Positions 1 through 64,000 of a DNA stretch of 64,000 nt are shown piece after piece. Within the stretch, counting starts at the first letter, position 1; every line of letters begins with the position of its first letter. The DNA is from Streptacidiphilus carbonis. Its GTDB lineage: Bacteria > Actinomycetota > Actinomycetes > Streptomycetales > Streptomycetaceae. The DNA is taken from positions 1 through 64,000 of the forward strand of contig NZ_BBPM01000002.1 in assembly GCF_000787775.1 (NCBI RefSeq), written 5' to 3'. The notes under the pieces were generated by a model. The model saw only the letters and a list, made by a program, of their open reading frames with translations. It had not been told where the DNA came from and searched no databases. Position numbers and translations under genes: made by a program.

Positions 1-136
1 ATCCAAGCCAATTCATCCGCTTTCCCGATAAAGGGCACAGCAAAACAAGCCCATGCTGTTTGATCAGGAGATTTGCCGCCACCACTGTCCGCAGGGCAAC
101 TCGAAGAACACTACCTGGCACCCACAACAAGGTCAA

Positions 137-184
137 ACCGGGTCGGCCCGGCAACGACGCACGTCGTTGCCAGGCCGACCCGGT
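137..184 (-). terminator. Hairpin terminator downstream of mmsA
   Basis: Two 22-nt arms (137-158 and 163-184) pair with one G-U and a 4-nt loop just past the mmsA stop. There is no clear T-tract, as is usual for terminators in this high-GC group. Confidence 0.75.
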
Positions 185-195
185 GCAGCTGAACG

Positions 196-1719
196 TCAGG
201 CGTTCGTCGGGAAACCGAGGTTGATGCCGCCGTGGCTGGGGTCGAGCCAGCGGGAGGTGACGGCCTTGCTGCGGGTGAAGAAGTGGATGCCGTCGGGGCC
301 GTAAGCGTGGCTGTCTCCGAAGAGGGACGCCTTCCAGCCGCCGAAGGAGTAGTAGGCGACCGGGACCGGGATCGGGACGTTGATACCGACCATGCCGACC
401 TCGACCTCGTTCTGGAAGCGTCGGGCCGCGCCGCCGTCGTTGGTGAAGATGGCGGTGCCGTTGCCGTACGGGTTGCTGTTGATGAGCTCCAGGCCCTCCT
501 CGTAGGAGGAGACCCGGACGACCGACAGCACCGGACCGAAGATCTCGTCGTTGTAGACGGACATGCCCGGCTTGACGTGGTCGAAGAGCGTCGGACCGAG
601 CCAGAAGCCGTCGGCGGTCGCGCTGCCGTTCCGGTCCGTGCCGGTGATCGGGTGCTTGCGGCCGTCCACCGCGAGCTCCGCGCCGTCGGCGACGCCGGAC
701 TCCAGGTAGGAGGTGACCTTGTCCCGGTGCACGCCGGTGACCAGCGGGCCCATCTCCGAGTCGCCGTTGCAGCCCGGGCCGACCTTGAGATCGGCCATCC
801 TCTGCTTGATCTTCTCGACCAGCTCGTCGCCGATCGGGTCGACGGCCACCAGCACCGACACCGCCATGCAGCGCTCCCCGGCCGCGCCGAAGCCGGCGTT
901 GATGGCCGAGTCGGCGGCGAGGTCGAGGTCCGAGTCGGGCAGGACCAGCATGTGGTTCTTGGCGCCGCCCAGGGCCTGGACGCGCTTGCCGTACCGGGTG
1001 CCGGACTCGTAGACGTAGCGGGCGATCGGTGTGGAGCCGACGAAGGAGACGGACTTGACGTCCGGGTGCTCCAGCAGGCGGTCGACCGAGACCTTGTCGC
1101 CGTGCACGACGTTGAAGACGCCGTCGGGCAGGCCGGCCTCCTGCCACAGCTCGGCGATGAACTGGGCCGCGGAGGGGTCCTTCTCCGAGGGCTTGAGGAT
1201 CACCGTATTGCCGGCCGCGATGGCGATCGGGAAGAACCACATCGGGACCATCGCCGGGAAGTTGAACGGCGAGATGATCGCGACCGGGCCGAGCGGCTGA
1301 CGGATGGAGTAGACGTCGACACCGGTCGAGGCCTGCTCGGTGAAGCCGCCCTTGAGCAGCTGCGGGATGCCGCACGCGTACTCGACGACCTCCTGGCCGC
1401 GGGCGATCTCGCCCAGCGCGTCCAAGTGCACCTTGCCGTGCTCGGCGACGATGATCGCGGCCAGCTCGTCCTTGCGGGCGTTCAGCAGCTCGCGGAAGTT
1501 GAAGAGCACGGTGGTGCGCTTGGCCAGGGAGGTGTTGCGCCAGCTGGCGAAAGCCTCGACGGCGGCGCCGACGGCGGCGTCCACCTCCGTGATGGTCGCG
1601 AAGTCGACCTGCGCGGTGACCTTGCCCGTCGCCGGGTCGAAGATGTCACCGCGGCGCGGGGCGTCGCCCGCGGTGGCGACCTGCTTGCCGCCGATCCAGT
1701 GGGTGATGTGCTTGCTCAA
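196..1719 (-). CDS. mmsA: Methylmalonate-semialdehyde dehydrogenase (CoA-acylating)
   Basis: This 507-aa aldehyde dehydrogenase oxidises methylmalonate or malonate semialdehyde to propionyl-CoA or acetyl-CoA with NAD+ and CoA, in valine, thymine and inositol breakdown. The oxyanion Asn lies in FNFP (about residue 153), and the catalytic Cys284 is in GERC. The segment GGAKNH (about 251-256) replaces the Glu general base of ordinary aldehyde dehydrogenases, which is typical of MmsA. The TTG start was chosen because GGAGG lies just upstream. The frame stays open to 2394, but that extension crosses another gene and does not look like MmsA. The gene is cytoplasmic and probably monocistronic, with a hairpin after its stop. 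Confidence 0.93.
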   Translation of the reverse strand: MSKHITHWIGGKQVATAGDAPRRGDIFDPATGKVTAQVDFATITEVDAAVGAAVEAFASWRNTSLAKRTTVLFNFRELLNARKDELAAIIVAEHGKVHLDALGEIARGQEVVEYACGIPQLLKGGFTEQASTGVDVYSIRQPLGPVAIISPFNFPAMVPMWFFPIAIAAGNTVILKPSEKDPSAAQFIAELWQEAGLPDGVFNVVHGDKVSVDRLLEHPDVKSVSFVGSTPIARYVYESGTRYGKRVQALGGAKNHMLVLPDSDLDLAADSAINAGFGAAGERCMAVSVLVAVDPIGDELVEKIKQRMADLKVGPGCNGDSEMGPLVTGVHRDKVTSYLESGVADGAELAVDGRKHPITGTDRNGSATADGFWLGPTLFDHVKPGMSVYNDEIFGPVLSVVRVSSYEEGLELINSNPYGNGTAIFTNDGGAARRFQNEVEVGMVGINVPIPVPVAYYSFGGWKASLFGDSHAYGPDGIHFFTRSKAVTSRWLDPSHGGINLGFPTNA

Positions 1720-1877
1720 CGTCTGCCTCCGAGTCCGGGCGGGCACAGGGATCTCACCATCAGGGTGCCGCGCTATCCACATTCTGTTGCGGCGCGGGCA
1801 TAGGCTCAATCGGCAGGTTGTCGGGGGAATCCGATTCGCCCTTACACCTCGTAGGAGGATCCCGCAGGACGCCTCCG

Positions 1878-2336
1878 TCACTCGTCGGACTCTCCGGTGA
1901 GCAGCGCCGCCGCCTCGTGCATGGCCAGCTCCAGCATCACCGGGTCGTTGAGTGTCCCGCTTCCGTCCGGGGGCACCAACCATCGCAGTCCGCGGCCGGC
2001 CCGGCCCGGGTAGGGGACAGCCAGCCAGGTGCCGGGGCCCGCCGTGCGGACCCCTGTCCCCACCCAGCGGGCCGCGGTGCCCGGGGGGACGAAGAAGCCG
2101 ACCCGGAAGTCTCCGAAGTCCGCGAGTACCGGCCCCGGTTCGGCTTCGAGGCGCAGCAGCACGTCGACGGTGATCCGGCCCAGCTCGCCCGGCACTATCA
2201 GTACGTCCCACAGCCGGCCGGCAGGCAGCAGCGCGATACCCAGGGCGCTGCGCTCCCACTCCCATCGGCAGGCCTCCGGATCGGGGGCGGCGGCGCTCAG
2301 CCATTCGACAGCGCCCCGTTCTTCCATGCTCTCCAT
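1878..2336 (-). CDS. Conserved hypothetical protein, weakly primase/polymerase-N-terminal-like
   Basis: This is a 152-aa soluble protein with no signal peptide, membrane segment or catalytic motif that I recognise. The pattern PAGRLWDVLIVP, then a GPVLAD segment, then VGFFVPPGTA, resembles the layout of the actinobacterial bifunctional primase/polymerase N-terminal-like proteins, one of which is at 48.1 kb here. The likeness is by eye only. The ATG has purine-rich GAGGGCGAGG upstream. It lies 158 nt upstream of mmsA on the same strand and may be co-transcribed. Function is unknown. Confidence 0.7.
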   Translation of the reverse strand: MESMEERGAVEWLSAAAPDPEACRWEWERSALGIALLPAGRLWDVLIVPGELGRITVDVLLRLEAEPGPVLADFGDFRVGFFVPPGTAARWVGTGVRTAGPGTWLAVPYPGRAGRGLRWLVPPDGSGTLNDPVMLELAMHEAAALLTGESDE

Positions 2337-2494
2337 CGCTCCTCGCCCTCCACGTCCTCCCGACGAGGCCCCGGAGTGGACTCGCTGGTAACAAGAGAGA
2401 GCGACATTCGGCCCAGCTCTTACACGGATGTCGGCAACATCCTCAGTCCGTGGGAGCGAAAGCGGGGCGAAAAGGCGCGTACGGATGCGGAGAG

Positions 2495-2524
2495 CGGCGC
2501 GTACCCGCTATTGGGTACGCGCCG
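2495..2524 (-). terminator. Hairpin downstream of the FAD oxidoreductase
   Basis: A perfect 12-bp stem (2495-2506 with 2513-2524) and a 6-nt loop follow the stop of the FAD oxidoreductase gene. It probably ends that transcript before the hypothetical gene at 1878-2336. Confidence 0.7.
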
Positions 2525-2614
2525 CGATCCGTGCACGGAGCAGCAGCGGGCCGAACGCCTCGGCCTCCGCTGCCTGCCGTCGCCCGCTGTCGTCAGCTGT
2601 CGTCAGCGATCGAG

Positions 2615-4009
2615 TCAGCTGTCGAAGCCGAGGCCCAGCGAGTCCATGGCCTTGAGCCAGATGTTCCGCTTGCCCTCGTTGCGGTCGGCACGGTCCAGGG
2701 ACCACTTGGTGATGCCGATCCCGACCCACTTCACCGGCTCCGGGGGGAAGGGGATCGGCTTGCTCCTCACCATCTCCAGCTCGGTGCGCTCGGTCTGCCG
2801 GCCCGTCAGCAGGTCGAGCATGACCTCGGCCCCGAAGCGGGTGGCGCCGACGCCCAGGCCGGTGTAGCCGAGGGCGTAGGAGACCTTCCCCTTGTGGGCG
2901 GTGCCGAAGAAGGCGGAGAAGCGGCTGCAGGTGTCGATCGCCCCGCCCCAGGCATGGCTGAACCCGATGCCCTCCAGTTGCGGGAACGCGGTGAAGAAGT
3001 GGCCGGCCAGCTTCTCGTAGGTCTCCGGGCGGTGGTCGTACTCCTCCCGCACCTGACCGCCGTAGTGGTAGATCGCGTCGTAGCCGCCCCAGAGGATGCG
3101 GTTGTCGGCGGAGATCCGGAAGTAGTGGAACTGGTTGGCGCAGTCGCCCAGCCCCTGGCGGTTCTTCCAGCCGATGGATTCGAGCTGCTGTTCCGTCAGC
3201 GGCTCGGTCATCAGCGCGAAGTCGTACACGGGGGCCAGGAAGGGCCGGACCCGCTTGACCAGGTTGGGGAAGATGTTGGTGCCCAGCGCCACGTGCTTCG
3301 CGAGGACCCGTCCGTACGGGGTGCGGGCGGCCATGCCGGCACCGGTCTCGGCGAGCTGGGTGGCGGGAGTGTGCTCGAAGATCCGCACGCCCTGCTCCAA
3401 GCAGGCCCGCTTGAGACCCCAGGCCAGCTTGGCCGGGTGGACCATCGCCACGCCGTCCTTGTCCCAGAGACCCGCCAGGAAGGTGGGCGAGTCGACCTCG
3501 GCGCGGATCGCCTCGGTGTCGAGGAAGTCGACCTCCAGGCCGTGCGCGGCCATCAGCTCGGCACCCTCACGCAGTTCGTCGACCTGGTAGGGCTCGGTGG
3601 CGACGTCGAGTTCGCCGGAGCGCTCCCAGTCGCAGTCGATGGTGTAGCGCTTGACGGTGTCCTCGATGGCCTGGAGGTTCTCCCGGCCGAGGCGCTCCAG
3701 GGTGTCGATCTCCGAGGGCCAGCGCTCCAGCCCGTTGAGGAAGCCGTGGGTGAGGCTGGCCGCGCAGAAGCCGCCGTTGCGGCCGGAGGCGGCCCAGCCG
3801 ACCTCCTTGCCCTCGACCAGGACGACGTCCAGGGAGGGGTCCCGCTCCTTGGCGATCAGCGCGGTCCACAGACCGGAGTAGCCACCGCCGACGACCAGCA
3901 GGTCGCAGGAGACGTCACCGACCAGGGCGGGCAGGGCTTCGGGCCTGGCCGGGTCGGCCAGCCAGAAGGAGGTGTACTGGACGTCGGCGAGGGAATGGGC
4001 CGGATCCAT
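2615..4009 (-). CDS. FAD-dependent oxidoreductase, DAO family (gamma-glutamylputrescine oxidase-like)
   Basis: This is a 464-aa flavoprotein of the glycine/D-amino-acid oxidase fold. The N-terminal FAD-binding glycine motif VVGGGYSGL is followed by the conserved EGKEVGWAASGRNGG segment of the PuuB/OrdL group, which oxidatively deaminates amines. It sits among aldehyde dehydrogenases, an aminotransferase and a PucR regulator, so a role in polyamine or related amine catabolism is inferred. The true substrate cannot be read from sequence. The ATG giving MDPAHS was preferred to an upstream ATG at 4054. Its ribosome binding site (GAGTGAGA) is weak. Confidence 0.85.
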   Translation of the reverse strand: MDPAHSLADVQYTSFWLADPARPEALPALVGDVSCDLLVVGGGYSGLWTALIAKERDPSLDVVLVEGKEVGWAASGRNGGFCAASLTHGFLNGLERWPSEIDTLERLGRENLQAIEDTVKRYTIDCDWERSGELDVATEPYQVDELREGAELMAAHGLEVDFLDTEAIRAEVDSPTFLAGLWDKDGVAMVHPAKLAWGLKRACLEQGVRIFEHTPATQLAETGAGMAARTPYGRVLAKHVALGTNIFPNLVKRVRPFLAPVYDFALMTEPLTEQQLESIGWKNRQGLGDCANQFHYFRISADNRILWGGYDAIYHYGGQVREEYDHRPETYEKLAGHFFTAFPQLEGIGFSHAWGGAIDTCSRFSAFFGTAHKGKVSYALGYTGLGVGATRFGAEVMLDLLTGRQTERTELEMVRSKPIPFPPEPVKWVGIGITKWSLDRADRNEGKRNIWLKAMDSLGLGFDS

Positions 4010-4220
4010 GTGTCTCACTCTTTCGATGGATTGACCGCGAGATTCGCGGAACACGGGGAAGTGTGGTCCTAGATTGGCGATGTGCCGAGAGGCATCGGTC
4101 AGGGCTTGGCCGTCATGAATCCGCGACTGCGGGCCAGTGAGAAGCTCTCGGACGCACCGAGAGAGGAGTCACGTTCTCACTGCTCTCTGACTTCCCGTCA
4201 GGACGCAGCTGAGATCCATC

Positions 4221-4272
4221 TGTCGGCTGGTCCGCGCCAACTCGAACCGGAGTTGGCGCGGACCAGCCGACA
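4221..4272 (-). terminator. Very long perfect hairpin after the first aminobutyraldehyde dehydrogenase
   Basis: A perfect 23-bp stem (4221-4243 with 4250-4272) and a 6-nt loop begin 8 nt after the aldehyde dehydrogenase stop. It separates that gene from the downstream FAD oxidoreductase, which therefore probably has its own promoter in 4010-4220. Confidence 0.85.
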
Positions 4273-4280
4273 GCCACCAG

Positions 4281-5810
4281 CTAGCGGTCGCCGAAGATCG
4301 TGCGGTGCCAGTCCTTGCGGGCGACTGCGGTGATGTCCTGCATCACATGCTTGACCTGCGTGTACTCGTCCAGGGAGTACTGCGACATGTCCTTGCCGTA
4401 GCCGGAGGCCTTGTACCCCCCGTGCGGCATCTCGCTGATGATCGGGATGTGGTCGTTGACCCACACGCAGCCCGCCTTGATCTCACGGGTGGCGCGCAGC
4501 GAGCGGTACAGGTCGCGGGTCCAGGCGGAGGCCGCGAGGCCGTACGGGGTGTCGTTGGCGAGCCGCAGGCCCTCCTCGTCGCCGTCGAAGGGGAGGACGA
4601 CCAGCACCGGGCCGAAGATCTCGCTCTGGACCACCTCGGCGTCCTGGCCGACACCGGTGATCAGCGTCGGGCGGTAGTAGGCGCCCAGAGTGAGGTCGGT
4701 GTCGTCGTGGCCCTTCTCCGGGGCGTGGCCGCCGGCGGCGACAGTGGCGCCGTAGCCGCGGGCGCGCTCGACGAAGCCGGCCACGCTGTCGCGCTGGCGG
4801 AAGGAGACCAGCGGCCCGAGGTCGGTCTGCTGGTTGAAGGGGTCGCCCAGGCGGACCTGTTCGAAGAGTTCGGCGACACCGGCGACGAAGTCGTCGAACA
4901 GCGGGCGCTGGACATAGGCGCGGGTCGCCGCGGTGCAGTCCTGGCCGGTGTTGATCAGTGAGGCGGCGACCGCGCCGTTGACGGCGGCGTCCAGGTCGGC
5001 GTCGTCGAAGACCACGAAGGGGGCCTTGCCGCCGAGCTCCAGGTGGGTGCGCTTGACGGTCCGCACCGCGAGTTCGCCGACGCGCTTGCCGACGCCGGTG
5101 GAGCCGGTGAAGGAGACCATCGAGACGTCCGGGTGGGAGACCAGGTGCTCGCCGGCGGTACGGCCGGCGCCGGTGACGACGTTCACCACGCCGTCGGGGA
5201 TGCCGGCGTCGGTGCAGGCCTGCGCGAACATCAGCGAGGTCAGCGGGGTGAGCTCGGCCGGCTTGAGGACGATGGTGTTGCCTGCGGCGATGGCCGGCAG
5301 GATCTTCCAGCCGGCCATCTGCAGCGGGTAGTTCCACGGCGAGATGGAGCCGACGACGCCGATGGGCTCACGGCGGATCGAGGAGCTGTGGTCGCCGGAG
5401 TACTCCCCGGTGGCCTTGCCCTCCAGGTTGCGGGCCGCCCCCGCGAAGAACGCGGTGTTGTCGACGGTTCCGGGCACGTCGAACTCGGTGGAGAGCTTGA
5501 TCGGCTTGCCGGTCTGGGCGCTCTCGACCCGGGCGAAGTCGTCGGCGCGTTCGGCGAGGATGCCGGCGAGCCGGGTGAGCGCCTCGGAGCGGGCTCCGGG
5601 CGTCGCGTTCGACCATTCGGGGTAGGCGGCGCGGGCAGCGGCGACGGCGGTGTCCACGTCGTCCGCGGAGGCGAGCGCGACCCGCTGGACCAGGCTGCCG
5701 TCGGCTGGGTTGACGACGTCGAAGGTCTCCTCGCCGGTGCCCTGGCGCAGTGCTCCGGCGAGGTACTGGGCCCCGGCGTCGAAGCGGGTGCCGACGGTGT
5801 TCCGGGCCAT
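4281..5810 (-). CDS. Gamma-aminobutyraldehyde dehydrogenase (NAD-dependent aldehyde dehydrogenase)
   Basis: This 509-aa aldehyde dehydrogenase probably oxidises 4-aminobutyraldehyde to GABA, the step after putrescine deamination. The substrate assignment rests on similarity to the PatD/PuuC/BetB group and on neighbours. SPWNYP (about 157-162) carries the oxyanion Asn, Glu258 lies in LELGGKAP, and the nucleophile Cys292 is in GQDC. The start is well fixed by AGGAGG 6 nt before the ATG. The longer frame to 5963 lacks support. It is divergent from the pucR gene, which probably controls it. A second paralogue is at 7735-9186. Confidence 0.9.
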   Translation of the reverse strand: MARNTVGTRFDAGAQYLAGALRQGTGEETFDVVNPADGSLVQRVALASADDVDTAVAAARAAYPEWSNATPGARSEALTRLAGILAERADDFARVESAQTGKPIKLSTEFDVPGTVDNTAFFAGAARNLEGKATGEYSGDHSSSIRREPIGVVGSISPWNYPLQMAGWKILPAIAAGNTIVLKPAELTPLTSLMFAQACTDAGIPDGVVNVVTGAGRTAGEHLVSHPDVSMVSFTGSTGVGKRVGELAVRTVKRTHLELGGKAPFVVFDDADLDAAVNGAVAASLINTGQDCTAATRAYVQRPLFDDFVAGVAELFEQVRLGDPFNQQTDLGPLVSFRQRDSVAGFVERARGYGATVAAGGHAPEKGHDDTDLTLGAYYRPTLITGVGQDAEVVQSEIFGPVLVVLPFDGDEEGLRLANDTPYGLAASAWTRDLYRSLRATREIKAGCVWVNDHIPIISEMPHGGYKASGYGKDMSQYSLDEYTQVKHVMQDITAVARKDWHRTIFGDR

Positions 5811-6017
5811 GTGTTCCTCCTGGGCGGTGACGTGGGCGGGGCGCCCACTGTGCGTACGATGCCCCGGTTCGGACCGGCCGGGCAAGCAACATCCCGCAAG
5901 GCAGATCGCTACCGGCATTACACCCTGCCAGGGCTGTTGAAGCCGACACCTCGTTGCCCGCATGTCGCGTCAGGCTGACACTATGAAGGGATTCCTCGAT
6001 CGTCCTCGGAGGTCCCG
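5811..6017. promoter_or_regulatory. Divergent promoter region between aldehyde dehydrogenase and pucR
   Basis: This 207-bp gap holds the start regions of both divergent genes and is the natural place for the PucR-type regulator to bind. I could not identify a convincing operator or -10/-35 pair by eye. Confidence 0.5.
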
Positions 6018-7676
6018 TTGTTCCCCACCGTCGCCCGCGTCCTCGACCTGGACGTGGTCACCCGTGGCCTGCCCGAGGTCGTGGCCGGCCGGGAGCACCT
6101 GGAGCGCACCGTGCGCTGGGTGCACGTCAGCGAGCTGCCTGACATCGCGGGTGTGCTGCAGGGCGGCGAGCTCATCCTGACGACCGGTATCGCGCTTCCG
6201 GAGCATCGCGACGGGCTGGCGCAGTACGTCAAGGAGCTGGCCGACGTCGGGGTGGCCGGGCTGGTGGTGGAGTTCGGGCGGCGCTACTTCGACAGCCTGC
6301 CGCGGGCGCTGGTCCATGCCGCCGAGCAGCGCGGGCTGCCGCTGATCGTGCTGCGGCGCGAACTGCGCTTCGTCGCGGTGACCGAGGCCGTGCACGCGCT
6401 GGTGGTGAACGCCCAACTGGAGGAGTTGCGGTCGTCGGAGGAGATCCACCAGACCTTCAACGAGCTGGCGGTCGAGGGCGCGGAGCCGGTCGAGGTGGTG
6501 CAGCAGGTGTCCCGGATGGCCGGGGCGCCGGTGGTGCTGGAGAACCTGTCGCACCAGGTGCTGGCGTACGACACGGCGGGGCAGAACGCCCAGGTGCTGC
6601 TGGCGGGCTGGGAGTCGCGCTCCCGCGGGGTCAGGCCGAAGGGCCGGACCGGGCACGATCCGCGGACCGGCTGGCTGGTCACCGCGGTGGGGGCGCGCGG
6701 ACACGACTGGGGGCGGCTGGTGCTGTTGGGCACGCCGAGTTCGGCGCAGGAGGACGTGGCCCCCGAGGAGGCGTCGCACCGGCACACCATGCTGCTGGAG
6801 CGGGCCGCCGCCACCCTGGCGCTGAACCGGCTGCTGGTGCGGGACCGGGAGAGCCTGGAGCGGCAGACCCACCGCACGCTGCTGTCCGGGATCCTGACCC
6901 ATGCGCTGACCGTGTCGGACGTGGCGCTCCGGGCCTCGGCGCTGGGCGTCCCGCTGGAAGGGCGGCGGCTGGTCGGGGTGGTGCTGCGGCAGCGTCGCGG
7001 GAGCGCTCCGGCGGCGCTGGAGGCCCAGGCCAGGCTGCGCGACTTCACCGAGACCGCGGCGGCCGCCGTCCGGGAGAAGCGGCTGACCGCGCTGGTCGGC
7101 GCCCTGGACGACGAGGCGGTGGGCCTGCTGGTCTCGCTGGGCCCGCGGGACGACGAGCACGCCGCGCTGGACGGCTTCGCCTCCTCGCTGCGGCGGCTGG
7201 TGACCGAGGCGGAGCAGCCCGAGCCGGTGATCGCCGTCGGCTCCTCGGTCGGCGCGGTCCGCGACGCCCGGCGCACCCTGGTGGAGGCCACCCAGGTGGC
7301 CGACGCGGCCCTGCACGACGCCCCCGCGTCGGGCGCCCGCTCGGCCTCGTACTACCGGCTCCCCGACGTCCGACTGCGCGGGCTGCTGCACCTTCTGCGG
7401 GACGACGCCCGGCTGCAGACGTATGTGGAGCGGGAGTTGGGGCCGCTGCTGGCGTACGACGCCGAGCACGGCAGCCAGCTGATCCAGATGCTGCGGATCT
7501 ACCTGGAGCAGGGCCGCAACAAGTCCGCGGCGGCGGACGCGGCGCACCTGTCCCGGCCGTCGTTCTACGACCGGCTGCACAAGGTCGAACGGGTGCTGGG
7601 GGTCGACCTGGACCAGGTCGAGTCCTGCCTGTCGCTGCACGTCGCGCTGCTGGCGCTGGACGCGGTGCGGCGGTAG
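6018..7676 (+). CDS. PucR-family transcriptional regulator
   Basis: This is a 552-aa regulator. The N-terminal PucR domain (about 1-125) is followed by a CdaR GGDEF-like middle (about 290-420) and a C-terminal PucR helix-turn-helix (about 490-545, around the segment NKSAAADAAHLSRPSFYDRL). The family senses nitrogen-rich catabolic substrates such as purines, amino acids and polyamines. The start is TTG, with TCGGAGG ending 5 nt before it. It is divergent from one aminobutyraldehyde dehydrogenase and convergent with the other, so local control of polyamine catabolism is inferred. Confidence 0.9.
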   Translation: MFPTVARVLDLDVVTRGLPEVVAGREHLERTVRWVHVSELPDIAGVLQGGELILTTGIALPEHRDGLAQYVKELADVGVAGLVVEFGRRYFDSLPRALVHAAEQRGLPLIVLRRELRFVAVTEAVHALVVNAQLEELRSSEEIHQTFNELAVEGAEPVEVVQQVSRMAGAPVVLENLSHQVLAYDTAGQNAQVLLAGWESRSRGVRPKGRTGHDPRTGWLVTAVGARGHDWGRLVLLGTPSSAQEDVAPEEASHRHTMLLERAAATLALNRLLVRDRESLERQTHRTLLSGILTHALTVSDVALRASALGVPLEGRRLVGVVLRQRRGSAPAALEAQARLRDFTETAAAAVREKRLTALVGALDDEAVGLLVSLGPRDDEHAALDGFASSLRRLVTEAEQPEPVIAVGSSVGAVRDARRTLVEATQVADAALHDAPASGARSASYYRLPDVRLRGLLHLLRDDARLQTYVERELGPLLAYDAEHGSQLIQMLRIYLEQGRNKSAAADAAHLSRPSFYDRLHKVERVLGVDLDQVESCLSLHVALLALDAVRR

Positions 7677-7691
7677 AACGGAAGGCCTGCG

Positions 7692-7723
7692 CGAGAGTGC
7701 CCCGGCTTCGCCGGGGCCTCTCG
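7692..7723. terminator. Bidirectional terminator between convergent genes
   Basis: An 8-bp GC stem (7699-7706 with 7710-7717) capped by TTC is extended by a further 5-bp stem across a one-base bulge. It lies between convergent pucR and the second aldehyde dehydrogenase and can serve both. Confidence 0.75.
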
Positions 7724-7734
7724 GCGAACGAAGA

Positions 7735-9186
7735 TCAGCCCTCGATGGACGTCATCACGTGCTTGATCCGGGTGTAGTCCTCGAAGCCGTAGGCGGAGAG
7801 GTCCTTGCCGTAGCCGGACTTCTTGAAGCCGCCGTGCGGCATCTCGGCGACCAGCGGGATGTGGGTGTTGATCCAGACGCAGCCGAAGTCGAGCTTCTTG
7901 GCAAGGCGCATGGCCCGGGAGTGGTCCTTGGTCCAGACCGAGGAGGCCAGGGCGTAGTCGACGCCGTTGGCGTTGGCGATCGCCTCGGCCTCGTCGGAGA
8001 ACCTCTGCACGGTGATGACCGGGCCGAAGACCTCGTTCTGGATGATCTCGTCGTCCTGCTTCAGGCCGGAGACCACGGTCGGGGCGTAGAAGTAGCCGAT
8101 CTCGCCGACCCGGTGGCCGCCGGCCTCGACCTTGGCGTGCGCGGGGAGGCGCTCGATGAAGCCGGTGACCTGGGCCAGCTGGTTGGCGTTGTTGAGCGGG
8201 CCGTAGAGCACGTCCTCGTCGTCCGGCCGGCCGGTCTTGGTGTCGGCGGCTGCCTTGGCCAGCGCGGTCACGAACTCGTCGTGGATGGACTCGTGCACCA
8301 GCACCCGGGTCGCGGCGGTGCAGTCCTGGCCGGCGTTGAAGTAGCCGGCCACCGAGATGCCCTCCACCGCGGCGGCGATGTCGGCGTCCTCGAAGACCAC
8401 GACCGGGGCCTTGCCGCCCAGCTCCAGGTGCACCCGCTTGACGTCCTTGGCCGCCGAGCCGGCGACCTGGATGCCGGCCCGGACCGAGCCGGTGATGGAG
8501 GCCATCGCCGGGGTCGGGTGCTCCACCATCAGGCGGCCGGTCTCCCGGTCGCCGCAGACCACGTTGAAGACGCCGGCCGGCAGGTTGAGCTCTTCGAGCA
8601 CGCCCCCGATGATCTCGGCGAGCAGCACGGTGGAGGCCGGGGTGGTGTCGGAGGGCTTGAGCACGACCGTGTTGCCGGCCGCGATGGCGGGGGCGAACTT
8701 CCACACCGCCATCATCATCGGGTAGTTCCACGGCGCGACCTGCGCGCAGACGCCGACCGGCTCACGGCGCACGAAGGAGCTCAGACCCTCCATGTACTCG
8801 CCGCCGGACTTGCCCTCCAGCAGTCGGGCGGCGCCCGCGAAGAAGCGGATCTGGTCGACCATCGGCGGGATCTCCTCCGAGGCGGTGAGCCCCAGCGGCT
8901 TGCCGGTGTTCCTGGACTCGGCGGCGATCAGCTCCTCGGCGCGCGCCTCGACCGCGTCCGCGATCTTCAGCAGGGTCCGCTGCCGTACCGACGGGGTGGT
9001 GTCCCGCCAGACCTCGAACGCGGCGGCGGCCGCGGCCATCGCCGCGTCCACATCCGCCTCGGCGGAGAGCGGTGCGGTGGCGTACGCCTCACCAGTGGTC
9101 GGGTCGACGACCTCGGTGGTGCGGCCGTCGGCCGCGTCGGCGAACGCGCCGTTGATGTAGTTGCGCAGCGTCTGAAGCTCGCTCAC
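7735..9186 (-). CDS. Gamma-aminobutyraldehyde dehydrogenase, second paralogue
   Basis: This is a 483-aa aldehyde dehydrogenase, clearly related to the product at 4281-5810. Catalytic residues are Asn in APWNYP (about 151-156), Glu255 in LELGGKAP and Cys289 in GQDC. It probably oxidises aminobutyraldehyde made by the adjacent aminotransferase. The GTG start (MSELQ...) has GGAGAGG 5 nt upstream. The open frame to 9738 only shadows the Lrp gene. It is divergent from the Lrp/AsnC regulator, so the pair is probably co-regulated. Having two such dehydrogenases within 5 kb suggests specialisation for different amines, which is an inference. Confidence 0.9.
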   Translation of the reverse strand: MSELQTLRNYINGAFADAADGRTTEVVDPTTGEAYATAPLSAEADVDAAMAAAAAAFEVWRDTTPSVRQRTLLKIADAVEARAEELIAAESRNTGKPLGLTASEEIPPMVDQIRFFAGAARLLEGKSGGEYMEGLSSFVRREPVGVCAQVAPWNYPMMMAVWKFAPAIAAGNTVVLKPSDTTPASTVLLAEIIGGVLEELNLPAGVFNVVCGDRETGRLMVEHPTPAMASITGSVRAGIQVAGSAAKDVKRVHLELGGKAPVVVFEDADIAAAVEGISVAGYFNAGQDCTAATRVLVHESIHDEFVTALAKAAADTKTGRPDDEDVLYGPLNNANQLAQVTGFIERLPAHAKVEAGGHRVGEIGYFYAPTVVSGLKQDDEIIQNEVFGPVITVQRFSDEAEAIANANGVDYALASSVWTKDHSRAMRLAKKLDFGCVWINTHIPLVAEMPHGGFKKSGYGKDLSAYGFEDYTRIKHVMTSIEG

Positions 9187-9375
9187 GGGGACCTCTCCTC
9201 GAATCCGGCTCTCCGGCTCCTTTGATGCTGGTGATGCCGGCGACGGCACCAGCCTATCCCTGTCTCTGCGGTTATCGGCAGACCTGAGCAGAAGTAACAA
9301 TGGAATCAGTATGTTTTCCGGCTTTGTGCAACGGAATCCCTTGCGAACGGGCGCACGATAGGGCAGGGTGAGGGC
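9187..9375. promoter_or_regulatory. Divergent promoter region between aldehyde dehydrogenase 2 and the Lrp-type gene
   Basis: This 189-bp intergenic region is noticeably AT-richer than its surroundings (about 9270-9350), as expected for promoters. A 7-bp inverted repeat (9227-9233 with 9247-9253) lies in the leader of the dehydrogenase. It is the likely site of autoregulation by the Lrp/AsnC protein. No exact operator was identified. Confidence 0.5.
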
Positions 9376-9849
9376 GTGGCCAACCGTGAACGGAACGGCA
9401 GCGTTCCCCTCGACTCCGTCTCCAAAGCGATCATCGAGCAGCTCCAGGAGGACGGCCGTCGGCCGTACGCCAGCATCGGCAAGGCCGTGGGCCTGTCCGA
9501 GGCTGCCGTGCGCCAGCGGGTCCAGAAGCTCCTCGACCAGGGTGTCATGCAGATCGTCGCGGTGACGGACCCGCTCACCGTCGGGTTCACCCGGCAGGCG
9601 ATGGTCGGCATCACCGTCGAGGGCGACATGGAACCGGTCGCGGACGCCCTGGCCGCCATGGACGAGGTGGACTACGTCGTCGTCACCGCCGGATCGTTCG
9701 ACCTGCTGGCCGAACTGGTCTGCGAGGACGACGAGCACCTCCTCGAACTGATCAACAAACGTATCCGCGCGCTTCCCGGCGTGCGGAGAACCGAAAGCTT
9801 CGTTTACCTGAAGCTCCGGAAACAGACCTACACCTGGGGTACCCGATGA
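9376..9849 (+). CDS. Lrp/AsnC-family transcriptional regulator
   Basis: This is a 157-aa protein. The N-terminal AsnC helix-turn-helix (about 12-60, with ASIGKAVGLSEAAVRQRV) is followed by a RAM ligand-binding domain (about 70-145). Lrp/AsnC proteins bind amino acids or related amines and act as oligomers. The start is GTG. Its stop overlaps the start of the aminotransferase by 4 nt (ATGA), so the two are translationally coupled and the regulator probably controls the aminotransferase and the divergent dehydrogenase. Confidence 0.9.
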   Translation: MANRERNGSVPLDSVSKAIIEQLQEDGRRPYASIGKAVGLSEAAVRQRVQKLLDQGVMQIVAVTDPLTVGFTRQAMVGITVEGDMEPVADALAAMDEVDYVVVTAGSFDLLAELVCEDDEHLLELINKRIRALPGVRRTESFVYLKLRKQTYTWGTR

Positions 9850-11222
9850 GCGCCGACCCGGCCACGAAGGACCTTTCGAAGACCGCCTACGACCATCTGT
9901 GGATGCACTTCACCCGGATGTCGTCGTACGAGAACAGCCCCGTGCCGACCATCGTCAGCGGCGAGGGCACCTACATCTACGACTCGAACGGTCGCAAGTA
10001 CCTGGACGGCCTGGCGGGTCTGTTCGTGGTCCAGGCCGGCCACGGCCGCGCCGAGCTCGCCGAGGTGGCCCGCAAGCAGGCCGAGAAGCTGGCCTTCTTC
10101 CCGATCTGGAGCTACGCGCACCCCTCCGCCGTGGAGCTGGCCGAGCGGCTGGCGGGCTACGCCCCCGGCGACCTCAACAAGGTCTTCTTCACCACCGGTG
10201 GCGGCGAGGCCGTCGAGACCGCCTGGAAGCTGGCCAAGCAGTACTTCAAGCTGACCGGCGAGCACACCAAGTACAAGGTGATCTCCCGTGCGGTGGCCTA
10301 CCACGGCACCCCCCAGGGCGCTCTGTCCATCACCGGGCTCCCCGCCCTGAAGGCCCCGTTCGAGCCGCTGGTCCCGGGCGCCCACAAGGTCCCCAACACC
10401 AACATCTACCGCGCCCCGATCCACGGCGACGACCCGGAGGCCTACGGCCGCTGGTGCGCCGACCAGATCGAGCAGGAGATCCTGTTCGAGGGCCCGGAGA
10501 CGGTCGCGGCCGTGTTCCTGGAGCCGGTGCAGAACGCCGGCGGCTGCTTCCCGCCGCCGCCCGGGTACTTCCAGCGGGTCCGCGAGATCTGCGACCAGTA
10601 CAACGTGCTGCTGGTGTCGGACGAGACCATCTGTGCCTTCGGCCGCCTCGGCACGATGTTCGCCTGTGACAAGTTCGACTACATCCCCGACATCATCACC
10701 TGCGCCAAGGGCATGACCTCCGGGTACTCCCCGATCGGTGCGGCGATCATCTCGGACCGGATCGCCGAGCCGTTCTACAAGGGCGACAACACCTTCCTGC
10801 ACGGCTACACCTTCGGCGGCCACCCGGTCTCCTCCGCGGTGGCGCTGGCCAACCTGGACATCTTCGAGCGCGAGGGGCTGAACAAGCACGTCCTCGCCAA
10901 CGAGGACGCCTTCCGCTCCACCCTGGAGAAGCTGCACGACCTGCCGATCGTCGGCGACGTCCGCGGCAACGGCTTCTTCTACGGGATCGAGCTCGTCAAG
11001 GACAAGGCCACCAAGGAGTCCTTCAACGACGACGAGTGCGAGCGCATCCTCTACGGCTACGTCTCCAAGGCGCTCTTCGAGAACGGCCTGTACTGCCGTG
11101 CCGACGACCGCGGCGACCCGGTCATCCAGCTGTCGCCGCCGCTGATCGCCGACCAGTCGACCTTCGACGAGATCGAGCAGATCCTGCGTACGGTGCTGAC
11201 CGAGGCGTGGAACCGTATGTAA
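9846..11222 (+). CDS. Class III pyridoxal-phosphate aminotransferase (putrescine/omega-amino acid:pyruvate type)
   Basis: This 458-aa aminotransferase resembles the SpuC and beta-alanine:pyruvate group annotated as aspartate aminotransferase family proteins. The PLP-binding Asp259 lies in VSDETICAFGR and the Schiff-base Lys288 in CAKGM. With the flanking dehydrogenases it would transfer the amino group of putrescine or another omega-amine to pyruvate, yielding aminobutyraldehyde. It is translationally coupled to the upstream regulator and followed by a strong hairpin. Substrate is inferred from neighbours. Confidence 0.9.
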   Translation: MSADPATKDLSKTAYDHLWMHFTRMSSYENSPVPTIVSGEGTYIYDSNGRKYLDGLAGLFVVQAGHGRAELAEVARKQAEKLAFFPIWSYAHPSAVELAERLAGYAPGDLNKVFFTTGGGEAVETAWKLAKQYFKLTGEHTKYKVISRAVAYHGTPQGALSITGLPALKAPFEPLVPGAHKVPNTNIYRAPIHGDDPEAYGRWCADQIEQEILFEGPETVAAVFLEPVQNAGGCFPPPPGYFQRVREICDQYNVLLVSDETICAFGRLGTMFACDKFDYIPDIITCAKGMTSGYSPIGAAIISDRIAEPFYKGDNTFLHGYTFGGHPVSSAVALANLDIFEREGLNKHVLANEDAFRSTLEKLHDLPIVGDVRGNGFFYGIELVKDKATKESFNDDECERILYGYVSKALFENGLYCRADDRGDPVIQLSPPLIADQSTFDEIEQILRTVLTEAWNRM

Positions 11223-11261
11223 ATACGGGAAACAGAACTTTTTGTCCCACCCTCCATCGCC

Positions 11262-11295
11262 GGGCGGTCCTGACCTTGTAAGGTCGGGGCCGCCC
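11262..11295 (+). terminator. Hairpin terminator of the lrp-aminotransferase operon
   Basis: Arms 11262-11277 and 11280-11295 pair over 16 bp with two G-U pairs, 39 nt after the aminotransferase stop. A TTTTT run lies before the hairpin rather than after it. Confidence 0.75.
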
Positions 11296-11415
11296 AGCGG
11301 CGTCTCCCCGACCGTTCGAGTGATCGACACGACAGTTCAGCCGATGCGGTGCGCAACCCCGAAGCTGATCACTCGTTCTAGTCTGTGAGCCATCATCACG
11401 ACCGGGAGGATCCCA

Positions 11416-12228
11416 GTGACCGTCGCCCCGCCCGACAACGACGTGCTGTGGGCACGAGGGCTGGTGCACACCATCCGCGGCACCGCGGCGCTGCGCGGGG
11501 TCTCCGTGGGCGTGCGGGAGGGCGAGGTCCTCGCCGTCACCGGGCCGCGCGGCTGCGGGATGAGCACCCTGCTGGACTGCCTCAGCGGCCTGCTGCCCGC
11601 CGACGAGGGCGAGATCTGGTTCAACAGCTCCCCCGTGCACACCCTGGGCCGCACCGCCAGGGAGCGGCTGCGGCGCGAGCGCTTCGGCCATGTCGGGCCC
11701 GAGCCCCGGCTCGTCCCCGAGCTGACCGCGCGTGAGAACGTCGCGCTGCCGCTGCTGCTGGCCGGCGCCTCGCGCAAGGACGCCACCGTCGCCGCCACGG
11801 AGTGGCTTGAGCGGCTCGACGTCGCCGACTGCGCCCGGCAGCGGCCCGCCGCGCTGCGCCAGGACGAGCGCCAGCGGATCGCCGTCGCCCGCGCGCTGGC
11901 CCACCGTCCGGCGGTGGTCTTCGCCGACGAGCCGACCGCCCCGCTGCACCGCGACGCCCGGGACCAGGTCATGCGGATACTGGTCACCGCGTCCCGCTCG
12001 CACCGGATCACCCTGGTACTGGCCACCCATGACCCCGGGCTGGCCCGTTACGCGGACCGGGTGGCGACCATGGTGGACGGCCGACTCGCCGCACCGGTCC
12101 GGGCCCGCCAGGCGATGGCGGCGGCCGCCGGGGATGCCGCTGGGGCAGCCGCCTCCGACGGGGCTGCCGCGGACTCGGCCGAGCTGCTGCGGAGGGGTGT
12201 GGAGCAGTGTTCCCCTACCTCCGTCTAG
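11416..12228 (+). CDS. ABC transporter ATP-binding protein with degenerate nucleotide-binding motifs
   Basis: This is a 270-aa ABC ATPase resembling the LolD/MacB type. The Walker A segment reads GPRGCGMST, so Met49 stands where the ATP-binding lysine should be. The Q-loop Gln appears replaced (HVGPEP, about 92-97), and the LSGGQ signature is replaced by LRQDERQR (147-154). Walker B (FADEP, with Asp171 and Glu172) and the H-loop (ATHD) are intact. The protein may bind ATP poorly or depend on a partner. The C-terminal 40 residues are Ala-rich. It overlaps the permease gene by 22 nt. The substrate is unknown. Confidence 0.82.
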   Translation: MTVAPPDNDVLWARGLVHTIRGTAALRGVSVGVREGEVLAVTGPRGCGMSTLLDCLSGLLPADEGEIWFNSSPVHTLGRTARERLRRERFGHVGPEPRLVPELTARENVALPLLLAGASRKDATVAATEWLERLDVADCARQRPAALRQDERQRIAVARALAHRPAVVFADEPTAPLHRDARDQVMRILVTASRSHRITLVLATHDPGLARYADRVATMVDGRLAAPVRARQAMAAAAGDAAGAAASDGAAADSAELLRRGVEQCSPTSV

Positions 12229-13331
12229 CGCGCGGCTACGGATTCCTGGACCTCTGCCGCTGCCTGCTCACCGCCGCCGCCTCCGCCACCGTCGGCGCCC
12301 TGCTGCTCAGTGCCCTGGGCCGGGCGCTGAGCAGCCCCGAGGACACCGGGGCTGCGATCAGCCGGCTGCTCTGGTGCCTGCCCGCGCTCGCCGCCGTCGG
12401 CTACCTCTGCGCCGCCTGGGCCCGGTCGCTGCCGGCGCAGCGGCCCGAGCGCGTCGCCGGACTGGTCGCCGCCGGAGCCGGCCCGGTACGGACCCGGCTG
12501 GTGCTCGCCGGGGAGATCGCACTGATCTGCGCCCTGGGCGCGGTGCTGGCCCTGTTCGGCTTCGTGGTGCTGCGCGAGCACTGGCTGGAGCTGACCCCCG
12601 ACGGCCAACTCGACCCGACCCTGGGCGCGGGGGCGAATCTGCCCGCCGCCGGGACGGTCGCGCTGCTGGCGGTCGTCCCGCTGCTGGGCGGCCTCGCCGC
12701 CGGCGCCGCCGTGCGGTCGGTCGACCTGCTGCCGGGCGACGCCGCGGACCAGGTGCTGCGCCGACCGCCCGTCCTCTACTCGGTGGCAGTGGCGCTGCTG
12801 GCCCTCGCGGGCGCGGCCGTCGCCGTCCTCGGGCTGCGGCGGGGCGCGGGGGCCGAGGCCTGGACCGGTGCCGCGCTGGGCGCGCTCGGGCTTGCCGGGG
12901 CTGTTCCCACCTTGCTGTACCTGATCGGCGGAGCGCTCGCCACGGGCCGTCCGCGGGCCGTGCGGCTGCTGGCCGGACGTGCCCTGCAGGCAGACTCCTG
13001 GCGGCTCGGCGCGCCGCTCGCGGTGCTGGCGGTCGCGGGCGCGATGGTGGTGACGGCCTTGCTGCGGGGTGCCTCTGGGCAGCGTCCGAAGGGGCCGCTG
13101 CTGCTGGTCGAGGTGGGGCTGCTCGGCGTCTGCGTGCTGGGCGCGCTGCTGGCCAGGCTGGTCGAACTGGCCCGGACCCGACGAGGCACCTATGCGTCGC
13201 TCAGCCGGATAGGAGCGCCGGGCGCGCTGCTGCTGCGGGCGGCCGCGGTGCGATGCGGCGGCGCCGTCCTGGTCGCCGCCGCGACGGCCGCGGGGGCGGC
13301 GGCCCTCACCTCGGCGGCGCTGGCCGCGTAG
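12207..13331 (+). CDS. ABC transporter permease-like membrane protein
   Basis: This is a 374-aa, Ala/Leu-rich protein with about nine hydrophobic segments (roughly at residues 25, 55, 102, 147, 189, 217, 268, 297 and 347). It resembles the FtsX-like permeases paired with MacB-type ATPases but is shorter and lacks an obvious large extracellular domain. The GTG start lies 22 nt inside the end of the ATPase gene, with GGAG just upstream, so the two are coupled. The transported substrate cannot be inferred. Confidence 0.8.
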   Translation: MFPYLRLARGYGFLDLCRCLLTAAASATVGALLLSALGRALSSPEDTGAAISRLLWCLPALAAVGYLCAAWARSLPAQRPERVAGLVAAGAGPVRTRLVLAGEIALICALGAVLALFGFVVLREHWLELTPDGQLDPTLGAGANLPAAGTVALLAVVPLLGGLAAGAAVRSVDLLPGDAADQVLRRPPVLYSVAVALLALAGAAVAVLGLRRGAGAEAWTGAALGALGLAGAVPTLLYLIGGALATGRPRAVRLLAGRALQADSWRLGAPLAVLAVAGAMVVTALLRGASGQRPKGPLLLVEVGLLGVCVLGALLARLVELARTRRGTYASLSRIGAPGALLLRAAAVRCGGAVLVAAATAAGAAALTSAALAA

Positions 13332-13370
13332 GCGGCTCTGCCGGATCTTCGGCTGCAGGCCGTTATGGGC

Positions 13371-13462
13371 TTGTCGCGCGGTTCCCCGCGCCCCTGGTGG
13401 TGCAACTTGCCCGCAGCGGTTCAGTTGCAGCACCTCAGGGACGCGGGGAACCGCGCGAACAA
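13371..13462. repeat. Dispersed palindromic element, copy A
   Basis: Long inverted arms (13371-13406 and 13433-13462) have a GTTCCCCGCGCCCCTG core. The inner segment GGTTCAGTTGCAGCACC is identical to one in copy B at 58464-58560. It lies between convergent genes (permease and rlmN), where it can also act as a bidirectional terminator. Similar intergenic palindromes are common in Streptomyces genomes. Confidence 0.8.
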
Positions 13463-13497
13463 CCAGGCAAACGCCGCAGACAGCGGCGGACCGGCGG

Positions 13498-14622
13498 TCA
13501 GCCCGCCGCGGCGAGCTGCCCGCAGGCCCCGTCGATCTCCTGGCCGCGGGTGTCGCGGACGGTGACCGGGACGCCGTGCAGCTTCAACTGGCGGACGAAC
13601 TCGCGCTCGTCCTCCGGACGGGAGGCCGTCCACTTGGACCCCGGGGTGGGGTTCAGCGGGATCAGGTTGACGTGTGCCCGGTGGTTCTTGAGCAGTCGCC
13701 CCAGCAGGTCGGCCCGCCAGGCCTGGTCGTTGATGTCCTTGATCAGGGCGTACTCGATGGAGATCCGGCGGCCCGAGCGCTCCGCGTAGTCCCAGGCCGC
13801 GTCCAGCACCTCGGCGACCCGCCAGCGGGTGTTCACCGGGACCAGGGTGTCCCGCAACTCGTCGTCGGGCGCGTGCAGCGACACCGCCAGACGGACGCTG
13901 AGCTCCTCGTCGGCCAGCCGGTTGATCGCCGGGACCAGGCCGACCGTGGAGACGGTGATGCCGCGCTGGGACAGGCCGAAGCCGCCGGGGGCCGGGTCGG
14001 TCAGCCGGCGGATCGCCGCGATCACGCGCTTGTAGTTGGCCAGCGGTTCGCCCATGCCCATGAAGACCACATTGCTGAGCCGCACAGCACCGGCCTCGCC
14101 CGAGGCGTCCGCGCCGAACTCGCCGGCCTTGATGGAGCGCATCCCGGCCGCGATCTGCTCGACGATCTCGGCGGTGGAGAGGTTGCGGGTCAGCCCGGCC
14201 TGGCCGGTGGCGCAGAACGGGCAGTTCATGCCGCAGCCGGCCTGCGAGCTGATGCACATGGTCACCCGGTCGGGGTAGCGCATCAGCACGGACTCGACCA
14301 GCACGCCGTCGAAGAGCTTCCACAGCGTCTTGCGGGTGCTGTCGTCGTCACAGGACACATTGCGGACCACGGTCATCAGCTCGGGCAGCAGCCCCTCGGC
14401 CAGCTTGGCGCGGGACGCCGCCGGGATGTCCGTCCACTCGTCCGGACCGGCCGACAGCCGGGAGAAGTACTGGCGCGACAGCTGGTCGGCACGGAACGGC
14501 TTCTCGCCGAGCTCGGCGACCACCTCACGGCGCTCGGTGGCGGTCAGGTCGGCGAGGTGGCGCGGGGGCTTGGCGCCGCGCGGCGCGGCAAAGGTGAGTT
14601 CACCGGGGAGTGGCTTAGGCAT
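13498..14622 (-). CDS. rlmN: 23S rRNA (adenine2503-C2)-methyltransferase RlmN
   Basis: This 374-aa radical-SAM enzyme methylates A2503 of 23S rRNA and A37 of some tRNAs. The iron-sulfur cluster motif CxxxCxxC is Cys130, Cys134 and Cys137 (CGMNCPFC). The glycine-rich GMGEPL SAM motif follows, and the conserved C-terminal cysteine lies in GACGQL. Length is normal for actinobacteria. It stands 137 nt upstream of cdsA with a hairpin between, so it probably ends as a separate unit. Confidence 0.95.
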
Positions 14623-14670
14623 GATTCCCCCAGTGTCTCAGGTCGGCCGACCGGTCACGAAAACGGCGAG

Positions 14671-14699
14671 GCCCGGACTCCTGTCACGGGGGTCCGGGC
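14671..14699 (-). terminator. Hairpin after cdsA
   Basis: An 11-bp stem (14671-14681 with 14689-14699, one G-U) and a 7-nt loop lie 61 nt beyond the cdsA stop. It probably terminates the transcript reaching cdsA. Confidence 0.65.
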
Positions 14700-14759
14700 C
14701 CGGGCTGGCCGACGGTGCGGGCCCGGACGGCCCAGACCGGCCCGGCGGACATGGTGCGT

Positions 14760-16112
14760 TCAGCCGGAGCCGACGAAGCCGACCAGCACCAGCCAGACGA
14801 TCGGGGCGGTCGGGAGCAGCGAATCCAGCCGGTCCATCAGGCCGCCGTGGCCCGGGAGCAGGGTGCCCATGTCCTTGATCCCGAGGTCGCGCTTGATCAT
14901 CGACTCGCCGAGGTCGCCCAGGGTGGCGCTGACGGCCACGCAGGCTCCCAGCACCAGGCCCTGCCACCAACTGGCACCGTCGATCATCAGGTTCATCCCG
15001 AGGGCGCCGACCAGCATGCACAGCAGCACCGCGCCGACCAGTCCCTCGCGGGTCTTGCCGGGGCTGATCCGGGGGGCGAGCTTGTGCCTGCCGAAGCGGG
15101 AGCCGGCCGCGTAGGCGCCGGTGTCGCTGCAGACGGTCAGCACCAGGAACAGCACCACCCGCTGCGGTCCGTCGTGGGCGGCGAGCATCAACATCACGAA
15201 CGTCGCCAGGAAGGGCACGTAGAAGGCGGTGAAGATGCCGGCGGTCACGTCCCGGAGGTAGTCCTCGGGGGGCTCGCTCATCCGCCAGACCAGCACCGCC
15301 AGCGCCGTCAGCGCCAGCGCAACCAGCGCCGACTCCGGGCCGCCGAGATAGGCGGCGACCAGCATGCCGACCCCGCCGACGGCCAGCGGGGGCTGCGGCA
15401 CCCGGATGCCCTTGCTCTCGGACAGCCGGCTGGTGAGCTCCCACATACCGATCACCACGACCGCCGCGACCACCCCGACGAACAGCCATTTCACGATGAA
15501 CAGCGAGGCGACGACGAGCGCGCCGAGACCGAGCCCCACCCCGATCGCGGCCCGCAGGTCGCGACCGCCCTTGGGGGCCTTGCCGGTCGCGGGGGCCTGC
15601 GCGGGCACGGAGGGGTCGGGGACCGGTGCTTGGTTGCTCATCGGCGGCGCCTCGGTACGGAGAGGGGGCAGCACCGCGGTCTGTTCCGCGGGCGCGACAG
15701 GCGCCGGCGCGGGTGCGTCGTCGCGGAACAGCGGCCCGCTCAGGCGGGCCGCCACCGGTTCGGCCGCCGGATCGGCGCCCGCCGGGGGCGCCTGCCCGCC
15801 TGGGAAGTGTCCGGAGAAACGTTCCGGTGCTGGATGCTGAGCGGCCATGGAACGAGTCTGCGCCATGCCCCCGCCGCCGTGCAGCGGGAACTGCTGCGAG
15901 TGGCCGACCACCGGTCCCCCCCAGTGCGGGGGGACCGGTTGGTCGAGCACCGGCGGCATCAGCGCCGTGGCCTCCGCCTCGCCGGGCTGCGCCCGGTCGG
16001 GGCCCACTCCCCCGTAAGGTCCGTTCCTGAAGGCAGCAGCGTCGTGGCCCTGTGTTCGGGCCCCGGCGCTGCCGTCGCCGGAATCGGGCCCCCAGTAGGA
16101 GTCGTCGTTCAT
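14760..16112 (-). CDS. cdsA: Phosphatidate cytidylyltransferase
   Basis: CdsA makes CDP-diacylglycerol from phosphatidic acid and CTP for phospholipid synthesis, at the membrane. The catalytic half (about 165-450) holds many membrane helices and the family signature: SDTGAYAAG, SPGKTREGL and, near the C-terminus, GDLGESMIKRDLGIKDMG. The first 160 residues are a Pro/Gln/Gly/Ala-rich cytoplasmic extension absent from the E. coli enzyme. Its ATG overlaps the frr stop by one base (TGATG), so translation is coupled to frr. Confidence 0.93.
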   Translation of the reverse strand: MNDDSYWGPDSGDGSAGARTQGHDAAAFRNGPYGGVGPDRAQPGEAEATALMPPVLDQPVPPHWGGPVVGHSQQFPLHGGGGMAQTRSMAAQHPAPERFSGHFPGGQAPPAGADPAAEPVAARLSGPLFRDDAPAPAPVAPAEQTAVLPPLRTEAPPMSNQAPVPDPSVPAQAPATGKAPKGGRDLRAAIGVGLGLGALVVASLFIVKWLFVGVVAAVVVIGMWELTSRLSESKGIRVPQPPLAVGGVGMLVAAYLGGPESALVALALTALAVLVWRMSEPPEDYLRDVTAGIFTAFYVPFLATFVMLMLAAHDGPQRVVLFLVLTVCSDTGAYAAGSRFGRHKLAPRISPGKTREGLVGAVLLCMLVGALGMNLMIDGASWWQGLVLGACVAVSATLGDLGESMIKRDLGIKDMGTLLPGHGGLMDRLDSLLPTAPIVWLVLVGFVGSG

Positions 16113-16669
16113 CAGACCTCGAGGAGCTCGGCTTCCTTGTGCTTCAACAGCTCGTCGACCTGCGCGACATAGCGAGCGGTGACGTCCTCGAGCTCCTTCT
16201 CGGCGCGGCGCACCTCGTCCTCGCCCGCCTCGCCGTCCTTGCTGAGCTTGTCCAGCGTCTCCTTGGCCTTGCGGCGGACCGCGCGGATGGAGATCTTGGC
16301 GTCCTCGCCCTTGCCCCGGGCGACCTTGATGTACTCCCGGCGGCGCTCCTCGGTGAGCTGCGGGAAGTTCACCCGGATGATGGACCCGTCATTGGACGGG
16401 TTGACGCCCAGGTCCGAGTTGCGGATGGCTTCCTCGATGACCCGCAGCGAGCTCTTGTCGAACGGCGAGACGATCGCCATCCGGGGCTCGGGCACCGAGA
16501 AGGACGCCAGCTGGTTGATCGGGGTCACCGCGCCGTAGTACTCAGCGACGATCTTGCTGAACATCGCGGGGTGCGCACGGCCGGTGCGGATCGCGGCGAA
16601 GTCGTCCTTGGCGACGGCGACGGCCTTCTCCATCTTCTCCTCGGCCTCGAGGAGGGTCTCTTCAATCAC
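16112..16669 (-). CDS. frr: Ribosome recycling factor
   Basis: This 185-aa factor splits post-termination ribosomes together with EF-G. The sequence matches the family throughout, including [22 protein letters not shown] and [13 protein letters not shown]. The GTG start ([12 protein letters not shown]) was chosen because AGGAG lies 6 nt upstream; an ATG one codon earlier (16672) is also possible. It lies in the tsf-pyrH-frr-cdsA order common in bacteria and overlaps cdsA by one base. Confidence 0.95.
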
Positions 16670-16796
16670 CATGTGCTCCTGTCCGGTGCTACCCGGTCTC
16701 GACTCCTGCTGTGCGGGCACTACTACGCGTTACCGGGCACGTTCGCTGACGCCCGGTGGATTGTCCATCCCCTGCGAGGACCAACCCCTCGGATGT

Positions 16797-17537
16797 TCAG
16801 TGCTGCGCCGACTCGCCACTGATCAGCGTGCCGATCTTCTCACTGCGCACAGCGCGGGCGATATTGCCCGCGGCCAGCAGCTCGAACACCAGCATCGGCA
16901 GATTGTTGTCCTTGCAGAGGGTGATCGCGGTGAGGTCCGCGACCTTGAGGTCCCTGGCGATCACCTCGGAGTATTCCAGGGCGTCGAACTTGACCGCGTC
17001 CGGGTTGGTCCGGGGGTCGGAGTCGTAGACGCCGTCCACCCCGTTCTTCCCCATCAGCAGCACCTCGGCGTGGATCTCCAGGGCGCGCTGGACCGCGGTG
17101 GTGTCCGTGGAGAAGTAGGGCATGCCCATCCCGGCACCGAAGATCACGACGCGGCCCTTCTCCAGGTGCCGCACCGCCCGCAGCGGCAGATAGGGCTCGG
17201 CGACCTGGCCCATGGTGATCGCGGTCTGGACCCTGGTCTCGATGCCTTCCTTCATCAGGAAGTCCTGCAGCGCAAGGCAGTTCATGACCGTGCCGAGCAT
17301 GCCCATGTAGTCGGAGCGGGCCCGGTCCATGCCGCGCTGCTGCAGTTCGGCGCCGCGGAAGAAGTTGCCGCCGCCGATGACGATGGCGACCTCGGTCCCA
17401 CTGCGGACCACGGTCGCGATCTCGCGCGCGATGGCGTGGACGACGTCGGGGTCGACGCCCAGTCCGCCCCCGCCGGCGAAGGCCTCGCCGGAAAGCTTGA
17501 GCAGCACGCGGCGGCGCGGACTCTCCTCAGCGGTCAT
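16797..17537 (-). CDS. pyrH: UMP kinase
   Basis: This 246-aa amino-acid-kinase-fold enzyme phosphorylates UMP to UDP. Motifs are KLSGEAF and GGGGLGVD near the N-terminus, GGGNFFRG, the nucleotide-binding [13 protein letters not shown] and [13 protein letters not shown]. The chosen ATG lies 9 nt after AAGGAG. Another ATG at 17543 is only 3 nt from it. The frame is open to 17663 but has no support there. Its neighbours are tsf upstream and frr downstream. Confidence 0.94.
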
Positions 17538-17589
17538 CTGCATCGACTCCTTCTGATGGTGCATGAGCTGGTGCGAGCAGGCGTACGAG

Positions 17590-17643
17590 AGGAGGCCACC
17601 GCCGGGAGCATCGCTACGGATACCTCCACGGCCGTGGCCTCCT
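17590..17643 (-). terminator. Possible attenuator hairpin between tsf and pyrH
   Basis: A 10-bp stem (17590-17599 with 17634-17643) closes a 34-nt loop between the tsf stop and the pyrH start. The long loop makes its role uncertain. It might reduce read-through into pyrH. Confidence 0.4.
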
Positions 17644-17710
17644 CGTCGTACATCACGACTCACATCGTATGGGCACGCCGTGATCGGCCGCCCACCGCAG
17701 ACCCGGTGGG

Positions 17711-18547
17711 TCAGGCGCCGACGCGGAAGCGGGCGAAGCGGACCAGCTTGACGCCGGCCTCGTCCAGGACCTTCTGGACGGTCTTCTTGCTGTCCTTGGC
17801 GAAGGCCTGCTCCAGGACCGAGTTCTCCTTGACGAAGCCGGTGACGCGACCCTCGACGATCTTCGGGAGGGCGGCCTCGGGCTTGCCCTCCTCGCGCGCG
17901 GTGGCCTCGGCGATACGGCGCTCGTTCTCGAGGGCCTCGGCCGGAATGTCCTCGCGGGAGAGGAACTTCGGGGCGAACGCGGCGATGTGCTGCGCGACGT
18001 CCTTGGCGATCTCCGCGTTCTCCTGGTCGAGCTCGACCAGCACGCCGATGGCCGGCGGCAGGTCGGGGTCGGTGCGGTGCATGTAGGCGGCGACGTAGGC
18101 GCCACCGGTGAACTGGGCGAAGCGGCGGAAGACGATCTTCTCGCCCAGGCCCGCGTTGGCCTCGTCCACGAACTGCTGGACGGTCTGGCCGGGCTTGATC
18201 TCGCTGGCCAGCGCGGCGTCGATGTCGGCCGGGGAGGTCGCGGCGACGTGGGCGGCCAGCGCGTTGGCGACCTCCACGAAGCGGCCGCCCTTGGCCACGA
18301 AGTCGGTCTCGCAGTTCAGCTCGACCAGGACACCGGAGTTGCCGCCCTCGAGCAGGGACACGACGGCGCCGTTGGAGGCGTCGCGGCCCTCGCGCTTGGC
18401 AACGCCCTTCTGGCCCTTGATGCGCAGCAGCTCGACGGCCTTCTCGACGTTGCCCTCGGCCTCGTCCAGAGCCTTCTTGCAGTCCATCATTCCGGCGCCG
18501 GTGAGCTCACGGAGCTTCTTGACGTCCGCGGCGGTGGTGTTCGCCAT
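17711..18547 (-). CDS. tsf: Elongation factor Ts
   Basis: EF-Ts is the guanine-nucleotide exchange factor for EF-Tu. This is a 278-aa protein. The N-terminal UBA-like domain has [18 protein letters not shown], and the conserved [10 protein letters not shown] segment follows, with a dimerisation domain after it. It matches the usual actinobacterial length. It is the second gene of rpsB-tsf, separated from rpsB by a 134-nt gap that holds a strong hairpin. Confidence 0.97.
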
Positions 18548-18590
18548 TGTTCTTCAGTCTCTTCTCAACGATGGTGTGGAGTGGGCCGCG

Positions 18591-18626
18591 CCGGCGGCCG
18601 GTCCCCTGCTGGGGGCCGGCCGCCGG
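18591..18626 (-). terminator. Strong hairpin (attenuator) between rpsB and tsf
   Basis: A 16-bp GC stem (18591-18606 with 18611-18626, one G-U) and a 4-nt loop lie between the rpsB stop and tsf start. A partial terminator in this position is known from rpsB-tsf operons of other bacteria and would set the S2:EF-Ts ratio. Confidence 0.75.
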
Positions 18627-18681
18627 ACACGATGCGAGGGGCACGCCGGCGGTCGCCGCCGTACCCCTCGCCCTGAAGTCG

Positions 18682-19650
18682 TCAGGCCTGCTCGGCCTCG
18701 GCGGCGGGCGCCTCGACAGCGGCAGCCTCGGCGGGCGCCTCGACGGCGGCAGCGGCCTCGGCCGGAGCCTCGACAGCGGCGGTCTCGGCCGGGGCGGTCT
18801 CGGCAGCGGGGGCCTCGGCGGCGGCGGGGGCCTCGGCGGCAGCGTCGGCCACGGGGGCCTCGTCGGCCTTCTTCTCGCCCTCGACGAGCAGCTCGCGCTC
18901 CCAGTCGGCCAGCGGCTGGTCGGCACCGGTCTCGACCTTGGCGTCGCCCTTGGCGGCACCGGAACGGGCCATCAGGCCCTCGGCGACGGCGTCGGCGATC
19001 ACGCGGGTCAGCAGGGTGACCGAGCGGATGGCGTCGTCGTTGCCGGGGATCTTGTAGTCGACCTCGTCGGGGTCGCAGTTGGTGTCGAGGATCGCGACGA
19101 CCGGGATGCGGAGCTTGCGCGCCTCGCCGACGGCGATGTGCTCCTTCTTGGTGTCGACGATCCAGACCGCGGACGGCACGCGCTGCATGTCGCGGATACC
19201 GCCGAGGGTCTTCTCGAGCTTGGTGTGCTCGCGCTCGAGGACCAGGAGCTCCTTCTTGGTGAGGCCGGAGGCGGCCACATCCGTGAAGTCGATCTCGCCG
19301 AGCTCCTTCATCCGCTGGAGGCGCTTGTAGACCGTCTGGAAGTTGGTCAGCATGCCGCCGAGCCAGCGCTGGTTGACGTAGGGCATGCCCACGCGGGTGG
19401 CCTGCTCCGCGATAGCCTCCTGCGCCTGCTTCTTGGTGCCGACGAAGAGGACGCTGCCGCCGTGGGCAACGGTCTCCTTGACGAACTCGTAGGCGCGGTC
19501 GATGTAGTTCAGCGACTGCAGCAGGTCGATGATGTAGATGCCGTTGCGCTCCGTGAAGATGAAGCGCTTCATCTTCGGGTTCCAACGACGGGTCTGGTGA
19601 CCGAAGTGGACGCCGCTCTCCAGCAGCTCCCGCATCGTGACGACGGCCAT
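18682..19650 (-). CDS. rpsB: 30S ribosomal protein S2
   Basis: S2 is an essential protein of the small subunit. The first 245 residues match the family closely ([33 protein letters not shown]). The last 75 residues form a repetitive Ala/Glu/Pro/Val tail, so the protein is 322 aa against about 240 in E. coli. Long acidic tails on S2 are frequent in Streptomycetaceae. The mRNA leader is about 170 nt if the -10 candidate upstream is right, leaving room for S2 autoregulation. Confidence 0.97.
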
Positions 19651-19974
19651 GGCCGTACTCCTAGGTTTCTCGGTTTCCGCGCCGGCCGGGAGGCCGCCGC
19701 GCCTGACGCCCCGACCGTGCCGGACCGTGATGGACCGAGTGGCACTTCACCGGGCGAGGGACTGGCCGAGGCACCGGTGGCGGGGCGTGCGAAGTCGACC
19801 CAGCACGCTGGGCCGCGAATGAAGTGTACGGGAATCGCCGGACACCGGGCGACCTCCGCTGCCGGGGCCCGCTGTCACCCGTCCGGGTGAGCGTCTTCTG
19901 CACACCCCCCGAGTTGTCCACAGGGGCAGATGGGAGCGCTGTGCCAAGGGTTTCGGGCGAGGAGAGTCACTGCC
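19651..19974. other. Divergent intergenic region between rpsB and the M23 peptidase gene
   Basis: This 324-bp gap has no gene. It holds the rpsB leader and promoter and the start region of the divergent peptidase gene. At 19914-19922 there is an exact match to the Streptomyces DnaA-box consensus, TTGTCCACA, standing alone. Confidence 0.6.
19823..19828 (-). promoter_or_regulatory. Candidate -10 element for rpsB
   Basis: TACACT on the minus strand fits the actinobacterial TAnnnT vegetative -10 consensus. No good -35 was found at the expected spacing, so this is tentative. Confidence 0.3.
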
Positions 19975-21213
19975 ATGACCTCCCTTCCTCCTCTTCCTCT
20001 TCCCTCTCCTCCCTCGCTGCCCGCTCCTCCCTCACCGCCCGGCTGTCCTTCGCGTCCGCCCGTGCCCGACGGCAGGCGGCTGCTCCTGTTGCTCGGCCTG
20101 CTGCTGTGGCTCGCCATGACCGTGGCCGGTCCGCCTGGCCAGCGGGCGCTCGCCTCCGGTGGACAGCCGGCGCCGCGGCTGCCCACCGGAGGATCGCTCG
20201 CGCAGGTGCTGCGACGGTTCGATCCGCCGCCGCTGCCCTGGCTGCCCGGACATCGCGGGGTGGATCTGGCGGCGCCGGCCGGCACTCCGGTCCGGGCGGT
20301 GCGGGCCGGGACGGTGTCGTTCGCCGGGGTGGTCGCCGGTACCGGGGTGGTCGCCGTCAGCCTCGCCGGCAGCGGCGACCCGCCGCTGCGGACGACCTTC
20401 CAGCCGGTGAAGGCCGAGGTCGGGCAAGGAGAGAGCGTGGCGGTCGGACAGGTGGTCGGCAGCGTCACCTCCGGTCCGGTCGGCGGCGCCGGCGGCCACT
20501 GCCCGGTGAGCTGTCTGCACTGGGGGCTGCTGCGGGGGCACCGCTATCTGGATCCGCTGGCGCTGGTGGGTCCGGGGCGGTCCAGGCTGCTGCCGCTGTC
20601 GCGGGCTCAGGCCGCCGGTACGTCCGTGACGCCGCGCAGCACCAGGGCGACGGTCGCCTCGGTGATGGCGGCAGGGTCCTCGGCCGCGCCCAGTTCCAGG
20701 CGCTTGACCGCGGCCTGGACGATTCCCTGCACCAGCGACGCGGTCAATCCGGGCTGGGCGTGGCCCAGTTCGGCCAGTGCGCTGACGACCAGCGCGACGA
20801 ACTGGCCGTGCGACGCGCGGATCCGCTGGCGGGCGGCGTCGTCCAGCTCCCCGGCGGAGATGGCCGCCAGGGCACGGTGCCGGGGATCCCCGGCGAGGGC
20901 CAACTGTGCTCGGACATACGCCTCGACGCGCCCAGCCGGGGTGTCGGCGAGGGCCACCGCGTCGACGATCTCCGTGGACCAGGCCGGGAAGTCCACCGCG
21001 CAGAGCTCCTCGACCACGGCGGCACGCGAGCGGAAGTACTCGTACACCGAGGAACGGGCCAGGCCGGTCCTGGCCGCGAGTGCGGGGAAGCTCAGCGCCT
21101 CCATACCCCCCTCGGCCAGCAGGGCGCGGGCAGCCTCCAGCAGGGCGTCGCGCTGCAGCCGGCGATGCTCGGCGAGGGTGGCGGCTCGGATCTTCGGCAC
21201 GGCGACAGCTTAG
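19975..21213 (+). CDS. M23-family metallopeptidase-like cell-envelope protein with antisense-derived C-terminal extension
   Basis: The first 210 residues are a recognisable LytM/M23 protein: a Pro/Ser-rich start, a membrane anchor or signal (RRLLLLLGLLLWLAM, about 35-50), then the HRGVDLAAPAGTPV zinc motif and the final CLHWGLLRG motif. The usual HxH reads CLH, so one His is replaced. Such proteins cleave peptidoglycan cross-bridges or act as scaffolds. Homologues normally stop soon after the LDPLAL segment. Here no stop occurs, and the frame runs a further 200 Ser/Arg-rich residues antisense to the whole TetR gene. The tail is probably not a natural domain. The start has GGAGAG 8 nt upstream. 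Confidence 0.6.
   Translation: MTSLPPLPLPSPPSLPAPPSPPGCPSRPPVPDGRRLLLLLGLLLWLAMTVAGPPGQRALASGGQPAPRLPTGGSLAQVLRRFDPPPLPWLPGHRGVDLAAPAGTPVRAVRAGTVSFAGVVAGTGVVAVSLAGSGDPPLRTTFQPVKAEVGQGESVAVGQVVGSVTSGPVGGAGGHCPVSCLHWGLLRGHRYLDPLALVGPGRSRLLPLSRAQAAGTSVTPRSTRATVASVMAAGSSAAPSSRRLTAAWTIPCTSDAVNPGWAWPSSASALTTSATNWPCDARIRWRAASSSSPAEMAARARCRGSPARANCARTYASTRPAGVSARATASTISVDQAGKSTAQSSSTTAARERKYSYTEERARPVLAASAGKLSASIPPSASRARAASSRASRCSRRCSARVAARIFGTATA
20607..21200 (-). CDS. TetR/AcrR-family transcriptional regulator
   Basis: This is a 197-aa regulator. The N-terminal TetR helix-turn-helix (about 15-60) includes ALLAEGGMEALSFPALAARTGLARSSVYEYF, described here only as the 31-residue segment at about 26-56. 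The C-terminal helical ligand-binding domain is not diagnostic of ligand. The start is GTG. It lies 47 nt downstream of whiG on the same strand and fully antisense to the open tail of the M23 gene. The codon pattern supports this strand as the real gene. Its target is unknown. Confidence 0.85.
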   Translation of the reverse strand: MPKIRAATLAEHRRLQRDALLEAARALLAEGGMEALSFPALAARTGLARSSVYEYFRSRAAVVEELCAVDFPAWSTEIVDAVALADTPAGRVEAYVRAQLALAGDPRHRALAAISAGELDDAARQRIRASHGQFVALVVSALAELGHAQPGLTASLVQGIVQAAVKRLELGAAEDPAAITEATVALVLRGVTDVPAA

Positions 21214-21247
21214 ACCGACCGGTCCGCGCCGAAGGCGGCGGAGCCGC

Positions 21248-22237
21248 TCAGCGGGCGTCGGAGAGTTTGGCGCGGAGTTGGAGCACGGCCTTGGTGTGGA
21301 TCTGGCTGACCCTGCTCTCGGTGACGCCTAGCACCTGACCGATCTCGGCCAGCGTCAGGCCCTCGTAGTAGTACAGGCTGACGACGGTCTTCTCCCGGTC
21401 GGGGAGGGTGTTGATGGCGCGGGCGAGCAGCCGGCGCAGCTCGCGGCTCTCGGCGACCTCCACCGGGTTGTCCGCGGCCGGGTCCTCCAGGGTGTCGAGC
21501 AGGCTCACCCGGTCGCTGCCCTCGCCGCCGCCGTGCGTCAGCTCGTCCAGGGCGACCACGTTGGCCAGCGACAACTGGCTGAAGATGGTGTGCAGGTCGT
21601 CCAGCGGGATCCCCATCTCCGCGGCCACCTCGGGGTCGTTCGGGGTGCGCCGAAGGGCCACCTCCAGGGTGGCGTAGGCGCGTTCGACCGCCCTGGCCTT
21701 CTGCCGGACCGAGCGGGGGATCCAGTCCAGGGCGCGGAGCTCGTCGATGATCGCGCCGCGGATCCGGCTGATCGCGTAGGTCTCGAACTTGATGGCGCGT
21801 TCCGGGTCGAACTTCTCGATCGCGTCGATGAGTCCGAAGACTCCGGAGGAGACGAAGTCGGCCTGCTCCACATTGGCCGGCAGGCCGACGCTCACCCGTC
21901 CTGCCACGTACTTCACCAGTGGCGAGTAGTGCAGGATCAGTTGCTCACGCAGTCGCGGATCGCCCTGCGCCTTGTAGGCGCGCCACAGCGCGTCGAGCGC
22001 CCGTCGCGGCTCGGCCGCGTTCTGCGCGGGGAGCTTCGGCTGTGCCGCGACCGGAGCGGCGGGGACGGCCGCCGTGCCGGAACGGGCTCCGGGGATGCAC
22101 TCGTTGTGCGACTCCGCATGGGACGCGGCCCACCGTGAACGTACCGGCGCCGGGCGCTGGTCGGTGGTGAGCGGTTCGTCCCCGGGGAGGTTCGAGTACA
22201 TGGGCATTCGGTGTCTTGTGCCGTTCTGCTGATCCAT
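21248..22237 (-). CDS. whiG: RNA polymerase sigma factor WhiG (sporulation)
   Basis: WhiG is the FliA-like sigma factor that starts sporulation septation in aerial hyphae of Streptomyces. Regions 2, 3 and 4 are intact: [35 protein letters not shown], and at the C-terminus [19 protein letters not shown]. The 329-aa length includes about 75 N-terminal residues before the conserved part, longer than in S. coelicolor (about 280 aa in total). ATGs at 22207 or 22201 would shorten it, but none has a strong ribosome binding site. It lies between dprA and a TetR gene. Confidence 0.93.
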
Positions 22238-22349
22238 CGGCCCCGTTCAGCCGAGCGGTTGTGAGCGTAGCGTGACCGGACGCTCTCTGAGTGCTATCCA
22301 CAACGGGCACTCGCTCGATCAGGTGGGTCCGGGCGCGCGCCGGGGGCGC

Positions 22350-23516
22350 TCACACCAGGCGCCAATGCGAGCCCTCGCGCTCCACCAGGCCCAGCGAGCC
22401 CAGCTCGTACAGCCTGCGGAGCACGGTGTCGGGCGGCAACCCCGCTCCGCGGACCAGCTGCTCCACCGGCGCGCCGCAGGGACCGGCCGGAATCGCCTCC
22501 AGGACCTGCAGCGCCTCCCCGCCGACGGTGTCGAGCGGGACCGCCGGCCCCCGGCGCGTCGGCGCCAGGTCGACACCGATCCCGCCCACCTGCTCGATCA
22601 CCTCGGCGGCGTCGGTCACCAAGGCCGCCCCGGACCGGAGCAGTGCGTGCACCCCGGCGGAGAGCTCCGAGGTGACCGGCCCCGGCACCGCCATCACCAG
22701 GCGGTTGAGGTCCCGGGCGCGTCGCGCGGTGCTCAGCGCGCCGCTGCGCCGGGCCGCCTCCACCACAACGGTGCCGCGGGTCAGCGCGGCGATGACCCGG
22801 TTGCGCAGCAGAAAGCGGGGCTTGGTGGGATGGGCTCCCAGTGGGAGTTCGCTGACCAGCAGTCCCTGGTCGGCGATCCGGCCGAGCAGGGCGCCGTGCC
22901 CCCGCGGATAGACCTGGTCCACGCCGCAGGCGAGCACCCCGATGGTGATACCGGTGGCGGCCAGCGCACCCCGATGGGCCGAGGCGTCGATGCCGTAGGC
23001 GCCGCCGGACACCACCACCCAGGCCGCGTCGGCGAGATCGGCGCTCAGCCCGGTGGCGACATGGGTCCCGTAGGCGGTGCAGGCCCTGGCGCCGACGACG
23101 GCGACGGAGCGCAGCGCGAGCAGCCGCAGGGAGGCACCGCCGCGTACCCAGAGCGCGATCGGGCGGGCCGGGCCGAGGTCGTCCAGCTGGGAGGGCCAGT
23201 CCTCGTCGCCCGGGCAGACCAGTCGGGCGCCGAGCCGCTGGGCCCGGTCCAGGTCCGCCACCGGATCGACGCCCGCGGCACGGGCCCGGTAACCCTCACT
23301 GCGGCGGGCGATGGCGGTGGGCAGGTCCCGGCCCAGACTGAGCCGTTCTGCGGCCTCGACCGGCCCGTGCCGCTGGAGCAGGAGTCCGACGGCTTCGTCG
23401 CCGGGCTCGACGATGCGGCACAGGACGGTCCGGGCCAGCCGCTCGGCCTCGGGAACGACGCGGACGTCCGCGCGGGTGTCGGTCAGCACGGGCCGGTCTC
23501 CGATCGGGTTGCTCAA
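22350..23516 (-). CDS. dprA: DNA-processing protein DprA
   Basis: DprA (Smf) loads RecA onto incoming single-stranded DNA during transformation and recombination. This is a 388-aa protein. The Rossmann-like core carries VVGARACTAYG and VVSGGAYGIDASAHRGAL. A winged-helix-like C-terminus (about 320-388) follows. The start TTG overlaps the yifB stop by 4 nt (TTGA), indicating coupling. The yraN-yifB-dprA order is widespread in actinobacteria. Confidence 0.92.
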   Translation of the reverse strand: MSNPIGDRPVLTDTRADVRVVPEAERLARTVLCRIVEPGDEAVGLLLQRHGPVEAAERLSLGRDLPTAIARRSEGYRARAAGVDPVADLDRAQRLGARLVCPGDEDWPSQLDDLGPARPIALWVRGGASLRLLALRSVAVVGARACTAYGTHVATGLSADLADAAWVVVSGGAYGIDASAHRGALAATGITIGVLACGVDQVYPRGHGALLGRIADQGLLVSELPLGAHPTKPRFLLRNRVIAALTRGTVVVEAARRSGALSTARRARDLNRLVMAVPGPVTSELSAGVHALLRSGAALVTDAAEVIEQVGGIGVDLAPTRRGPAVPLDTVGGEALQVLEAIPAGPCGAPVEQLVRGAGLPPDTVLRRLYELGSLGLVEREGSHWRLV

Positions 23517-25123
23517 CGGGGCAGGCTGCGGCTGAAGCCGCTGCGCAGGGCGAGTGCGGTACGGACCTCGTCGCGTTCCGGGCGGTCGAGGCCGGCCAGG
23601 TCGGCCGCGGTCCAGGCGACCCGCAGCACCCGGTCCAGGCCTCGGGCGGTGAGCAGGCCGCGCTCCATGTCCCGCTCGGCGTCCTTGAGGGCGCCCGGGG
23701 CCAGCCGCCAGCGGGTGCGCAGCTCATGGCCGGGGACTTCGCCGTTGGTGCGCCAGGGCGTGCCGACGAGTCTGGCCGCTGCCCGGTCCCGGGCGGCGAG
23801 CACCCGGGCCGCGACGGTGGCGGTGCTCTCGGCGGTGGCGTCGCGTTCCATCAGCTCGACCCTGGTGACCGCGTCGACCTCGACGCGCAGGTCCACCCGG
23901 TCGAGCAGCGGCCCCGACAGCCGTCCCTGGTACCGGCTGACCATGGTGGGGGTGCAGTCGCACCCCTCGCCCCGGCGCGACCACCGGCCGCAGGGGCAGG
24001 GGTTGGCCGCGAGCATCAGCAGGAAGCGGGCCGGCAGCCGCAGCGAGCCGGCCGACCGCGCCACCACCACCTCGCCCGACTCCAGCGGCTGGCGCAGCGC
24101 GTCCAGCACCCGGACCGGGAACTCGGGCGCCTCGTCCAGGAAGAGCACGCCCCGGTGGGCCAGCGAGACCGCGCCGGGGCGGGGCAGTCCGCTGCCGCCG
24201 CCGATGATCGCCGGCATGGTGGTGGAGTGGTGCGGGGCGCAGTACGGGGCGGCGGCGAGCAGCGGCTGCCCGGCCGGGAGCAGGCCCGCGACCGAGTGCA
24301 CCGCGGTGACCTCCAGCGCCTCCTGCTGGGTGAGCGGCGGCAGGATGCCGGGGAGGCGCTCGGCGAGCATGGTCTTGCCGGCTCCTGGCGGGCCCTTGAG
24401 GTAGAGGTGGTGGCCCCCGGCCGCGGCGATCTCCAGGGCCCGGCGGGCCTCGAACTGGCCGGCGATGTCGGCGAGGTCGCGGTGGTCGGCTTCGTCGGCG
24501 CGGCGGCTGCGGACGCCGAGGCCGGGCAGGGACAGGCCGACCAGGGCGTTGTCGGGGCGGGTGGCGCCGAGGCCGGGGCCTGCCTCGGGTTCCTGGTCCT
24601 CCTCGGTGAGGCGCCCGGTGAGCAGGCCGAGCAGCTGGGCCAGGGTGCTGACGCCGAGGACGCTCATCCCGGGCACCAGCGCGGCCTCGGCCGCGGTCTG
24701 GCTGGGCACCACCACCCGCTCGTACCCGGCGTCGGCGGCGGCGAGCACCGCGGGCAGCACCCCGCGCACCGGCCGGACCCGGCCGTCCAGCCCCAGTTCG
24801 CCGATGAGCAGCAGCTTGGCGATGGCGGCCGGGTCGAGCACCTCGGCGGCGGCGAGCACCGCACAGGCGATGGCCAGGTCGAAGCCACTGCCGCTCTTGG
24901 GCACCGAGGCGGGCGAGAGGCCCACCGTGAGCTTGCGCTGGGGCCACTTCTCCCCGGAGTTCACCACCGCGGCCCTGACCCGGTCCTTGGCCTCGCTGAG
25001 CGCCTTGTCCGGCAGGCCGACGATGGCGAACGCGGCGACCCCCGGCTCCAGGTCGGCCTGGACCTCGACCACGACCCCGTCCACGCCGAGCAGGGCCACC
25101 GAACCGGTGTGGGCGAACGCCAT
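23513..25123 (-). CDS. YifB-family Mg-chelatase-like AAA+ ATPase (ComM-like)
   Basis: This is a 536-aa ATPase. The N-terminal ChlI-like/Lon-S5-like domain (about 1-170) is followed by an AAA+ core with Walker A GPPGAGKT, Walker B VLFLDEAPEF and the cysteine segment ANPCPCG, and a C-terminal Mg_chelatase_C domain. ComM, the best-studied relative, is a helicase promoting branch migration in transformation. The ATG follows the yraN stop by one nucleotide (TGAGATG). Linkage to dprA suggests a recombination role. Confidence 0.92.
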   Translation of the reverse strand: MAFAHTGSVALLGVDGVVVEVQADLEPGVAAFAIVGLPDKALSEAKDRVRAAVVNSGEKWPQRKLTVGLSPASVPKSGSGFDLAIACAVLAAAEVLDPAAIAKLLLIGELGLDGRVRPVRGVLPAVLAAADAGYERVVVPSQTAAEAALVPGMSVLGVSTLAQLLGLLTGRLTEEDQEPEAGPGLGATRPDNALVGLSLPGLGVRSRRADEADHRDLADIAGQFEARRALEIAAAGGHHLYLKGPPGAGKTMLAERLPGILPPLTQQEALEVTAVHSVAGLLPAGQPLLAAAPYCAPHHSTTMPAIIGGGSGLPRPGAVSLAHRGVLFLDEAPEFPVRVLDALRQPLESGEVVVARSAGSLRLPARFLLMLAANPCPCGRWSRRGEGCDCTPTMVSRYQGRLSGPLLDRVDLRVEVDAVTRVELMERDATAESTATVAARVLAARDRAAARLVGTPWRTNGEVPGHELRTRWRLAPGALKDAERDMERGLLTARGLDRVLRVAWTAADLAGLDRPERDEVRTALALRSGFSRSLPR

Positions 25124-25124
25124 C

Positions 25125-25496
25125 TCAGCCCACCACCCCGGGGATGTGGTCGACCCGGGCCGCCCCGCGCGGCGTGTGCACCACGCTGACCAGGTCGATC
25201 CGCACTCCGCCCGCGGGTGCCGGGGCTTTCCAGCGCTCGGCGAGCCAGCGCTCCGCGAGCAGCAGCAGCCGGCTCGCCTTGGCCCGGTCGAGGGCCTCGG
25301 CCGGGCTCTGGAAGCCGCGCTCACTGCGGGTCTTGACCTCGCAGACGGCGAGCGTGTCACCGTCCAGGGCGACGATGTCCAGCTCGCCCTCGCGGCAGCG
25401 CCAGTTGCGGTCCAGCACGGTGAGCCCGGCTGCGGCCAGGGCGCGGGCTGCGGCGTTCTCGCCGTAGCGGCCCAGTGCCTGTGTGCGTGCTGTCAT
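25125..25496 (-). CDS. YraN-family (UPF0102) endonuclease-fold protein
   Basis: This is a 123-aa protein. The N-terminal [12 protein letters not shown] motif is followed by a PD-(D/E)XK-type core ([11 protein letters not shown], then CEVKTR). The family looks like a Holliday-junction-resolvase-fold nuclease, but its function is not settled. The ATG was chosen because a full anti-SD complement, GGAGGTGATC, ends 3 nt before it. The upstream extension to 25559 is unsupported. It is the first gene of the yraN-yifB-dprA operon. Confidence 0.9.
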
Positions 25497-25588
25497 CACG
25501 ATCACCTCCGGTCGGCAATCTGCCGGTTCCGGGGGCGTCGGGCCAGGGGCGGTCCGCAACCTGTGGACAGCTCGGGGGGTGTGAAAAA

Positions 25589-25623
25589 CTCCGCCGCCCG
25601 GAAGAGTGAACCGGACGGCGGAG
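25589..25623 (-). terminator. Rho-independent terminator with T-tract after the DUF2469 gene
   Basis: An 8-bp stem (25589-25596 with 25616-25623), extended by inner pairs, is followed on the minus strand by TTTTT. It is a textbook intrinsic terminator closing the sipZ-NUDIX-DUF2469 transcript. Confidence 0.85.
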
Positions 25624-25663
25624 CATTGACGAGAGACGGACGAGAGGAGGGGCGGACCGCCGG

Positions 25664-25990
25664 TCAGGGACCGAATCCGGCCTCGTCCGAGGGAAGCTCC
25701 AGGTCGCTCTTGGCCAGCTCCTCGACGTTCACGTCCTTGAAGGTCAGCACCCTGACCTTGCGGACGAAGCGGGCCGGTCGGTACATGTCCCAGACCCAGG
25801 CGTCAGCCATGGACACCTCGAAGAACACCTCGCCCTGATCCGAGCGCACGTTCAGCTCGTAGTCATTGGTGAGGTAGAAGCGCCGCTCGGTCTCGATCAC
25901 GAACTTGAACAGCCCGACGACATCGCGGTACTCCCGGTAGAGCTTGAGCTCCATCTCGGTCTCGTACTTCTCGAGGTCCTCGGCACTCAT
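25664..25990 (-). CDS. DUF2469 domain-containing protein
   Basis: This is a 108-aa protein that matches the actinobacterial DUF2469 family over its full length ([21 protein letters not shown] at the start, given here as a 21-residue block at 1-21; [20 protein letters not shown] later). Function is unknown. The family nearly always lies between the signal peptidase and yraN genes, as here. A GTG two codons upstream (25996) is an alternative start. It is the last gene of the sipZ transcript, just before a T-tract terminator. Confidence 0.9.
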
Positions 25991-26003
25991 CCCCACGTTC
26001 CCC

Positions 26004-26522
26004 TCAGCTGTGCGTACGTTCGTCCATTGTGGACCACGGGGTGGGACACGGGAGCCGGACCGGGCGGTCCGGCGGCCCTGCGGCGAGCAGTGAGGCCAGC
26101 AGCGGCCCCAGGCCCTCCGGGTAGACGGTCTCGGTGGCGGCCAGCAGCTCCGGCAGCGACCACCAGCGCAGTTCGTCCACGGTACGGAGCTCCAGCTCGG
26201 TCTGGCCGGAGGCGTCCAGCGCGGTGGTACCGGTCCTGGCGAGGTAGTACCACTCGTCCTGGTCGAAGCTGCGCCCGTCGAAGCTGAAGGCAGTGGTACG
26301 GCGGGCCACCAGCGGTCCCAGGGCGATGCCGGTGATCCCGGTCTCCTCGGCGACCTCGCGCCGGGCCGCGTCGGCGAGCTCCTCGTCGCCCTCCACGCCC
26401 CCGCCGGGGGTGAACCACCAGGTGCGCCCCGGCACCAGCGGGTCGAAGCCGTGCAGCAGCAGGATCCGGTCGGCGGGGTCCAGCAGCAGCACCCGGGCCG
26501 CCCTTCGGCGCAGCACCTCCAC
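26004..26522 (-). CDS. NUDIX hydrolase
   Basis: This is a 172-aa hydrolase of nucleoside-diphosphate-linked compounds. The Nudix box is complete at about residues 43-65 (GGGVEGDEELADAARREV followed by AEETGI). The GTG start (MEVLRRRAARV) was selected because GGAGG ends 6 nt before it. Substrate is unknown. It begins 17 nt after sipZ and is followed by DUF2469, matching the sipZ operon described in S. lividans, in which sipZ leads several unrelated genes. Confidence 0.88.
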   Translation of the reverse strand: MEVLRRRAARVLLLDPADRILLLHGFDPLVPGRTWWFTPGGGVEGDEELADAARREVAEETGITGIALGPLVARRTTAFSFDGRSFDQDEWYYLARTGTTALDASGQTELELRTVDELRWWSLPELLAATETVYPEGLGPLLASLLAAGPPDRPVRLPCPTPWSTMDERTHS

Positions 26523-26539
26523 CCGCCACCTCCGTACGC

Positions 26540-27259
26540 TCAGGAGCTGCGGTGTCTGCGCAGCCGTCCCACGACCGTACCCGCAGCGGCGCTCAGCAAC
26601 ACCAGTGCGGCACCACCGATGATCGCCCACTCCAGCGGCTCCAGCGGGCCGTGGGCGGTGGCCCGGGTACCGGGAACGGCGTCGAAAGCGGTGGTGCGGT
26701 CGATCGTCCTGGCCGTCGTGAGCGGCCAGACCGTGCCCTCGACCCGGGCCTTGACCTCGGAGTCGGGGATGGTCCCCGCGGTGAGCTCCAGGTGCGAGCG
26801 GGAGTCGAGCGAGACCGAGCGGTTGTCCCCCATCAGGAAGAGCCGGCCGGCCGGGACCTTGGCGCTGAAGGCCCGGTCGCCCAGCAGCAGCGCGGTGGGG
26901 CTGGAGGCGTTCAGGTAGGGCTCGGTGACCGGCTTCCCGTCGACCGTGGTCCGGCCGGCCGAGTCACAGCAGGCGACGGTGTCCCCGCCGACCCCGATGA
27001 CCCGCTTGACCATCGCCGAGGTGCCCCACTGGGGGTCGCTGAAGACGATGATGTCGCCGCGGCCCACCTCGCTGCCCTTGACCGGGTGGGCCAGCACGGT
27101 GTCCCCCGGCTTCACCGTCGGCGACATCGAGTCGGTGGGCACCGAGTACGGCCGGTACTGGACCGCCAGCAGCACGAATCCGCCGACCAGTCCCAACAGG
27201 CCGACGGTGATGCCGATCGCCTGCAGCACTCCGTCGAGCCGTATCCGCCGTGCCGCCAT
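26540..27259 (-). CDS. sipZ: Type I signal peptidase (fourth copy, SipZ position)
   Basis: This is a 239-aa leader peptidase. An N-terminal anchor (about 10-33) precedes the catalytic Ser44 (PTDSMSPT). Lys85 lies in VKRVIGVGGD, and the GDNRSVSLDSR box is present. A second hydrophobic segment near the C-terminus (about 210-230) gives the two-anchor topology reported for SipZ-type enzymes. A hairpin separates it from sipY, so it probably starts its own operon with the NUDIX and DUF2469 genes. Confidence 0.92.
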   Translation of the reverse strand: MAARRIRLDGVLQAIGITVGLLGLVGGFVLLAVQYRPYSVPTDSMSPTVKPGDTVLAHPVKGSEVGRGDIIVFSDPQWGTSAMVKRVIGVGGDTVACCDSAGRTTVDGKPVTEPYLNASSPTALLLGDRAFSAKVPAGRLFLMGDNRSVSLDSRSHLELTAGTIPDSEVKARVEGTVWPLTTARTIDRTTAFDAVPGTRATAHGPLEPLEWAIIGGAALVLLSAAAGTVVGRLRRHRSS

Positions 27260-27314
27260 GTCGCCGCTCCCCAGCCTCGTTGTACGTATCGCCGGTACCG
27301 ATCCGTACGTGCGG

Positions 27315-27361
27315 AAGGCCTCGGTGCGTCCCAGCAGATTACTGGTCGGTACCGAGGCCTT
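27315..27361 (-). terminator. Hairpin between sipY and sipZ
   Basis: An 11-bp perfect stem (27315-27325 with 27351-27361), extended past a bulge, lies after the sipY stop. It supports separate transcription units for sipW-X-Y and sipZ. Confidence 0.7.
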
Positions 27362-27393
27362 CGCAAGGGGTGGCGGTGATCAATCCCAGGTGA

Positions 27394-28410
27394 TCAATCC
27401 TGGCTGGGGCGGTCCTGCCCGCGCCGGCGGCGCAGCCGGAAGCGCCGCTGCAGGTAGGTGAGCGGGACGGCGCCGATCAGTCCGGCCACGGCCGGCTCGT
27501 TCACCAGCAGGGCACCGGCCTGGGTGCTGATGCCGGACTGGTTGAAGGTCGACGGGATGGGCAGCGTGGCCCAGTGCGAGATCGGCCAGGCGATGGTGAA
27601 GGCGCGGCCGACCACGTCGGAGTCGGGCACCGAGCCGCCGCCGGGCTCGTCCATGTGGTAGCGGGAGTCCAGCGAGTCGTTGCGGTGGTCGCCCATCACC
27701 CAGATCGAGTTGGCGGGCACCTTCAGCGGTCCGAAGTTCTTGTCGCCGCAGGGGGTGGCGCCGGGGTAGATGTAGGGCTCGGTCAGCGGCTTGCCGTTGA
27801 CGTACACCGGGCCGGTGCCCTGGCAGCTGACGGTGTCTCCGCCGACCGCGATGACCCGCTTGATCAGGTCCTTCTCATTGGCCGACGGCATCAGCCCGAT
27901 CCAGCTGAAGACGTCCTGGACGCCGCGGACCAGCGAGTTGCCGCTCTGCTGCTGGGAGGGCTCGTCGGAGAGCCAGTTGCCCGGGTCGTGGAAGACGACG
28001 ACCTCTCCGCGCGAGGGCTTGCTGCCGAAGTGCGGGGTGAGCTTGTCCACCAGCACCCGGTCGTTGATCCGCAGCGTGTTCTCCATCGACCCCGAGGGGA
28101 TGGAGAAGGCCTGCACCAGGAAGGTCTTGATGAGCAGCGCCAGCACCAGCGCCACCACGATCAGGATCGGCAGTTCCTTCCAGAAGGAGCGCTGCTTCCG
28201 CTGTCTACCCGCCTTGAGCGGCTCCGGCTCTCCCTCTTTCCCGCTGTCCAACAGATCGTCCGCGCCGCCCCCGTGAGGGTCCGCCGCTCCTGCGGTCTGG
28301 TCGTTGCCCGCGTCTCCACGTCCGGTCTCGTCCACGGACCCAACGGTAGTGGCCGCAGAATCCTCGGGCTCGCCGACACCCGCGCGGGCGCCGGTCCCCA
28401 GATCCCCCAC
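27394..28410 (-). CDS. sipY: Type I signal peptidase (third copy, SipY position)
   Basis: This is a 338-aa leader peptidase. An acidic, Gly-rich cytoplasmic N-terminus (1-70) precedes one anchor (about 81-97). The catalytic dyad is Ser108 (IPSGSME) and Lys184 (LIKRVIAVGGD), followed by GDHRNDSLDSR. Type I peptidases remove signal peptides on the outer face of the membrane. The C-terminus is basic (RRRFRLRRRRG). The GTG start has GAGGAG 6 nt upstream. In S. lividans, SipY is the dominant enzyme; position alone suggests the same here. Confidence 0.93.
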   Translation of the reverse strand: MGDLGTGARAGVGEPEDSAATTVGSVDETGRGDAGNDQTAGAADPHGGGADDLLDSGKEGEPEPLKAGRQRKQRSFWKELPILIVVALVLALLIKTFLVQAFSIPSGSMENTLRINDRVLVDKLTPHFGSKPSRGEVVVFHDPGNWLSDEPSQQQSGNSLVRGVQDVFSWIGLMPSANEKDLIKRVIAVGGDTVSCQGTGPVYVNGKPLTEPYIYPGATPCGDKNFGPLKVPANSIWVMGDHRNDSLDSRYHMDEPGGGSVPDSDVVGRAFTIAWPISHWATLPIPSTFNQSGISTQAGALLVNEPAVAGLIGAVPLTYLQRRFRLRRRRGQDRPSQD

Positions 28411-28471
28411 GTCGTCTCCTCATGTCGCCAGGCGGGCGGTCATGCCCACGCGTATCGCTGAACCGAACCCG

Positions 28472-29443
28472 TCACCGCTCTGGCCGGGTGCGGGTGCGGC
28501 GGCGCCTCGCAAAGCGGGGCACAGTCGCAGCCAAACCCATAACGAGCGGAAGTTCCCCGAGAAGCGGTCCGGACGCTGCTGCGGACGATACTTGACGAAG
28601 ACTTTGACCGGACGCCGGGGACACCGCGGTCGGGGACCCGCCACCGGACGCCTGGACCGGCAGCGACTGCACCGGCAGGGTCCGCCAGTGCGAGATCGGC
28701 CAGATCACCGCAACGGCACGGCCCACCACGTCCGACTCGGGGACGAACCCCCCGTCCGGGTCGGCCAGGTGGTAGCGCGAGTCCGCCGAGATGTCCCGGT
28801 GGTCCCCCATCACCCAGAGCTTCCCGGCCGGGACGGTCACCTTGAAGGTGATCCTGGACGGGACCTCCCCGGCGAAGATGTACGGCTCGTTCAGCGCGGT
28901 GCCGTTGACGGTCACCCGCCCCTTGGTGTCACAGCAGGCGACGGTGTCGCCGGGGACGCCGATCACCCGCTTGATCAGGTCGCGGTCCGAGGGCAGCAGG
29001 CCGACGAAGGTGAACACGTTCTTCACCGCGGTCACCACCGCGCCGCTCTTGGGGACCGGGTCGTCCTTGAGCCAGTTGTCGGGGTCCTTGAAGACCACCA
29101 CCTCGCCGCGCTGCGGCTTGGCGCCGAACCAGGGCGAGAGCTTGTTGACCACGACCCGGTCGCCGATGCCGATGGTGGTCTGCATCGAGCCGGAGGGAAT
29201 CGAGAACACCTGCACGAAGAAGGTCTGCAGAGCCAGGGTTATCACCAGGGCGACCACGATGATCAGGGGTATTTCACGCAGCAGCGAGCGCTTTCGTCGG
29301 CGCTTGGCCCGTTTGGCGGCGCGACGGCGTTCGGCGCGCCCCCGGTCCGCCCGACCGCCGCCGGTACCGGGACCGGAACCCGTGCCGTCCCCGGCCGGGG
29401 TCGGCTCGATCCGGGCCGGCCTGTTCTTACCCCTGCTGCCCAT
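28472..29443 (-). CDS. sipX: Type I signal peptidase (second copy, SipX position)
   Basis: This is a 323-aa leader peptidase. A very basic N-terminus (about 36-54) lies before one anchor (about 58-78). The catalytic residues are Ser86 (IPSGSMQ) and Lys158 (LIKRVIGVPGD), followed by GDHRDISADSR. The ATG starting MGSRGKNR overlaps the end of sipW by 17 nt, so the two are translationally coupled. A start at 29482 further into sipW is possible but has no clear ribosome binding site. Confidence 0.92.
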   Translation of the reverse strand: MGSRGKNRPARIEPTPAGDGTGSGPGTGGGRADRGRAERRRAAKRAKRRRKRSLLREIPLIIVVALVITLALQTFFVQVFSIPSGSMQTTIGIGDRVVVNKLSPWFGAKPQRGEVVVFKDPDNWLKDDPVPKSGAVVTAVKNVFTFVGLLPSDRDLIKRVIGVPGDTVACCDTKGRVTVNGTALNEPYIFAGEVPSRITFKVTVPAGKLWVMGDHRDISADSRYHLADPDGGFVPESDVVGRAVAVIWPISHWRTLPVQSLPVQASGGGSPTAVSPASGQSLRQVSSAAASGPLLGELPLVMGLAATVPRFARRRRTRTRPER

Positions 29444-30188
29444 GACCGGCGCCCTTCCGCAGTTCCGACGCCAGCGCCGCAAAGGCAGCGGGACGGTCCA
29501 CCGAACGCCAGTGTCCGACCGGGAAGACCACCCAGTCGACCCTTCCGATCACTTTGTCGACAGGAACGAACCCACCGCCCGGGTCCCCGAGGTGGTCCCG
29601 GGAGTCGCTGGAGTCCGAGCGGTGGTCGCCCAGCACGAACAGCTTCCCGGCCGGCACCCTGACCGAGAACGGCACCTGCGAGGGGGTGTCGCCCGGGTAG
29701 AGGTACCCGCTCTCGTCCAGCGGCACTCCGTCCACGCTCAGCCGTCCGCTGCTGTCGCAGCAGGCCACCGTGTCGCCGGCGACGCCGATCACCCGCTTCA
29801 CGAAGTCGTCGCCGTTGGCGTCGCCGCCGGCGGACGCCCCGTCGTCGATGAAGGAGCCGCGGCCGTCGAAGACCACCACGTCACCGCGGAGCGGGCGGCC
29901 GAACCGGTACACCACCTTGTCGACGACCACCCGGTCGCCGATCCGCAGGGTGCCCTCCATGGAGCCGCTGGGAATGCCGAACGGCTCGGCGGCGAACCTG
30001 TTCACCAGGAACAGCACCACTGCGCAGACCAGGGCCAGCAGGGCGGCGTCCCGCAGCACTCCGCGAACAGCAGAGGACCGCGGCTTGGCCGCCGGACCCT
30101 CCGGGTCGGCAGCGCAGTCGCGGTCCTCAGGCGCTTCTTGCGTCGCGCAGGGGTGCGGGGCATCGAGCCCCGGGAAATTGGAGTCCAT
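29427..30188 (-). CDS. sipW: Type I signal peptidase (first copy, SipW position)
   Basis: This is a 253-aa leader peptidase with one N-terminal anchor (about 45-63), catalytic Ser76 (IPSGSME), Lys131 (FVKRVIGVAGD) and the GDHRSDSSDSRD box. It is first in the four-gene cluster, 38 nt after rplS with no hairpin between, so it may share the rplS transcript. S. lividans SipW is a recognised bacterial-type enzyme despite a name shared with the unrelated Bacillus SipW. Confidence 0.92.
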   Translation of the reverse strand: MDSNFPGLDAPHPCATQEAPEDRDCAADPEGPAAKPRSSAVRGVLRDAALLALVCAVVLFLVNRFAAEPFGIPSGSMEGTLRIGDRVVVDKVVYRFGRPLRGDVVVFDGRGSFIDDGASAGGDANGDDFVKRVIGVAGDTVACCDSSGRLSVDGVPLDESGYLYPGDTPSQVPFSVRVPAGKLFVLGDHRSDSSDSRDHLGDPGGGFVPVDKVIGRVDWVVFPVGHWRSVDRPAAFAALASELRKGAGHGQQG

Positions 30189-30226
30189 CGCCGCAGCAGC
30201 CTAAGGCACCACGGTAGGAAGGAGAC

Positions 30227-30577
30227 TCAGCGGTCGCGCTTCTCCTTGATCTTCGCGGCCTTGCCGCGCAGGTCACGCAGGTAGTACAGCTTGGCGCGAC
30301 GGACGGCGCCGCGGGTCACGACCTCGATCTTCTCAACGATCGGGGTGTGCACCGGGAAGGTGCGCTCCACGCCGACATTGAAGCTGACCTTGCGGACCGT
30401 GAAGGTCTCGCGGATGCCGTCGCCCTGGCGGCGGATGACGACGCCCTTGAACTGCTGGACGCGGGAGCGGTTGCCCTCGATGACGCGGACGTGCACGTTG
30501 ACGGTGTCACCGGCGCGGAACGCGGGGATGTCGGTACGCAGCGAGGCCGCGTCGACAGCAGTGAGCAGGTTGCTCAT
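30227..30577 (-). CDS. rplS: 50S ribosomal protein L19
   Basis: L19 lies at the 30S-50S interface. This is a 116-aa protein that matches the family throughout ([51 protein letters not shown]). The ATG with GGAGACACATC upstream was chosen; the frame is open to 30613. It is the last ribosomal gene of the rpsP-khpA-rimM-trmD-rplS series and lies directly before the signal peptidase cluster. Confidence 0.97.
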
Positions 30578-30739
30578 GATGTGTCTCCATCGCAGGCGCC
30601 ACGGGCCACCCACGGAAATCGTGTGAAATGGTTGCGCTGTGTGTCGCTCGGTTGGCGGCGTCTCCCCCGTGGCAGGGGCACCGGGCCGGCCGTCACGATC
30701 GGCTGGATCGTGGGGCGGCCGAGGACAGGCAGCAATCGC

Positions 30740-31564
30740 CTATTCTTCCACACCATCGGCCGTGCGAAGAAATCGGCCGTCGGCCTCGCTCCACCGCAGT
30801 CCCAGCGCGTCCAACGCGCGCAGGTCGTGCTTGTCCATGCTGCTGCGCTCCCAGCGCTCCACCAGGTCCGGACGCACGGCCAGGGTCCGGGCGAAGGCCT
30901 GCTCCCGGCGCCAGCGGGCGATCTTCCCGTGGTTGCCGCTGAGCAGCACCTCGGGGACGCCGCGGCCGCGCCACTCGGCGGGCTTGGTGTACACCGGGCC
31001 CTCCAGCAGGTCGGCCATCCGGCCCGGGGCGAAGGAGTCGTCCTGGTGCGACTCGGCGTTGCCGAGGACTCCGGGCAGCAGCCGGGCCACCGCCTCGACG
31101 ATCACCAGCACCGCGACCTCGCCGCCGGCCAGCACATAGTCGCCGATGGAGACCTCGACCACCGGCATGGTCTCCGCGGCCGCCTCGACCACCCGCCGGT
31201 CGATGCCCTCGTAGCGGGCCGGCGCGAAGGCCAGCCAGGGGCGTCCGGCCAGGTCCTGGGCGAGCTCCTGGGTGAACGGGCGGCCGCTGGGAGTGGGCAC
31301 CACCAGGGTCGGCACCTCGCCGTCCCCGGGACCGGCCGAGGCGACGATGCCGTCCAGGGCGGCGGCCCAGGGCTCGGGCTTCATCACCATCCCGGGGCCG
31401 CCTCCGTACGGGGAGTCGTCCACGGTGCGGTGCACATCGCTGGTGTGCTCACGCAGTCCGTGCAGCCGCACGTCCAGTTGGCCGCGGGCGCGGGCCTTGC
31501 CGACCAGGGAGACGTTCAGCGGTTCGAGGTACTCGGGGAAGATCGTGACGACGTCGATACGCAC
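30740..31564 (-). CDS. trmD: tRNA (guanine37-N1)-methyltransferase
   Basis: TrmD methylates G37 next to the anticodon and prevents frameshifting. This is a 274-aa SPOUT-fold enzyme with knot motifs PSGRPFTQELAQ, YEGIDRRV and SIGDYVLAGGE, and the N-terminal DVVTIFPEYLEP. The GTG start has AGGGG upstream and lies 12 nt from the rimM stop. It is cytoplasmic and probably co-transcribed with rimM. A modest stem (30694-30700 with 30706-30712) follows before rplS. Confidence 0.95.
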   Translation of the reverse strand: MRIDVVTIFPEYLEPLNVSLVGKARARGQLDVRLHGLREHTSDVHRTVDDSPYGGGPGMVMKPEPWAAALDGIVASAGPGDGEVPTLVVPTPSGRPFTQELAQDLAGRPWLAFAPARYEGIDRRVVEAAAETMPVVEVSIGDYVLAGGEVAVLVIVEAVARLLPGVLGNAESHQDDSFAPGRMADLLEGPVYTKPAEWRGRGVPEVLLSGNHGKIARWRREQAFARTLAVRPDLVERWERSSMDKHDLRALDALGLRWSEADGRFLRTADGVEE

Positions 31565-31576
31565 GGCGGACCCCTG

Positions 31577-32212
31577 CTACTCCGAGTCGGCGCTGTCAGC
31601 GGCGGCTTCGGCCCCGCCGGCGCCCCCGTCGGCGTCCCTGTCGGCGTCCCTGTCGGCGTCCCTGTCACTGTCACCGTCACGCGCGGAGGCCACCTCGGCC
31701 TCGTCCGTGTTGATCAGGCCGGGCGGCGGGGTCAGCACGATGCGCCGGTTGTCGATGTCGATCTCGGGGACGATCTCGGTGACGAACGGCACCAGCACTT
31801 CGGAGCCGTCCGGGCGCTTCACCGTTAGCAGCTCCTGCGAGGGCAGGTGTGCGATCTCGGCGAGCTCGCCGACCGGGGTGCCGTCGGCGAGGACCACGGC
31901 CAGGCCGATCAGCTGGTGGTCGTAGTACTCGTCCGGATCCTCGGGGCGGTCCTCGGGGTCGATCTCGGCGATCAGCATGGTGCCGCGCAGGGCCTCGGCC
32001 CCGTTGCGGTCGTTGACGCCCTCGAACCGGAGCAGCAGCCGCCCGCTGTGCACCCGTCCGTCCGCGACGGTGAGCGGTCCGGCCGAGGCGGGGTCGGTCA
32101 TCAGCACGGCGCCGGGGGCGAGCCGCAGTTCGGGCTCGTCGGTGCGCACCTCCACCGTTACCTGGCCCTTGATGCCATGGGCACGGCCGATCCGGCCGAC
32201 GACGAGCTGCAC
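31577..32212 (-). CDS. rimM: 16S rRNA maturation factor RimM
   Basis: RimM binds S19 and assists 30S head assembly. This is a 211-aa protein. The N-terminal beta-barrel ([22 protein letters not shown], a 22-residue block at 3-24) is followed by a PRC-barrel domain ([11 protein letters not shown] to about residue 165). The last 35 residues are an Asp/Arg/Ala repeat tail encoded by a 12-bp tandem repeat, absent from typical RimM. The GTG start has AGGAG upstream. A strong hairpin separates it from khpA. Confidence 0.94.
31628..31675. repeat. 12-bp tandem repeat within the 3' end of rimM
   Basis: Three perfect copies of GTCGGCGTCCCT (31628-31663) and one degenerate copy (31664-31675) encode the (Asp-Arg-Asp-Ala) tail of RimM. 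Unit length is a multiple of three, so copy-number change would keep the frame. Confidence 0.9.
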
Positions 32213-32286
32213 GGTGATCGTTCTCCTGTGGACAGACGAAAATCAGACGAAAAACGTGACGAGAAGAGAAATGCAGAGCGAAACGG

Positions 32287-32325
32287 CTCGGGGCCGGCCA
32301 GGACGATGTCCTGGCCGGCCCCGAG
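32287..32325 (-). terminator. Perfect 18-bp hairpin between khpA and rimM
   Basis: Arms 32287-32304 and 32308-32325 pair perfectly over 18 bp with a 3-nt loop. It lies 15 nt after the khpA stop and 75 nt before the rimM start, so it can lower rimM-trmD expression relative to rpsP-khpA. Confidence 0.85.
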
Positions 32326-32339
32326 TGGTGCCCTATGAC

Positions 32340-32579
32340 CTATCGCACGCCGTCGACGTCGACCAGGTCGACGCGGACGCTGCGACCGCCGAGGGCGGTG
32401 ACCACGGTGCGCAGAGCACGCGCGGTACGGCCGCCCCGGCCGATGACCTTGCCGAGGTCCTCGGGGTGCACCCGCACCTCGAGGATGCGGCCCCGGCGCA
32501 GTTCACGCGAACGCACCTGGACCTCGTCCGGATTCTCGACGATGCCCTTCACCAGGTGCTCGAGGGCTTCCTCGAGCAT
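32340..32579 (-). CDS. khpA: KH-domain RNA-binding protein KhpA
   Basis: This is a 79-aa single KH domain with the GxxG loop in VIGRGGRTARAL (about 44-55). KhpA, usually with KhpB, binds RNA and affects cell division and ribosome-related processes in Gram-positive bacteria. It starts 2 nt after the rpsP stop and is certainly in the same operon. Its length is standard. Confidence 0.92.
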   Translation of the reverse strand: MLEEALEHLVKGIVENPDEVQVRSRELRRGRILEVRVHPEDLGKVIGRGGRTARALRTVVTALGGRSVRVDLVDVDGVR

Positions 32580-32581
32580 GA

Positions 32582-33025
32582 TCAGGACTCGGTGGCCGGA
32601 GCAGCGTCGGACTCGGCGGCGGCCTCGTCCTTCTTGTCCGACTTCTTGGCCTTCGGGGTGATGGCCACACCGGTGGTGGAGTCCTCGAAGCCGGCGACGG
32701 CCTTCGCGAACAGGTGCGAGAAGTCGGTGACCTTGGGCTCGGCGACCTTGAGCGGCGCCGGGGCCGGCAGGCCCTTGAACTGCTGCCAGTCACCGGTCAG
32801 CTTGAGGATCGCGAGGACGGCCTCGGTCGGCTGCGCGCCGACACCCAGCCAGTACTGCGCGCGCTCGCTGTCGACCTTGATGATCGAGGGGTCGTAGGTC
32901 GGCTGGTAGATGCCGATCTCCTCGATCGCACGACCGTCACGCTTGGTGCGGGCGTCGGCGACGACGATGCGGTAGTGCGGGGAGCGAATCTTGCCGAGAC
33001 GCTTCAGCTTGATCTTGACTGCCAC
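32582..33025 (-). CDS. rpsP: 30S ribosomal protein S16
   Basis: S16 is a small-subunit assembly protein. The first 85 residues match the family ([20 protein letters not shown] at the start). The rest is an Ala/Lys/Asp-rich tail that makes the protein 147 aa, as in other actinobacteria. The GTG start has AGGAG about 11 nt upstream. It is the first gene of the rpsP-khpA-(hairpin)-rimM-trmD-rplS series. Confidence 0.97.
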
Positions 33026-33299
33026 GGGAGTGGTTCTCCTGGATTTGACGTGGGTGAGCAGCCGCGCATTCCACGTGGGGTTGCGGCTGCTGGCTGCTCG
33101 ACGGACACGTCAGCCGGAGGAGAGAGGGGTCCTGCTCGGCTGCCGAGTACTCAGCTGTCCATTGTGCCATAGCGCGGCGGACCGGCTTACCGCCGGTGCC
33201 GCCCGCAGCTGTGGCCCGGGGCCGCCGCACGACGTCGCCCTACCGCGCCGCCGCTCGGCCGCCGCCCGACTTTCGTCCGACCGCCGCCCGGGACTCCGG

Positions 33300-33908
33300 T
33301 CAGCCCCGGGGCGGCGTGACGTCGGCGATCCGGAACGGCTGGCCGCAGGCGCCGCAGACGATCGCGGCCTGGGCCAGGACCGACGGCACCACTCGGACGT
33401 TGCGCCCGCAGTCGCAGACCGCCTTCACCCGGACGCCGCCCCCGGAGGAGCCGTGCCTGGTGGCGGGGCCGCGGAAGTTGCGGGCCCGGTCCAGCACCGG
33501 ACCGCTGGTCGCGGCGGCGTGGGCGCCCAGGGCGAGCTGCAGCCGCTCGATGGTGCCGGCGTACAGCTCACGGGTCTCCGGGCGCATGGTGACCAGGGAG
33601 AATCCGCTGCTGGGATGGGGGTCCGCGGTGTGGTCCAGGCCCAGCTCATCGGCGAGGGCCAGGAATCGGCGGTTGTGGTAGCGCCCTGCCCGCGAGGTGT
33701 CGCGGATGCCGCGTGCGGCGGCCAGGCCGTGGGCGGCCTCGTGGAGCAGTCGCTCAAAGCCCAGTTCAGTGCCGCAGGCCGAAGAGGATTCGCCGATCAG
33801 CGATTCCGGGGCCGCGAGACTGGGCAGGTCGGAGTGGTGGCGCTGGATGTCGCCCCAGGCGAGGGCCAGCTCGGCCGCGAGGACCAGTGGTTGTTGTGTC
33901 GTGCTCAC
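33300..33908 (-). CDS. SprT-like zinc metalloprotein, conserved hypothetical
   Basis: This is a 202-aa soluble protein. HEAAH (56-60) matches the HExxH zinc-peptidase signature, with His78 in GRYHNRRF as a plausible third ligand. A C-terminal zinc ribbon follows (CDCG at about 165 and CGAC at about 188). This layout is that of SprT/Spartan-like proteins, but overall similarity is too weak for me to call the family firmly. The GTG start (MSTTQQP) is preferred from how actinobacterial homologues begin. The frame opens at 33971 and no good ribosome binding site was seen. It lies alone between proS and rpsP. Confidence 0.75.
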   Translation of the reverse strand: MSTTQQPLVLAAELALAWGDIQRHHSDLPSLAAPESLIGESSSACGTELGFERLLHEAAHGLAAARGIRDTSRAGRYHNRRFLALADELGLDHTADPHPSSGFSLVTMRPETRELYAGTIERLQLALGAHAAATSGPVLDRARNFRGPATRHGSSGGGVRVKAVCDCGRNVRVVPSVLAQAAIVCGACGQPFRIADVTPPRG

Positions 33909-34079
33909 GCAACGCCAACGAGGGAGCAGCCCCCGATGTTCCGGCAAACGCGGTTTCTCCAGGAGACGCATAGGTCACGGGTTTGGGAGCGCTCCGAGAG
34001 CGGTCCGCAGCCGTCCTCTGACGGATAGTCATCTTGCTGGTCAGAGAGGGAACTTGAGCGAGGACATACAGAAGTGAAA

Positions 34080-34118
34080 AACCGGTCCGCCACTTCCCGG
34101 GGAAGCGGCGGACCGGTT
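34080..34118 (-). terminator. Rho-independent terminator with T-tract after proS
   Basis: A 12-bp perfect stem (34080-34091 with 34107-34118), continued by an inner CTTCC/GGAAG stem, is followed on the minus strand by TTTTT. It closes the proS transcript. Confidence 0.9.
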
Positions 34119-34194
34119 GGACTACGTAAATCGGCTTGCCACGGTCTCAGCAGGCGAGACGAAATGCCCTCCGCCGAGTACGTCAGGCGTTGCC

Positions 34195-35607
34195 TCAGTA
34201 GGCGCGGGCCACGATGGCGACATTGCCGGGCTGGTCGTCGGCGTCCGGCACCGAACCGTCCTCGGCGACGATGCAGCGCACCGACACCCCCTGCTCGGCG
34301 AGCTTGCGCTCGCCCTCGTCGCCGAGCTCGGCCCAGGAGATCCGGCCCCAGCCGGTCGCCGCGGCCTCGACGGCCTCGGCGAGGTTCGCCACCTCGACGG
34401 TGCGGGACTCACGGCGCTCGCGGGACTGGCGCAGCAGCAGCGCCTGGTCCTCCTCCAGGATGCCCGGGACCAGCGCCGCCAGGGCGTCCACCGCGACCGG
34501 CTCCTTGCCCCCGGGGATGCGCCGGGCCAGCATGGCCGTCCCGTTCTCCAGGTCGCGCGGGCCGACCTCGATGCGGACCGGGACGCCCTTGAGCTCCCAG
34601 TCCACGGCACGGCGGCCGAACGGGGTGTCGGTGCGGTCGTCCACGACCACGCGGACCCCGGCGGCCTCCAGCGCCGCCCCGATCTCGCGGACCTTGGCGA
34701 TCACGGCGTCGTCGCCCTTGATCGCCAGCACCACGGCCTGGGTGGCCGCCAGCCGCGGCGGGACCCGCAGGCCGTTGTCGTCGCCGTGGGACATGATCAG
34801 GCCGCCGACCATACGGGTCGAGGTGCCCCAGGAGGTCTGCCAGACGTACTCGCGCTCGGAGCCGTTGGAGAGGTACTGGGTGTTGAACGCCTTGGCGAAG
34901 TTCTGGCCCAGCTCATGGCTGGTGCCCATCTGCAGCGCCTTGCCGTCGCCCATCATCGACTCGAGGGTGAGCGTGTTGATCGCGCCGGCGAAGCGCTCCT
35001 TGGCGGTCTTGCGGCCCAGCACCACGTCGATGCCGAGCACATTGGTCATGAAGTCGCCGTACACCTCGGTGTGGATGTGCGAGGCGTACGCGCGGGCGTC
35101 CTCGTAGCTGGCATGGGCGGTGTGGCCCTCCTGCCAGAGGAACTCGGTGGTGCGCAGGAAGACGCGCGGGCGCAGCTCCCAGCGGACCACGTTGGCCCAC
35201 TGGTTGATCAGCAGCGGGAGGTCGCGGTGGCTCTGCACCCACTTGGAGAAGTACTCGTTGATGATGGTCTCGGAGGTGGGCCGGACCACGACCGGCTCGT
35301 CGAGCTCCTTGCCGCCGCCATGGGTGACCACCGCGAGCTCCGGGGCGAAGCCCTCGACGTGCTCGGCCTCGCGGGTGAGGTAGGACTGCGGGATGAACAT
35401 CGGGAAGTAGGCGTTCTGCGCGCCCGCCTTCTTGATGCGCGCGTCCATCTCCTGCTGCATCCGCTCCCACAGCGCGTAGCCGTACGGTCGGATGACCATG
35501 GTGCCGCGCACCGGACCGTTGTCGGCCAGTTCGGCCTTGTTGATCAGATCCTGGTACCAGCGGGGAAAATCGTCCGCCTGGGGTGTGAGAACGGGAGCCT
35601 TTGCCAT
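34195..35607 (-). CDS. proS: Prolyl-tRNA synthetase (archaeal/eukaryotic-type, short form)
   Basis: This 470-aa class II synthetase charges tRNA-Pro. Its length and the absence of the editing-domain insertion found in the E. coli-type enzyme place it in the compact group. Class II motifs include RPYGYALWERMQ (motif 1 region), VVRPTSETI and RWELRPRVFLRTTEFLWQEG (motif 2). The ATG (MAKAPVLTPQ) was chosen over 35655, although its ribosome binding site is weak. It is monocistronic, ending at a T-tract terminator. Confidence 0.95.
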   Translation of the reverse strand: MAKAPVLTPQADDFPRWYQDLINKAELADNGPVRGTMVIRPYGYALWERMQQEMDARIKKAGAQNAYFPMFIPQSYLTREAEHVEGFAPELAVVTHGGGKELDEPVVVRPTSETIINEYFSKWVQSHRDLPLLINQWANVVRWELRPRVFLRTTEFLWQEGHTAHASYEDARAYASHIHTEVYGDFMTNVLGIDVVLGRKTAKERFAGAINTLTLESMMGDGKALQMGTSHELGQNFAKAFNTQYLSNGSEREYVWQTSWGTSTRMVGGLIMSHGDDNGLRVPPRLAATQAVVLAIKGDDAVIAKVREIGAALEAAGVRVVVDDRTDTPFGRRAVDWELKGVPVRIEVGPRDLENGTAMLARRIPGGKEPVAVDALAALVPGILEEDQALLLRQSRERRESRTVEVANLAEAVEAAATGWGRISWAELGDEGERKLAEQGVSVRCIVAEDGSVPDADDQPGNVAIVARAY

Positions 35608-35833
35608 GGGCGAATCGTACGGGGAGGACGGGCGTGACCCGTAATCGATAAGCACGGGGCCGCCGGGCGCCGCGGCAGGCGCCGGATTGTTGGAGTCAAT
35701 ACCCGCGCGCTCTGGACTCCGGGGCGTCGGCGGAGTTGGCTGTAGTCAGTCGGAGACTCTGAGCGATCTCCCGGCGAGACCAAGCGCGGGGCGACCCTCA
35801 CGCCTCGCGGCAGGCCCGATTGAAGGAGCCTGA

Positions 35834-36688
35834 ATGATGGCTTCCGTTTCAGTGGCGAGTGGCGCGGCAAGCGGAACGGCGAACGGCACGGCGAACGGCT
35901 CGGCATCGGACCGCACGCAGGCACGCCGACGGGCGCGGGACTGGGCGGAGATCCAGGAACGCATGCTCGTACCCCTGTACGAGGCGGTGTACGAGCGGCT
36001 GGAAGTGGGGCCCGCGACCAGCGTGCTCGGACTCGGCTGTCGCTCGGGGCTGGCGCTGCTGCTGGCCGCCGGGCGCGGGGCCGAGGTGGTCGGGCTGGAA
36101 CCCGAGGCGGAGTTGCGGTCGCTGGCGCAGGACCGCTCGCTCCGGGTGATGAGCGATGTCTACCGGGAGCTCGCACCGGAGGGGGCCGGCGCGCAGCCTC
36201 CGGCGCACTCCCTGGTGACCGCGTTCGAGCATCTCTCCTGCATCGCCGATCCGCTGTCCCTGGTCCGCGACGCGGCCCGGCTCACCCTGCCGGGCGGCCA
36301 TGTGGCGCTGGCGACCTGGGGGCCGCCGGAGCGGTGCGAGAGCGCGGGGGTGCTGCGGGTGGCCCGGCGGCTGGCGGACCCGCTGCGGCGGGCGCCGTAC
36401 GCGCCGTTCGCGCTGAGCGAGCCGGGGGCGGTGGAGCGGATGGTCGCCCGGGCCGGGTTGCGGCTGGGCGGCGGGGGGCGGGTGCTGTGTCCGTTCGCCT
36501 ATCCGGATCTGGAGAGTGCGGTGCGGGGGCTGCTGTCGATGGGGGTGTTCGACGCTGCGGCCGAATACTCCGGCACCCGGCAGGTGGAGAAGGAAGTGGT
36601 GGAGGCGTTGCATCCGTACCGGCGGGGGGACGGGTCGGTGCGGATGCTGAACGTCTTCAGGTACACGCTGGCCGAGCGCGTGCGGTAG
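35834..36688 (+). CDS. Class I SAM-dependent methyltransferase-like protein
   Basis: This is a 284-aa protein. A Rossmann-type SAM motif (SVLGLGCRSGLALLLA, about 63-78) is followed by an acidic motif (VVGLEPEAELR), then a post-motif LTLPGGHVALATWGPPE typical of the family. The N-terminal 25 residues are Ser/Gly/Ala-rich. The substrate cannot be inferred. Two ATGs (35834 and 35837) follow AAGGAG. It is divergent from proS and convergent with ftsH; the two stops are only 22 nt apart. Confidence 0.8.
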   Translation: MMASVSVASGAASGTANGTANGSASDRTQARRRARDWAEIQERMLVPLYEAVYERLEVGPATSVLGLGCRSGLALLLAAGRGAEVVGLEPEAELRSLAQDRSLRVMSDVYRELAPEGAGAQPPAHSLVTAFEHLSCIADPLSLVRDAARLTLPGGHVALATWGPPERCESAGVLRVARRLADPLRRAPYAPFALSEPGAVERMVARAGLRLGGGGRVLCPFAYPDLESAVRGLLSMGVFDAAAEYSGTRQVEKEVVEALHPYRRGDGSVRMLNVFRYTLAERVR

Positions 36689-36710
36689 GCGGGTGCGGTA
36701 GGCGGGTGCT

Positions 36711-38636
36711 TCAGGTCTGCTTCTGCTTCGAGAAGCGGGGCATGCCCGCCGTGCGGTAGGCGGCCTCCTCGTCGAGGGTTTCGTGCTCCATCAGGGCGTC
36801 GGCGAGGGCGTCGAGCCTGGGGCGGTGCTCGGCGAGCTTGTGGCAGGCCTCCTCGTAGCACTCGGCCACGATGCGGCGGGCCTCGCCGTCGACCGCGTCC
36901 AGGGTGGCCGGGGCCGCGGAGAGGCCGTACGCGCCCTGGCTGTCACCGGGGATCGCGGTGAGGCGGCCGACCACGCTGCTCATGCCCCAGCGGCCGGCCA
37001 TGCCGCGGGCGATGTCGGTGACCTGCTCCAGGTCGCTCTCCGCGCCGGTGGTGATCACCCCGTAGACCACCTGCTCGGCGGCCATCCCGCCGAGCGCGCC
37101 GATGATCCGGCCGCGCAGGTACTCCTCGGTGTAGGCGTAGCGGTCGGCGTCCGGGGTGGACAGGGTGACGCCGAGGGCCCGGCCGCGGGGGACGATGGTG
37201 ATCTTGCGGACCGGGTCGGCACCCGGCTGGAGCATGCCGAGCAGCGCGTGGCCCGACTCGTGGTAGGCCGTGCGCCGGCGCTCCTCGTCCGGCATCACCA
37301 GTGCCCTGACCGCGCCCAGTTGCACCTTCTCCAGCGCCTCGGAGAAGTTCCGGGCGCTGACGTCCTTCGCCTTGTGCTTGACCGCGAGCAGCGCCGCCTC
37401 GTTGGCCAGGTTGGCGAGGTCGGCGCCGGTCATGCCCGGGGTGGTCCGGGCGACCTGCCCCAGGTCGACGTCCTCGGCCAACGGGATCTCCCTGGTGTGG
37501 ATCCTCAGGATGGCCTCGCGGCCCTCCCGGTCGGGCGGGCTGACCACCACCGTCCGGTCGAACCGCCCGGGGCGCAGCAGCGCCTTGTCCAGGACCTCGG
37601 CCCGGTTGGTGGCGGCCAGCACGACGACACCCTCGGAGCCGGAGAAGCCGTCCATCTCGGTGAGGATCTGGTTGAGCGTCTGCTCGCGTTCGTCGTGGCC
37701 GCCCATGGCCTGGCCGCCGCCGCGGGCGCGGCCGATGGTGTCGATCTCGTCGATGAAGATGATCGCCGGGGCGACCTTGCGGGCCTCGGCGAAGAGTTCG
37801 CGGACCCGGGAGGCGCCGACCCCGACGATCATCTCGATGAACTCGGAGGCCGAGGCGGAGAAGAAGGGCACCCCGGCCTCTCCTGCGACGGCCCGGGCCA
37901 GCAGGGTCTTGCCGGTGCCGGGCGGCCCGGCCAGCAGCACGCCGCCGGGCATCCTGGCGCCCATCGCGCGGTACTCCTGGGGCCGCTTGAGGAAGTCGAC
38001 CACCTCGGTGAGCTCGCCCTTGACCTCGTCGATCCCGGCCACGTCGTCGAAGCTGGTGCGTCTGCTGCCGGGCTCCGCGGTGACCGGCCTGGGCGGCGGC
38101 TTCCTGGCCAGCGCGCCCATGCCCCCGCCGCCCATTCTGCGGGCGATGACGATCCACAGCACCACCAGGAGCAGCATCGGGGCCATCGAGATCAGCAGGT
38201 TGGCGAGGAAGCTGCGCTCCTTGACCACCGGCTCGGCGTCGACGGTGACGCCCTGCTCGGTCAACGTGGCCCAGAGGCTGTCGTCGGCGAAGACCGGCCG
38301 CTGGGTGTTGAATTCGGTGTAGCTGCCCTTGGCGCCGTTCGGTTTGGGCTGGGCCTCCTTGAGCTTGCCCTGGATGCTGTCGCCCTTGGCGTAGATCTCG
38401 GAGACATGGCCGGCGTTCAACTGGCTGCTGAACTCGGTGTACGTGACATTGGTGCTGCCACCGCCGCCGAAGATGCTGAGCAGGGTGTCCATCAGCAGGA
38501 ACACCACCAGGGCGGTGAGCACCATGCTGATCCAGCCGCCGCCGGACCGCTTGCGCCTCGGCGGGGGCGGCGGTGGAGCGCCCTCGGAACGCCAGATCTC
38601 GTCGGGGTTCTGACGGGGCGGCACAGGAGTCGTCAC
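36711..38636 (-). CDS. ftsH: ATP-dependent zinc metalloprotease FtsH
   Basis: This 641-aa membrane-bound AAA+ protease degrades misfolded or regulatory membrane and cytosolic proteins. Anchors lie at about 35-56 and 147-166, Walker A GPPGTGKT at 237-244, Walker B IIFIDEID at about 292-299 and the zinc site HESGH at 459-463. The [11 protein letters not shown] segment supplies the third ligand Asp. It is shorter than the main housekeeping FtsH and has an unusual Pro-rich N-terminus, so it is probably one of several FtsH paralogues. GNAT and ffh lie upstream on the same strand. Confidence 0.92.
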
Positions 38637-38684
38637 ATTTTGGATAATACGGACATAGACCCCGAGTGAGGACCAGCCGCGCCG

Positions 38685-39203
38685 TCAGATGCCGGCCCAC
38701 TCCTCGGCGGTCAGCGCGAAGCGCTCGTGGTCGCGCCAGGCGTCCTGGAGGAAGAGCATCCGCGGGGTGTAGCCCTCGTGGCGGAAGCCGAGGCGCTTGG
38801 CCATCCGGATCGAGGGCTCGTTCTCGGGCTGGACGTTGATCTCCAGCCGGTGCAGGCCCAGGCCGCCGGAGCTCTCCGGGGCGAAGCAGCGGTCCACCAC
38901 CAGCCGCATCCCCTCGGTGGTCCGGCCGCTGCCGTTGTAGGGGAGGTAGGCGTTGTAGCCGAGGCTCGCATTGCAGAAGCGGCCCTTGACGATGTTGGCG
39001 ACATTGCAGCTGCCGGCCAGGCCGCCGTCCTCGATGTCGAAGAAGAGGAACGTGCGCAGTCCCTCGCCCTGACGGCGCACCAGGTCGACCAGCCCGTCCG
39101 GCTCGACCGGGTTCCAGCGGCCGATGGACTCGGCGGAGCGGCGCACCGCTGCGGCGTAGACAGCGGCGTCGGACAGTCGGGGGGCTCGGATCTCCACTCG
39201 CAT
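38685..39203 (-). CDS. GNAT-family N-acetyltransferase (RimJ/RimL type)
   Basis: This is a 172-aa acetyltransferase. The fold is recognised from LGYNAYLPYNGSGRTTEGM followed by the RLEINVQPENEPSIRMAKRLGF segment (described as about residues 125-146), which binds acetyl-CoA and is typical of RimJ/RimL enzymes that acetylate protein N-termini. Three close ATGs (39215, 39212, 39203) are possible. I chose the last, which starts MRVEIRAPRL. It lies between ffh and ftsH with small gaps, so it may be in one transcript. Confidence 0.85.
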   Translation of the reverse strand: MRVEIRAPRLSDAAVYAAAVRRSAESIGRWNPVEPDGLVDLVRRQGEGLRTFLFFDIEDGGLAGSCNVANIVKGRFCNASLGYNAYLPYNGSGRTTEGMRLVVDRCFAPESSGGLGLHRLEINVQPENEPSIRMAKRLGFRHEGYTPRMLFLQDAWRDHERFALTAEEWAGI

Positions 39204-39262
39204 ACGCGACATCATCGCGCATCCGGGCGGGGCCCGAGCCCGTTCCGGCCGCAGGGCCTGTC

Positions 39263-40813
39263 CTAGAGCAGGTCCTTGAACTCCTTGGGGAGTTCGAAGT
39301 TCTCCGGCAGCTTCGCCGCGCCGGGACCGAAGGCCGCCCCGTCCTGCGTACTCGCGGCCTTGCGCTCCAGCGCCGCCTTCTGCTCGGCCGCGCGCTTCAG
39401 CGGGTTGCCGGACTGCTTCTTGCCCTTGGCCTGCTTCTGCTGCTTGGCCTTGCGGGCCCCGCCGCCGCCCATGCCGGGCATGCCTGGCATCCCGGGGATG
39501 CCCTTGCCGCCGGCCATCGCCGACATCATCTTGCGGGCCTCGAAGAAGCGCTCGACCAGGCTGCTGACCTCGGAGACGTGGACCCCGGAGCCCTTGGCGA
39601 TACGGGCCCGGCGGGAGCCGTTGATCAGCTTGGGGTCGTCCCGCTCGGACGGGGTCATCGACTTGATGATCGCGCCGACCCGGGCGACGTCCCGGTCGTC
39701 GATGTTGTTGATCTGGTCCCGCATCTGCCCCATGCCGGGCATCATCCCGAGCAGCTTGGACAGCGAGCCCATCTTGGAGACCTGCTCCAGCTGGGACAGG
39801 AAGTCGCCCAGGCCGAACTCCTTGCCGCCCTTGCTGGCCAGCTTGGAGGCCATCTTGGCGGCCTCGTCCTGACTGAAGGTCTTCTCGGCCTGCTCGATCA
39901 GGCTGAGGATGTCGCCCATGCCGAGGATGCGCGAGGCCATCCGGTCCGGGTGGAAGGCGTCGAAGTCGGTCAGCTTCTCGCCGTTGGAGGCGAACATGAT
40001 CTGACGGCCGGTGAGGTGCGCCACTGACAGGGCCGCGCCGCCCCGGGCGTCGCCGTCCAGCTTGGAGAGCACCACGCCGGTGAAGTCGACGCCTTCGAGG
40101 AAGGCCTGGGCGGTGGTGACCGCGTCCTGGCCGATCATGGCGTCGACGACGAACAGGACCTCGTCCGGGTCGACCGCGGCGCGGATGTCCGCGGCCTGCT
40201 GCATCAGCTCGGCGTCGATGCCCAGGCGGCCGGCGGTGTCGACGATGACGACGTCGTACTGCTTCTGCTTGGCGAACTCGATGGAGTCCCTGGCGACCTT
40301 GACCGGGTCCCCGACTCCGTTGCCCGGCTCGGGTGCGTAGATGGCGACGCCGGCCCGCTCGGCGACCACGCCCAGCTGGGTCACCGCGTTGGGGCGCTGC
40401 AGGTCGCAGGCGACCAGCAGCGGGGTGTGCTTCTGCTCCTTGAGCCAGTGGCCCAGCTTTCCGGCCAGGGTGGTCTTGCCCGCGCCCTGGAGGCCGGCGA
40501 GCATGATCACGGTCGGGCCGGTCTTGGCGTAGCGCAGCCGGCGGGTCTCGCCGCCGAGGATGTTGACCAGCTCGTCGTTGACGATCTTGATGACCTGCTG
40601 GGCGGGGTTCAGCGCACCGGAGACCTCGGCGCCCAGCGCCCGCTCCTTGACCTGCTTGATGAAGGCGCGGACGGCCGGCAGCGCGACGTCCGCTTCGAGC
40701 AGGGCGATGCGGATCTCACGGCAGGTGGCGTCGATGTCCGCCTCGGACAGGCGTCCCTTGCCGCGGAGGTTCTTGAACGTCGCTGCGAGGCGGTCGGAAA
40801 GGGTATCGAACAC
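39263..40813 (-). CDS. ffh: Signal recognition particle GTPase Ffh
   Basis: Ffh binds signal sequences and the 4.5S RNA and delivers ribosomes to FtsY. This is a 516-aa protein. The N domain is at 1-90, then the G domain has GLQGAGKT (107-114), DTAGRLGID and TKLDGDARGG, and a Met/Gly-rich M domain lies near the C-terminus (GIPGMPGMPGMGGGG). The start is GTG (MFDTLSDRLAATFK); the frame is open to 40876. Its receptor gene ftsY lies 8 kb away in the same window. Confidence 0.96.
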   Translation of the reverse strand: MFDTLSDRLAATFKNLRGKGRLSEADIDATCREIRIALLEADVALPAVRAFIKQVKERALGAEVSGALNPAQQVIKIVNDELVNILGGETRRLRYAKTGPTVIMLAGLQGAGKTTLAGKLGHWLKEQKHTPLLVACDLQRPNAVTQLGVVAERAGVAIYAPEPGNGVGDPVKVARDSIEFAKQKQYDVVIVDTAGRLGIDAELMQQAADIRAAVDPDEVLFVVDAMIGQDAVTTAQAFLEGVDFTGVVLSKLDGDARGGAALSVAHLTGRQIMFASNGEKLTDFDAFHPDRMASRILGMGDILSLIEQAEKTFSQDEAAKMASKLASKGGKEFGLGDFLSQLEQVSKMGSLSKLLGMMPGMGQMRDQINNIDDRDVARVGAIIKSMTPSERDDPKLINGSRRARIAKGSGVHVSEVSSLVERFFEARKMMSAMAGGKGIPGMPGMPGMGGGGARKAKQQKQAKGKKQSGNPLKRAAEQKAALERKAASTQDGAAFGPGAAKLPENFELPKEFKDLL

Positions 40814-40974
40814 GTCGGTCGCGGGTCCTCGTGGCTCGGGAACGGATGGAGTCGTCGCCCCCCAGGGTATCCGCACGCGCGAAGTACGTTCCCACCCCGG
40901 TCAGGGATCATCCGATGGACTGACAGCGGCGCGTCCGCCCTCCGCCGTGGTCCAGGAGTGCGCAGCATGGATCC

Positions 40975-41598
40975 ATGTCGCTCGTCGCCTCGCTGATCCA
41001 GCGCCGCCGCCATCCGCTGCTGCGCCGCGCCGTCCAGGAAGTGCTCGCGCTCTACGGGGTGGAGGTTCCCGCCGCCGCCGAGGTCGGACCGGGGCTGGTC
41101 GTCTTCCACCGCGGCTTCGGCACGGTGCTGCACCCCTACACCACCCTCGGCGCGGGGGTGACCCTCTACAACGGGGTCACCATCGGCCGGGCGGACCCGT
41201 GGGTGCCGCAGGAGCAGAGCCTGATGGAGCGCGTGGTGGTGGAGGACGGAGCGGTGCTCTGCTCCGGCGCCAAGGTGCTGTGCAAGCGCGGTGTGCTCAC
41301 GGTCGGCCGCGGCACCGTGGTGGGCGCCAACGCGGTGCTCACCACCTCGACCGGCCCCTACGAGATCTGGGCCGGGGCGCCCGCGCGCCGGATCGGCACC
41401 CGGGCGCAGTTGCCGGGCCCCGGCGCGGAGCCCGTCCCGGACGCCACGGACGCCACGGACGTCACGGACGTCACGGACGTCACGGCGCCGGCGGAACCAT
41501 TGGAGACCGCCGGTCAGGACAGCGCGCGCTCCACCGAGCGGGCCACCTCGACGGCCCGGGACGGCGGCAGCGGGAGGTCGTCGGGGCCGGTGACGTAG
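40975..41598 (+). CDS. Serine acetyltransferase-like left-handed beta-helix protein
   Basis: This is a 207-aa hexapeptide-repeat protein. GFGTVLHPYTTLGAGVTLYNGVTIG (about 47-71), VVVEDGAVLCSGAKVLCK and VGRGTVVGANAVL are beta-helix turns of the CysE/SAT and maltose acetyltransferase class. It lacks the helical N-terminal domain of CysE, so substrate is uncertain. The last 60 residues are low complexity and include an Asp-Ala/Val-Thr repeat. Its 3' end overlaps the convergent glnD gene by 85 nt. No good ribosome binding site was found near the ATG. Confidence 0.75.
   Translation: MSLVASLIQRRRHPLLRRAVQEVLALYGVEVPAAAEVGPGLVVFHRGFGTVLHPYTTLGAGVTLYNGVTIGRADPWVPQEQSLMERVVVEDGAVLCSGAKVLCKRGVLTVGRGTVVGANAVLTTSTGPYEIWAGAPARRIGTRAQLPGPGAEPVPDATDATDVTDVTDVTAPAEPLETAGQDSARSTERATSTARDGGSGRSSGPVT
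41440..41484. repeat. 9-bp tandem repeat in the acetyltransferase gene
   Basis: Five copies of a 9-bp unit (two GACGCCACG, then three GACGTCACG) encode the Asp-Ala-Thr/Asp-Val-Thr run in the C-terminal tail. Copy-number change would keep the frame. Confidence 0.9.
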
Positions 41599-44003
41599 AA
41601 GGCGTCGACGGCGTCCGCGCCGAGGGTGGAGATCCTGGCCGTGCGGACCCGCACGCCGATGTCCTCCAGGGCGCGGCCGATGCGGTGCAGCAGGCCCGGG
41701 GCGTCATGGGCGCGGACCTCCAGGACGGTGGCGCTGCTGGCCGACCCGCCGGGGGCCACGGTCACCCGGGGCGGCGGCGCGGCGCTGCCGCGACGGCGGG
41801 GGGCTGCCGCGTCCCGCTCGGCCAGCCGGCGGGTGACGTCCAGGCCGCCCTCCAGGGCGCGGCGGATGTCCGCCCGCAGCCTGGCCGCCTCCGGGACCTC
41901 GCCGTACTCCGCTGCCACCTGCCAGGTCAGCGCCAGGACCGCGCCCGCTCCTATCGGATCGAGCTCGCGGATGGCGGCCGAACGGACCGTCAGCCGGTGC
42001 AGCGCCAGCACCCCCGCCACCGTGGGCAGCACTCCGGGGCGGTCGTGCAGGGCCAGGGTCAGGGTGACGCCCATGGGCTCGCTGCCGGGGTCGGTCGGGT
42101 GCTCCGCCTCCGCGTGCACGGAGAGCACCGGGCCGTTGGTCCGGGCCGCCTCGACCGCCAGCCGCTCCTCCTCGGCCGAGGGCTCGGGCGCCGCCGTCTC
42201 GGGCTGGCCGCCGTCGCCGACCAGGGCGGCCGCCGCCCGGTCGGCCAGGTCGGCGACCAGGGTGGCGCGCCAACTGCTCCAGGCGGCCGGGCCGGTCGCC
42301 AGCGCGTCCGCCTCGGTGAGGGCGTGCAGCAGTTCCAGCACGCCGGTGCTGCCGACCACCGAGGTGATCGCGGCGACGGTGGCCGGATCGTCGAGGTCGC
42401 GCCGGGTCGCCGTCTCCACCAGCAGCAGATGGTGCCGCACCAGCAGCGCCAGCACCTCCACGTCGTCCTTGGGGAAGCCCAGCCGGACCGCGACATCACG
42501 GGTGATCACCTCGCCGGCCTCGGAGTGGTCACCGGGCCAGCCCTTGCCGATGTCGTGCAGCAGCGCGGCGACCAGCAGCAGGTCGGGCCGGGCCACCCGG
42601 CGGGTCATCGCGGCGGCCCGGACCGCCGTCTCGACCAGGTGCCGGTCCACCGTCCAGCGGTGCACGGCGTTGCGCTGCGGACGGCAGCGGACCCGGTCCC
42701 AGTCCGGCAGCAGCCGGGCGATCAGGCCCTCGGCCTCCAGCGCCTCCCAGACCGGGACCGCGCTCTCGCCCGCGCCGAGCAGGGTGACCAGCTGGTCCCT
42801 GGCCTCGTCCGGCCAGGGCACCGGCAGCGGCCTGGTCTCGGCGGCCAGCCGGCGCACGGTGGACGGCGCCAGCGGCAGGTCGGCCTGCGCGGCCGCGGCG
42901 GCGGCGCGCAGCGGGAGCACCGGATCGTTCGCCGGCCGGGCCGCGTGGGCGAGCACCGCCTCGCCGTCCTGCTCCACCACGCCCTCGGCGAGCGGGCTGC
43001 GCTCGGCGGTGCCGCGCGCGGCCGGGGCACCCGAGCCGAAGCCGAAGCGGACGGTGCGGCGGACCCTGCTGCCACTGCGGGCGCGCAGCACCCGGTCCAC
43101 CTCGCGCCAGGTGACGTCGGAGGCGTAGGCGACGGTACGGGCCGCCTCGTAGACCTGGCGCAGCAGGATGTCGGCGTCCAGGACGCCGAGTTCCAGCGCG
43201 ACGGCGTCCTGCTCCTGCAGGCTGAGCCGGTCGGTGGCGCGCCCGGTGACCAGGTGCAGGGTGTCCCTGACGTCGCGGAGCCTGGCGCCCGCCTCGGCCA
43301 GGCCGGTGCGCGGGGCGTCGGCGATCCAGGAGGCGGCCACCGCGTCCAGCGCGGTCAGATCGCGCAGACCGCCGCGGGCCTCCTTCAGGTCGGGCTCCAG
43401 CAGGAAGGCCAACTCACCCTGGCGCTCCGCGCGTTCGCGGCACATGACGTGCAGCTCGGGAAGGCGTTTGACGGCGCCGGCACGCCAGTCGGCGAGGATC
43501 GCCGAGCGCATGGCGGCGGTGAGGCCGGGGTCGCCCGCGACATGGCGCGCGTCCAGCAGGCCCAGCTGCACCTTGAGGTCGTCGGCGGCCACCTTGCGGG
43601 CGGTGGACAGGTCGCGGACGGAGTGGTCGAGTGCGATGCCGTTGTCCCAGACCGGGTACCACAACTGCTCGGCGAGGGCGTTGACGCCGGACTTGGCGCT
43701 GCCGTCGTGCAGCAGCAGCAGGTCCAGGTCGCTGCGCGGGGACAGCTCGCCCCGGCCGTAGCCGCCGACAGCGACCAGCGCCACACCGGTCAGTCCGTCC
43801 GCGGCGGTGGAGAAGAGGCCGGCCAGCCAGCGGTCGGTGAGCTCGGCCAGGGCGGACCGGCGGGCCGCGCCGGTCCGGCCGTCCTCGCGGAGCAGGTGCA
43901 GCCGCTGGGCGGCGTAGCCCGCCGGCTCGGGCGCGGGTGACGGAGGGGACGACGGTTCGCTGGGGGTCTGCTGGCCTGGCGTTGCCTGCTGCCGATCCGT
44001 CAA
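41514..44003 (-). CDS. glnD: PII nucleotidylyltransferase/removing enzyme GlnD
   Basis: This 829-aa protein modifies and demodifies PII (GlnK) in response to nitrogen status. The nucleotidyltransferase motif (GGYGRGELSPRSDLDLLLLH, about 75-94), a phosphohydrolase HD domain (LHDIGKGWPGDHSEAG) and two C-terminal ACT domains are in order. In S. coelicolor the enzyme adenylylates rather than uridylylates PII. The start is TTG (MTDRQQATPG) with AGGGAG 5 nt upstream; the frame beyond it only shadows glnK. It follows amtB-glnK on the same strand. Confidence 0.94.
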   Translation of the reverse strand: MTDRQQATPGQQTPSEPSSPPSPAPEPAGYAAQRLHLLREDGRTGAARRSALAELTDRWLAGLFSTAADGLTGVALVAVGGYGRGELSPRSDLDLLLLHDGSAKSGVNALAEQLWYPVWDNGIALDHSVRDLSTARKVAADDLKVQLGLLDARHVAGDPGLTAAMRSAILADWRAGAVKRLPELHVMCRERAERQGELAFLLEPDLKEARGGLRDLTALDAVAASWIADAPRTGLAEAGARLRDVRDTLHLVTGRATDRLSLQEQDAVALELGVLDADILLRQVYEAARTVAYASDVTWREVDRVLRARSGSRVRRTVRFGFGSGAPAARGTAERSPLAEGVVEQDGEAVLAHAARPANDPVLPLRAAAAAAQADLPLAPSTVRRLAAETRPLPVPWPDEARDQLVTLLGAGESAVPVWEALEAEGLIARLLPDWDRVRCRPQRNAVHRWTVDRHLVETAVRAAAMTRRVARPDLLLVAALLHDIGKGWPGDHSEAGEVITRDVAVRLGFPKDDVEVLALLVRHHLLLVETATRRDLDDPATVAAITSVVGSTGVLELLHALTEADALATGPAAWSSWRATLVADLADRAAAALVGDGGQPETAAPEPSAEEERLAVEAARTNGPVLSVHAEAEHPTDPGSEPMGVTLTLALHDRPGVLPTVAGVLALHRLTVRSAAIRELDPIGAGAVLALTWQVAAEYGEVPEAARLRADIRRALEGGLDVTRRLAERDAAAPRRRGSAAPPPRVTVAPGGSASSATVLEVRAHDAPGLLHRIGRALEDIGVRVRTARISTLGADAVDAFYVTGPDDLPLPPSRAVEVARSVERALS

Positions 44004-44128
44004 CGGTGCTCCCTGATGCGAAGGTGAACGCCGGAAGGGGAAGCCGGGCCTGAGCCCGACTCCCCCGCCCTTGCGAGTTGTCTCGTCGTCGTTGCCTTGT
44101 GTGCGGTGCCTTCGCGCCTCAGCTTGCC

Positions 44129-45816
<1,688 letters not shown>

Positions 45817-46174
45817 CGGCGTCTCCTCGAGTGTTGAGCCGCTCCGTCCCCCGGGTATCCGTCCCGTGCCCCCGGAGGCGTCGGCTGTTGTTGAGGAGAT
45901 TGACGGAGGGCGGTTTCGGCCGATGCGTGAGCATGTTTCGCGGCGGTGACGAACCTCACGAGCGTGTTACACCGCGGTGAACAACCGAACCAGGACGCAC
46001 ACGGACGCTACGCAGGCACCCCACAACGTCACCGACCGCGGAAAACCCTGTGCAGATCTGGCGTGGGGGAGCCGAGTGCGAGGGGGTTTCCGCGGTCGGA
46101 GTCTGTGCCGCCGGGCTGCGGGTGGCCGAAAACAGTCGGTCCACCGGCACCGCCGGCCGCGGGGAGGACAGTTG
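45817..46174. other. Intergenic region upstream of amtB and downstream of nsdA
   Basis: This 358-bp stretch holds no gene. It contains the amtB promoter area with the GlnR-like site (45935-45970) and the 3' flank of nsdA. No strong terminator hairpin was found for nsdA. Confidence 0.6.
45935..45970 (-). promoter_or_regulatory. Candidate GlnR binding site for amtB-glnK-glnD
   Basis: On the minus strand GTCAC-N6-GAAAC (45950 to 45935) matches a GlnR half-site pair exactly, and a GTAAC (45970-45966) lies 20 nt before it, as in the tandem-box arrangement. GlnR activates amtB in Streptomyces under nitrogen limitation. Confidence 0.6.
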
Positions 46175-47635
46175 TCAGACGGCCTGGGGTCGGGTGAACT
46201 CGGGGAGGTCGGTGTCGATGCGGTCCCGCAGCCGGACCACGTCGCCGACGTCACGGAACTCTCCGAGCGCGGCCTCGGTGGTCTTGCGGAGCCGGGTGTT
46301 GACCCGCTCCGAACGGATCCGCATCGCGATGTCCACCGCCTGCTGGGCGGAGGAGGCGGCCGCCTCGGGCTCCTTCTGCAGCAGGTGGACGCTGGCCATG
46401 CCGATCAGGTTGAGCGCGTAGGAGCGCTGGTGCTTGTCGTCCTGCGAGAACAGCTCGACCGCGCGCTCCATCACCGGCTGCGCCTGCAGCGCGTACACCT
46501 CGCTGCGGCCCGCGTGGTAGCTGAGGTCGCGGTAGGAGTGCGCGTTCTCGGCGTTGAGCTCGGCCTCAGAGAAGAAGGCGAGCCAGTCCGGCTCCTCGGT
46601 CGTTGTGGTGGCGATGTCGCCGAAGGAGTCCTCGGCCAGCCGGGCCGCGCGGTAGCACTTGTTGACCTCGCCGAGGTTGGCGTAGGCGCGCGCCTCCATC
46701 GCGTGCAGCAGCGCCTGCTGCCGGGGTCCGGCGGACTCCCGGCTGCCGTACTGGGCCAGGTGGATCAGCTCCAGGGCGTCGCTGCTGCGGTTGAGGTGGA
46801 TCATCTGCCGGCACATGTCGGAGAGGATCAGCGCCCCGAAGGGCCGGTCCCCGGCCTCCTTCGCGGCGTGCAGTGCCAGCACGTAGTACTTCTGCGCGCT
46901 GGGGTGCATGCCGATGTCGTAGGACATCCAGCCGGCCAGGTGCGCCAGTTGCGCGGTGGTCTGGAACAGTCTGCGGGTGGTGTCGGCCGGGTAGGTCTCC
47001 TGGAGCAGGTCGCAGACCTCGTGCAGCTGGCCGACCACCGCCTTGCGGCGCAGACCGCCGCCGTTCTGGGCGTCCCACTCGCGGAACATCCGCACCGTGG
47101 ACTCCAGCAGGGCGAGCTCGGGGGCGGAGATCCTGCCGGTGGGGGCGCGGCCCTCGCGGGCGGCGGTGAGGGCGGTGGTGGGCATGCCGCTGGGGGTGGG
47201 GGCGAGCCAGCGCTGCATGGGTTCGATCAGGGCGGAGCCCGCGGTCAGCGCGAGCGAGGTGCCGAGGAAGCCCCGGCGGTTGAGCATCAGGTCGCTGCGG
47301 GAGTAGTCGGAGATCAGCTGGACCGTCTGGCTGCCGTTCCAGGGCAGGTCCACCCCGGAGCCGGGGGCGAGGTTGGGCATCGCCTTCAGGCCCAGGTCCT
47401 CGATGGCGACCAGGGAGCCGAAGCGCTCCGAGAAGAGGTCCGAGAGGATCTTCGGGATGGGTTCGCGCGGACTCTCGCCGTCCAGCCAGCGCCGCACCCG
47501 GGAGGTGTCGGTGCTGATGTGGCTGGCGCCGATCTGCCGGGCGCGCCGGTTGACCTGCCGGGCGAGTTCGCCCTTGGACCAACCGCTTCGGACGAACCAT
47601 GTCGTCAACTGCTCGTTGGGTTGTTTCTCGCCCAC
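46175..47635 (-). CDS. nsdA: NsdA-like TPR-containing negative regulator of differentiation
   Basis: This is a 486-aa protein. An N-terminal region resembling a DNA-binding helix-turn-helix (about 18-55, SKGELARQVNRRARQIG) is followed by tetratricopeptide-like helices from about residue 190 to 460. Genes of this type next to amtB are nsdA in Streptomyces, a repressor of sporulation and antibiotic production. The GTG start lies after GGGGGCGTTCCG. It is divergent from the primase-like gene across a 457-bp region. Confidence 0.88.
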   Translation of the reverse strand: MGEKQPNEQLTTWFVRSGWSKGELARQVNRRARQIGASHISTDTSRVRRWLDGESPREPIPKILSDLFSERFGSLVAIEDLGLKAMPNLAPGSGVDLPWNGSQTVQLISDYSRSDLMLNRRGFLGTSLALTAGSALIEPMQRWLAPTPSGMPTTALTAAREGRAPTGRISAPELALLESTVRMFREWDAQNGGGLRRKAVVGQLHEVCDLLQETYPADTTRRLFQTTAQLAHLAGWMSYDIGMHPSAQKYYVLALHAAKEAGDRPFGALILSDMCRQMIHLNRSSDALELIHLAQYGSRESAGPRQQALLHAMEARAYANLGEVNKCYRAARLAEDSFGDIATTTTEEPDWLAFFSEAELNAENAHSYRDLSYHAGRSEVYALQAQPVMERAVELFSQDDKHQRSYALNLIGMASVHLLQKEPEAAASSAQQAVDIAMRIRSERVNTRLRKTTEAALGEFRDVGDVVRLRDRIDTDLPEFTRPQAV

Positions 47636-48092
47636 CGGAACGCCCCCATCCCGGGCTCACCCGCTGTGGTGCCCCTGCGACCCGACCGGGACGCCCGAGG
47701 CCTGCTCCTGCCAAGCATTCGAACTGACGCACGCTCTGACTTGATGATCAGTCAGAGACCTTTCCCTGCACGATCATTGCCATTGGCATAACCGCTCGGG
47801 CGAGAAGCCGACTGCCTGCGGAGCGAACCTAGCGCGCTTTCCGCCATCCGGGCGAGTAAGCCCCGGGAAACGCCACCCTTCGCCACCCCTAAGGGTGAAC
47901 TTCGGCTCTGCCCCAGGCGCTTCACTGGATCTCGGAGGCCTTCCGCTCTCGGATACGACCATCCCCCATTCCCGGGACACCGGCAATCAGATCAGCGATT
48001 CCCACCCCGAGGAGCGGGCGCACGACCCACAACTGCACGCCCTGCCGCACGTCGCGGCGTAACCATCGGGACTCGATTCTGGTTGGTGGTGA
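47636..48092. other. Long divergent intergenic region upstream of nsdA
   Basis: This 457-bp region has no convincing gene. It holds two inverted repeats of the same geometry: CTCTGAC-N10-GTCAGAG (47734-47757) and CACCCTT-N10-AAGGGTG (47874-47897). These are possible operators for nsdA or the divergent gene. Promoters for both genes must lie here. Confidence 0.6.
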
Positions 48093-48758
48093 GTGGACTT
48101 GGACAGCCTGTTCGGAAACCCGATCTTCAACGGACGGTCGCTCGGACCGCGCGGAAGGTCCCGCGCCACCCGGTGCCAGACCGCGGCCGAGTACACCCTG
48201 CGCTGGGGCTGGACCGTGGCCCTGGCCGACGCGGGCGCCGACGCCGGTGCCGGTGCCGACGACGCGGGCGCCGGGATCGGCGCCGCGGTCGACGCCGGGA
48301 CGGTCGAACTCCCGCCCGGCAGCGGCCCCACCGAGCTGCGCGACGCCTGGCTGCGCCGTCCCGGCGCCGAGCTGCGGCTGCGCACCGGGCTCCGCTTCGA
48401 CGCCCTGGACGTCCCCGAGGCGGTCGGCTACCAGGCACTGGTCCGGCTCGAACGGATGGGGGTGAGGCCGGGACCGGTGCTGCTGGCTCCCCGGTCCCGC
48501 GCCCTGTTCCTGGTGGCGCCGCACACCGCCGAGGTGCTGCCCGACCTGCTCTACCGCACCGGTTGGGACGACGCCGAACTCGACCTGGTCTGCCACGGCG
48601 CCGGCGCGTCGGTACCGGCGCCGCCCACCCCGATGACGCGCTGGCTGCGCCGGCCCTCGCTGGACACCACGGCGCGGCCGCCGGAGGCCCGACTGCTGCT
48701 GGGCACGCTGGCGTACGCCTGCCACCGGGGCGTGGCGGAACTGGTCGGACGGCACTGA
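48093..48758 (+). CDS. Primase/polymerase-N-terminal-like protein, degenerate
   Basis: This is a 221-aa protein, related by eye to the proteins annotated as bifunctional DNA primase/polymerase between nsdA and ftsY in Streptomyces (TAAEYTLRWGWTV, then ALVRLERMGVRPGPVLLAP, RTGWDD and ARLLLGTLAYACHRG). The cysteine-rich segment that homologues carry after the WGW motif is replaced by an Ala/Gly/Asp run (about 46-66). No polymerase active site was recognised, so primase activity is doubtful. The start is GTG. Convergent with ftsY. Confidence 0.72.
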   Translation: MDLDSLFGNPIFNGRSLGPRGRSRATRCQTAAEYTLRWGWTVALADAGADAGAGADDAGAGIGAAVDAGTVELPPGSGPTELRDAWLRRPGAELRLRTGLRFDALDVPEAVGYQALVRLERMGVRPGPVLLAPRSRALFLVAPHTAEVLPDLLYRTGWDDAELDLVCHGAGASVPAPPTPMTRWLRRPSLDTTARPPEARLLLGTLAYACHRGVAELVGRH

Positions 48759-48763
48759 ACACG

Positions 48764-48802
48764 GCTGTGGCCGCCGCCCTGGGAGAAGGCGACGGCCACA
48801 GC
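48764..48802. terminator. Bidirectional terminator between primase-like gene and ftsY
   Basis: A perfect 10-bp stem (48764-48773 with 48793-48802), with an inner CGCC/GGCG stem, lies between convergent genes. Confidence 0.75.
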
Positions 48803-48856
48803 GCTGGTCGAACGGGAACTGCTGGTCGAACGGGTACTGCTGGTCGAACGGGTGCC
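48803..48856. repeat. Three tandem 18-bp repeats after ftsY
   Basis: Three direct copies of an 18-bp unit (48803-48820, 48821-48838, 48839-48856), consensus GCTGGTCGAACGGGTACT, lie between the terminator and the ftsY stop. Confidence 0.9.
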
Positions 48857-48870
48857 GACGGAAGCGGGAC

Positions 48871-50049
48871 TCAGCCGATCAGCGCGTCCACGAAGCCGGC
48901 CGGGTCGAACGGCGCCAGGTCGTCCGCGCCCTCGCCCAGGCCGATCAGCTTCACCGGGACCCCCAGCTGACGCTGGACCGCGACCACGATGCCGCCCTTG
49001 GCGGTGCCGTCCAGCTTGGTCAGCACGATCCCGGTGATGTCCACCACCTCGGCGAAGACCTTCGCCTGGACCAGGCCGTTCTGGCCGGTGGTGGCGTCGA
49101 GCACCAGCAGCACCTCGTCCACCGGACCGTGCTTCTCGACGACCCGCTTGACCTTGCCGAGCTCGTCCATCAGACCGGTCTTGGTGTGCAGCCGCCCGGC
49201 GGTGTCCACCAGTACGATGTCGGCGCCCTCGGCGATGCCCTGCTTGACGGCGTCGAAGGCCACCGACGCCGGGTCGCCGCCCTCGGGTCCGCGGACGGTG
49301 CGGGCGCCGACCCGCTCGCCCCAGGTCTGCAGCTGGTCCGCGGCGGCGGCACGGAAGGTGTCCGCCGCACCGAGCAGCACGGTGCGGCCGTCGGCGACCA
49401 GCACCCGGGCCAGCTTGCCGCTGGTGGTGGTCTTGCCCACTCCGTTGACCCCCACGACCAGCACCACGGCGGGGCGCGGAGCGTCCCCGTCGGTGTGCCG
49501 GGCGGTGTGCAGGGTGCGGTCCAGGCTCGGGTCGACCAGGGTGGTCAGCTCCTCGCGGAGGAGGGTGCGCAGTTCGTCCGGGGTGCGGGTGCCGAGTACC
49601 TTCACCCGCGCCCGCAGCCGCTCCACCAGCTCCTGGGTGGGGGCCACGCCCACGTCGGCGGTGAGCAGCACCTCCTCGATCTCCTCCCAGGTGTCCTCGT
49701 CGAGGTGGTCCCGGGAGAGCAGCGCCAGCAGGCCCTTGCCCATCGAGTTCTGCGAACGGGCCAGCCGCGAGCGCAGCCGGACCAGCCGTCCGGCGGTCGG
49801 CTCCGGCACGTCCAGCTCGCGGACGGCCGGCGCCTCCGGGGCGGCGGCCTCCGGTAGCGGGACCTCCTCGACGGTCCTGGCCGGCGCCTCCCGCGGCGGT
49901 GCGGCGTCCTCGCCGACCTGCGGCTCGCCGATCCGGGCCGGGGTGGACGGCGGTGGCAGCTCCTTGCGGCGCCTGCCGTTGACGACGAGACCGGTGGCGG
50001 CTCCGATGAGCACCACGGCGATGACTACAGCGATGATTACGTATTCCAT
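48871..50049 (-). CDS. ftsY: Signal recognition particle receptor FtsY
   Basis: This 392-aa SRP receptor GTPase docks SRP-ribosome complexes at the membrane. It has an N-terminal membrane anchor (about 3-25), which Gram-positive FtsY often has, then an acidic Pro/Ala-rich linker. The NG domain has GVNGVGKTTTSGKLARV (about 204-220), DTAGRLHTKTGLMDEL and TKLDGTAKGG. The gene lies near smc and across from the primase-like gene. Confidence 0.95.
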   Translation of the reverse strand: MEYVIIAVVIAVVLIGAATGLVVNGRRRKELPPPSTPARIGEPQVGEDAAPPREAPARTVEEVPLPEAAAPEAPAVRELDVPEPTAGRLVRLRSRLARSQNSMGKGLLALLSRDHLDEDTWEEIEEVLLTADVGVAPTQELVERLRARVKVLGTRTPDELRTLLREELTTLVDPSLDRTLHTARHTDGDAPRPAVVLVVGVNGVGKTTTSGKLARVLVADGRTVLLGAADTFRAAAADQLQTWGERVGARTVRGPEGGDPASVAFDAVKQGIAEGADIVLVDTAGRLHTKTGLMDELGKVKRVVEKHGPVDEVLLVLDATTGQNGLVQAKVFAEVVDITGIVLTKLDGTAKGGIVVAVQRQLGVPVKLIGLGEGADDLAPFDPAGFVDALIG

Positions 50050-50201
50050 GACGCCCCCCAGTATCGGGTACGGCTCTGCGAAGTCGGAGGGACAGCGCCC
50101 AACCGGGGGCCTTTGTCACTGAAACGACACTCTGCTGATGATGTGCGCGTTTCGGCGGCCTTCAGCCCGGAGCCGGAACCGGCATCGATCCGGCGGGCAT
50201 C

Positions 50202-50492
50202 ATGTCCGTCATGCCAACCTCTCCCGCGCGCGGCACCCTGCACCACCGGCTCCTGCTGCTGCGGTCCGTCCGCGCGGCCGGCACACCGGTGGTGGTGTCG
50301 CTGGCCGCCGTCCAGCTGCTGACCGCCGTAGCGCCCGCGCTGACGGCGGTGGTGCTGGGGATGCTGGTCGGACGGGTTGACGGGGCGTCGGGGGCGGGCG
50401 TCTTCCGGGCCGCGCTGCTGCCGCTGGCGCTGTTCGGCGCGGTACTGCTGCTGGGCTACCTCGCGCAGTCGGCGACCGCACCGCTGGAGTAG
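50202..50492 (+). pseudogene. Truncated ABC-transporter transmembrane-domain remnant
   Basis: This is a 96-residue frame with two hydrophobic helices (VVVSLAAVQLLTAVAPALTAVVLGML at about 30-55, and LLPLALFGAVLLLGYLAQ at about 72-89) typical of the first helices of an ABC exporter. It ends at a TAG. Beyond the stop the same frame reads YLLRWRVEG, which fits an exporter too, and then meets the 3' end of smc on the other strand. The rest of the transporter is missing, so it is probably a decayed gene. A short genuine membrane protein is the alternative. Confidence 0.55.
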
Positions 50493-50495
50493 TAC

Positions 50496-53400
50496 CTACT
50501 GCGCTGGCGGGTGGAGGGTCTCGGCGGCCTGCTGGGCGGGGAGTACCCGACGCGGGGGGCGTCGGGGCTCGTCGCGGAGCCGCTGGCTGATCACCTGGGA
50601 GATGCCGTCGCCGCGCATGGAGACCCCGTAGAGCGCGTCGGCGCACTCCATGGTGAGCTTCTGATGGGTGATCACGATCAGCTGGGAGCTGTCCCGCAGC
50701 TCCTCCATCAGGCCGATCAGCCTACGCAGATTGGTCTCGTCGAGGGCCGCCTCGACCTCGTCCATCACATAGAACGGGCTGGGCCTGGCCTTGAAGATGG
50801 AGACCAGCAGGGCCACCGCGGTGAGTGAGCGCTCGCCGCCGGAGAGCAGCGAGAGCCGCTTGACCTTCTTGCCCGGCGGCCTGGCCTCCACCTCGATGCC
50901 GGTGGTCAGCATGTTGTCCGGGTCGGTCAGCACCAGCCGCCCCTCACCGCCAGGGAACAGCCGTGAGAACACGCCTTCGAACTGCGCCGCGGTGTCATGG
51001 TAGGCGGCGGTGAACACCTGCTCCACCCGCTCGTCCACCTCCTTGACGACGGTGAGCAGGTCGCGGCGGGTGGTCTTGAGGTCCTCCAACTGCTCGCTGA
51101 GGAACTGGTGCCGCTCCTCCAGCGCCGCGAACTCCTCCAGCGCCAACGGGTTGACCTTCCCGAGCTGGGTGTACGCCTTCTCGGCGGCACGCAGCCGCTT
51201 CTCCTGCTCGGCCCTGTCGTAGGGACGCGGCCGCGCCGCCTCGGCGGCACCCGCACCGCCGCTCGGATCCGGCTCCACGCCGGCCGGCACCGGCTGGTCG
51301 GGACCGTACTCGGCGAGCAGGCCGTCCGCCTCGATGCCGTGCTCCTCCAGCGCCTTGACCTCCAACTGCTCTATCCGCAACCGCTTCTCCGCGCGCAGCA
51401 CCTCGTCGCGGTGGACCGAGTCGGTGAGCCGGTCCAGTTCGGCCTTGAGCTCGCGGCTGCGGACCCGCTGCTGAGCCAGCTCGGTGTCGTGCACCGAGCG
51501 CTCCTGCTCGGCCTGCTCCTTCTCCCTCGCCGCCGTCTCCAGCGACCCCTCGACCGCGGCGAGCAGCTGCCGGGCGCCGTCGCCTACAGCGGTGGCGACC
51601 AGCGCCTCGGCCCGCAGCCGCTGCTGCCGCTGCGCGGCGCGGGCCCGGGCCTCGCGTTCGGCGCGGGCACCGCGGTCCAGCGAGTCGGCCCGTCCGGCGA
51701 GGCCGCGCACCCGCTCCTCATGGGTGCGGACCGAGAGCCGGGCCTCCATCTCGGCCTGCCGGCACTGCGCCGAGGCCTCGGCGAGACGGTCCCGTTCGCC
51801 GGTGTCCGGCTCCTCGTCGGCCGGCACCTCCTCGGCGGTCAGCAGCCGTTCGCTGAGCTCGGCGAGTTCTCCCTCCGCCTGCTCCAGCGCCGCCTCGGCC
51901 TTGGCCGCCGCGGCGCTCAGGCGCTCGGCCTCGCCGGCCGCGCCGCGGGCCTGCCCGCCGAGCCGCCCCAACTGCTGGGCCACCGCGGACTTCTCCTTGT
52001 CGGCGGCCCGGCGGCGGGCGGCCAGCTCCTCGGCCTCGGCCGCCAGCTCCCGTCGGCCCGCGGTGGCCTGCTCCAGCGCGGCCGCGAGCGCCTCCCGCCG
52101 CGCCGAGAGCTCCTCCAGTGCGGCGGCTGCCTCGTCCACGGCGGCCCGGGTCTCCAGCAGGCTCGGCGCGGCGGCGGAGCCGCCGTAGGCGAAACCGCGG
52201 CCGAGCAGATCGCCCTCGGCGGTGACCGCGGTCAGCCCGGGGCGGCCCGCGACCAGGGCCTCGGCCTCCGCCAGGCCGGCGACCAGCACATAGCCGCGCA
52301 GCAGCGCGCGCACCACGCCCACCAGTTCGACCGGGCCGTCGACGCATCCGGCGAGATCGTCGCCGGTCCCACCGCCGGTTCCCCCGGTCGCGCCGATCCC
52401 GTCGCGTCCCCCGGGGTCGGCCGCACCACCGGCGATCAGCAGTCCGGCCCGGCCCGCGTCCTCCTTGCGCAGCAGCCGCAGCGCCTCGACGGCCGTTCCG
52501 ACGCCGTCCACCGCGACCGCGTCGGCCGCGTGCCCCAGCGCCGCCGCGACCGCAGCCTCCGCGCCCGGGCGCACCGCCAGCAGCGCGGCCGCCGAACCGA
52601 GCACCCCGTCCAGACCGCCGCCGCCCCGCTCCCCCGCCGCGAGCAGCGCCCCGCTGCCGTCCTTGCGGCGCAGCCCCAGCGCCAGCGCCTCCCGACGCGC
52701 CGTCAGCCCGGCCCGCTCGCGCTCCACCGCGGACAGGTCCTCGCGGGCCCGCGACTGCGCCTCCTCCGCCTCGGCCAACGCCGTCCGAACCTCGACCAAC
52801 TGCGCCTCGGCCTCGTCGTCGCCCGCCTCCAGGCCGTCGACCTGGGCCTTGAGCAGCTCGTACTCCTCGGCGGCCGCCTCAGCGCGCTCCTGGGCGCCGT
52901 CCCGCGCCTCGGCCAGCCTGCCGATCTCCTCGCCCGCCCCGACCGCACGCGAACGCGCGGCGGCCACCTTGCCCTGCAGCCGGGCCAGCCCCTCCCTGCG
53001 GTCGGCCAGCGCCCGGGCGGCCGCACGCAGCCGCTGCTCCTCGCCGGCCAGCTCCCGCTCCAGCTCCCCGCGCCGCTCCACCGTCTCGGCCAGCGCGTAG
53101 GAGGCCTCCTCCAGCGCCTCCTTGAGCTCGGCCTCCTCCTCGCGGATCCTGGCCGCCTCGCGTTCCATCTCCTCCGGGTCCCGGCCGCGCCGCTCCTCCG
53201 TCTGCGGGCTGCGGGCGTGCCGGAGCCTGGCCTCGGCCAGGCCCACCGTGCCGCGGACCCGCTCCGCCAACGCGGACAGCTCGAACCAGGTCTGCTGGCA
53301 CTGCTCGACCCGCGGTCCCAACTGGGCGACCCGCGCCTCCAGCACCGCCTCCCGCTGCTGAAGCGCCGTCAGCTCCTGCTCGACCCCGGAGCGCCGCAGC

Positions 53401-54155
53401 CGCAGCGCCATCTCGTCGGCGACCTCCTCCTCGACCGCCCGGCGCAGGGTCACCAGGTCGTCCGCGAGCAGCCGCAGCCTGGCGTCGCGCAGATCGGCCT
53501 GGATGGTGGCGGCCCTGCGGGCGATCTGGGCCTGCCGGCCGAGCGGCTTCAGCTGCCGCCGCAGCTCGCCGACCAGGTCCTGCACCCGGGTCAGGTTGGC
53601 CTGCATCGCGTCCAGCTTCCGCAGCGCCTTCTCCTTGCGCTTGCGGTGCTTGAGGACCCCGGCGGCCTCCTCGATGAAGGCGCGCCGGCCCATCGGGTCG
53701 GCGTGCAGCACCGAGTCCAGCTGGCCCTGGCCGACGATGACGTGCATCTCCCGGCCGATGCCGGAGTCCGACAGCAGCTCCTGGATGTCCAGCAGCCGGC
53801 AGGTGCTGCCGTTGATGGCGTACTCGCTGCCGCCGTTGCGGAACAGCGTGCGCGAGATGGTGACCTCGCTGTACTCGATGGGCAGCGCACCGTCGGCGTT
53901 GTCGATGGTGAGCGCGACCTCGGCGCGGCCCAGCGGGGTGCGTCCGCTGGTGCCGGCGAAGATGACGTCCTCCATCTTGCCGCCGCGCAGTGACTTGGCG
54001 CCCTGCTCGCCCATCACCCAGGACAGCGCGTCGACGACATTGGACTTGCCGGAGCCGTTCGGGCCGACCACGCAGGTGATCCCCGGCTCGAAGCGGAGCG
54101 TGGTCGCCGAGGCGAAGGACTTGAACCCGCGCAGCGTGAGGCTCTTGAGATGCAC
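50496..54155 (-). CDS. smc: Chromosome segregation protein SMC
   Basis: This 1219-aa condensin ATPase acts with ScpA and ScpB in compacting and segregating chromosomes. Walker A GPNGSGKS is at 31-38, coiled coils flank a hinge at about 510-660, and the C-terminal head carries LLSGGERSLTAVALL and Walker B FYVMDEVEAALDETN. The start is GTG (MHLKSLTLRGFKSF) with GGAAGG upstream; the frame is open to 54224. The last residues are Pro/Arg-rich and overlap the extent of the decayed ABC gene. A Gly/Thr-rich loop interrupts the hinge (about 620-635). Confidence 0.95.
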   Translation of the reverse strand: MHLKSLTLRGFKSFASATTLRFEPGITCVVGPNGSGKSNVVDALSWVMGEQGAKSLRGGKMEDVIFAGTSGRTPLGRAEVALTIDNADGALPIEYSEVTISRTLFRNGGSEYAINGSTCRLLDIQELLSDSGIGREMHVIVGQGQLDSVLHADPMGRRAFIEEAAGVLKHRKRKEKALRKLDAMQANLTRVQDLVGELRRQLKPLGRQAQIARRAATIQADLRDARLRLLADDLVTLRRAVEEEVADEMALRLRRSGVEQELTALQQREAVLEARVAQLGPRVEQCQQTWFELSALAERVRGTVGLAEARLRHARSPQTEERRGRDPEEMEREAARIREEEAELKEALEEASYALAETVERRGELERELAGEEQRLRAAARALADRREGLARLQGKVAAARSRAVGAGEEIGRLAEARDGAQERAEAAAEEYELLKAQVDGLEAGDDEAEAQLVEVRTALAEAEEAQSRAREDLSAVERERAGLTARREALALGLRRKDGSGALLAAGERGGGGLDGVLGSAAALLAVRPGAEAAVAAALGHAADAVAVDGVGTAVEALRLLRKEDAGRAGLLIAGGAADPGGRDGIGATGGTGGGTGDDLAGCVDGPVELVGVVRALLRGYVLVAGLAEAEALVAGRPGLTAVTAEGDLLGRGFAYGGSAAAPSLLETRAAVDEAAAALEELSARREALAAALEQATAGRRELAAEAEELAARRRAADKEKSAVAQQLGRLGGQARGAAGEAERLSAAAAKAEAALEQAEGELAELSERLLTAEEVPADEEPDTGERDRLAEASAQCRQAEMEARLSVRTHEERVRGLAGRADSLDRGARAEREARARAAQRQQRLRAEALVATAVGDGARQLLAAVEGSLETAAREKEQAEQERSVHDTELAQQRVRSRELKAELDRLTDSVHRDEVLRAEKRLRIEQLEVKALEEHGIEADGLLAEYGPDQPVPAGVEPDPSGGAGAAEAARPRPYDRAEQEKRLRAAEKAYTQLGKVNPLALEEFAALEERHQFLSEQLEDLKTTRRDLLTVVKEVDERVEQVFTAAYHDTAAQFEGVFSRLFPGGEGRLVLTDPDNMLTTGIEVEARPPGKKVKRLSLLSGGERSLTAVALLVSIFKARPSPFYVMDEVEAALDETNLRRLIGLMEELRDSSQLIVITHQKLTMECADALYGVSMRGDGISQVISQRLRDEPRRPPRRVLPAQQAAETLHPPAQ

Positions 54156-54347
54156 GCCCTGAACCTTCCGCTGGGAGAACCATGCTTGCCGGAGCCTGCC
54201 GGACAGGCACTGCCTGTCCGGCACTCTATCCGGGCCGCGTGCCCCGACCAGGGGACGCGCCAGCTGGTTTCACCTGCGCAAGCAGGGGGCATCCCAGAAT
54301 CACAGGGGAACCGGGAACCGGGAAACGGGCAACGGGGTGACATGACG

Positions 54348-54373
54348 AAGGGACGCCACGAGGGGCGTCCCTT
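54348..54373 (-). terminator. Terminator between mini coiled-coil gene and smc
   Basis: A perfect 10-bp stem (54348-54357 with 54364-54373) and a 6-nt loop lie 72 nt after the small gene and 193 nt before smc. It likely ends the small gene's transcript. Confidence 0.75.
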
Positions 54374-54445
54374 GCACTATCTGTCAGCGGTGCCGCCGGA
54401 TCGGACCGGACCAGGGAGTTGCGGACCCTGGGACGGTGGGGTGGA

Positions 54446-54649
54446 TCAGGAGTAGGCGGGCACCGGCTGGGCTGCGTCGATGCTGCGGAGCAGCTGCTCG
54501 TGGTCCGCGACGGCAGACAGCGCGTCGTTCTCGGCCTGCATCCGAACAAGCTCGGATTCCAGGTCCTGGACACGCTGCTGGAGACGTCGCATCTCGGAGA
54601 GCACGCGGGGGTCGGGGCCACCGACGTAACCGAGAAGCGCCTTTGCCAT
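54446..54649 (-). CDS. Small conserved coiled-coil protein
   Basis: This is a 67-aa protein of a type seen in Streptomyces beside smc (MAKALLGYVGG start, then a heptad-rich helix MRRLQQRVQDLESELVRM, about 20-37). No domain of known function is recognised. The ATG was taken over 54715 because homologues begin there and GGAGGA lies upstream. A partner role with SMC is a guess from position only. Confidence 0.75.
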   Translation of the reverse strand: MAKALLGYVGGPDPRVLSEMRRLQQRVQDLESELVRMQAENDALSAVADHEQLLRSIDAAQPVPAYS

Positions 54650-55000
54650 GATGGATGGTCCTCCACGCTGAGTGACCGACCGATGAAGGTGGGGTCGTGG
54701 TTGGTGTACACGCACTCGAGGCCAGCCCTAGCAAGGCGGAACGGGGCCGAACGCCTTGGGCTGTACGTGCGGGTGCGCGGGTTTCCAGCGTCTCACCAAA
54801 CGCGAAAAGGGTCAACACGATCACAGCGTGCTACGCCGACCACGTCGCCGAAGCAGTGGTTTCGCCACACTGCGGGCTGTGGTGCCGTCGAGTGACCCCC
54901 GGTGGCCGGTCGATCACTGCTCGGTGCGGAGTCAACCACGGACCGGCCACAAGCGCAACCACATGACACCGGCACGTGCGCCTTTCGAGCGGCGGACGGA
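54650..55000. other. Intergenic region between acyP and the small coiled-coil gene
   Basis: This 351-bp stretch has no supported gene. A 10-bp inverted repeat with a 29-nt loop (54902-54911 with 54941-54950) lies after acyP and may terminate it. A TTGACC hexamer at about 54815 on the minus strand could be the -35 of the small gene's promoter, with no clear -10. Confidence 0.5.
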
Positions 55001-55279
55001 CTAGCGGATGGCGAAGCCCGGATAGCCGCCCTCGGGACTGCCCCATATCTCGGTGACCCCGTCGACCCGGCCGGGCGTGTCGCCGTGCCGGAGCAGTTCG
55101 AGCAGTCGCCCGCAGTCCTCCCGGCTGCCTTCGGCCACCACCTGGACCCGGCCGTCGCCCAGGTTGGAGGCGTATCCGAGCAGTCCGATCTCCAACGCCC
55201 GCGATCTGGTCCACCAGCGGAACCCGACCTGCTGCACCGCACCGCGCACCCATGCGGTCATCCGGACGCCCTCGCTCAT
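55001..55279 (-). CDS. acyP: Acylphosphatase
   Basis: This 92-aa enzyme hydrolyses acyl phosphates such as 1,3-bisphosphoglycerate or carbamoyl phosphate. The catalytic Arg lies in [11 protein letters not shown] and the catalytic Asn in [11 protein letters not shown]. The ATG giving [11 protein letters not shown] was chosen over 55312. It lies between the small coiled-coil gene and a divergent secreted CAP-protein gene. Confidence 0.92.
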
Positions 55280-55426
55280 ATGCGTGATTCTCTCATCGCC
55301 GTCTCCACGCACTTCCCACGCAACGCACCCCTATGCTCTACGCTCCCCATCATCACCCGTTCGGGTGAGCAGTACCGCGAGCCCAGTATCCGGTCGGGGG
55401 GCCGAGAAAGAGGGACGGCACCTGCC

Positions 55427-56359
55427 ATGCCCCGTCACGCGCAGGGATCTCAGACGCACAGCCCCGAACCGGCTTCGCACCGCCGGGGTGCGCATGCGGC
55501 GAAGACACGACGCCGCGCCGCCGGCCCGTCGCGCCGGCGGCGACGCAGCCGGATGCCCCGCACCCTGCTCGCCGTGACCGCCACCGCGATGGCGGTCGGC
55601 GCGGGCGGGGTGTTCAGCGGTGTGCTGCCGCTGCCGCCGGGCATGCCGGCGAGCCTGGTGGTGGCCGGGGACCCGGCGAGCGCGAAGCCGCTGGCCACCA
55701 CCGGCACCGGCCGGACCCCGCAACCGTCCGGCGGCTCCTTCCGGGCACCGGGTGGCGGCAGCGCCAGGGACACCGCCCGTCCCACCCTCTCGGCCGGTCC
55801 GGCCAGCGCGTCGGCGAGCGCCTCCGCCAAGCCGTCGGCGAGCGCCACGCCATCGGCCACGGCCTCCGCGAGCGCCTCCGCCTCGGCGCAGCCGTCGTCC
55901 AGTACCGGCGCCGTCGCGTCCGCCGGTGCCAGTGCGTCGGTCCCGGTCGCCGCCGCCACCGGCGGTGCGACCTCGGCCATGGCGACGGCCGAGGCCCAGG
56001 TGCTGGCCCTGGTCAATGTCCAGCGCGCGGCCAACGGCTGCGGCGCGCTCAGCTATTCGGGCCCGCTGACCGTGCTGGCGCAGGACTTCAGCGCCGACAT
56101 GGCCACCCGGAAATTCTTCGACCACACCGACCCGGACGGCAAGACGCCCTGGGACCGGGCCAAGAAGCTCGACATCACCAACCTCGGCGGCGAGAACATA
56201 GCCATGGGTCAGCAGACCCCTCAGGACGTGATGACCGCCTGGATGAACAGCGCCGGACACCGCGCCAACATCCTCGACTGCTCGTACCACTCGCTGGGCG
56301 TCGGGGTGTACTACGCCGCCGGCGGCGGACCGTGGTGGACCCAGGACTTCGGCTTCTGA
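55427..56359 (+). CDS. Secreted CAP-domain (SCP/PR-1-like) protein
   Basis: This is a 310-aa protein. A basic N-terminus rich in Arg (about 24-45) precedes a signal or anchor helix (PRTLLAVTATAMAVGAGGVF, about 45-64), then a Ser/Ala/Pro-rich linker with many Ser-Ala repeats (about 120-165). The CAP domain is at about 185-310 with NGCGALSYS, FFDHTDPDGKTPWDRAK and the GHRANILDCSYHSLGVG signature. Function of bacterial CAP proteins is mostly unknown. It is divergent from acyP. Confidence 0.88.
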   Translation: MPRHAQGSQTHSPEPASHRRGAHAAKTRRRAAGPSRRRRRSRMPRTLLAVTATAMAVGAGGVFSGVLPLPPGMPASLVVAGDPASAKPLATTGTGRTPQPSGGSFRAPGGGSARDTARPTLSAGPASASASASAKPSASATPSATASASASASAQPSSSTGAVASAGASASVPVAAATGGATSAMATAEAQVLALVNVQRAANGCGALSYSGPLTVLAQDFSADMATRKFFDHTDPDGKTPWDRAKKLDITNLGGENIAMGQQTPQDVMTAWMNSAGHRANILDCSYHSLGVGVYYAAGGGPWWTQDFGF

Positions 56360-56441
56360 GCTCCCGCTGAACCCTCGCTGCCCCCGCGGCGGCCTCCGCG
56401 CATGACAGGCTGTGTGCAGGGCGACAGCTGACGGAGGCACG

Positions 56442-57254
56442 GTGCAGATCAGTCACACCAGCGAGGCGAGTCCGGACACGGCCGCGAACGAGGACTTCGT
56501 GATCGCCTCGGAGCGGTTCGCGGTGGTGCTGGACGGCGCCACCGACAGCGGGCTGCCCAACGGCTGCGTGCACGGGGTGGCCTGGCTGGCCGGACGGCTG
56601 GGGGCGCAGTCGGCCGCCGTGCTGGTGGCGGAGCCGGAACTGGAGCTGCGTGCCGCGCTGCGCCGCGCCATCGTCAACACCCGTGCGCTGCACCCGGACT
56701 GCGACCCGACCAATCCCAACGCCCCGTCGGCGACGGTCGCCGTCGCCCGTGAGCGCGACGGCCGGCTGGACTGCCTGGTGCTGGCGGACGCGGCGGTGGT
56801 GGTGCAGCACCGCGACGGCGAGGTGACGGTGCTCACCGACGACAGGGTGGACCGTCTGCCCGCGTACGACCGCGAGTCGGTCAGCCGGCTGCGCAACGTC
56901 GAGGGCGGCTTCTGGGTGGCCGGCGCCGAGCCCGCCGCCGCGGACCAGGCCCTGACGACGAGTCTGCCGCTGGCCGGGATCCGCCGCTTCCTGCTGGTCA
57001 GCGACGGGGTGTCACGACTGGTGGAGCGGTTCGGCTGGGGCTGGCGCGATGTGCTGGACCTGGTGGAGAAGCAGGGACCGGCGGCCGCGGTGCGGGCGGT
57101 GCGGGAGGCCGAGCGGGCCATGCCGGAGGGGAGTTTCCGGGGCAAGCGGCACGACGACGCGACCGCGGCGTTCGGAACCCCCGGACCGCCGCCGCGGCCG
57201 GGGATCGTCCGGTGGCGACCTGGGACGACGTGGACGCGGCCGTTCGCGGCGTGA
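56442..57254 (+). CDS. PP2C-like serine/threonine phosphatase
   Basis: This is a 270-aa protein. All four metal-binding aspartate motifs of PP2C can be seen: NEDF at about 18, LDGATDSG at about 36, SDGVSRL at about 188 and HDDATAAFG near 248. It lacks extra sensor or membrane domains, so it would be a soluble phosphatase. The GTG start has GGAGG 4 nt upstream. It follows the CAP gene by 82 nt. Substrate is unknown. Confidence 0.8.
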   Translation: MQISHTSEASPDTAANEDFVIASERFAVVLDGATDSGLPNGCVHGVAWLAGRLGAQSAAVLVAEPELELRAALRRAIVNTRALHPDCDPTNPNAPSATVAVARERDGRLDCLVLADAAVVVQHRDGEVTVLTDDRVDRLPAYDRESVSRLRNVEGGFWVAGAEPAAADQALTTSLPLAGIRRFLLVSDGVSRLVERFGWGWRDVLDLVEKQGPAAAVRAVREAERAMPEGSFRGKRHDDATAAFGTPGPPPRPGIVRWRPGTTWTRPFAA

Positions 57255-57323
57255 AAATGTGGGGCTCGCGCACCCCGGCCCCCTCACGGCAGGTGCCGCG
57301 AGACCGGATCAGGAGTCCTGCCC

Positions 57324-58436
57324 TTGCTGTCCTCAGCCCAGTCCCCTTCCCACGCCCCCGTGCGCGAGAGCTTCGGCGCCCTCGCGGACGGCACACCGGT
57401 GCACCGGTGGATCCTCACGGACGGCCGCGGCACCACCGCCACGGTCCTGGAGTACGGCGCCGTACTGCACACCTTGCACCTCCCCGATCCGAACGGGCGC
57501 GCGGGGGAAGCGGTGAACGTCGTGCTCGGCCACCCCGACCTCGACGGCTACCTCTCGGAGCGGCCGCCCTTCTTCGGCGCGGCCATCGGCCGCTTCGGCA
57601 ACCGGATCGCCGACGGCCGCTTCGTCCTGGACGGCCGCACCCACCGGGTGCCGCTGAGCGACGTCCCGCGCCCCAACGCCCTGCACGGCGGCGACCAGGG
57701 CTTCGACGCCCGACTGTGGTCGGCGGAGCCGGTCGAGGTACCCGGCGGCAGCGGCGTCGAGCTCACCCTGGTCAGTCCCGACGGCGACCAGGGCTTCCCC
57801 GGGACGCTGCGGGCCACCGTGCGCTACAGCCTTGCCGACGGGGCGCTGCGGATCGACTACCGCGCCACCACCGACGCGCCGACCGTGGTCAACCTGACCA
57901 ACCACAGCTATCTGAACCTGGCCGGCGAGGGGACCGGGACCGTGCTCGACCACGAGCTCACCCTGGTCGCAGCGGCCTACCTGCCGGTGGACCGGGACCT
58001 GCGGCCGCTGCCCGGCAGCCCCGCTCCGGTCGCCGGGACGCCGTTCGACTTCGTCACCGCGCGGGCGCTCGGCGAGCGCATCCACGACGAGGACGGGCAG
58101 CTCGCCATCGCCGGCGGCTACGACCACTGCTGGGCGCTGGACGGCGGCCGCACGGACGCTCCGCGGGTCGTCGCCGTGCTCCGGCACCCGGGCTCGGGGC
58201 GGGTGCTGACGCTCTCCAGCACCGAACCCGGCATCCAGGTCTACAGCGGCAACGCCCTCGACCCCGGCCTGACCGGCCCCTCCGGCCGTCCCTACGGCCC
58301 GTACGCGGGCGTGGCCCTGGAGACCCAGCACTTCCCCGACTCCCCCAACCGTCCCGACTACCCGTCAACGGTGCTGCGGCCGGGCGAGGAGTACCGCTCA
58401 ACGACGGTGTACGACTTCGGTGGGACCGGGGACTGA
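57324..58436 (+). CDS. galM: Aldose 1-epimerase (mutarotase)
   Basis: This 370-aa enzyme interconverts alpha and beta anomers of galactose or other aldoses. Motifs are GRFGNRIADGRF, NALHGGDQGFDARLW (first His), TNHSYLNLAG (second His) and, toward the C-terminus, FPDSPNRPDYPSTVLRPGE. The catalytic Glu lies in GVALETQHFPDS. The start is TTG with AGGAG 8 nt upstream. No sugar-operon partners are nearby, so the physiological sugar is not evident. Confidence 0.92.
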   Translation: MLSSAQSPSHAPVRESFGALADGTPVHRWILTDGRGTTATVLEYGAVLHTLHLPDPNGRAGEAVNVVLGHPDLDGYLSERPPFFGAAIGRFGNRIADGRFVLDGRTHRVPLSDVPRPNALHGGDQGFDARLWSAEPVEVPGGSGVELTLVSPDGDQGFPGTLRATVRYSLADGALRIDYRATTDAPTVVNLTNHSYLNLAGEGTGTVLDHELTLVAAAYLPVDRDLRPLPGSPAPVAGTPFDFVTARALGERIHDEDGQLAIAGGYDHCWALDGGRTDAPRVVAVLRHPGSGRVLTLSSTEPGIQVYSGNALDPGLTGPSGRPYGPYAGVALETQHFPDSPNRPDYPSTVLRPGEEYRSTTVYDFGGTGD

Positions 58437-58463
58437 CGGATTGTCGGCTGCGGCATGTGCCGG

Positions 58464-58560
58464 GCTGGTCGCGCAGTTCCCCGCGCCCCTGTGTAGGCGC
58501 ACTGCCCCACAGAGGTTCAGTTGCAGCACCGTCAGGGGCGCGGGGAACTACGCGGCCAGC
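58464..58560. repeat. Dispersed palindromic element, copy B
   Basis: Arms 58464-58491 and 58533-58560 pair over 28 nt with two G-U wobble positions, carrying GTTCCCCGCGCCCCTG. Between them lies GGTTCAGTTGCAGCACC, identical to copy A at 13371-13462. It sits between convergent galM and mutM and can act as a terminator for both. Confidence 0.8.
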
Positions 58561-58588
58561 CGGCTACGGTCCGCAGCCGAAGAACGAC

Positions 58589-59458
58589 CTAGACCCGCGC
58601 CCGCGGAAGCCGCTGGCACCGCGGGCAGAAGTAGCTGGAGCGGTTCATCCAGGCGGCCCGCCGCATCGGCGCCGCGCACCGGTGGCAGGGTTCGTTCTCG
58701 CGGCCGTAGGCGTCGAGGGTGCGGGAGAAGTAGCCGGACTCGCCGTTGACGTTGACGTAGAGGCTGTCGAAGCTGGTGCCGCCCACGGCCAGCGCCGCGC
58801 CCATCACGTCGCGGGCCGAGGCCAGCAGCAGGGCCGCCTGAGCGCGCGAGAGGGTGTCGGCGGGGCGTTCGTAGTGCAGCCTGGCGCGCCACAGCGCCTC
58901 GTCGGCGTAGATGTTGCCGACGCCGCTGATCAGGGTCTGGTCCAGCAGCGCGCGCTTCACCCCGGAGCCGCGGCGGCGCAGCGCGGCCAGGAAGGCGTTG
59001 TCGTCGAAGCGCGGGTCCATCGGGTCGCGGGCGATGTGCGCCAGCGACAGCGGGGCCGACTCCGGGTCGCTGGGGTCGGCGTCCTCGACCGCCAGGCCGC
59101 CGAAGGTGCGCTGGTCGACGAAGCGCAGTTCGGTGTCGACGGAGTCGTCGAAGCGGAGGGTGACCCGGAGATGGGTCTCGGCGGGGGCCGCCTCGGGCTG
59201 GATCAGCAGCTGACCGCTCATGCCGAGATGGCCGATCAGCGAGGTGCCGGTGCCGGGGATGGGCAGCCAGAGGTACTTGCCGCGGCGCTGGGCCGGGCCC
59301 AGCGTGCGGCCGGCCAGCTGGGCGGCGAAGTCCTCGGCGCCCGCGGTGTGGCGGCGCACCGCACGGGGGTGGAGAACCGTGACGGAGCTGACGGTTCGTC
59401 CACTGACCCACTGGTCGAGGCCGCGCCGGACGACCTCGACCTCGGGAAGTTCAGGCAC
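58589..59458 (-). CDS. mutM: Formamidopyrimidine-DNA glycosylase MutM
   Basis: This 289-aa bifunctional glycosylase/AP-lyase removes 8-oxoguanine and formamidopyrimidines. The N-terminal PELPEVE provides catalytic Pro and Glu, and RRGKYLW supplies the conserved Lys. An H2TH region lies around [14 protein letters not shown], and a C-terminal zinc finger has CHRCAAPM and FCPRCQ. The GTG start overlaps the end of rnc by 8 nt. Order rpmF-rnc-mutM is conserved. Confidence 0.95.
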
Positions 59459-60242
59459 CTGCGGAGGGGTCCGCGGGCGTGGTGGCGGTCTGCTCCGGCG
59501 CCGCCTCGGGCTCGGCCAGGCCGTGCTTCTCGCGGATCGAGTGCCAGGCGTTCTGCGCGGCCTTCTGCTCCGCTTCCTTCTTGGAGCGGCCGCTGCCGGT
59601 GCCGTAGTCCTCGCCGGCCACCCGGGCCGCGGCGATGAAGGTCTTCTCGTGGTCCGGTCCGGACTCGGAGACGACGTACTCGGGGACGCCGATGCCGACG
59701 GAGGCGGTGAGCTCCTGCAGGCTGGTCTTCCAGTCGAGCCCGGCGCCGAGGTTGGAGGACTCCTCGATCAGCGGGTCGAACAGCCGGTGCACCAGCTCGT
59801 CGGCAGCTTGCAGGCCCTGGTCCAGGTAGACGGCGCCGATGATCGCCTCAAGGGTGTCGGCGAGGATGGAGGACTTGTCGCGTCCCCCGGTGCCCTCTTC
59901 GCCGCGCCCGAGGCTGATGAAGGAGCCGAGCTCCAGACCGCGGGCCACTCCGGCGAGGGCGCGCGAGTTGACCACCGCGGCGCGCAGCTTCGCGAGCTGC
60001 CCCTCCGGGAGGTCGGGGTGGATCCGGTACAGAGTGTCCGTAACCACCAGGCCCAGCACCGAGTCGCCCAGGAACTCCAGGCGCTCATTGGTGGGCAGGC
60101 CACCGTTCTCGTACGCGTACGAGCGGTGCGTGAGAGCACGTACCAGGAGGGCCGGCTCGAGTTCGTACCCGAGCCGCCCCTCCAGGACGGCATACCCGGT
60201 GTCGGCGTGTTGCAGCGCAGACGCTGACATCGTGTGTGTCAC
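59451..60242 (-). CDS. rnc: Ribonuclease III
   Basis: This 263-aa double-strand-specific RNase processes rRNA and mRNA. In S. coelicolor the gene is known as absB and controls antibiotic production. The RNase III signature [12 protein letters not shown], catalytic [13 protein letters not shown] and a C-terminal double-stranded RNA-binding domain (about 170-240) are present. The GTG at 60242 was used; an ATG at 60230 (MSASALQ) is also possible. It starts 7 nt after rpmF. Confidence 0.95.
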
Positions 60243-60249
60243 CAGCCGA

Positions 60250-60423
60250 TCAGACCGAGAGGACCTGACGGCGGTTGTACGTGCCGCAGCTCGGGCACGC
60301 GATGTGGCCCAGCTTGGGCTCGTGGCAGCGGTCGCAAGCCACCAGGGCGGGGACCGCAGCCTTCCACTGCGAACGGCGGTGGCGCGTGTTGCTGCGCGAC
60401 ATCTTCCGCTTCGGAACAGCCAC
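60250..60423 (-). CDS. rpmF: 50S ribosomal protein L32
   Basis: This 57-aa ribosomal protein starts at a GTG with [20 protein letters not shown] and ends NRRQVLSV. The zinc-binding pairs CDRC and CPSC are both intact, so this is the zinc-containing paralogue that also needs zinc supply. It lies 2 nt after the DUF177 gene and 7 nt before rnc, in the DUF177-rpmF-rnc-mutM operon. Confidence 0.96.
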
Positions 60424-60425
60424 GG

Positions 60426-61091
60426 CTACTTCTCCTGGTTCTCGGCAGCACCCTCACGGGTACCGCTGTCTTCGCTTCCGGCCTCAGATCCGAGAGCCGA
60501 GAGTCCCTGCAGAGCCGCCCACCGGGGGTCGACGGCCTCATGGTGGTGGTCCGGGTCGTCCGTGAGCCGCGCCCCGCATTCGGAGCACAGGCCCAGGCAG
60601 TCTTCCTGGCACACCGGCTGCAGCGGCAGTGCGAGCACCACCGCGTCACGCAGCACCGGCTCGAGGTCGAACAGGTCGCCCTCGAGTCGGGAAGCTTCTT
60701 CGTCCTCGTCGTCGTCCTCGGCGGCCTTGGACGAGCCACCGAAACGGTCCGCGGACTCGGGGTAGTAGTACAGCTCCTGGAAGTCCGCTTCGAGCGACTG
60801 CTCGATCGGCTCCAGGCAGCGCACGCACTCGCCCTTGAGTTCCGCCTCGACCGTACCCGTGACGAGTACGCCCTCCACCACCGACTCCAGTCGGAGGTCC
60901 AGCTCGACAGCGCTGCCTACGGGGACGCCGATCACCTCGATGCCGAGGCCCTCCGGCGCCGGGAGGGAACGGGAAACCTTGCGCATCGACCCAGGCCGAC
61001 GTCCCAGCTCGTGTGTGTCAAACACAAGCGGGTCGCGGTGGTCGAGGCGGTTCAGGGTTTCCTGCTCTCTACGGCGCACGTCGTGTGCCAC
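60426..61091 (-). CDS. DUF177 (YceD-like) protein
   Basis: This 221-aa protein belongs to the DUF177 family linked to 23S rRNA accumulation, almost always encoded just before rpmF, as here. Cysteine pairs CVRC (about 89-92) and CQEDC, CSECG (about 165-180) may bind zinc. A stretch of acidic residues ([10 protein letters not shown], about 124-133) lies between. The GTG at 61091 has no clear ribosome binding site, so the true start may be somewhat later. Confidence 0.87.
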
Positions 61092-61271
61092 GACTGCGGT
61101 GATCGGTACGGCGGGCTCGGACGTACGGGACGTTCGGGGCAGCCGACACTCCCCGGCGCTGAACAGGCCGGAGAGGTCAGACTACCGGAGGTCGGGCCCA
61201 GGTCCCAATCCGCCTGCTCGCCGCAGCCCCGCCGCAGCGCGGCACCGGGTCGCCACCGCGTCGCCGCCGCC

Positions 61272-62393
61272 TCAGTGGTGCTGTCCGCCGCCGAGCTCGC
61301 GCAGCTTGCTGACGTCGATGAAGCCGGTGTCGAAGAAGCTGGTCTCGTCCAGTCCGGCCTGCTGCGGCGCGTACTGCGGCTGCGGCGGCACCGGCTGCCC
61401 GTAGGCGTCGTACTGCTGCTGCGGCTGCTGCGGGGCGTAGCCGGTGTACGGGTCGTACTCCTGGGACTGCTGCTGCGGGACGTGCGGCTGGTAGCCGTAC
61501 GGGTCGTACTGCTGCTGCTCCTGCTGCTGGTAGACCCCGGGCTGGGCGTAGGGGTAGCCGTTGGCGTCCACCTCGACCGGCTGCCAGTACTGCGGGTCGG
61601 TCTGCTGCTGGTGCTGCGGGTCGTAGTGCTGCTGGTCGTACTGCGGCTGCTGGTGCTGGTCCGGCGGCAGCAGGCCGGCCTGGGCCAGCTCGGCGGCGAC
61701 CGCGGCCTGGCGCTCGGCGCCCTGCTTGACGCCGGTGGCCTCGTCGGCGGCGGCCAGGTAGGCGCCCAGCTCGTCGATCGGCCGCTTGCCGAGCAGCTTG
61801 TCCCGGCCCCGGCCGACCGCGTCCAGGGTCTTGCTGAGCGCGGTCTCCAGGGCGGCGAGCTTGACGTCGACGTACTCGTCCACCTCGGGGCTGGGCGAGC
61901 GGAACTGGTCCTGCTCGAACTCCTCGCCGTCCTCGCCCTCGACCGGGGCCCCTCCGGTGCGCAACTTGGTGCGGCCGCGGCCGATGGCGCCGAGGGTCTT
62001 GGTCAGCACCACCTCGAAGTTGGCGAGCTTGCTGTCGACGTAGTCGTCGGCCTCGCGGCGCTCCTCCTCCGACTCGGACCTGGCCTCGGCCAGCAACCGG
62101 TCCGCCTCCGCCTGGGCCCGCATGGCCACCTCGGTGGCCGAGACCAGCCTGGCCCGCTCGCCCTGGGCCTCCCGGACGATCCGCTCCGCCTCGCGGCGGG
62201 CCTCCTCGACCACCTGGTCGCCCTGCTGCACGGTCTGCTGCGCCTGCGCGAGCTCGGTCGGCAGCGCCTCCCGCAGTTCCGCCAGCATGGCGATCAGTTC
62301 CGCCTTGTTGACCACGATCGACGCCGACATGGGCATCGACCGCGAGTTCTCGACCGTCGCGGTGATCTCGTCGAGCTTCTGCTGCACGTCCAC
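61272..62393 (-). CDS. DivIVA-like coiled-coil protein with internal duplication and Q/Y-rich tail
   Basis: This is a 373-aa protein, similar to one called a cell division initiation protein in Streptomyces. An N-terminal coiled coil of Glu/Arg/Ala heptads (about 40-115) is followed by two copies of a motif (VDSKLANFEVVLTKTL...IGRGRTKL at about 117-142 and VDVKLAALETALSKTL...VGRGRDKL at about 172-197). A Gln/Tyr/Pro-rich tail (about 245-345) follows. Function is not known. It may scaffold membrane or division proteins. Lies beside coaD. Confidence 0.8.
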   Translation of the reverse strand: MDVQQKLDEITATVENSRSMPMSASIVVNKAELIAMLAELREALPTELAQAQQTVQQGDQVVEEARREAERIVREAQGERARLVSATEVAMRAQAEADRLLAEARSESEEERREADDYVDSKLANFEVVLTKTLGAIGRGRTKLRTGGAPVEGEDGEEFEQDQFRSPSPEVDEYVDVKLAALETALSKTLDAVGRGRDKLLGKRPIDELGAYLAAADEATGVKQGAERQAAVAAELAQAGLLPPDQHQQPQYDQQHYDPQHQQQTDPQYWQPVEVDANGYPYAQPGVYQQQEQQQYDPYGYQPHVPQQQSQEYDPYTGYAPQQPQQQYDAYGQPVPPQPQYAPQQAGLDETSFFDTGFIDVSKLRELGGGQHH

Positions 62394-62471
62394 CTGAGCT
62401 CACGTCTTCCAGGGAGGCAATGGACTACTGGAGCTAGGAACTCTACTGCCACCGCCCGTTGGTTACTCCCG

Positions 62472-62978
62472 TCACTTCCGTTCGGCGATCCTGGCGACCA
62501 GCCGGCGGTGCACCAACGCCGGTACCAGGTGCGAGACATCGCCGCCGTACGCGGCGACCTCCTTGACCAGCGAGGAGGACAGGAAGCTGTAGGTCGGGCT
62601 GGTCGGCACGAACAGGGTCTCCACCCCGGACAGGCCGATGTTCATCTGGGCCATCTGCAGCTCGTAGTCGAAGTCGCTGACCGCCCGCAGGCCCTTCACG
62701 ATCGCCGGGATGCCGCGGTCGCGGCAGTAGTCCACCAGCAGGCCGTGGTGGGACTCCACCACCACGTTGCCGTACTCGGCGGAGACCTCCTCGATCATCT
62801 GGATCCGCTCCTCGACCGTGAACAGGCCCTGCTTGGACTTGTTGATCAGAACGGCGATGTGGACCACGTCGTAGAGGCGCGAGGCCCGCTCGATGATGTC
62901 CAGGTGCCCGTTGGTGATCGGGTCGAAGGAACCCGGACAGACAGCACGGCGGACAGTGGTCTTCTCTTGCACGGCCAT
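62472..62978 (-). CDS. coaD: Phosphopantetheine adenylyltransferase
   Basis: This 168-aa enzyme makes dephospho-CoA from phosphopantetheine and ATP, the penultimate CoA step. The HIGH-like motif is in [16 protein letters not shown], and the C-terminal nucleotide-binding segment is [12 protein letters not shown]. Length and motifs are standard. It starts 3 nt after rsmD and is followed by the DivIVA-like gene. Confidence 0.96.
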
Positions 62979-62981
62979 ACC

Positions 62982-63566
62982 TCACTCGCTCCCGACGTCG
63001 CTGGCGGCGGCGCGACCGTACCAGAGAGTAGCCTCGCCGTAACGGCGCTCCCTGAGCGGTTCGAAGCCCTCCGGCCACGTGAACCCACCGCCCCTGGTGC
63101 CGCGCTCCACCGTGGCGAGGGTGCCGTCCGCGAGCCAGCCCCCGGCCCGGAGTGTGATCAGGATCTCGCGGAGTTCGCCGTCGGTCACGGCGTAGGGCGG
63201 GTCCATGAAGAGCATGTCGTACGGGCGCGTCGGGGCGCCCGCGGCGATCACCTTCTCGACCTGTCCCGAGCGGACCTCGGCGCCGGGGAGGGAGAGGGTG
63301 CGGACATTGGCCAGGATGGCCTTCACCGCGGCCTGGTCGCCCTCGACCAGCAGGGAGGCGGCCGCGCCGCGGGAGAGCGACTCCAGGCCCACGGCGCCGG
63401 AGCCGGCGTAGAGGTCCAGTACCCGGGCGCCGGCCAGGGAGCCGCGGAGGGACTCCCAGGTGGAAAACAGGCCCTCGCGGGCGCGGTCGGAGGTCGGGCG
63501 GGTGCCCTCGCCGGGCGGGACGGCCAGGCGTCGGCCTCGGGCGGAGCCGGCGATTACGCGGGTCAT
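62982..63566 (-). CDS. rsmD: 16S rRNA (guanine966-N2)-methyltransferase RsmD
   Basis: This 194-aa SAM-dependent methyltransferase acts on G966. The SAM motif VLDLYAGSGAVGLESLSRG and catalytic DMLFMDPPY are clear. The ATG (MTRVIAGSARGRRL) was chosen because AGAGGG lies 8 nt upstream; the frame is open to 63686. The rsmD-coaD pair, with recG upstream, is a common bacterial order. Confidence 0.94.
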   Translation of the reverse strand: MTRVIAGSARGRRLAVPPGEGTRPTSDRAREGLFSTWESLRGSLAGARVLDLYAGSGAVGLESLSRGAAASLLVEGDQAAVKAILANVRTLSLPGAEVRSGQVEKVIAAGAPTRPYDMLFMDPPYAVTDGELREILITLRAGGWLADGTLATVERGTRGGGFTWPEGFEPLRERRYGEATLWYGRAAASDVGSE

Positions 63567-63720
63567 TGCGGGTCCCTCTGGTGCGGCGGGTCTGTTGTTG
63601 ACCACGCTAGCCGCCCGGGGCGGGGCGTACTGCTCCGAGTCGGGCTCCACGTCGGCTTCTGGCTTGTCGCGCACGCAGTAGATCAAGCAGAGCCCCGCGC
63701 CCTTCGGGGCGAGAGCGCCG

Positions 63721-64000
63721 TCAGCCCTTTTCGAGGTATTCGGCCCGGTCGTCGTCGACCAGGGCGCGGAGGGCGGCGGCGAGGGCCGGGTGGGCGGTCA
63801 GGTCGGGGTCCTCGGTGACCAGGCGGGCTGCCTCCGCGCGGGCCTCGGTGATGACCTCCTCGTCCTCCAGGACCGAGAGGAGGCGGAGCGAGGACTTCAC
63901 GCCGGACTGGGCGGCGCCCAGGACGTCGCCCTCGCGGCGCTGTTCCAGGTCGATGCGGGAGAGTTCGAAGCCGTCCAGGGTGCCCGCCACCGCGTCCAGC
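63721..64000 (-). CDS. recG: ATP-dependent DNA helicase RecG, C-terminal part
   Basis: The C-terminal 93 codons of RecG, truncated at the window edge, remain. The segment TLDGFELSRIDLEQRREGD is the helicase end containing the TRG-like region, and the rest is the final wedge-fork helix. RecG remodels stalled replication forks. The gene's start lies outside the window. It stands directly before rsmD, with a weak hairpin at 63692-63710 between. Confidence 0.88.
   Translation of the reverse strand, partial: LDAVAGTLDGFELSRIDLEQRREGDVLGAAQSGVKSSLRLLSVLEDEEVITEARAEAARLVTEDPDLTAHPALAAALRALVDDDRAEYLEKG

Follow-up and report, generated by a model that had tools for sequence, protein, structure and literature searches.

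A probable pseudo-ATPase in a reduced type VII ABC complex at the polyamine-catabolism locus of the Streptomycetaceae

The gene at 11416-12228 in a 64,000-nucleotide stretch of the Streptacidiphilus carbonis genome (hereafter, the window) probably encodes a pseudo-ATPase, namely a subunit with a structural or regulatory role in a reduced ABC complex of type VII (FtsX/MacB-type), which all of the Streptomycetaceae sampled carry at a polyamine-catabolism locus. Most of its motif losses are old and common to the whole family, whereas the replacement of the Walker A Lys by Met is confined to a single clade of three Streptacidiphilus species, in which the gene is nevertheless maintained under strong purifying selection.

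Results

The gene (forward strand, GTG start) is translated into a 270-aa degenerate ABC-type ATP-binding subunit with a LolD/YbbA/MacB-like NBD, which contains GEVLAVTGPRGCGMSTLLDCL and has Met at residue 49. It scores 93.9 bits with the PF00005 (ABC_tran) profile (cutoff 25), its AlphaFold2 model (pLDDT 87.9) exhibits an alpha/beta fold resembling an NBD, and it falls short of the NCBIfam equivalog cutoffs for LolD, MacB, FtsE and YbbA, the best being LolD with 154 bits against a cutoff of 308. In place of the GxxGxGK[ST] of a functional ATPase, the Walker A motif reads GPRGCGMST (11542..11568), with Met49 specified by the ATG codon at 11560-11562. The Q-loop and signature positions were set by alignment to the solved-structure proteins YbbA and LolD (LSGGQ/LSGGE), which places Pro95 (11698..11700) at the position of the Q-loop Gln and LRQDE (residues 147-151; 11854..11868) at that of the LSGGQ signature. 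By contrast, the Walker B motif with its catalytic Glu is intact (VVFADEP, residues 167-173, with Asp171/Glu172; 11914..11934), as is the H-loop His205 (12028..12030), which is found in 148 of 190 sequences across the family. All of these features lie on the forward strand. The Walker A reading with Met49, the apparent loss of the Q-loop Gln, the altered signature and the intact Walker B and H-loop had been described in the first-pass annotation and were reproduced here. Two further losses had escaped it: the former D-loop reads APLH instead of xxLD (residues 175-178; 11938..11949), with His178 at the Asp position, and the A-loop position is occupied by Ile20 (11473..11475), where nearly all other orthologs have His, Tyr, Leu or Phe and canonical paralogs mostly have Tyr or Phe. 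When the 8.46-Mb genome was scanned with a degenerate DNA pattern for Walker A with Met, the gene examined here was the one match; reversed controls gave 3 and 2 matches, so the pattern by itself is not significant, although the gene context is unambiguous.

When examining the distribution of the family, it is evident that the gene is not a unique decayed copy, as the motifs are lost throughout the family. A match at E below 1e-40 was found in 299/299 sampled Streptomycetaceae genomes, although the protein matched in a few genera that branch early is a relative of greater divergence. Of the named orthologs, those from S. fuscans and S. anmyonensis match best, and those of Kitasatospora and Streptomyces come next. 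Among 190 ortholog sequences, in which some species are represented twice (genome copies plus named contigs), the Q-loop Gln is never found (0/190), the signature Ser and second signature Gly persist in just 2 and 6 sequences, respectively, and His replaces the D-loop Asp in 184. The 23 nearest paralogs in the window genome all keep canonical motifs, and the losses of the signature, Q-loop and D-loop must therefore be old and fixed. The first-pass annotation had grouped the signature and Q-loop changes with Met49; instead, these changes date back to the ancestor of the family, and what is clade-specific is Met49 alone, together with Ile20 and His92. The Walker motifs have fared quite differently, having remained under selection. 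The Walker A Lys is present in 186 of the 189 readable orthologs (one of the 190 is frame-disrupted), the remaining three being the Met clade, while the Walker B Asp is present in 190/190 and is followed by Glu in 144 and Asp in 46. Family conservation reaches 0.93 for Walker A and 0.92 for Walker B vs a mean of 0.79. Near-invariant Walker A and B motifs in the absence of the Q-loop, signature and D-loop suggest that most species bind nucleotide without forming the usual ATP sandwich.

Several other features of the family were also observed. Its most conserved part (0.96), exceeding even Walker A in conservation, is the N-terminal segment PPDNDVLWAR (residues 5-14; window 11428-11457), which is not seen in canonical paralogs. 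The early-branching sequences L248 and L249 (genera g4 and g2) keep the N-terminal PDNDVL and the Walker A Lys and are missing the signature, Q-loop, D-loop Asp and H-loop His, their signature and H-loop being even more eroded than in the family proper; a permease partner was not recognized by profile in their genera at E 1e-6. Within Streptacidiphilus, the ATPases of L007 and L009 carry Ala-rich low-complexity C-terminal extensions, yielding lengths of 342 and 330 aa vs 250-270 in congeners.

In a survey of 14 Streptacidiphilus genomes, position 49 is Met in 3, Lys in 10, and frame-disrupted across Walker A in 1 (G070, 76% complete). The Met49 sequences form a single clade with support of 100/99 and share one ATG codon, consistent with one origin. 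A sequencing error is ruled out, since the identical codon occurs in the assemblies of two other species (L004, L005). Residues fixed in this clade and rare in the 186 others include Ile20, Met49 and His92; among those others, position 20 is His in 134 and Tyr in 34, position 49 is Lys in all 186, and position 92 is Trp, Phe or Tyr. The alignment of homologues proposed in the first-pass annotation as a check on the conservation of Met therefore has a divided outcome, as Met is common to three Streptacidiphilus species and Lys is found in 186/186 readable orthologs outside of them. For the ATPase core, pairs within the Met clade have dN/dS values of 0.06-0.12 vs 0.03-0.31 among Lys-bearing congener pairs, placing the clade at the strong end of purifying selection; the permease is looser than the ATPase in all comparisons (0.25-0.27 in the Met clade). 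Low dN/dS together with open reading frames intact in three species indicates that the Met form is maintained rather than decaying, which rules out a pseudogene and, along with an intact permease, bears out the earlier view that this is not simply a decayed gene. In G070:C4 (about 8101716-8102390; L033 / L044), the reading frame of the ATPase is disrupted at Walker A and the permease is cut to 304 aa, which, given the completeness of that genome, may be an assembly error rather than real decay.

The partner permease is encoded by the forward-strand open reading frame at 12207-13331 (374 aa), which overlaps the end of the ATPase gene by 22 nt; an overlap of the two genes had been mentioned in the first-pass annotation. 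It is present adjacent to the ATPase at 190/190 ortholog loci, with an overlap of 19 or 22 nt at 136 of them. This overlap with the permease start (window 12207-12228) encodes CSPTSV/CSLSV, the conserved C-terminal end of the ATPase. The AlphaFold2 model of the permease (pLDDT 87.4) is nearly all helical, with approximately nine long helices joined by short loops. Pfam and NCBIfam gave no match for the window permease, Pfam FtsX matched 8 of 44 members of the permease family (best E 6e-4), and a Foldseek search with the model returned nothing below E 0.001, BceB and FtsX being weak matches (prob 0.91, TM 0.25-0.38). Its homology accordingly rests on profile-profile comparison: hhalign aligned it with the 767-aa, two-FtsX permease of the paralogous L216 pair (probability 96.3, E 1.9e-9, score 79), whereas 30 scrambled or reversed controls scored at most 31.6. 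Three colinear segments were recovered (2-56 to L216 permease columns 4-54, 71-278 to 221-415, and 314-381 to 631-695), of which the flanking two are individually weak. The small permease thus has FtsX-type transmembrane modules, and it lacks two stretches of the L216 permease (about 165 and 215 residues) at the presumed positions of the extracellular domains; at 374 aa vs about 750, it has no extracellular domain between its transmembrane helices. An internal repeat between the permease halves was not detected by hhalign. The best-conserved segments are the N-terminal helix 3-12, a cytosolic helix at ~247-262, and parts of the first two transmembrane helices. By position, helix 3-12 and the helix at ~247-262 would correspond to the NBD-contacting helices of the type VII class. 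With docking-type helices among the best-conserved parts, assembly of the NBD with the permease seems to be selected for, while catalysis does not. Across 297 genomes sampled from the whole class, strong matches to the permease profile were found only within the Streptomycetaceae; eight other genomes have weak partial matches (E about 1e-10 to 1e-12) in larger open frames. In one Streptomyces genome (G009:C1:6219907-6221892), a long insert lies between the permease halves, with matches split by about 800 nt within a 911-codon frame, and a split match also occurs in several other Streptomyces genomes.

Among the paralogs tested, the NBD of L216 is the sister group of the ATPase family (support 100/98). 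L216 is a canonical pair in the window genome, in which a 252-aa NBD is directly followed by its own 767-aa FtsX permease. Its gene order is identical to that of the window pair, but L216 has all of the NBD motifs, large extracellular domains and a patchy occurrence, its permease being found at E 1e-60 in 9/41 family genomes. A likely history is that a canonical type VII pair diverged and that, by the time the family radiated, it had already shed both its catalytic motifs and its extracellular domains, with the Lys being lost later in one clade.

The genes upstream of the ATPase point to polyamine catabolism. A class III aminotransferase (PRK06541; 9846..11222, forward strand) is syntenic with SCO5655 and PatA-like, an Lrp/AsnC-type regulator (9376..9849, forward strand) is syntenic with SCO5656 (EpuRII), and a divergently oriented aminobutyraldehyde dehydrogenase (7735..9210, reverse strand) is syntenic with SCO5657; the window holds a second aminobutyraldehyde dehydrogenase as well. 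At named loci with enough flanking sequence, the aminotransferase is conserved in 73/79, the regulator in 73/77 and the dehydrogenase in 76/76. The gap 5' of the ATPase gene is 140-483 nt across loci, which would fit a separate promoter; scans for consensus promoters and terminators found nothing. From gene order matching SCO5657-SCO5654, the ATPase/permease pair appears to be the syntenic equivalent of SCO5654/SCO5653 of S. coelicolor, the synteny being as reported for SCO5654-SCO5657 (PMC8998196, PMC5403932). SCO5655 and SCO5657 of that species are polyamine-induced (PMC5403932), and EpuRI binds the promoter of the sco5654-containing operon (PMC8998196). Thus, the neighborhood and the published regulator binding provide a lead toward a polyamine-linked role for the pair. 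In both papers, SCO5654 is only a putative ABC transporter, and no mention of degenerate motifs in it was found in the literature searched.

Discussion

Based upon these features, several suggestions can be made regarding the function of this family. The NBD is predicted to fold and would presumably dock on the cytosolic helices of the permease, the former suggested by modeling and the latter by helix conservation. A normal ATP sandwich probably cannot form, with the signature, Q-loop and D-loop missing in essentially all orthologs, and classical ABC hydrolysis, judging from sequence, appears to be lost family-wide. Since the locus has a single degenerate NBD gene, a canonical composite site would not be possible in a homodimer either. 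Most species probably still bind nucleotide at Walker A and B, where it would have a structural or sensing role. In the Streptacidiphilus clade of three species, where the Lys and the A-loop residue are both gone, the subunit probably acts independently of nucleotide, as a scaffold for the membrane protein or as its regulator. The first-pass suggestion of ATP binding without normal hydrolysis consequently fits the family, in which Walker A and B are kept, better than it fits the window copy, for which the loss of both Lys49 and the A-loop residue makes ATP binding doubtful. Some caution is warranted, as Cdr1 of fungi has a functional Cys (Cys193) where the Walker A Lys would normally stand (PMC3268037), meaning that loss of the Lys is no proof of lost ATP binding or hydrolysis. 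It also speaks against a pseudo-ATPase that the window copy retains the Walker B Glu and the H-loop His.

Another scenario, which we regard as unlikely, is that the degenerate subunit pairs with a canonical NBD from another locus, the two making up a heterodimer in which the partner is responsible for hydrolysis. Heterodimers with a degenerate site are common (PMC7756269), in fungal PDR transporters the Walker A Lys has even been replaced by Cys (PMC3268037), and the genome contains well over 100 other NBD-like matches from which a partner could be drawn. However, no second NBD lies beside the ATPase gene in the window stretch listed, and the nearest paralog, L216, is tied to its own permease and too sparsely distributed to be a conserved partner. 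An intact second ATPase, which the first-pass annotation proposed to look for, was thus not found at the locus, nor was a dedicated energizing partner. Furthermore, pairing with a canonical NBD would still leave both composite sites of the Met clade defective, as one lacks the subunit's own Lys and the other its own signature. A working transporter ATPase, whose catalytic site has diverged while remaining functional, is more improbable still. Glu172 and His205 are intact in the window copy and, outside the Met clade, the family has an invariant Walker A Lys, but against this stand the loss of the signature, Q-loop and D-loop in essentially all orthologs, the variability of the H-loop His and Walker B Glu, the additional loss of Lys49 and the A-loop residue in the window copy, and the early-branching L248 and L249, which are also without a signature, Q-loop and H-loop His, yet keep the Lys. 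Least credible of all is a relaxed gene on its way to loss in the Met clade, for although Met49, Ile20 and His92 all changed in one clade and a related genome (G070) has a frame-disrupted copy, the low dN/dS, the frames intact in three species and the retained permease overlap all oppose it, and the G070 frameshift is itself suspect at 76% completeness.

A pseudo-ATPase subunit within a reduced type VII complex is therefore the reading we prefer, and its key features can be set against those of known systems. Like the type VII ABC systems (LolCDE, MacB, FtsEX, BceAB, YbbAP and YtrEF), the window pair combines an NBD nearest to YbbA, LolD, MacB and FtsE with a permease homologous to the two-module FtsX type. 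Unlike them, its NBD is without the Q-loop Gln, signature and D-loop Asp, and its permease is without both of the extracellular domains upon which type VII mechanotransmission depends. Transporters with degenerate nucleotide-binding sites (TM287/288, ABCC, TAP, and fungal PDR transporters such as Cdr1) have similarly lost catalytic motifs in nature, among them the Walker A Lys in Cdr1; they nonetheless retain a canonical second site in their own complex, whereas the window system has a single NBD gene and both composite sites of a homodimer would be affected. It is conceivable, although we propose it only tentatively, that an entire ABC transporter has been converted into a non-transporting, ATP-independent membrane regulator, its NBD dead and its extracellular domains lost, which has been kept family-wide in polyamine physiology. 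The Streptacidiphilus clade would then represent the end point, having discarded nucleotide binding under strong purifying selection.

Pseudo-enzymes are well known among the kinases and proteases. To our knowledge, no stand-alone ABC system has been described that is conserved in hundreds of species and has, as its sole NBD gene, one with a degenerate signature, Q-loop and D-loop, nor was one found in the literature searched. The canonical paralog pair, the pseudo-NBD with Walker A, and the pseudo-NBD without the Walker A Lys make up a natural series, which could be used to test what an NBD is still good for to its permease once ATP turnover has been removed. For the polyamine locus of Streptomyces, it follows that reading the SCO5654-type operon as an ABC uptake transporter may mislead.
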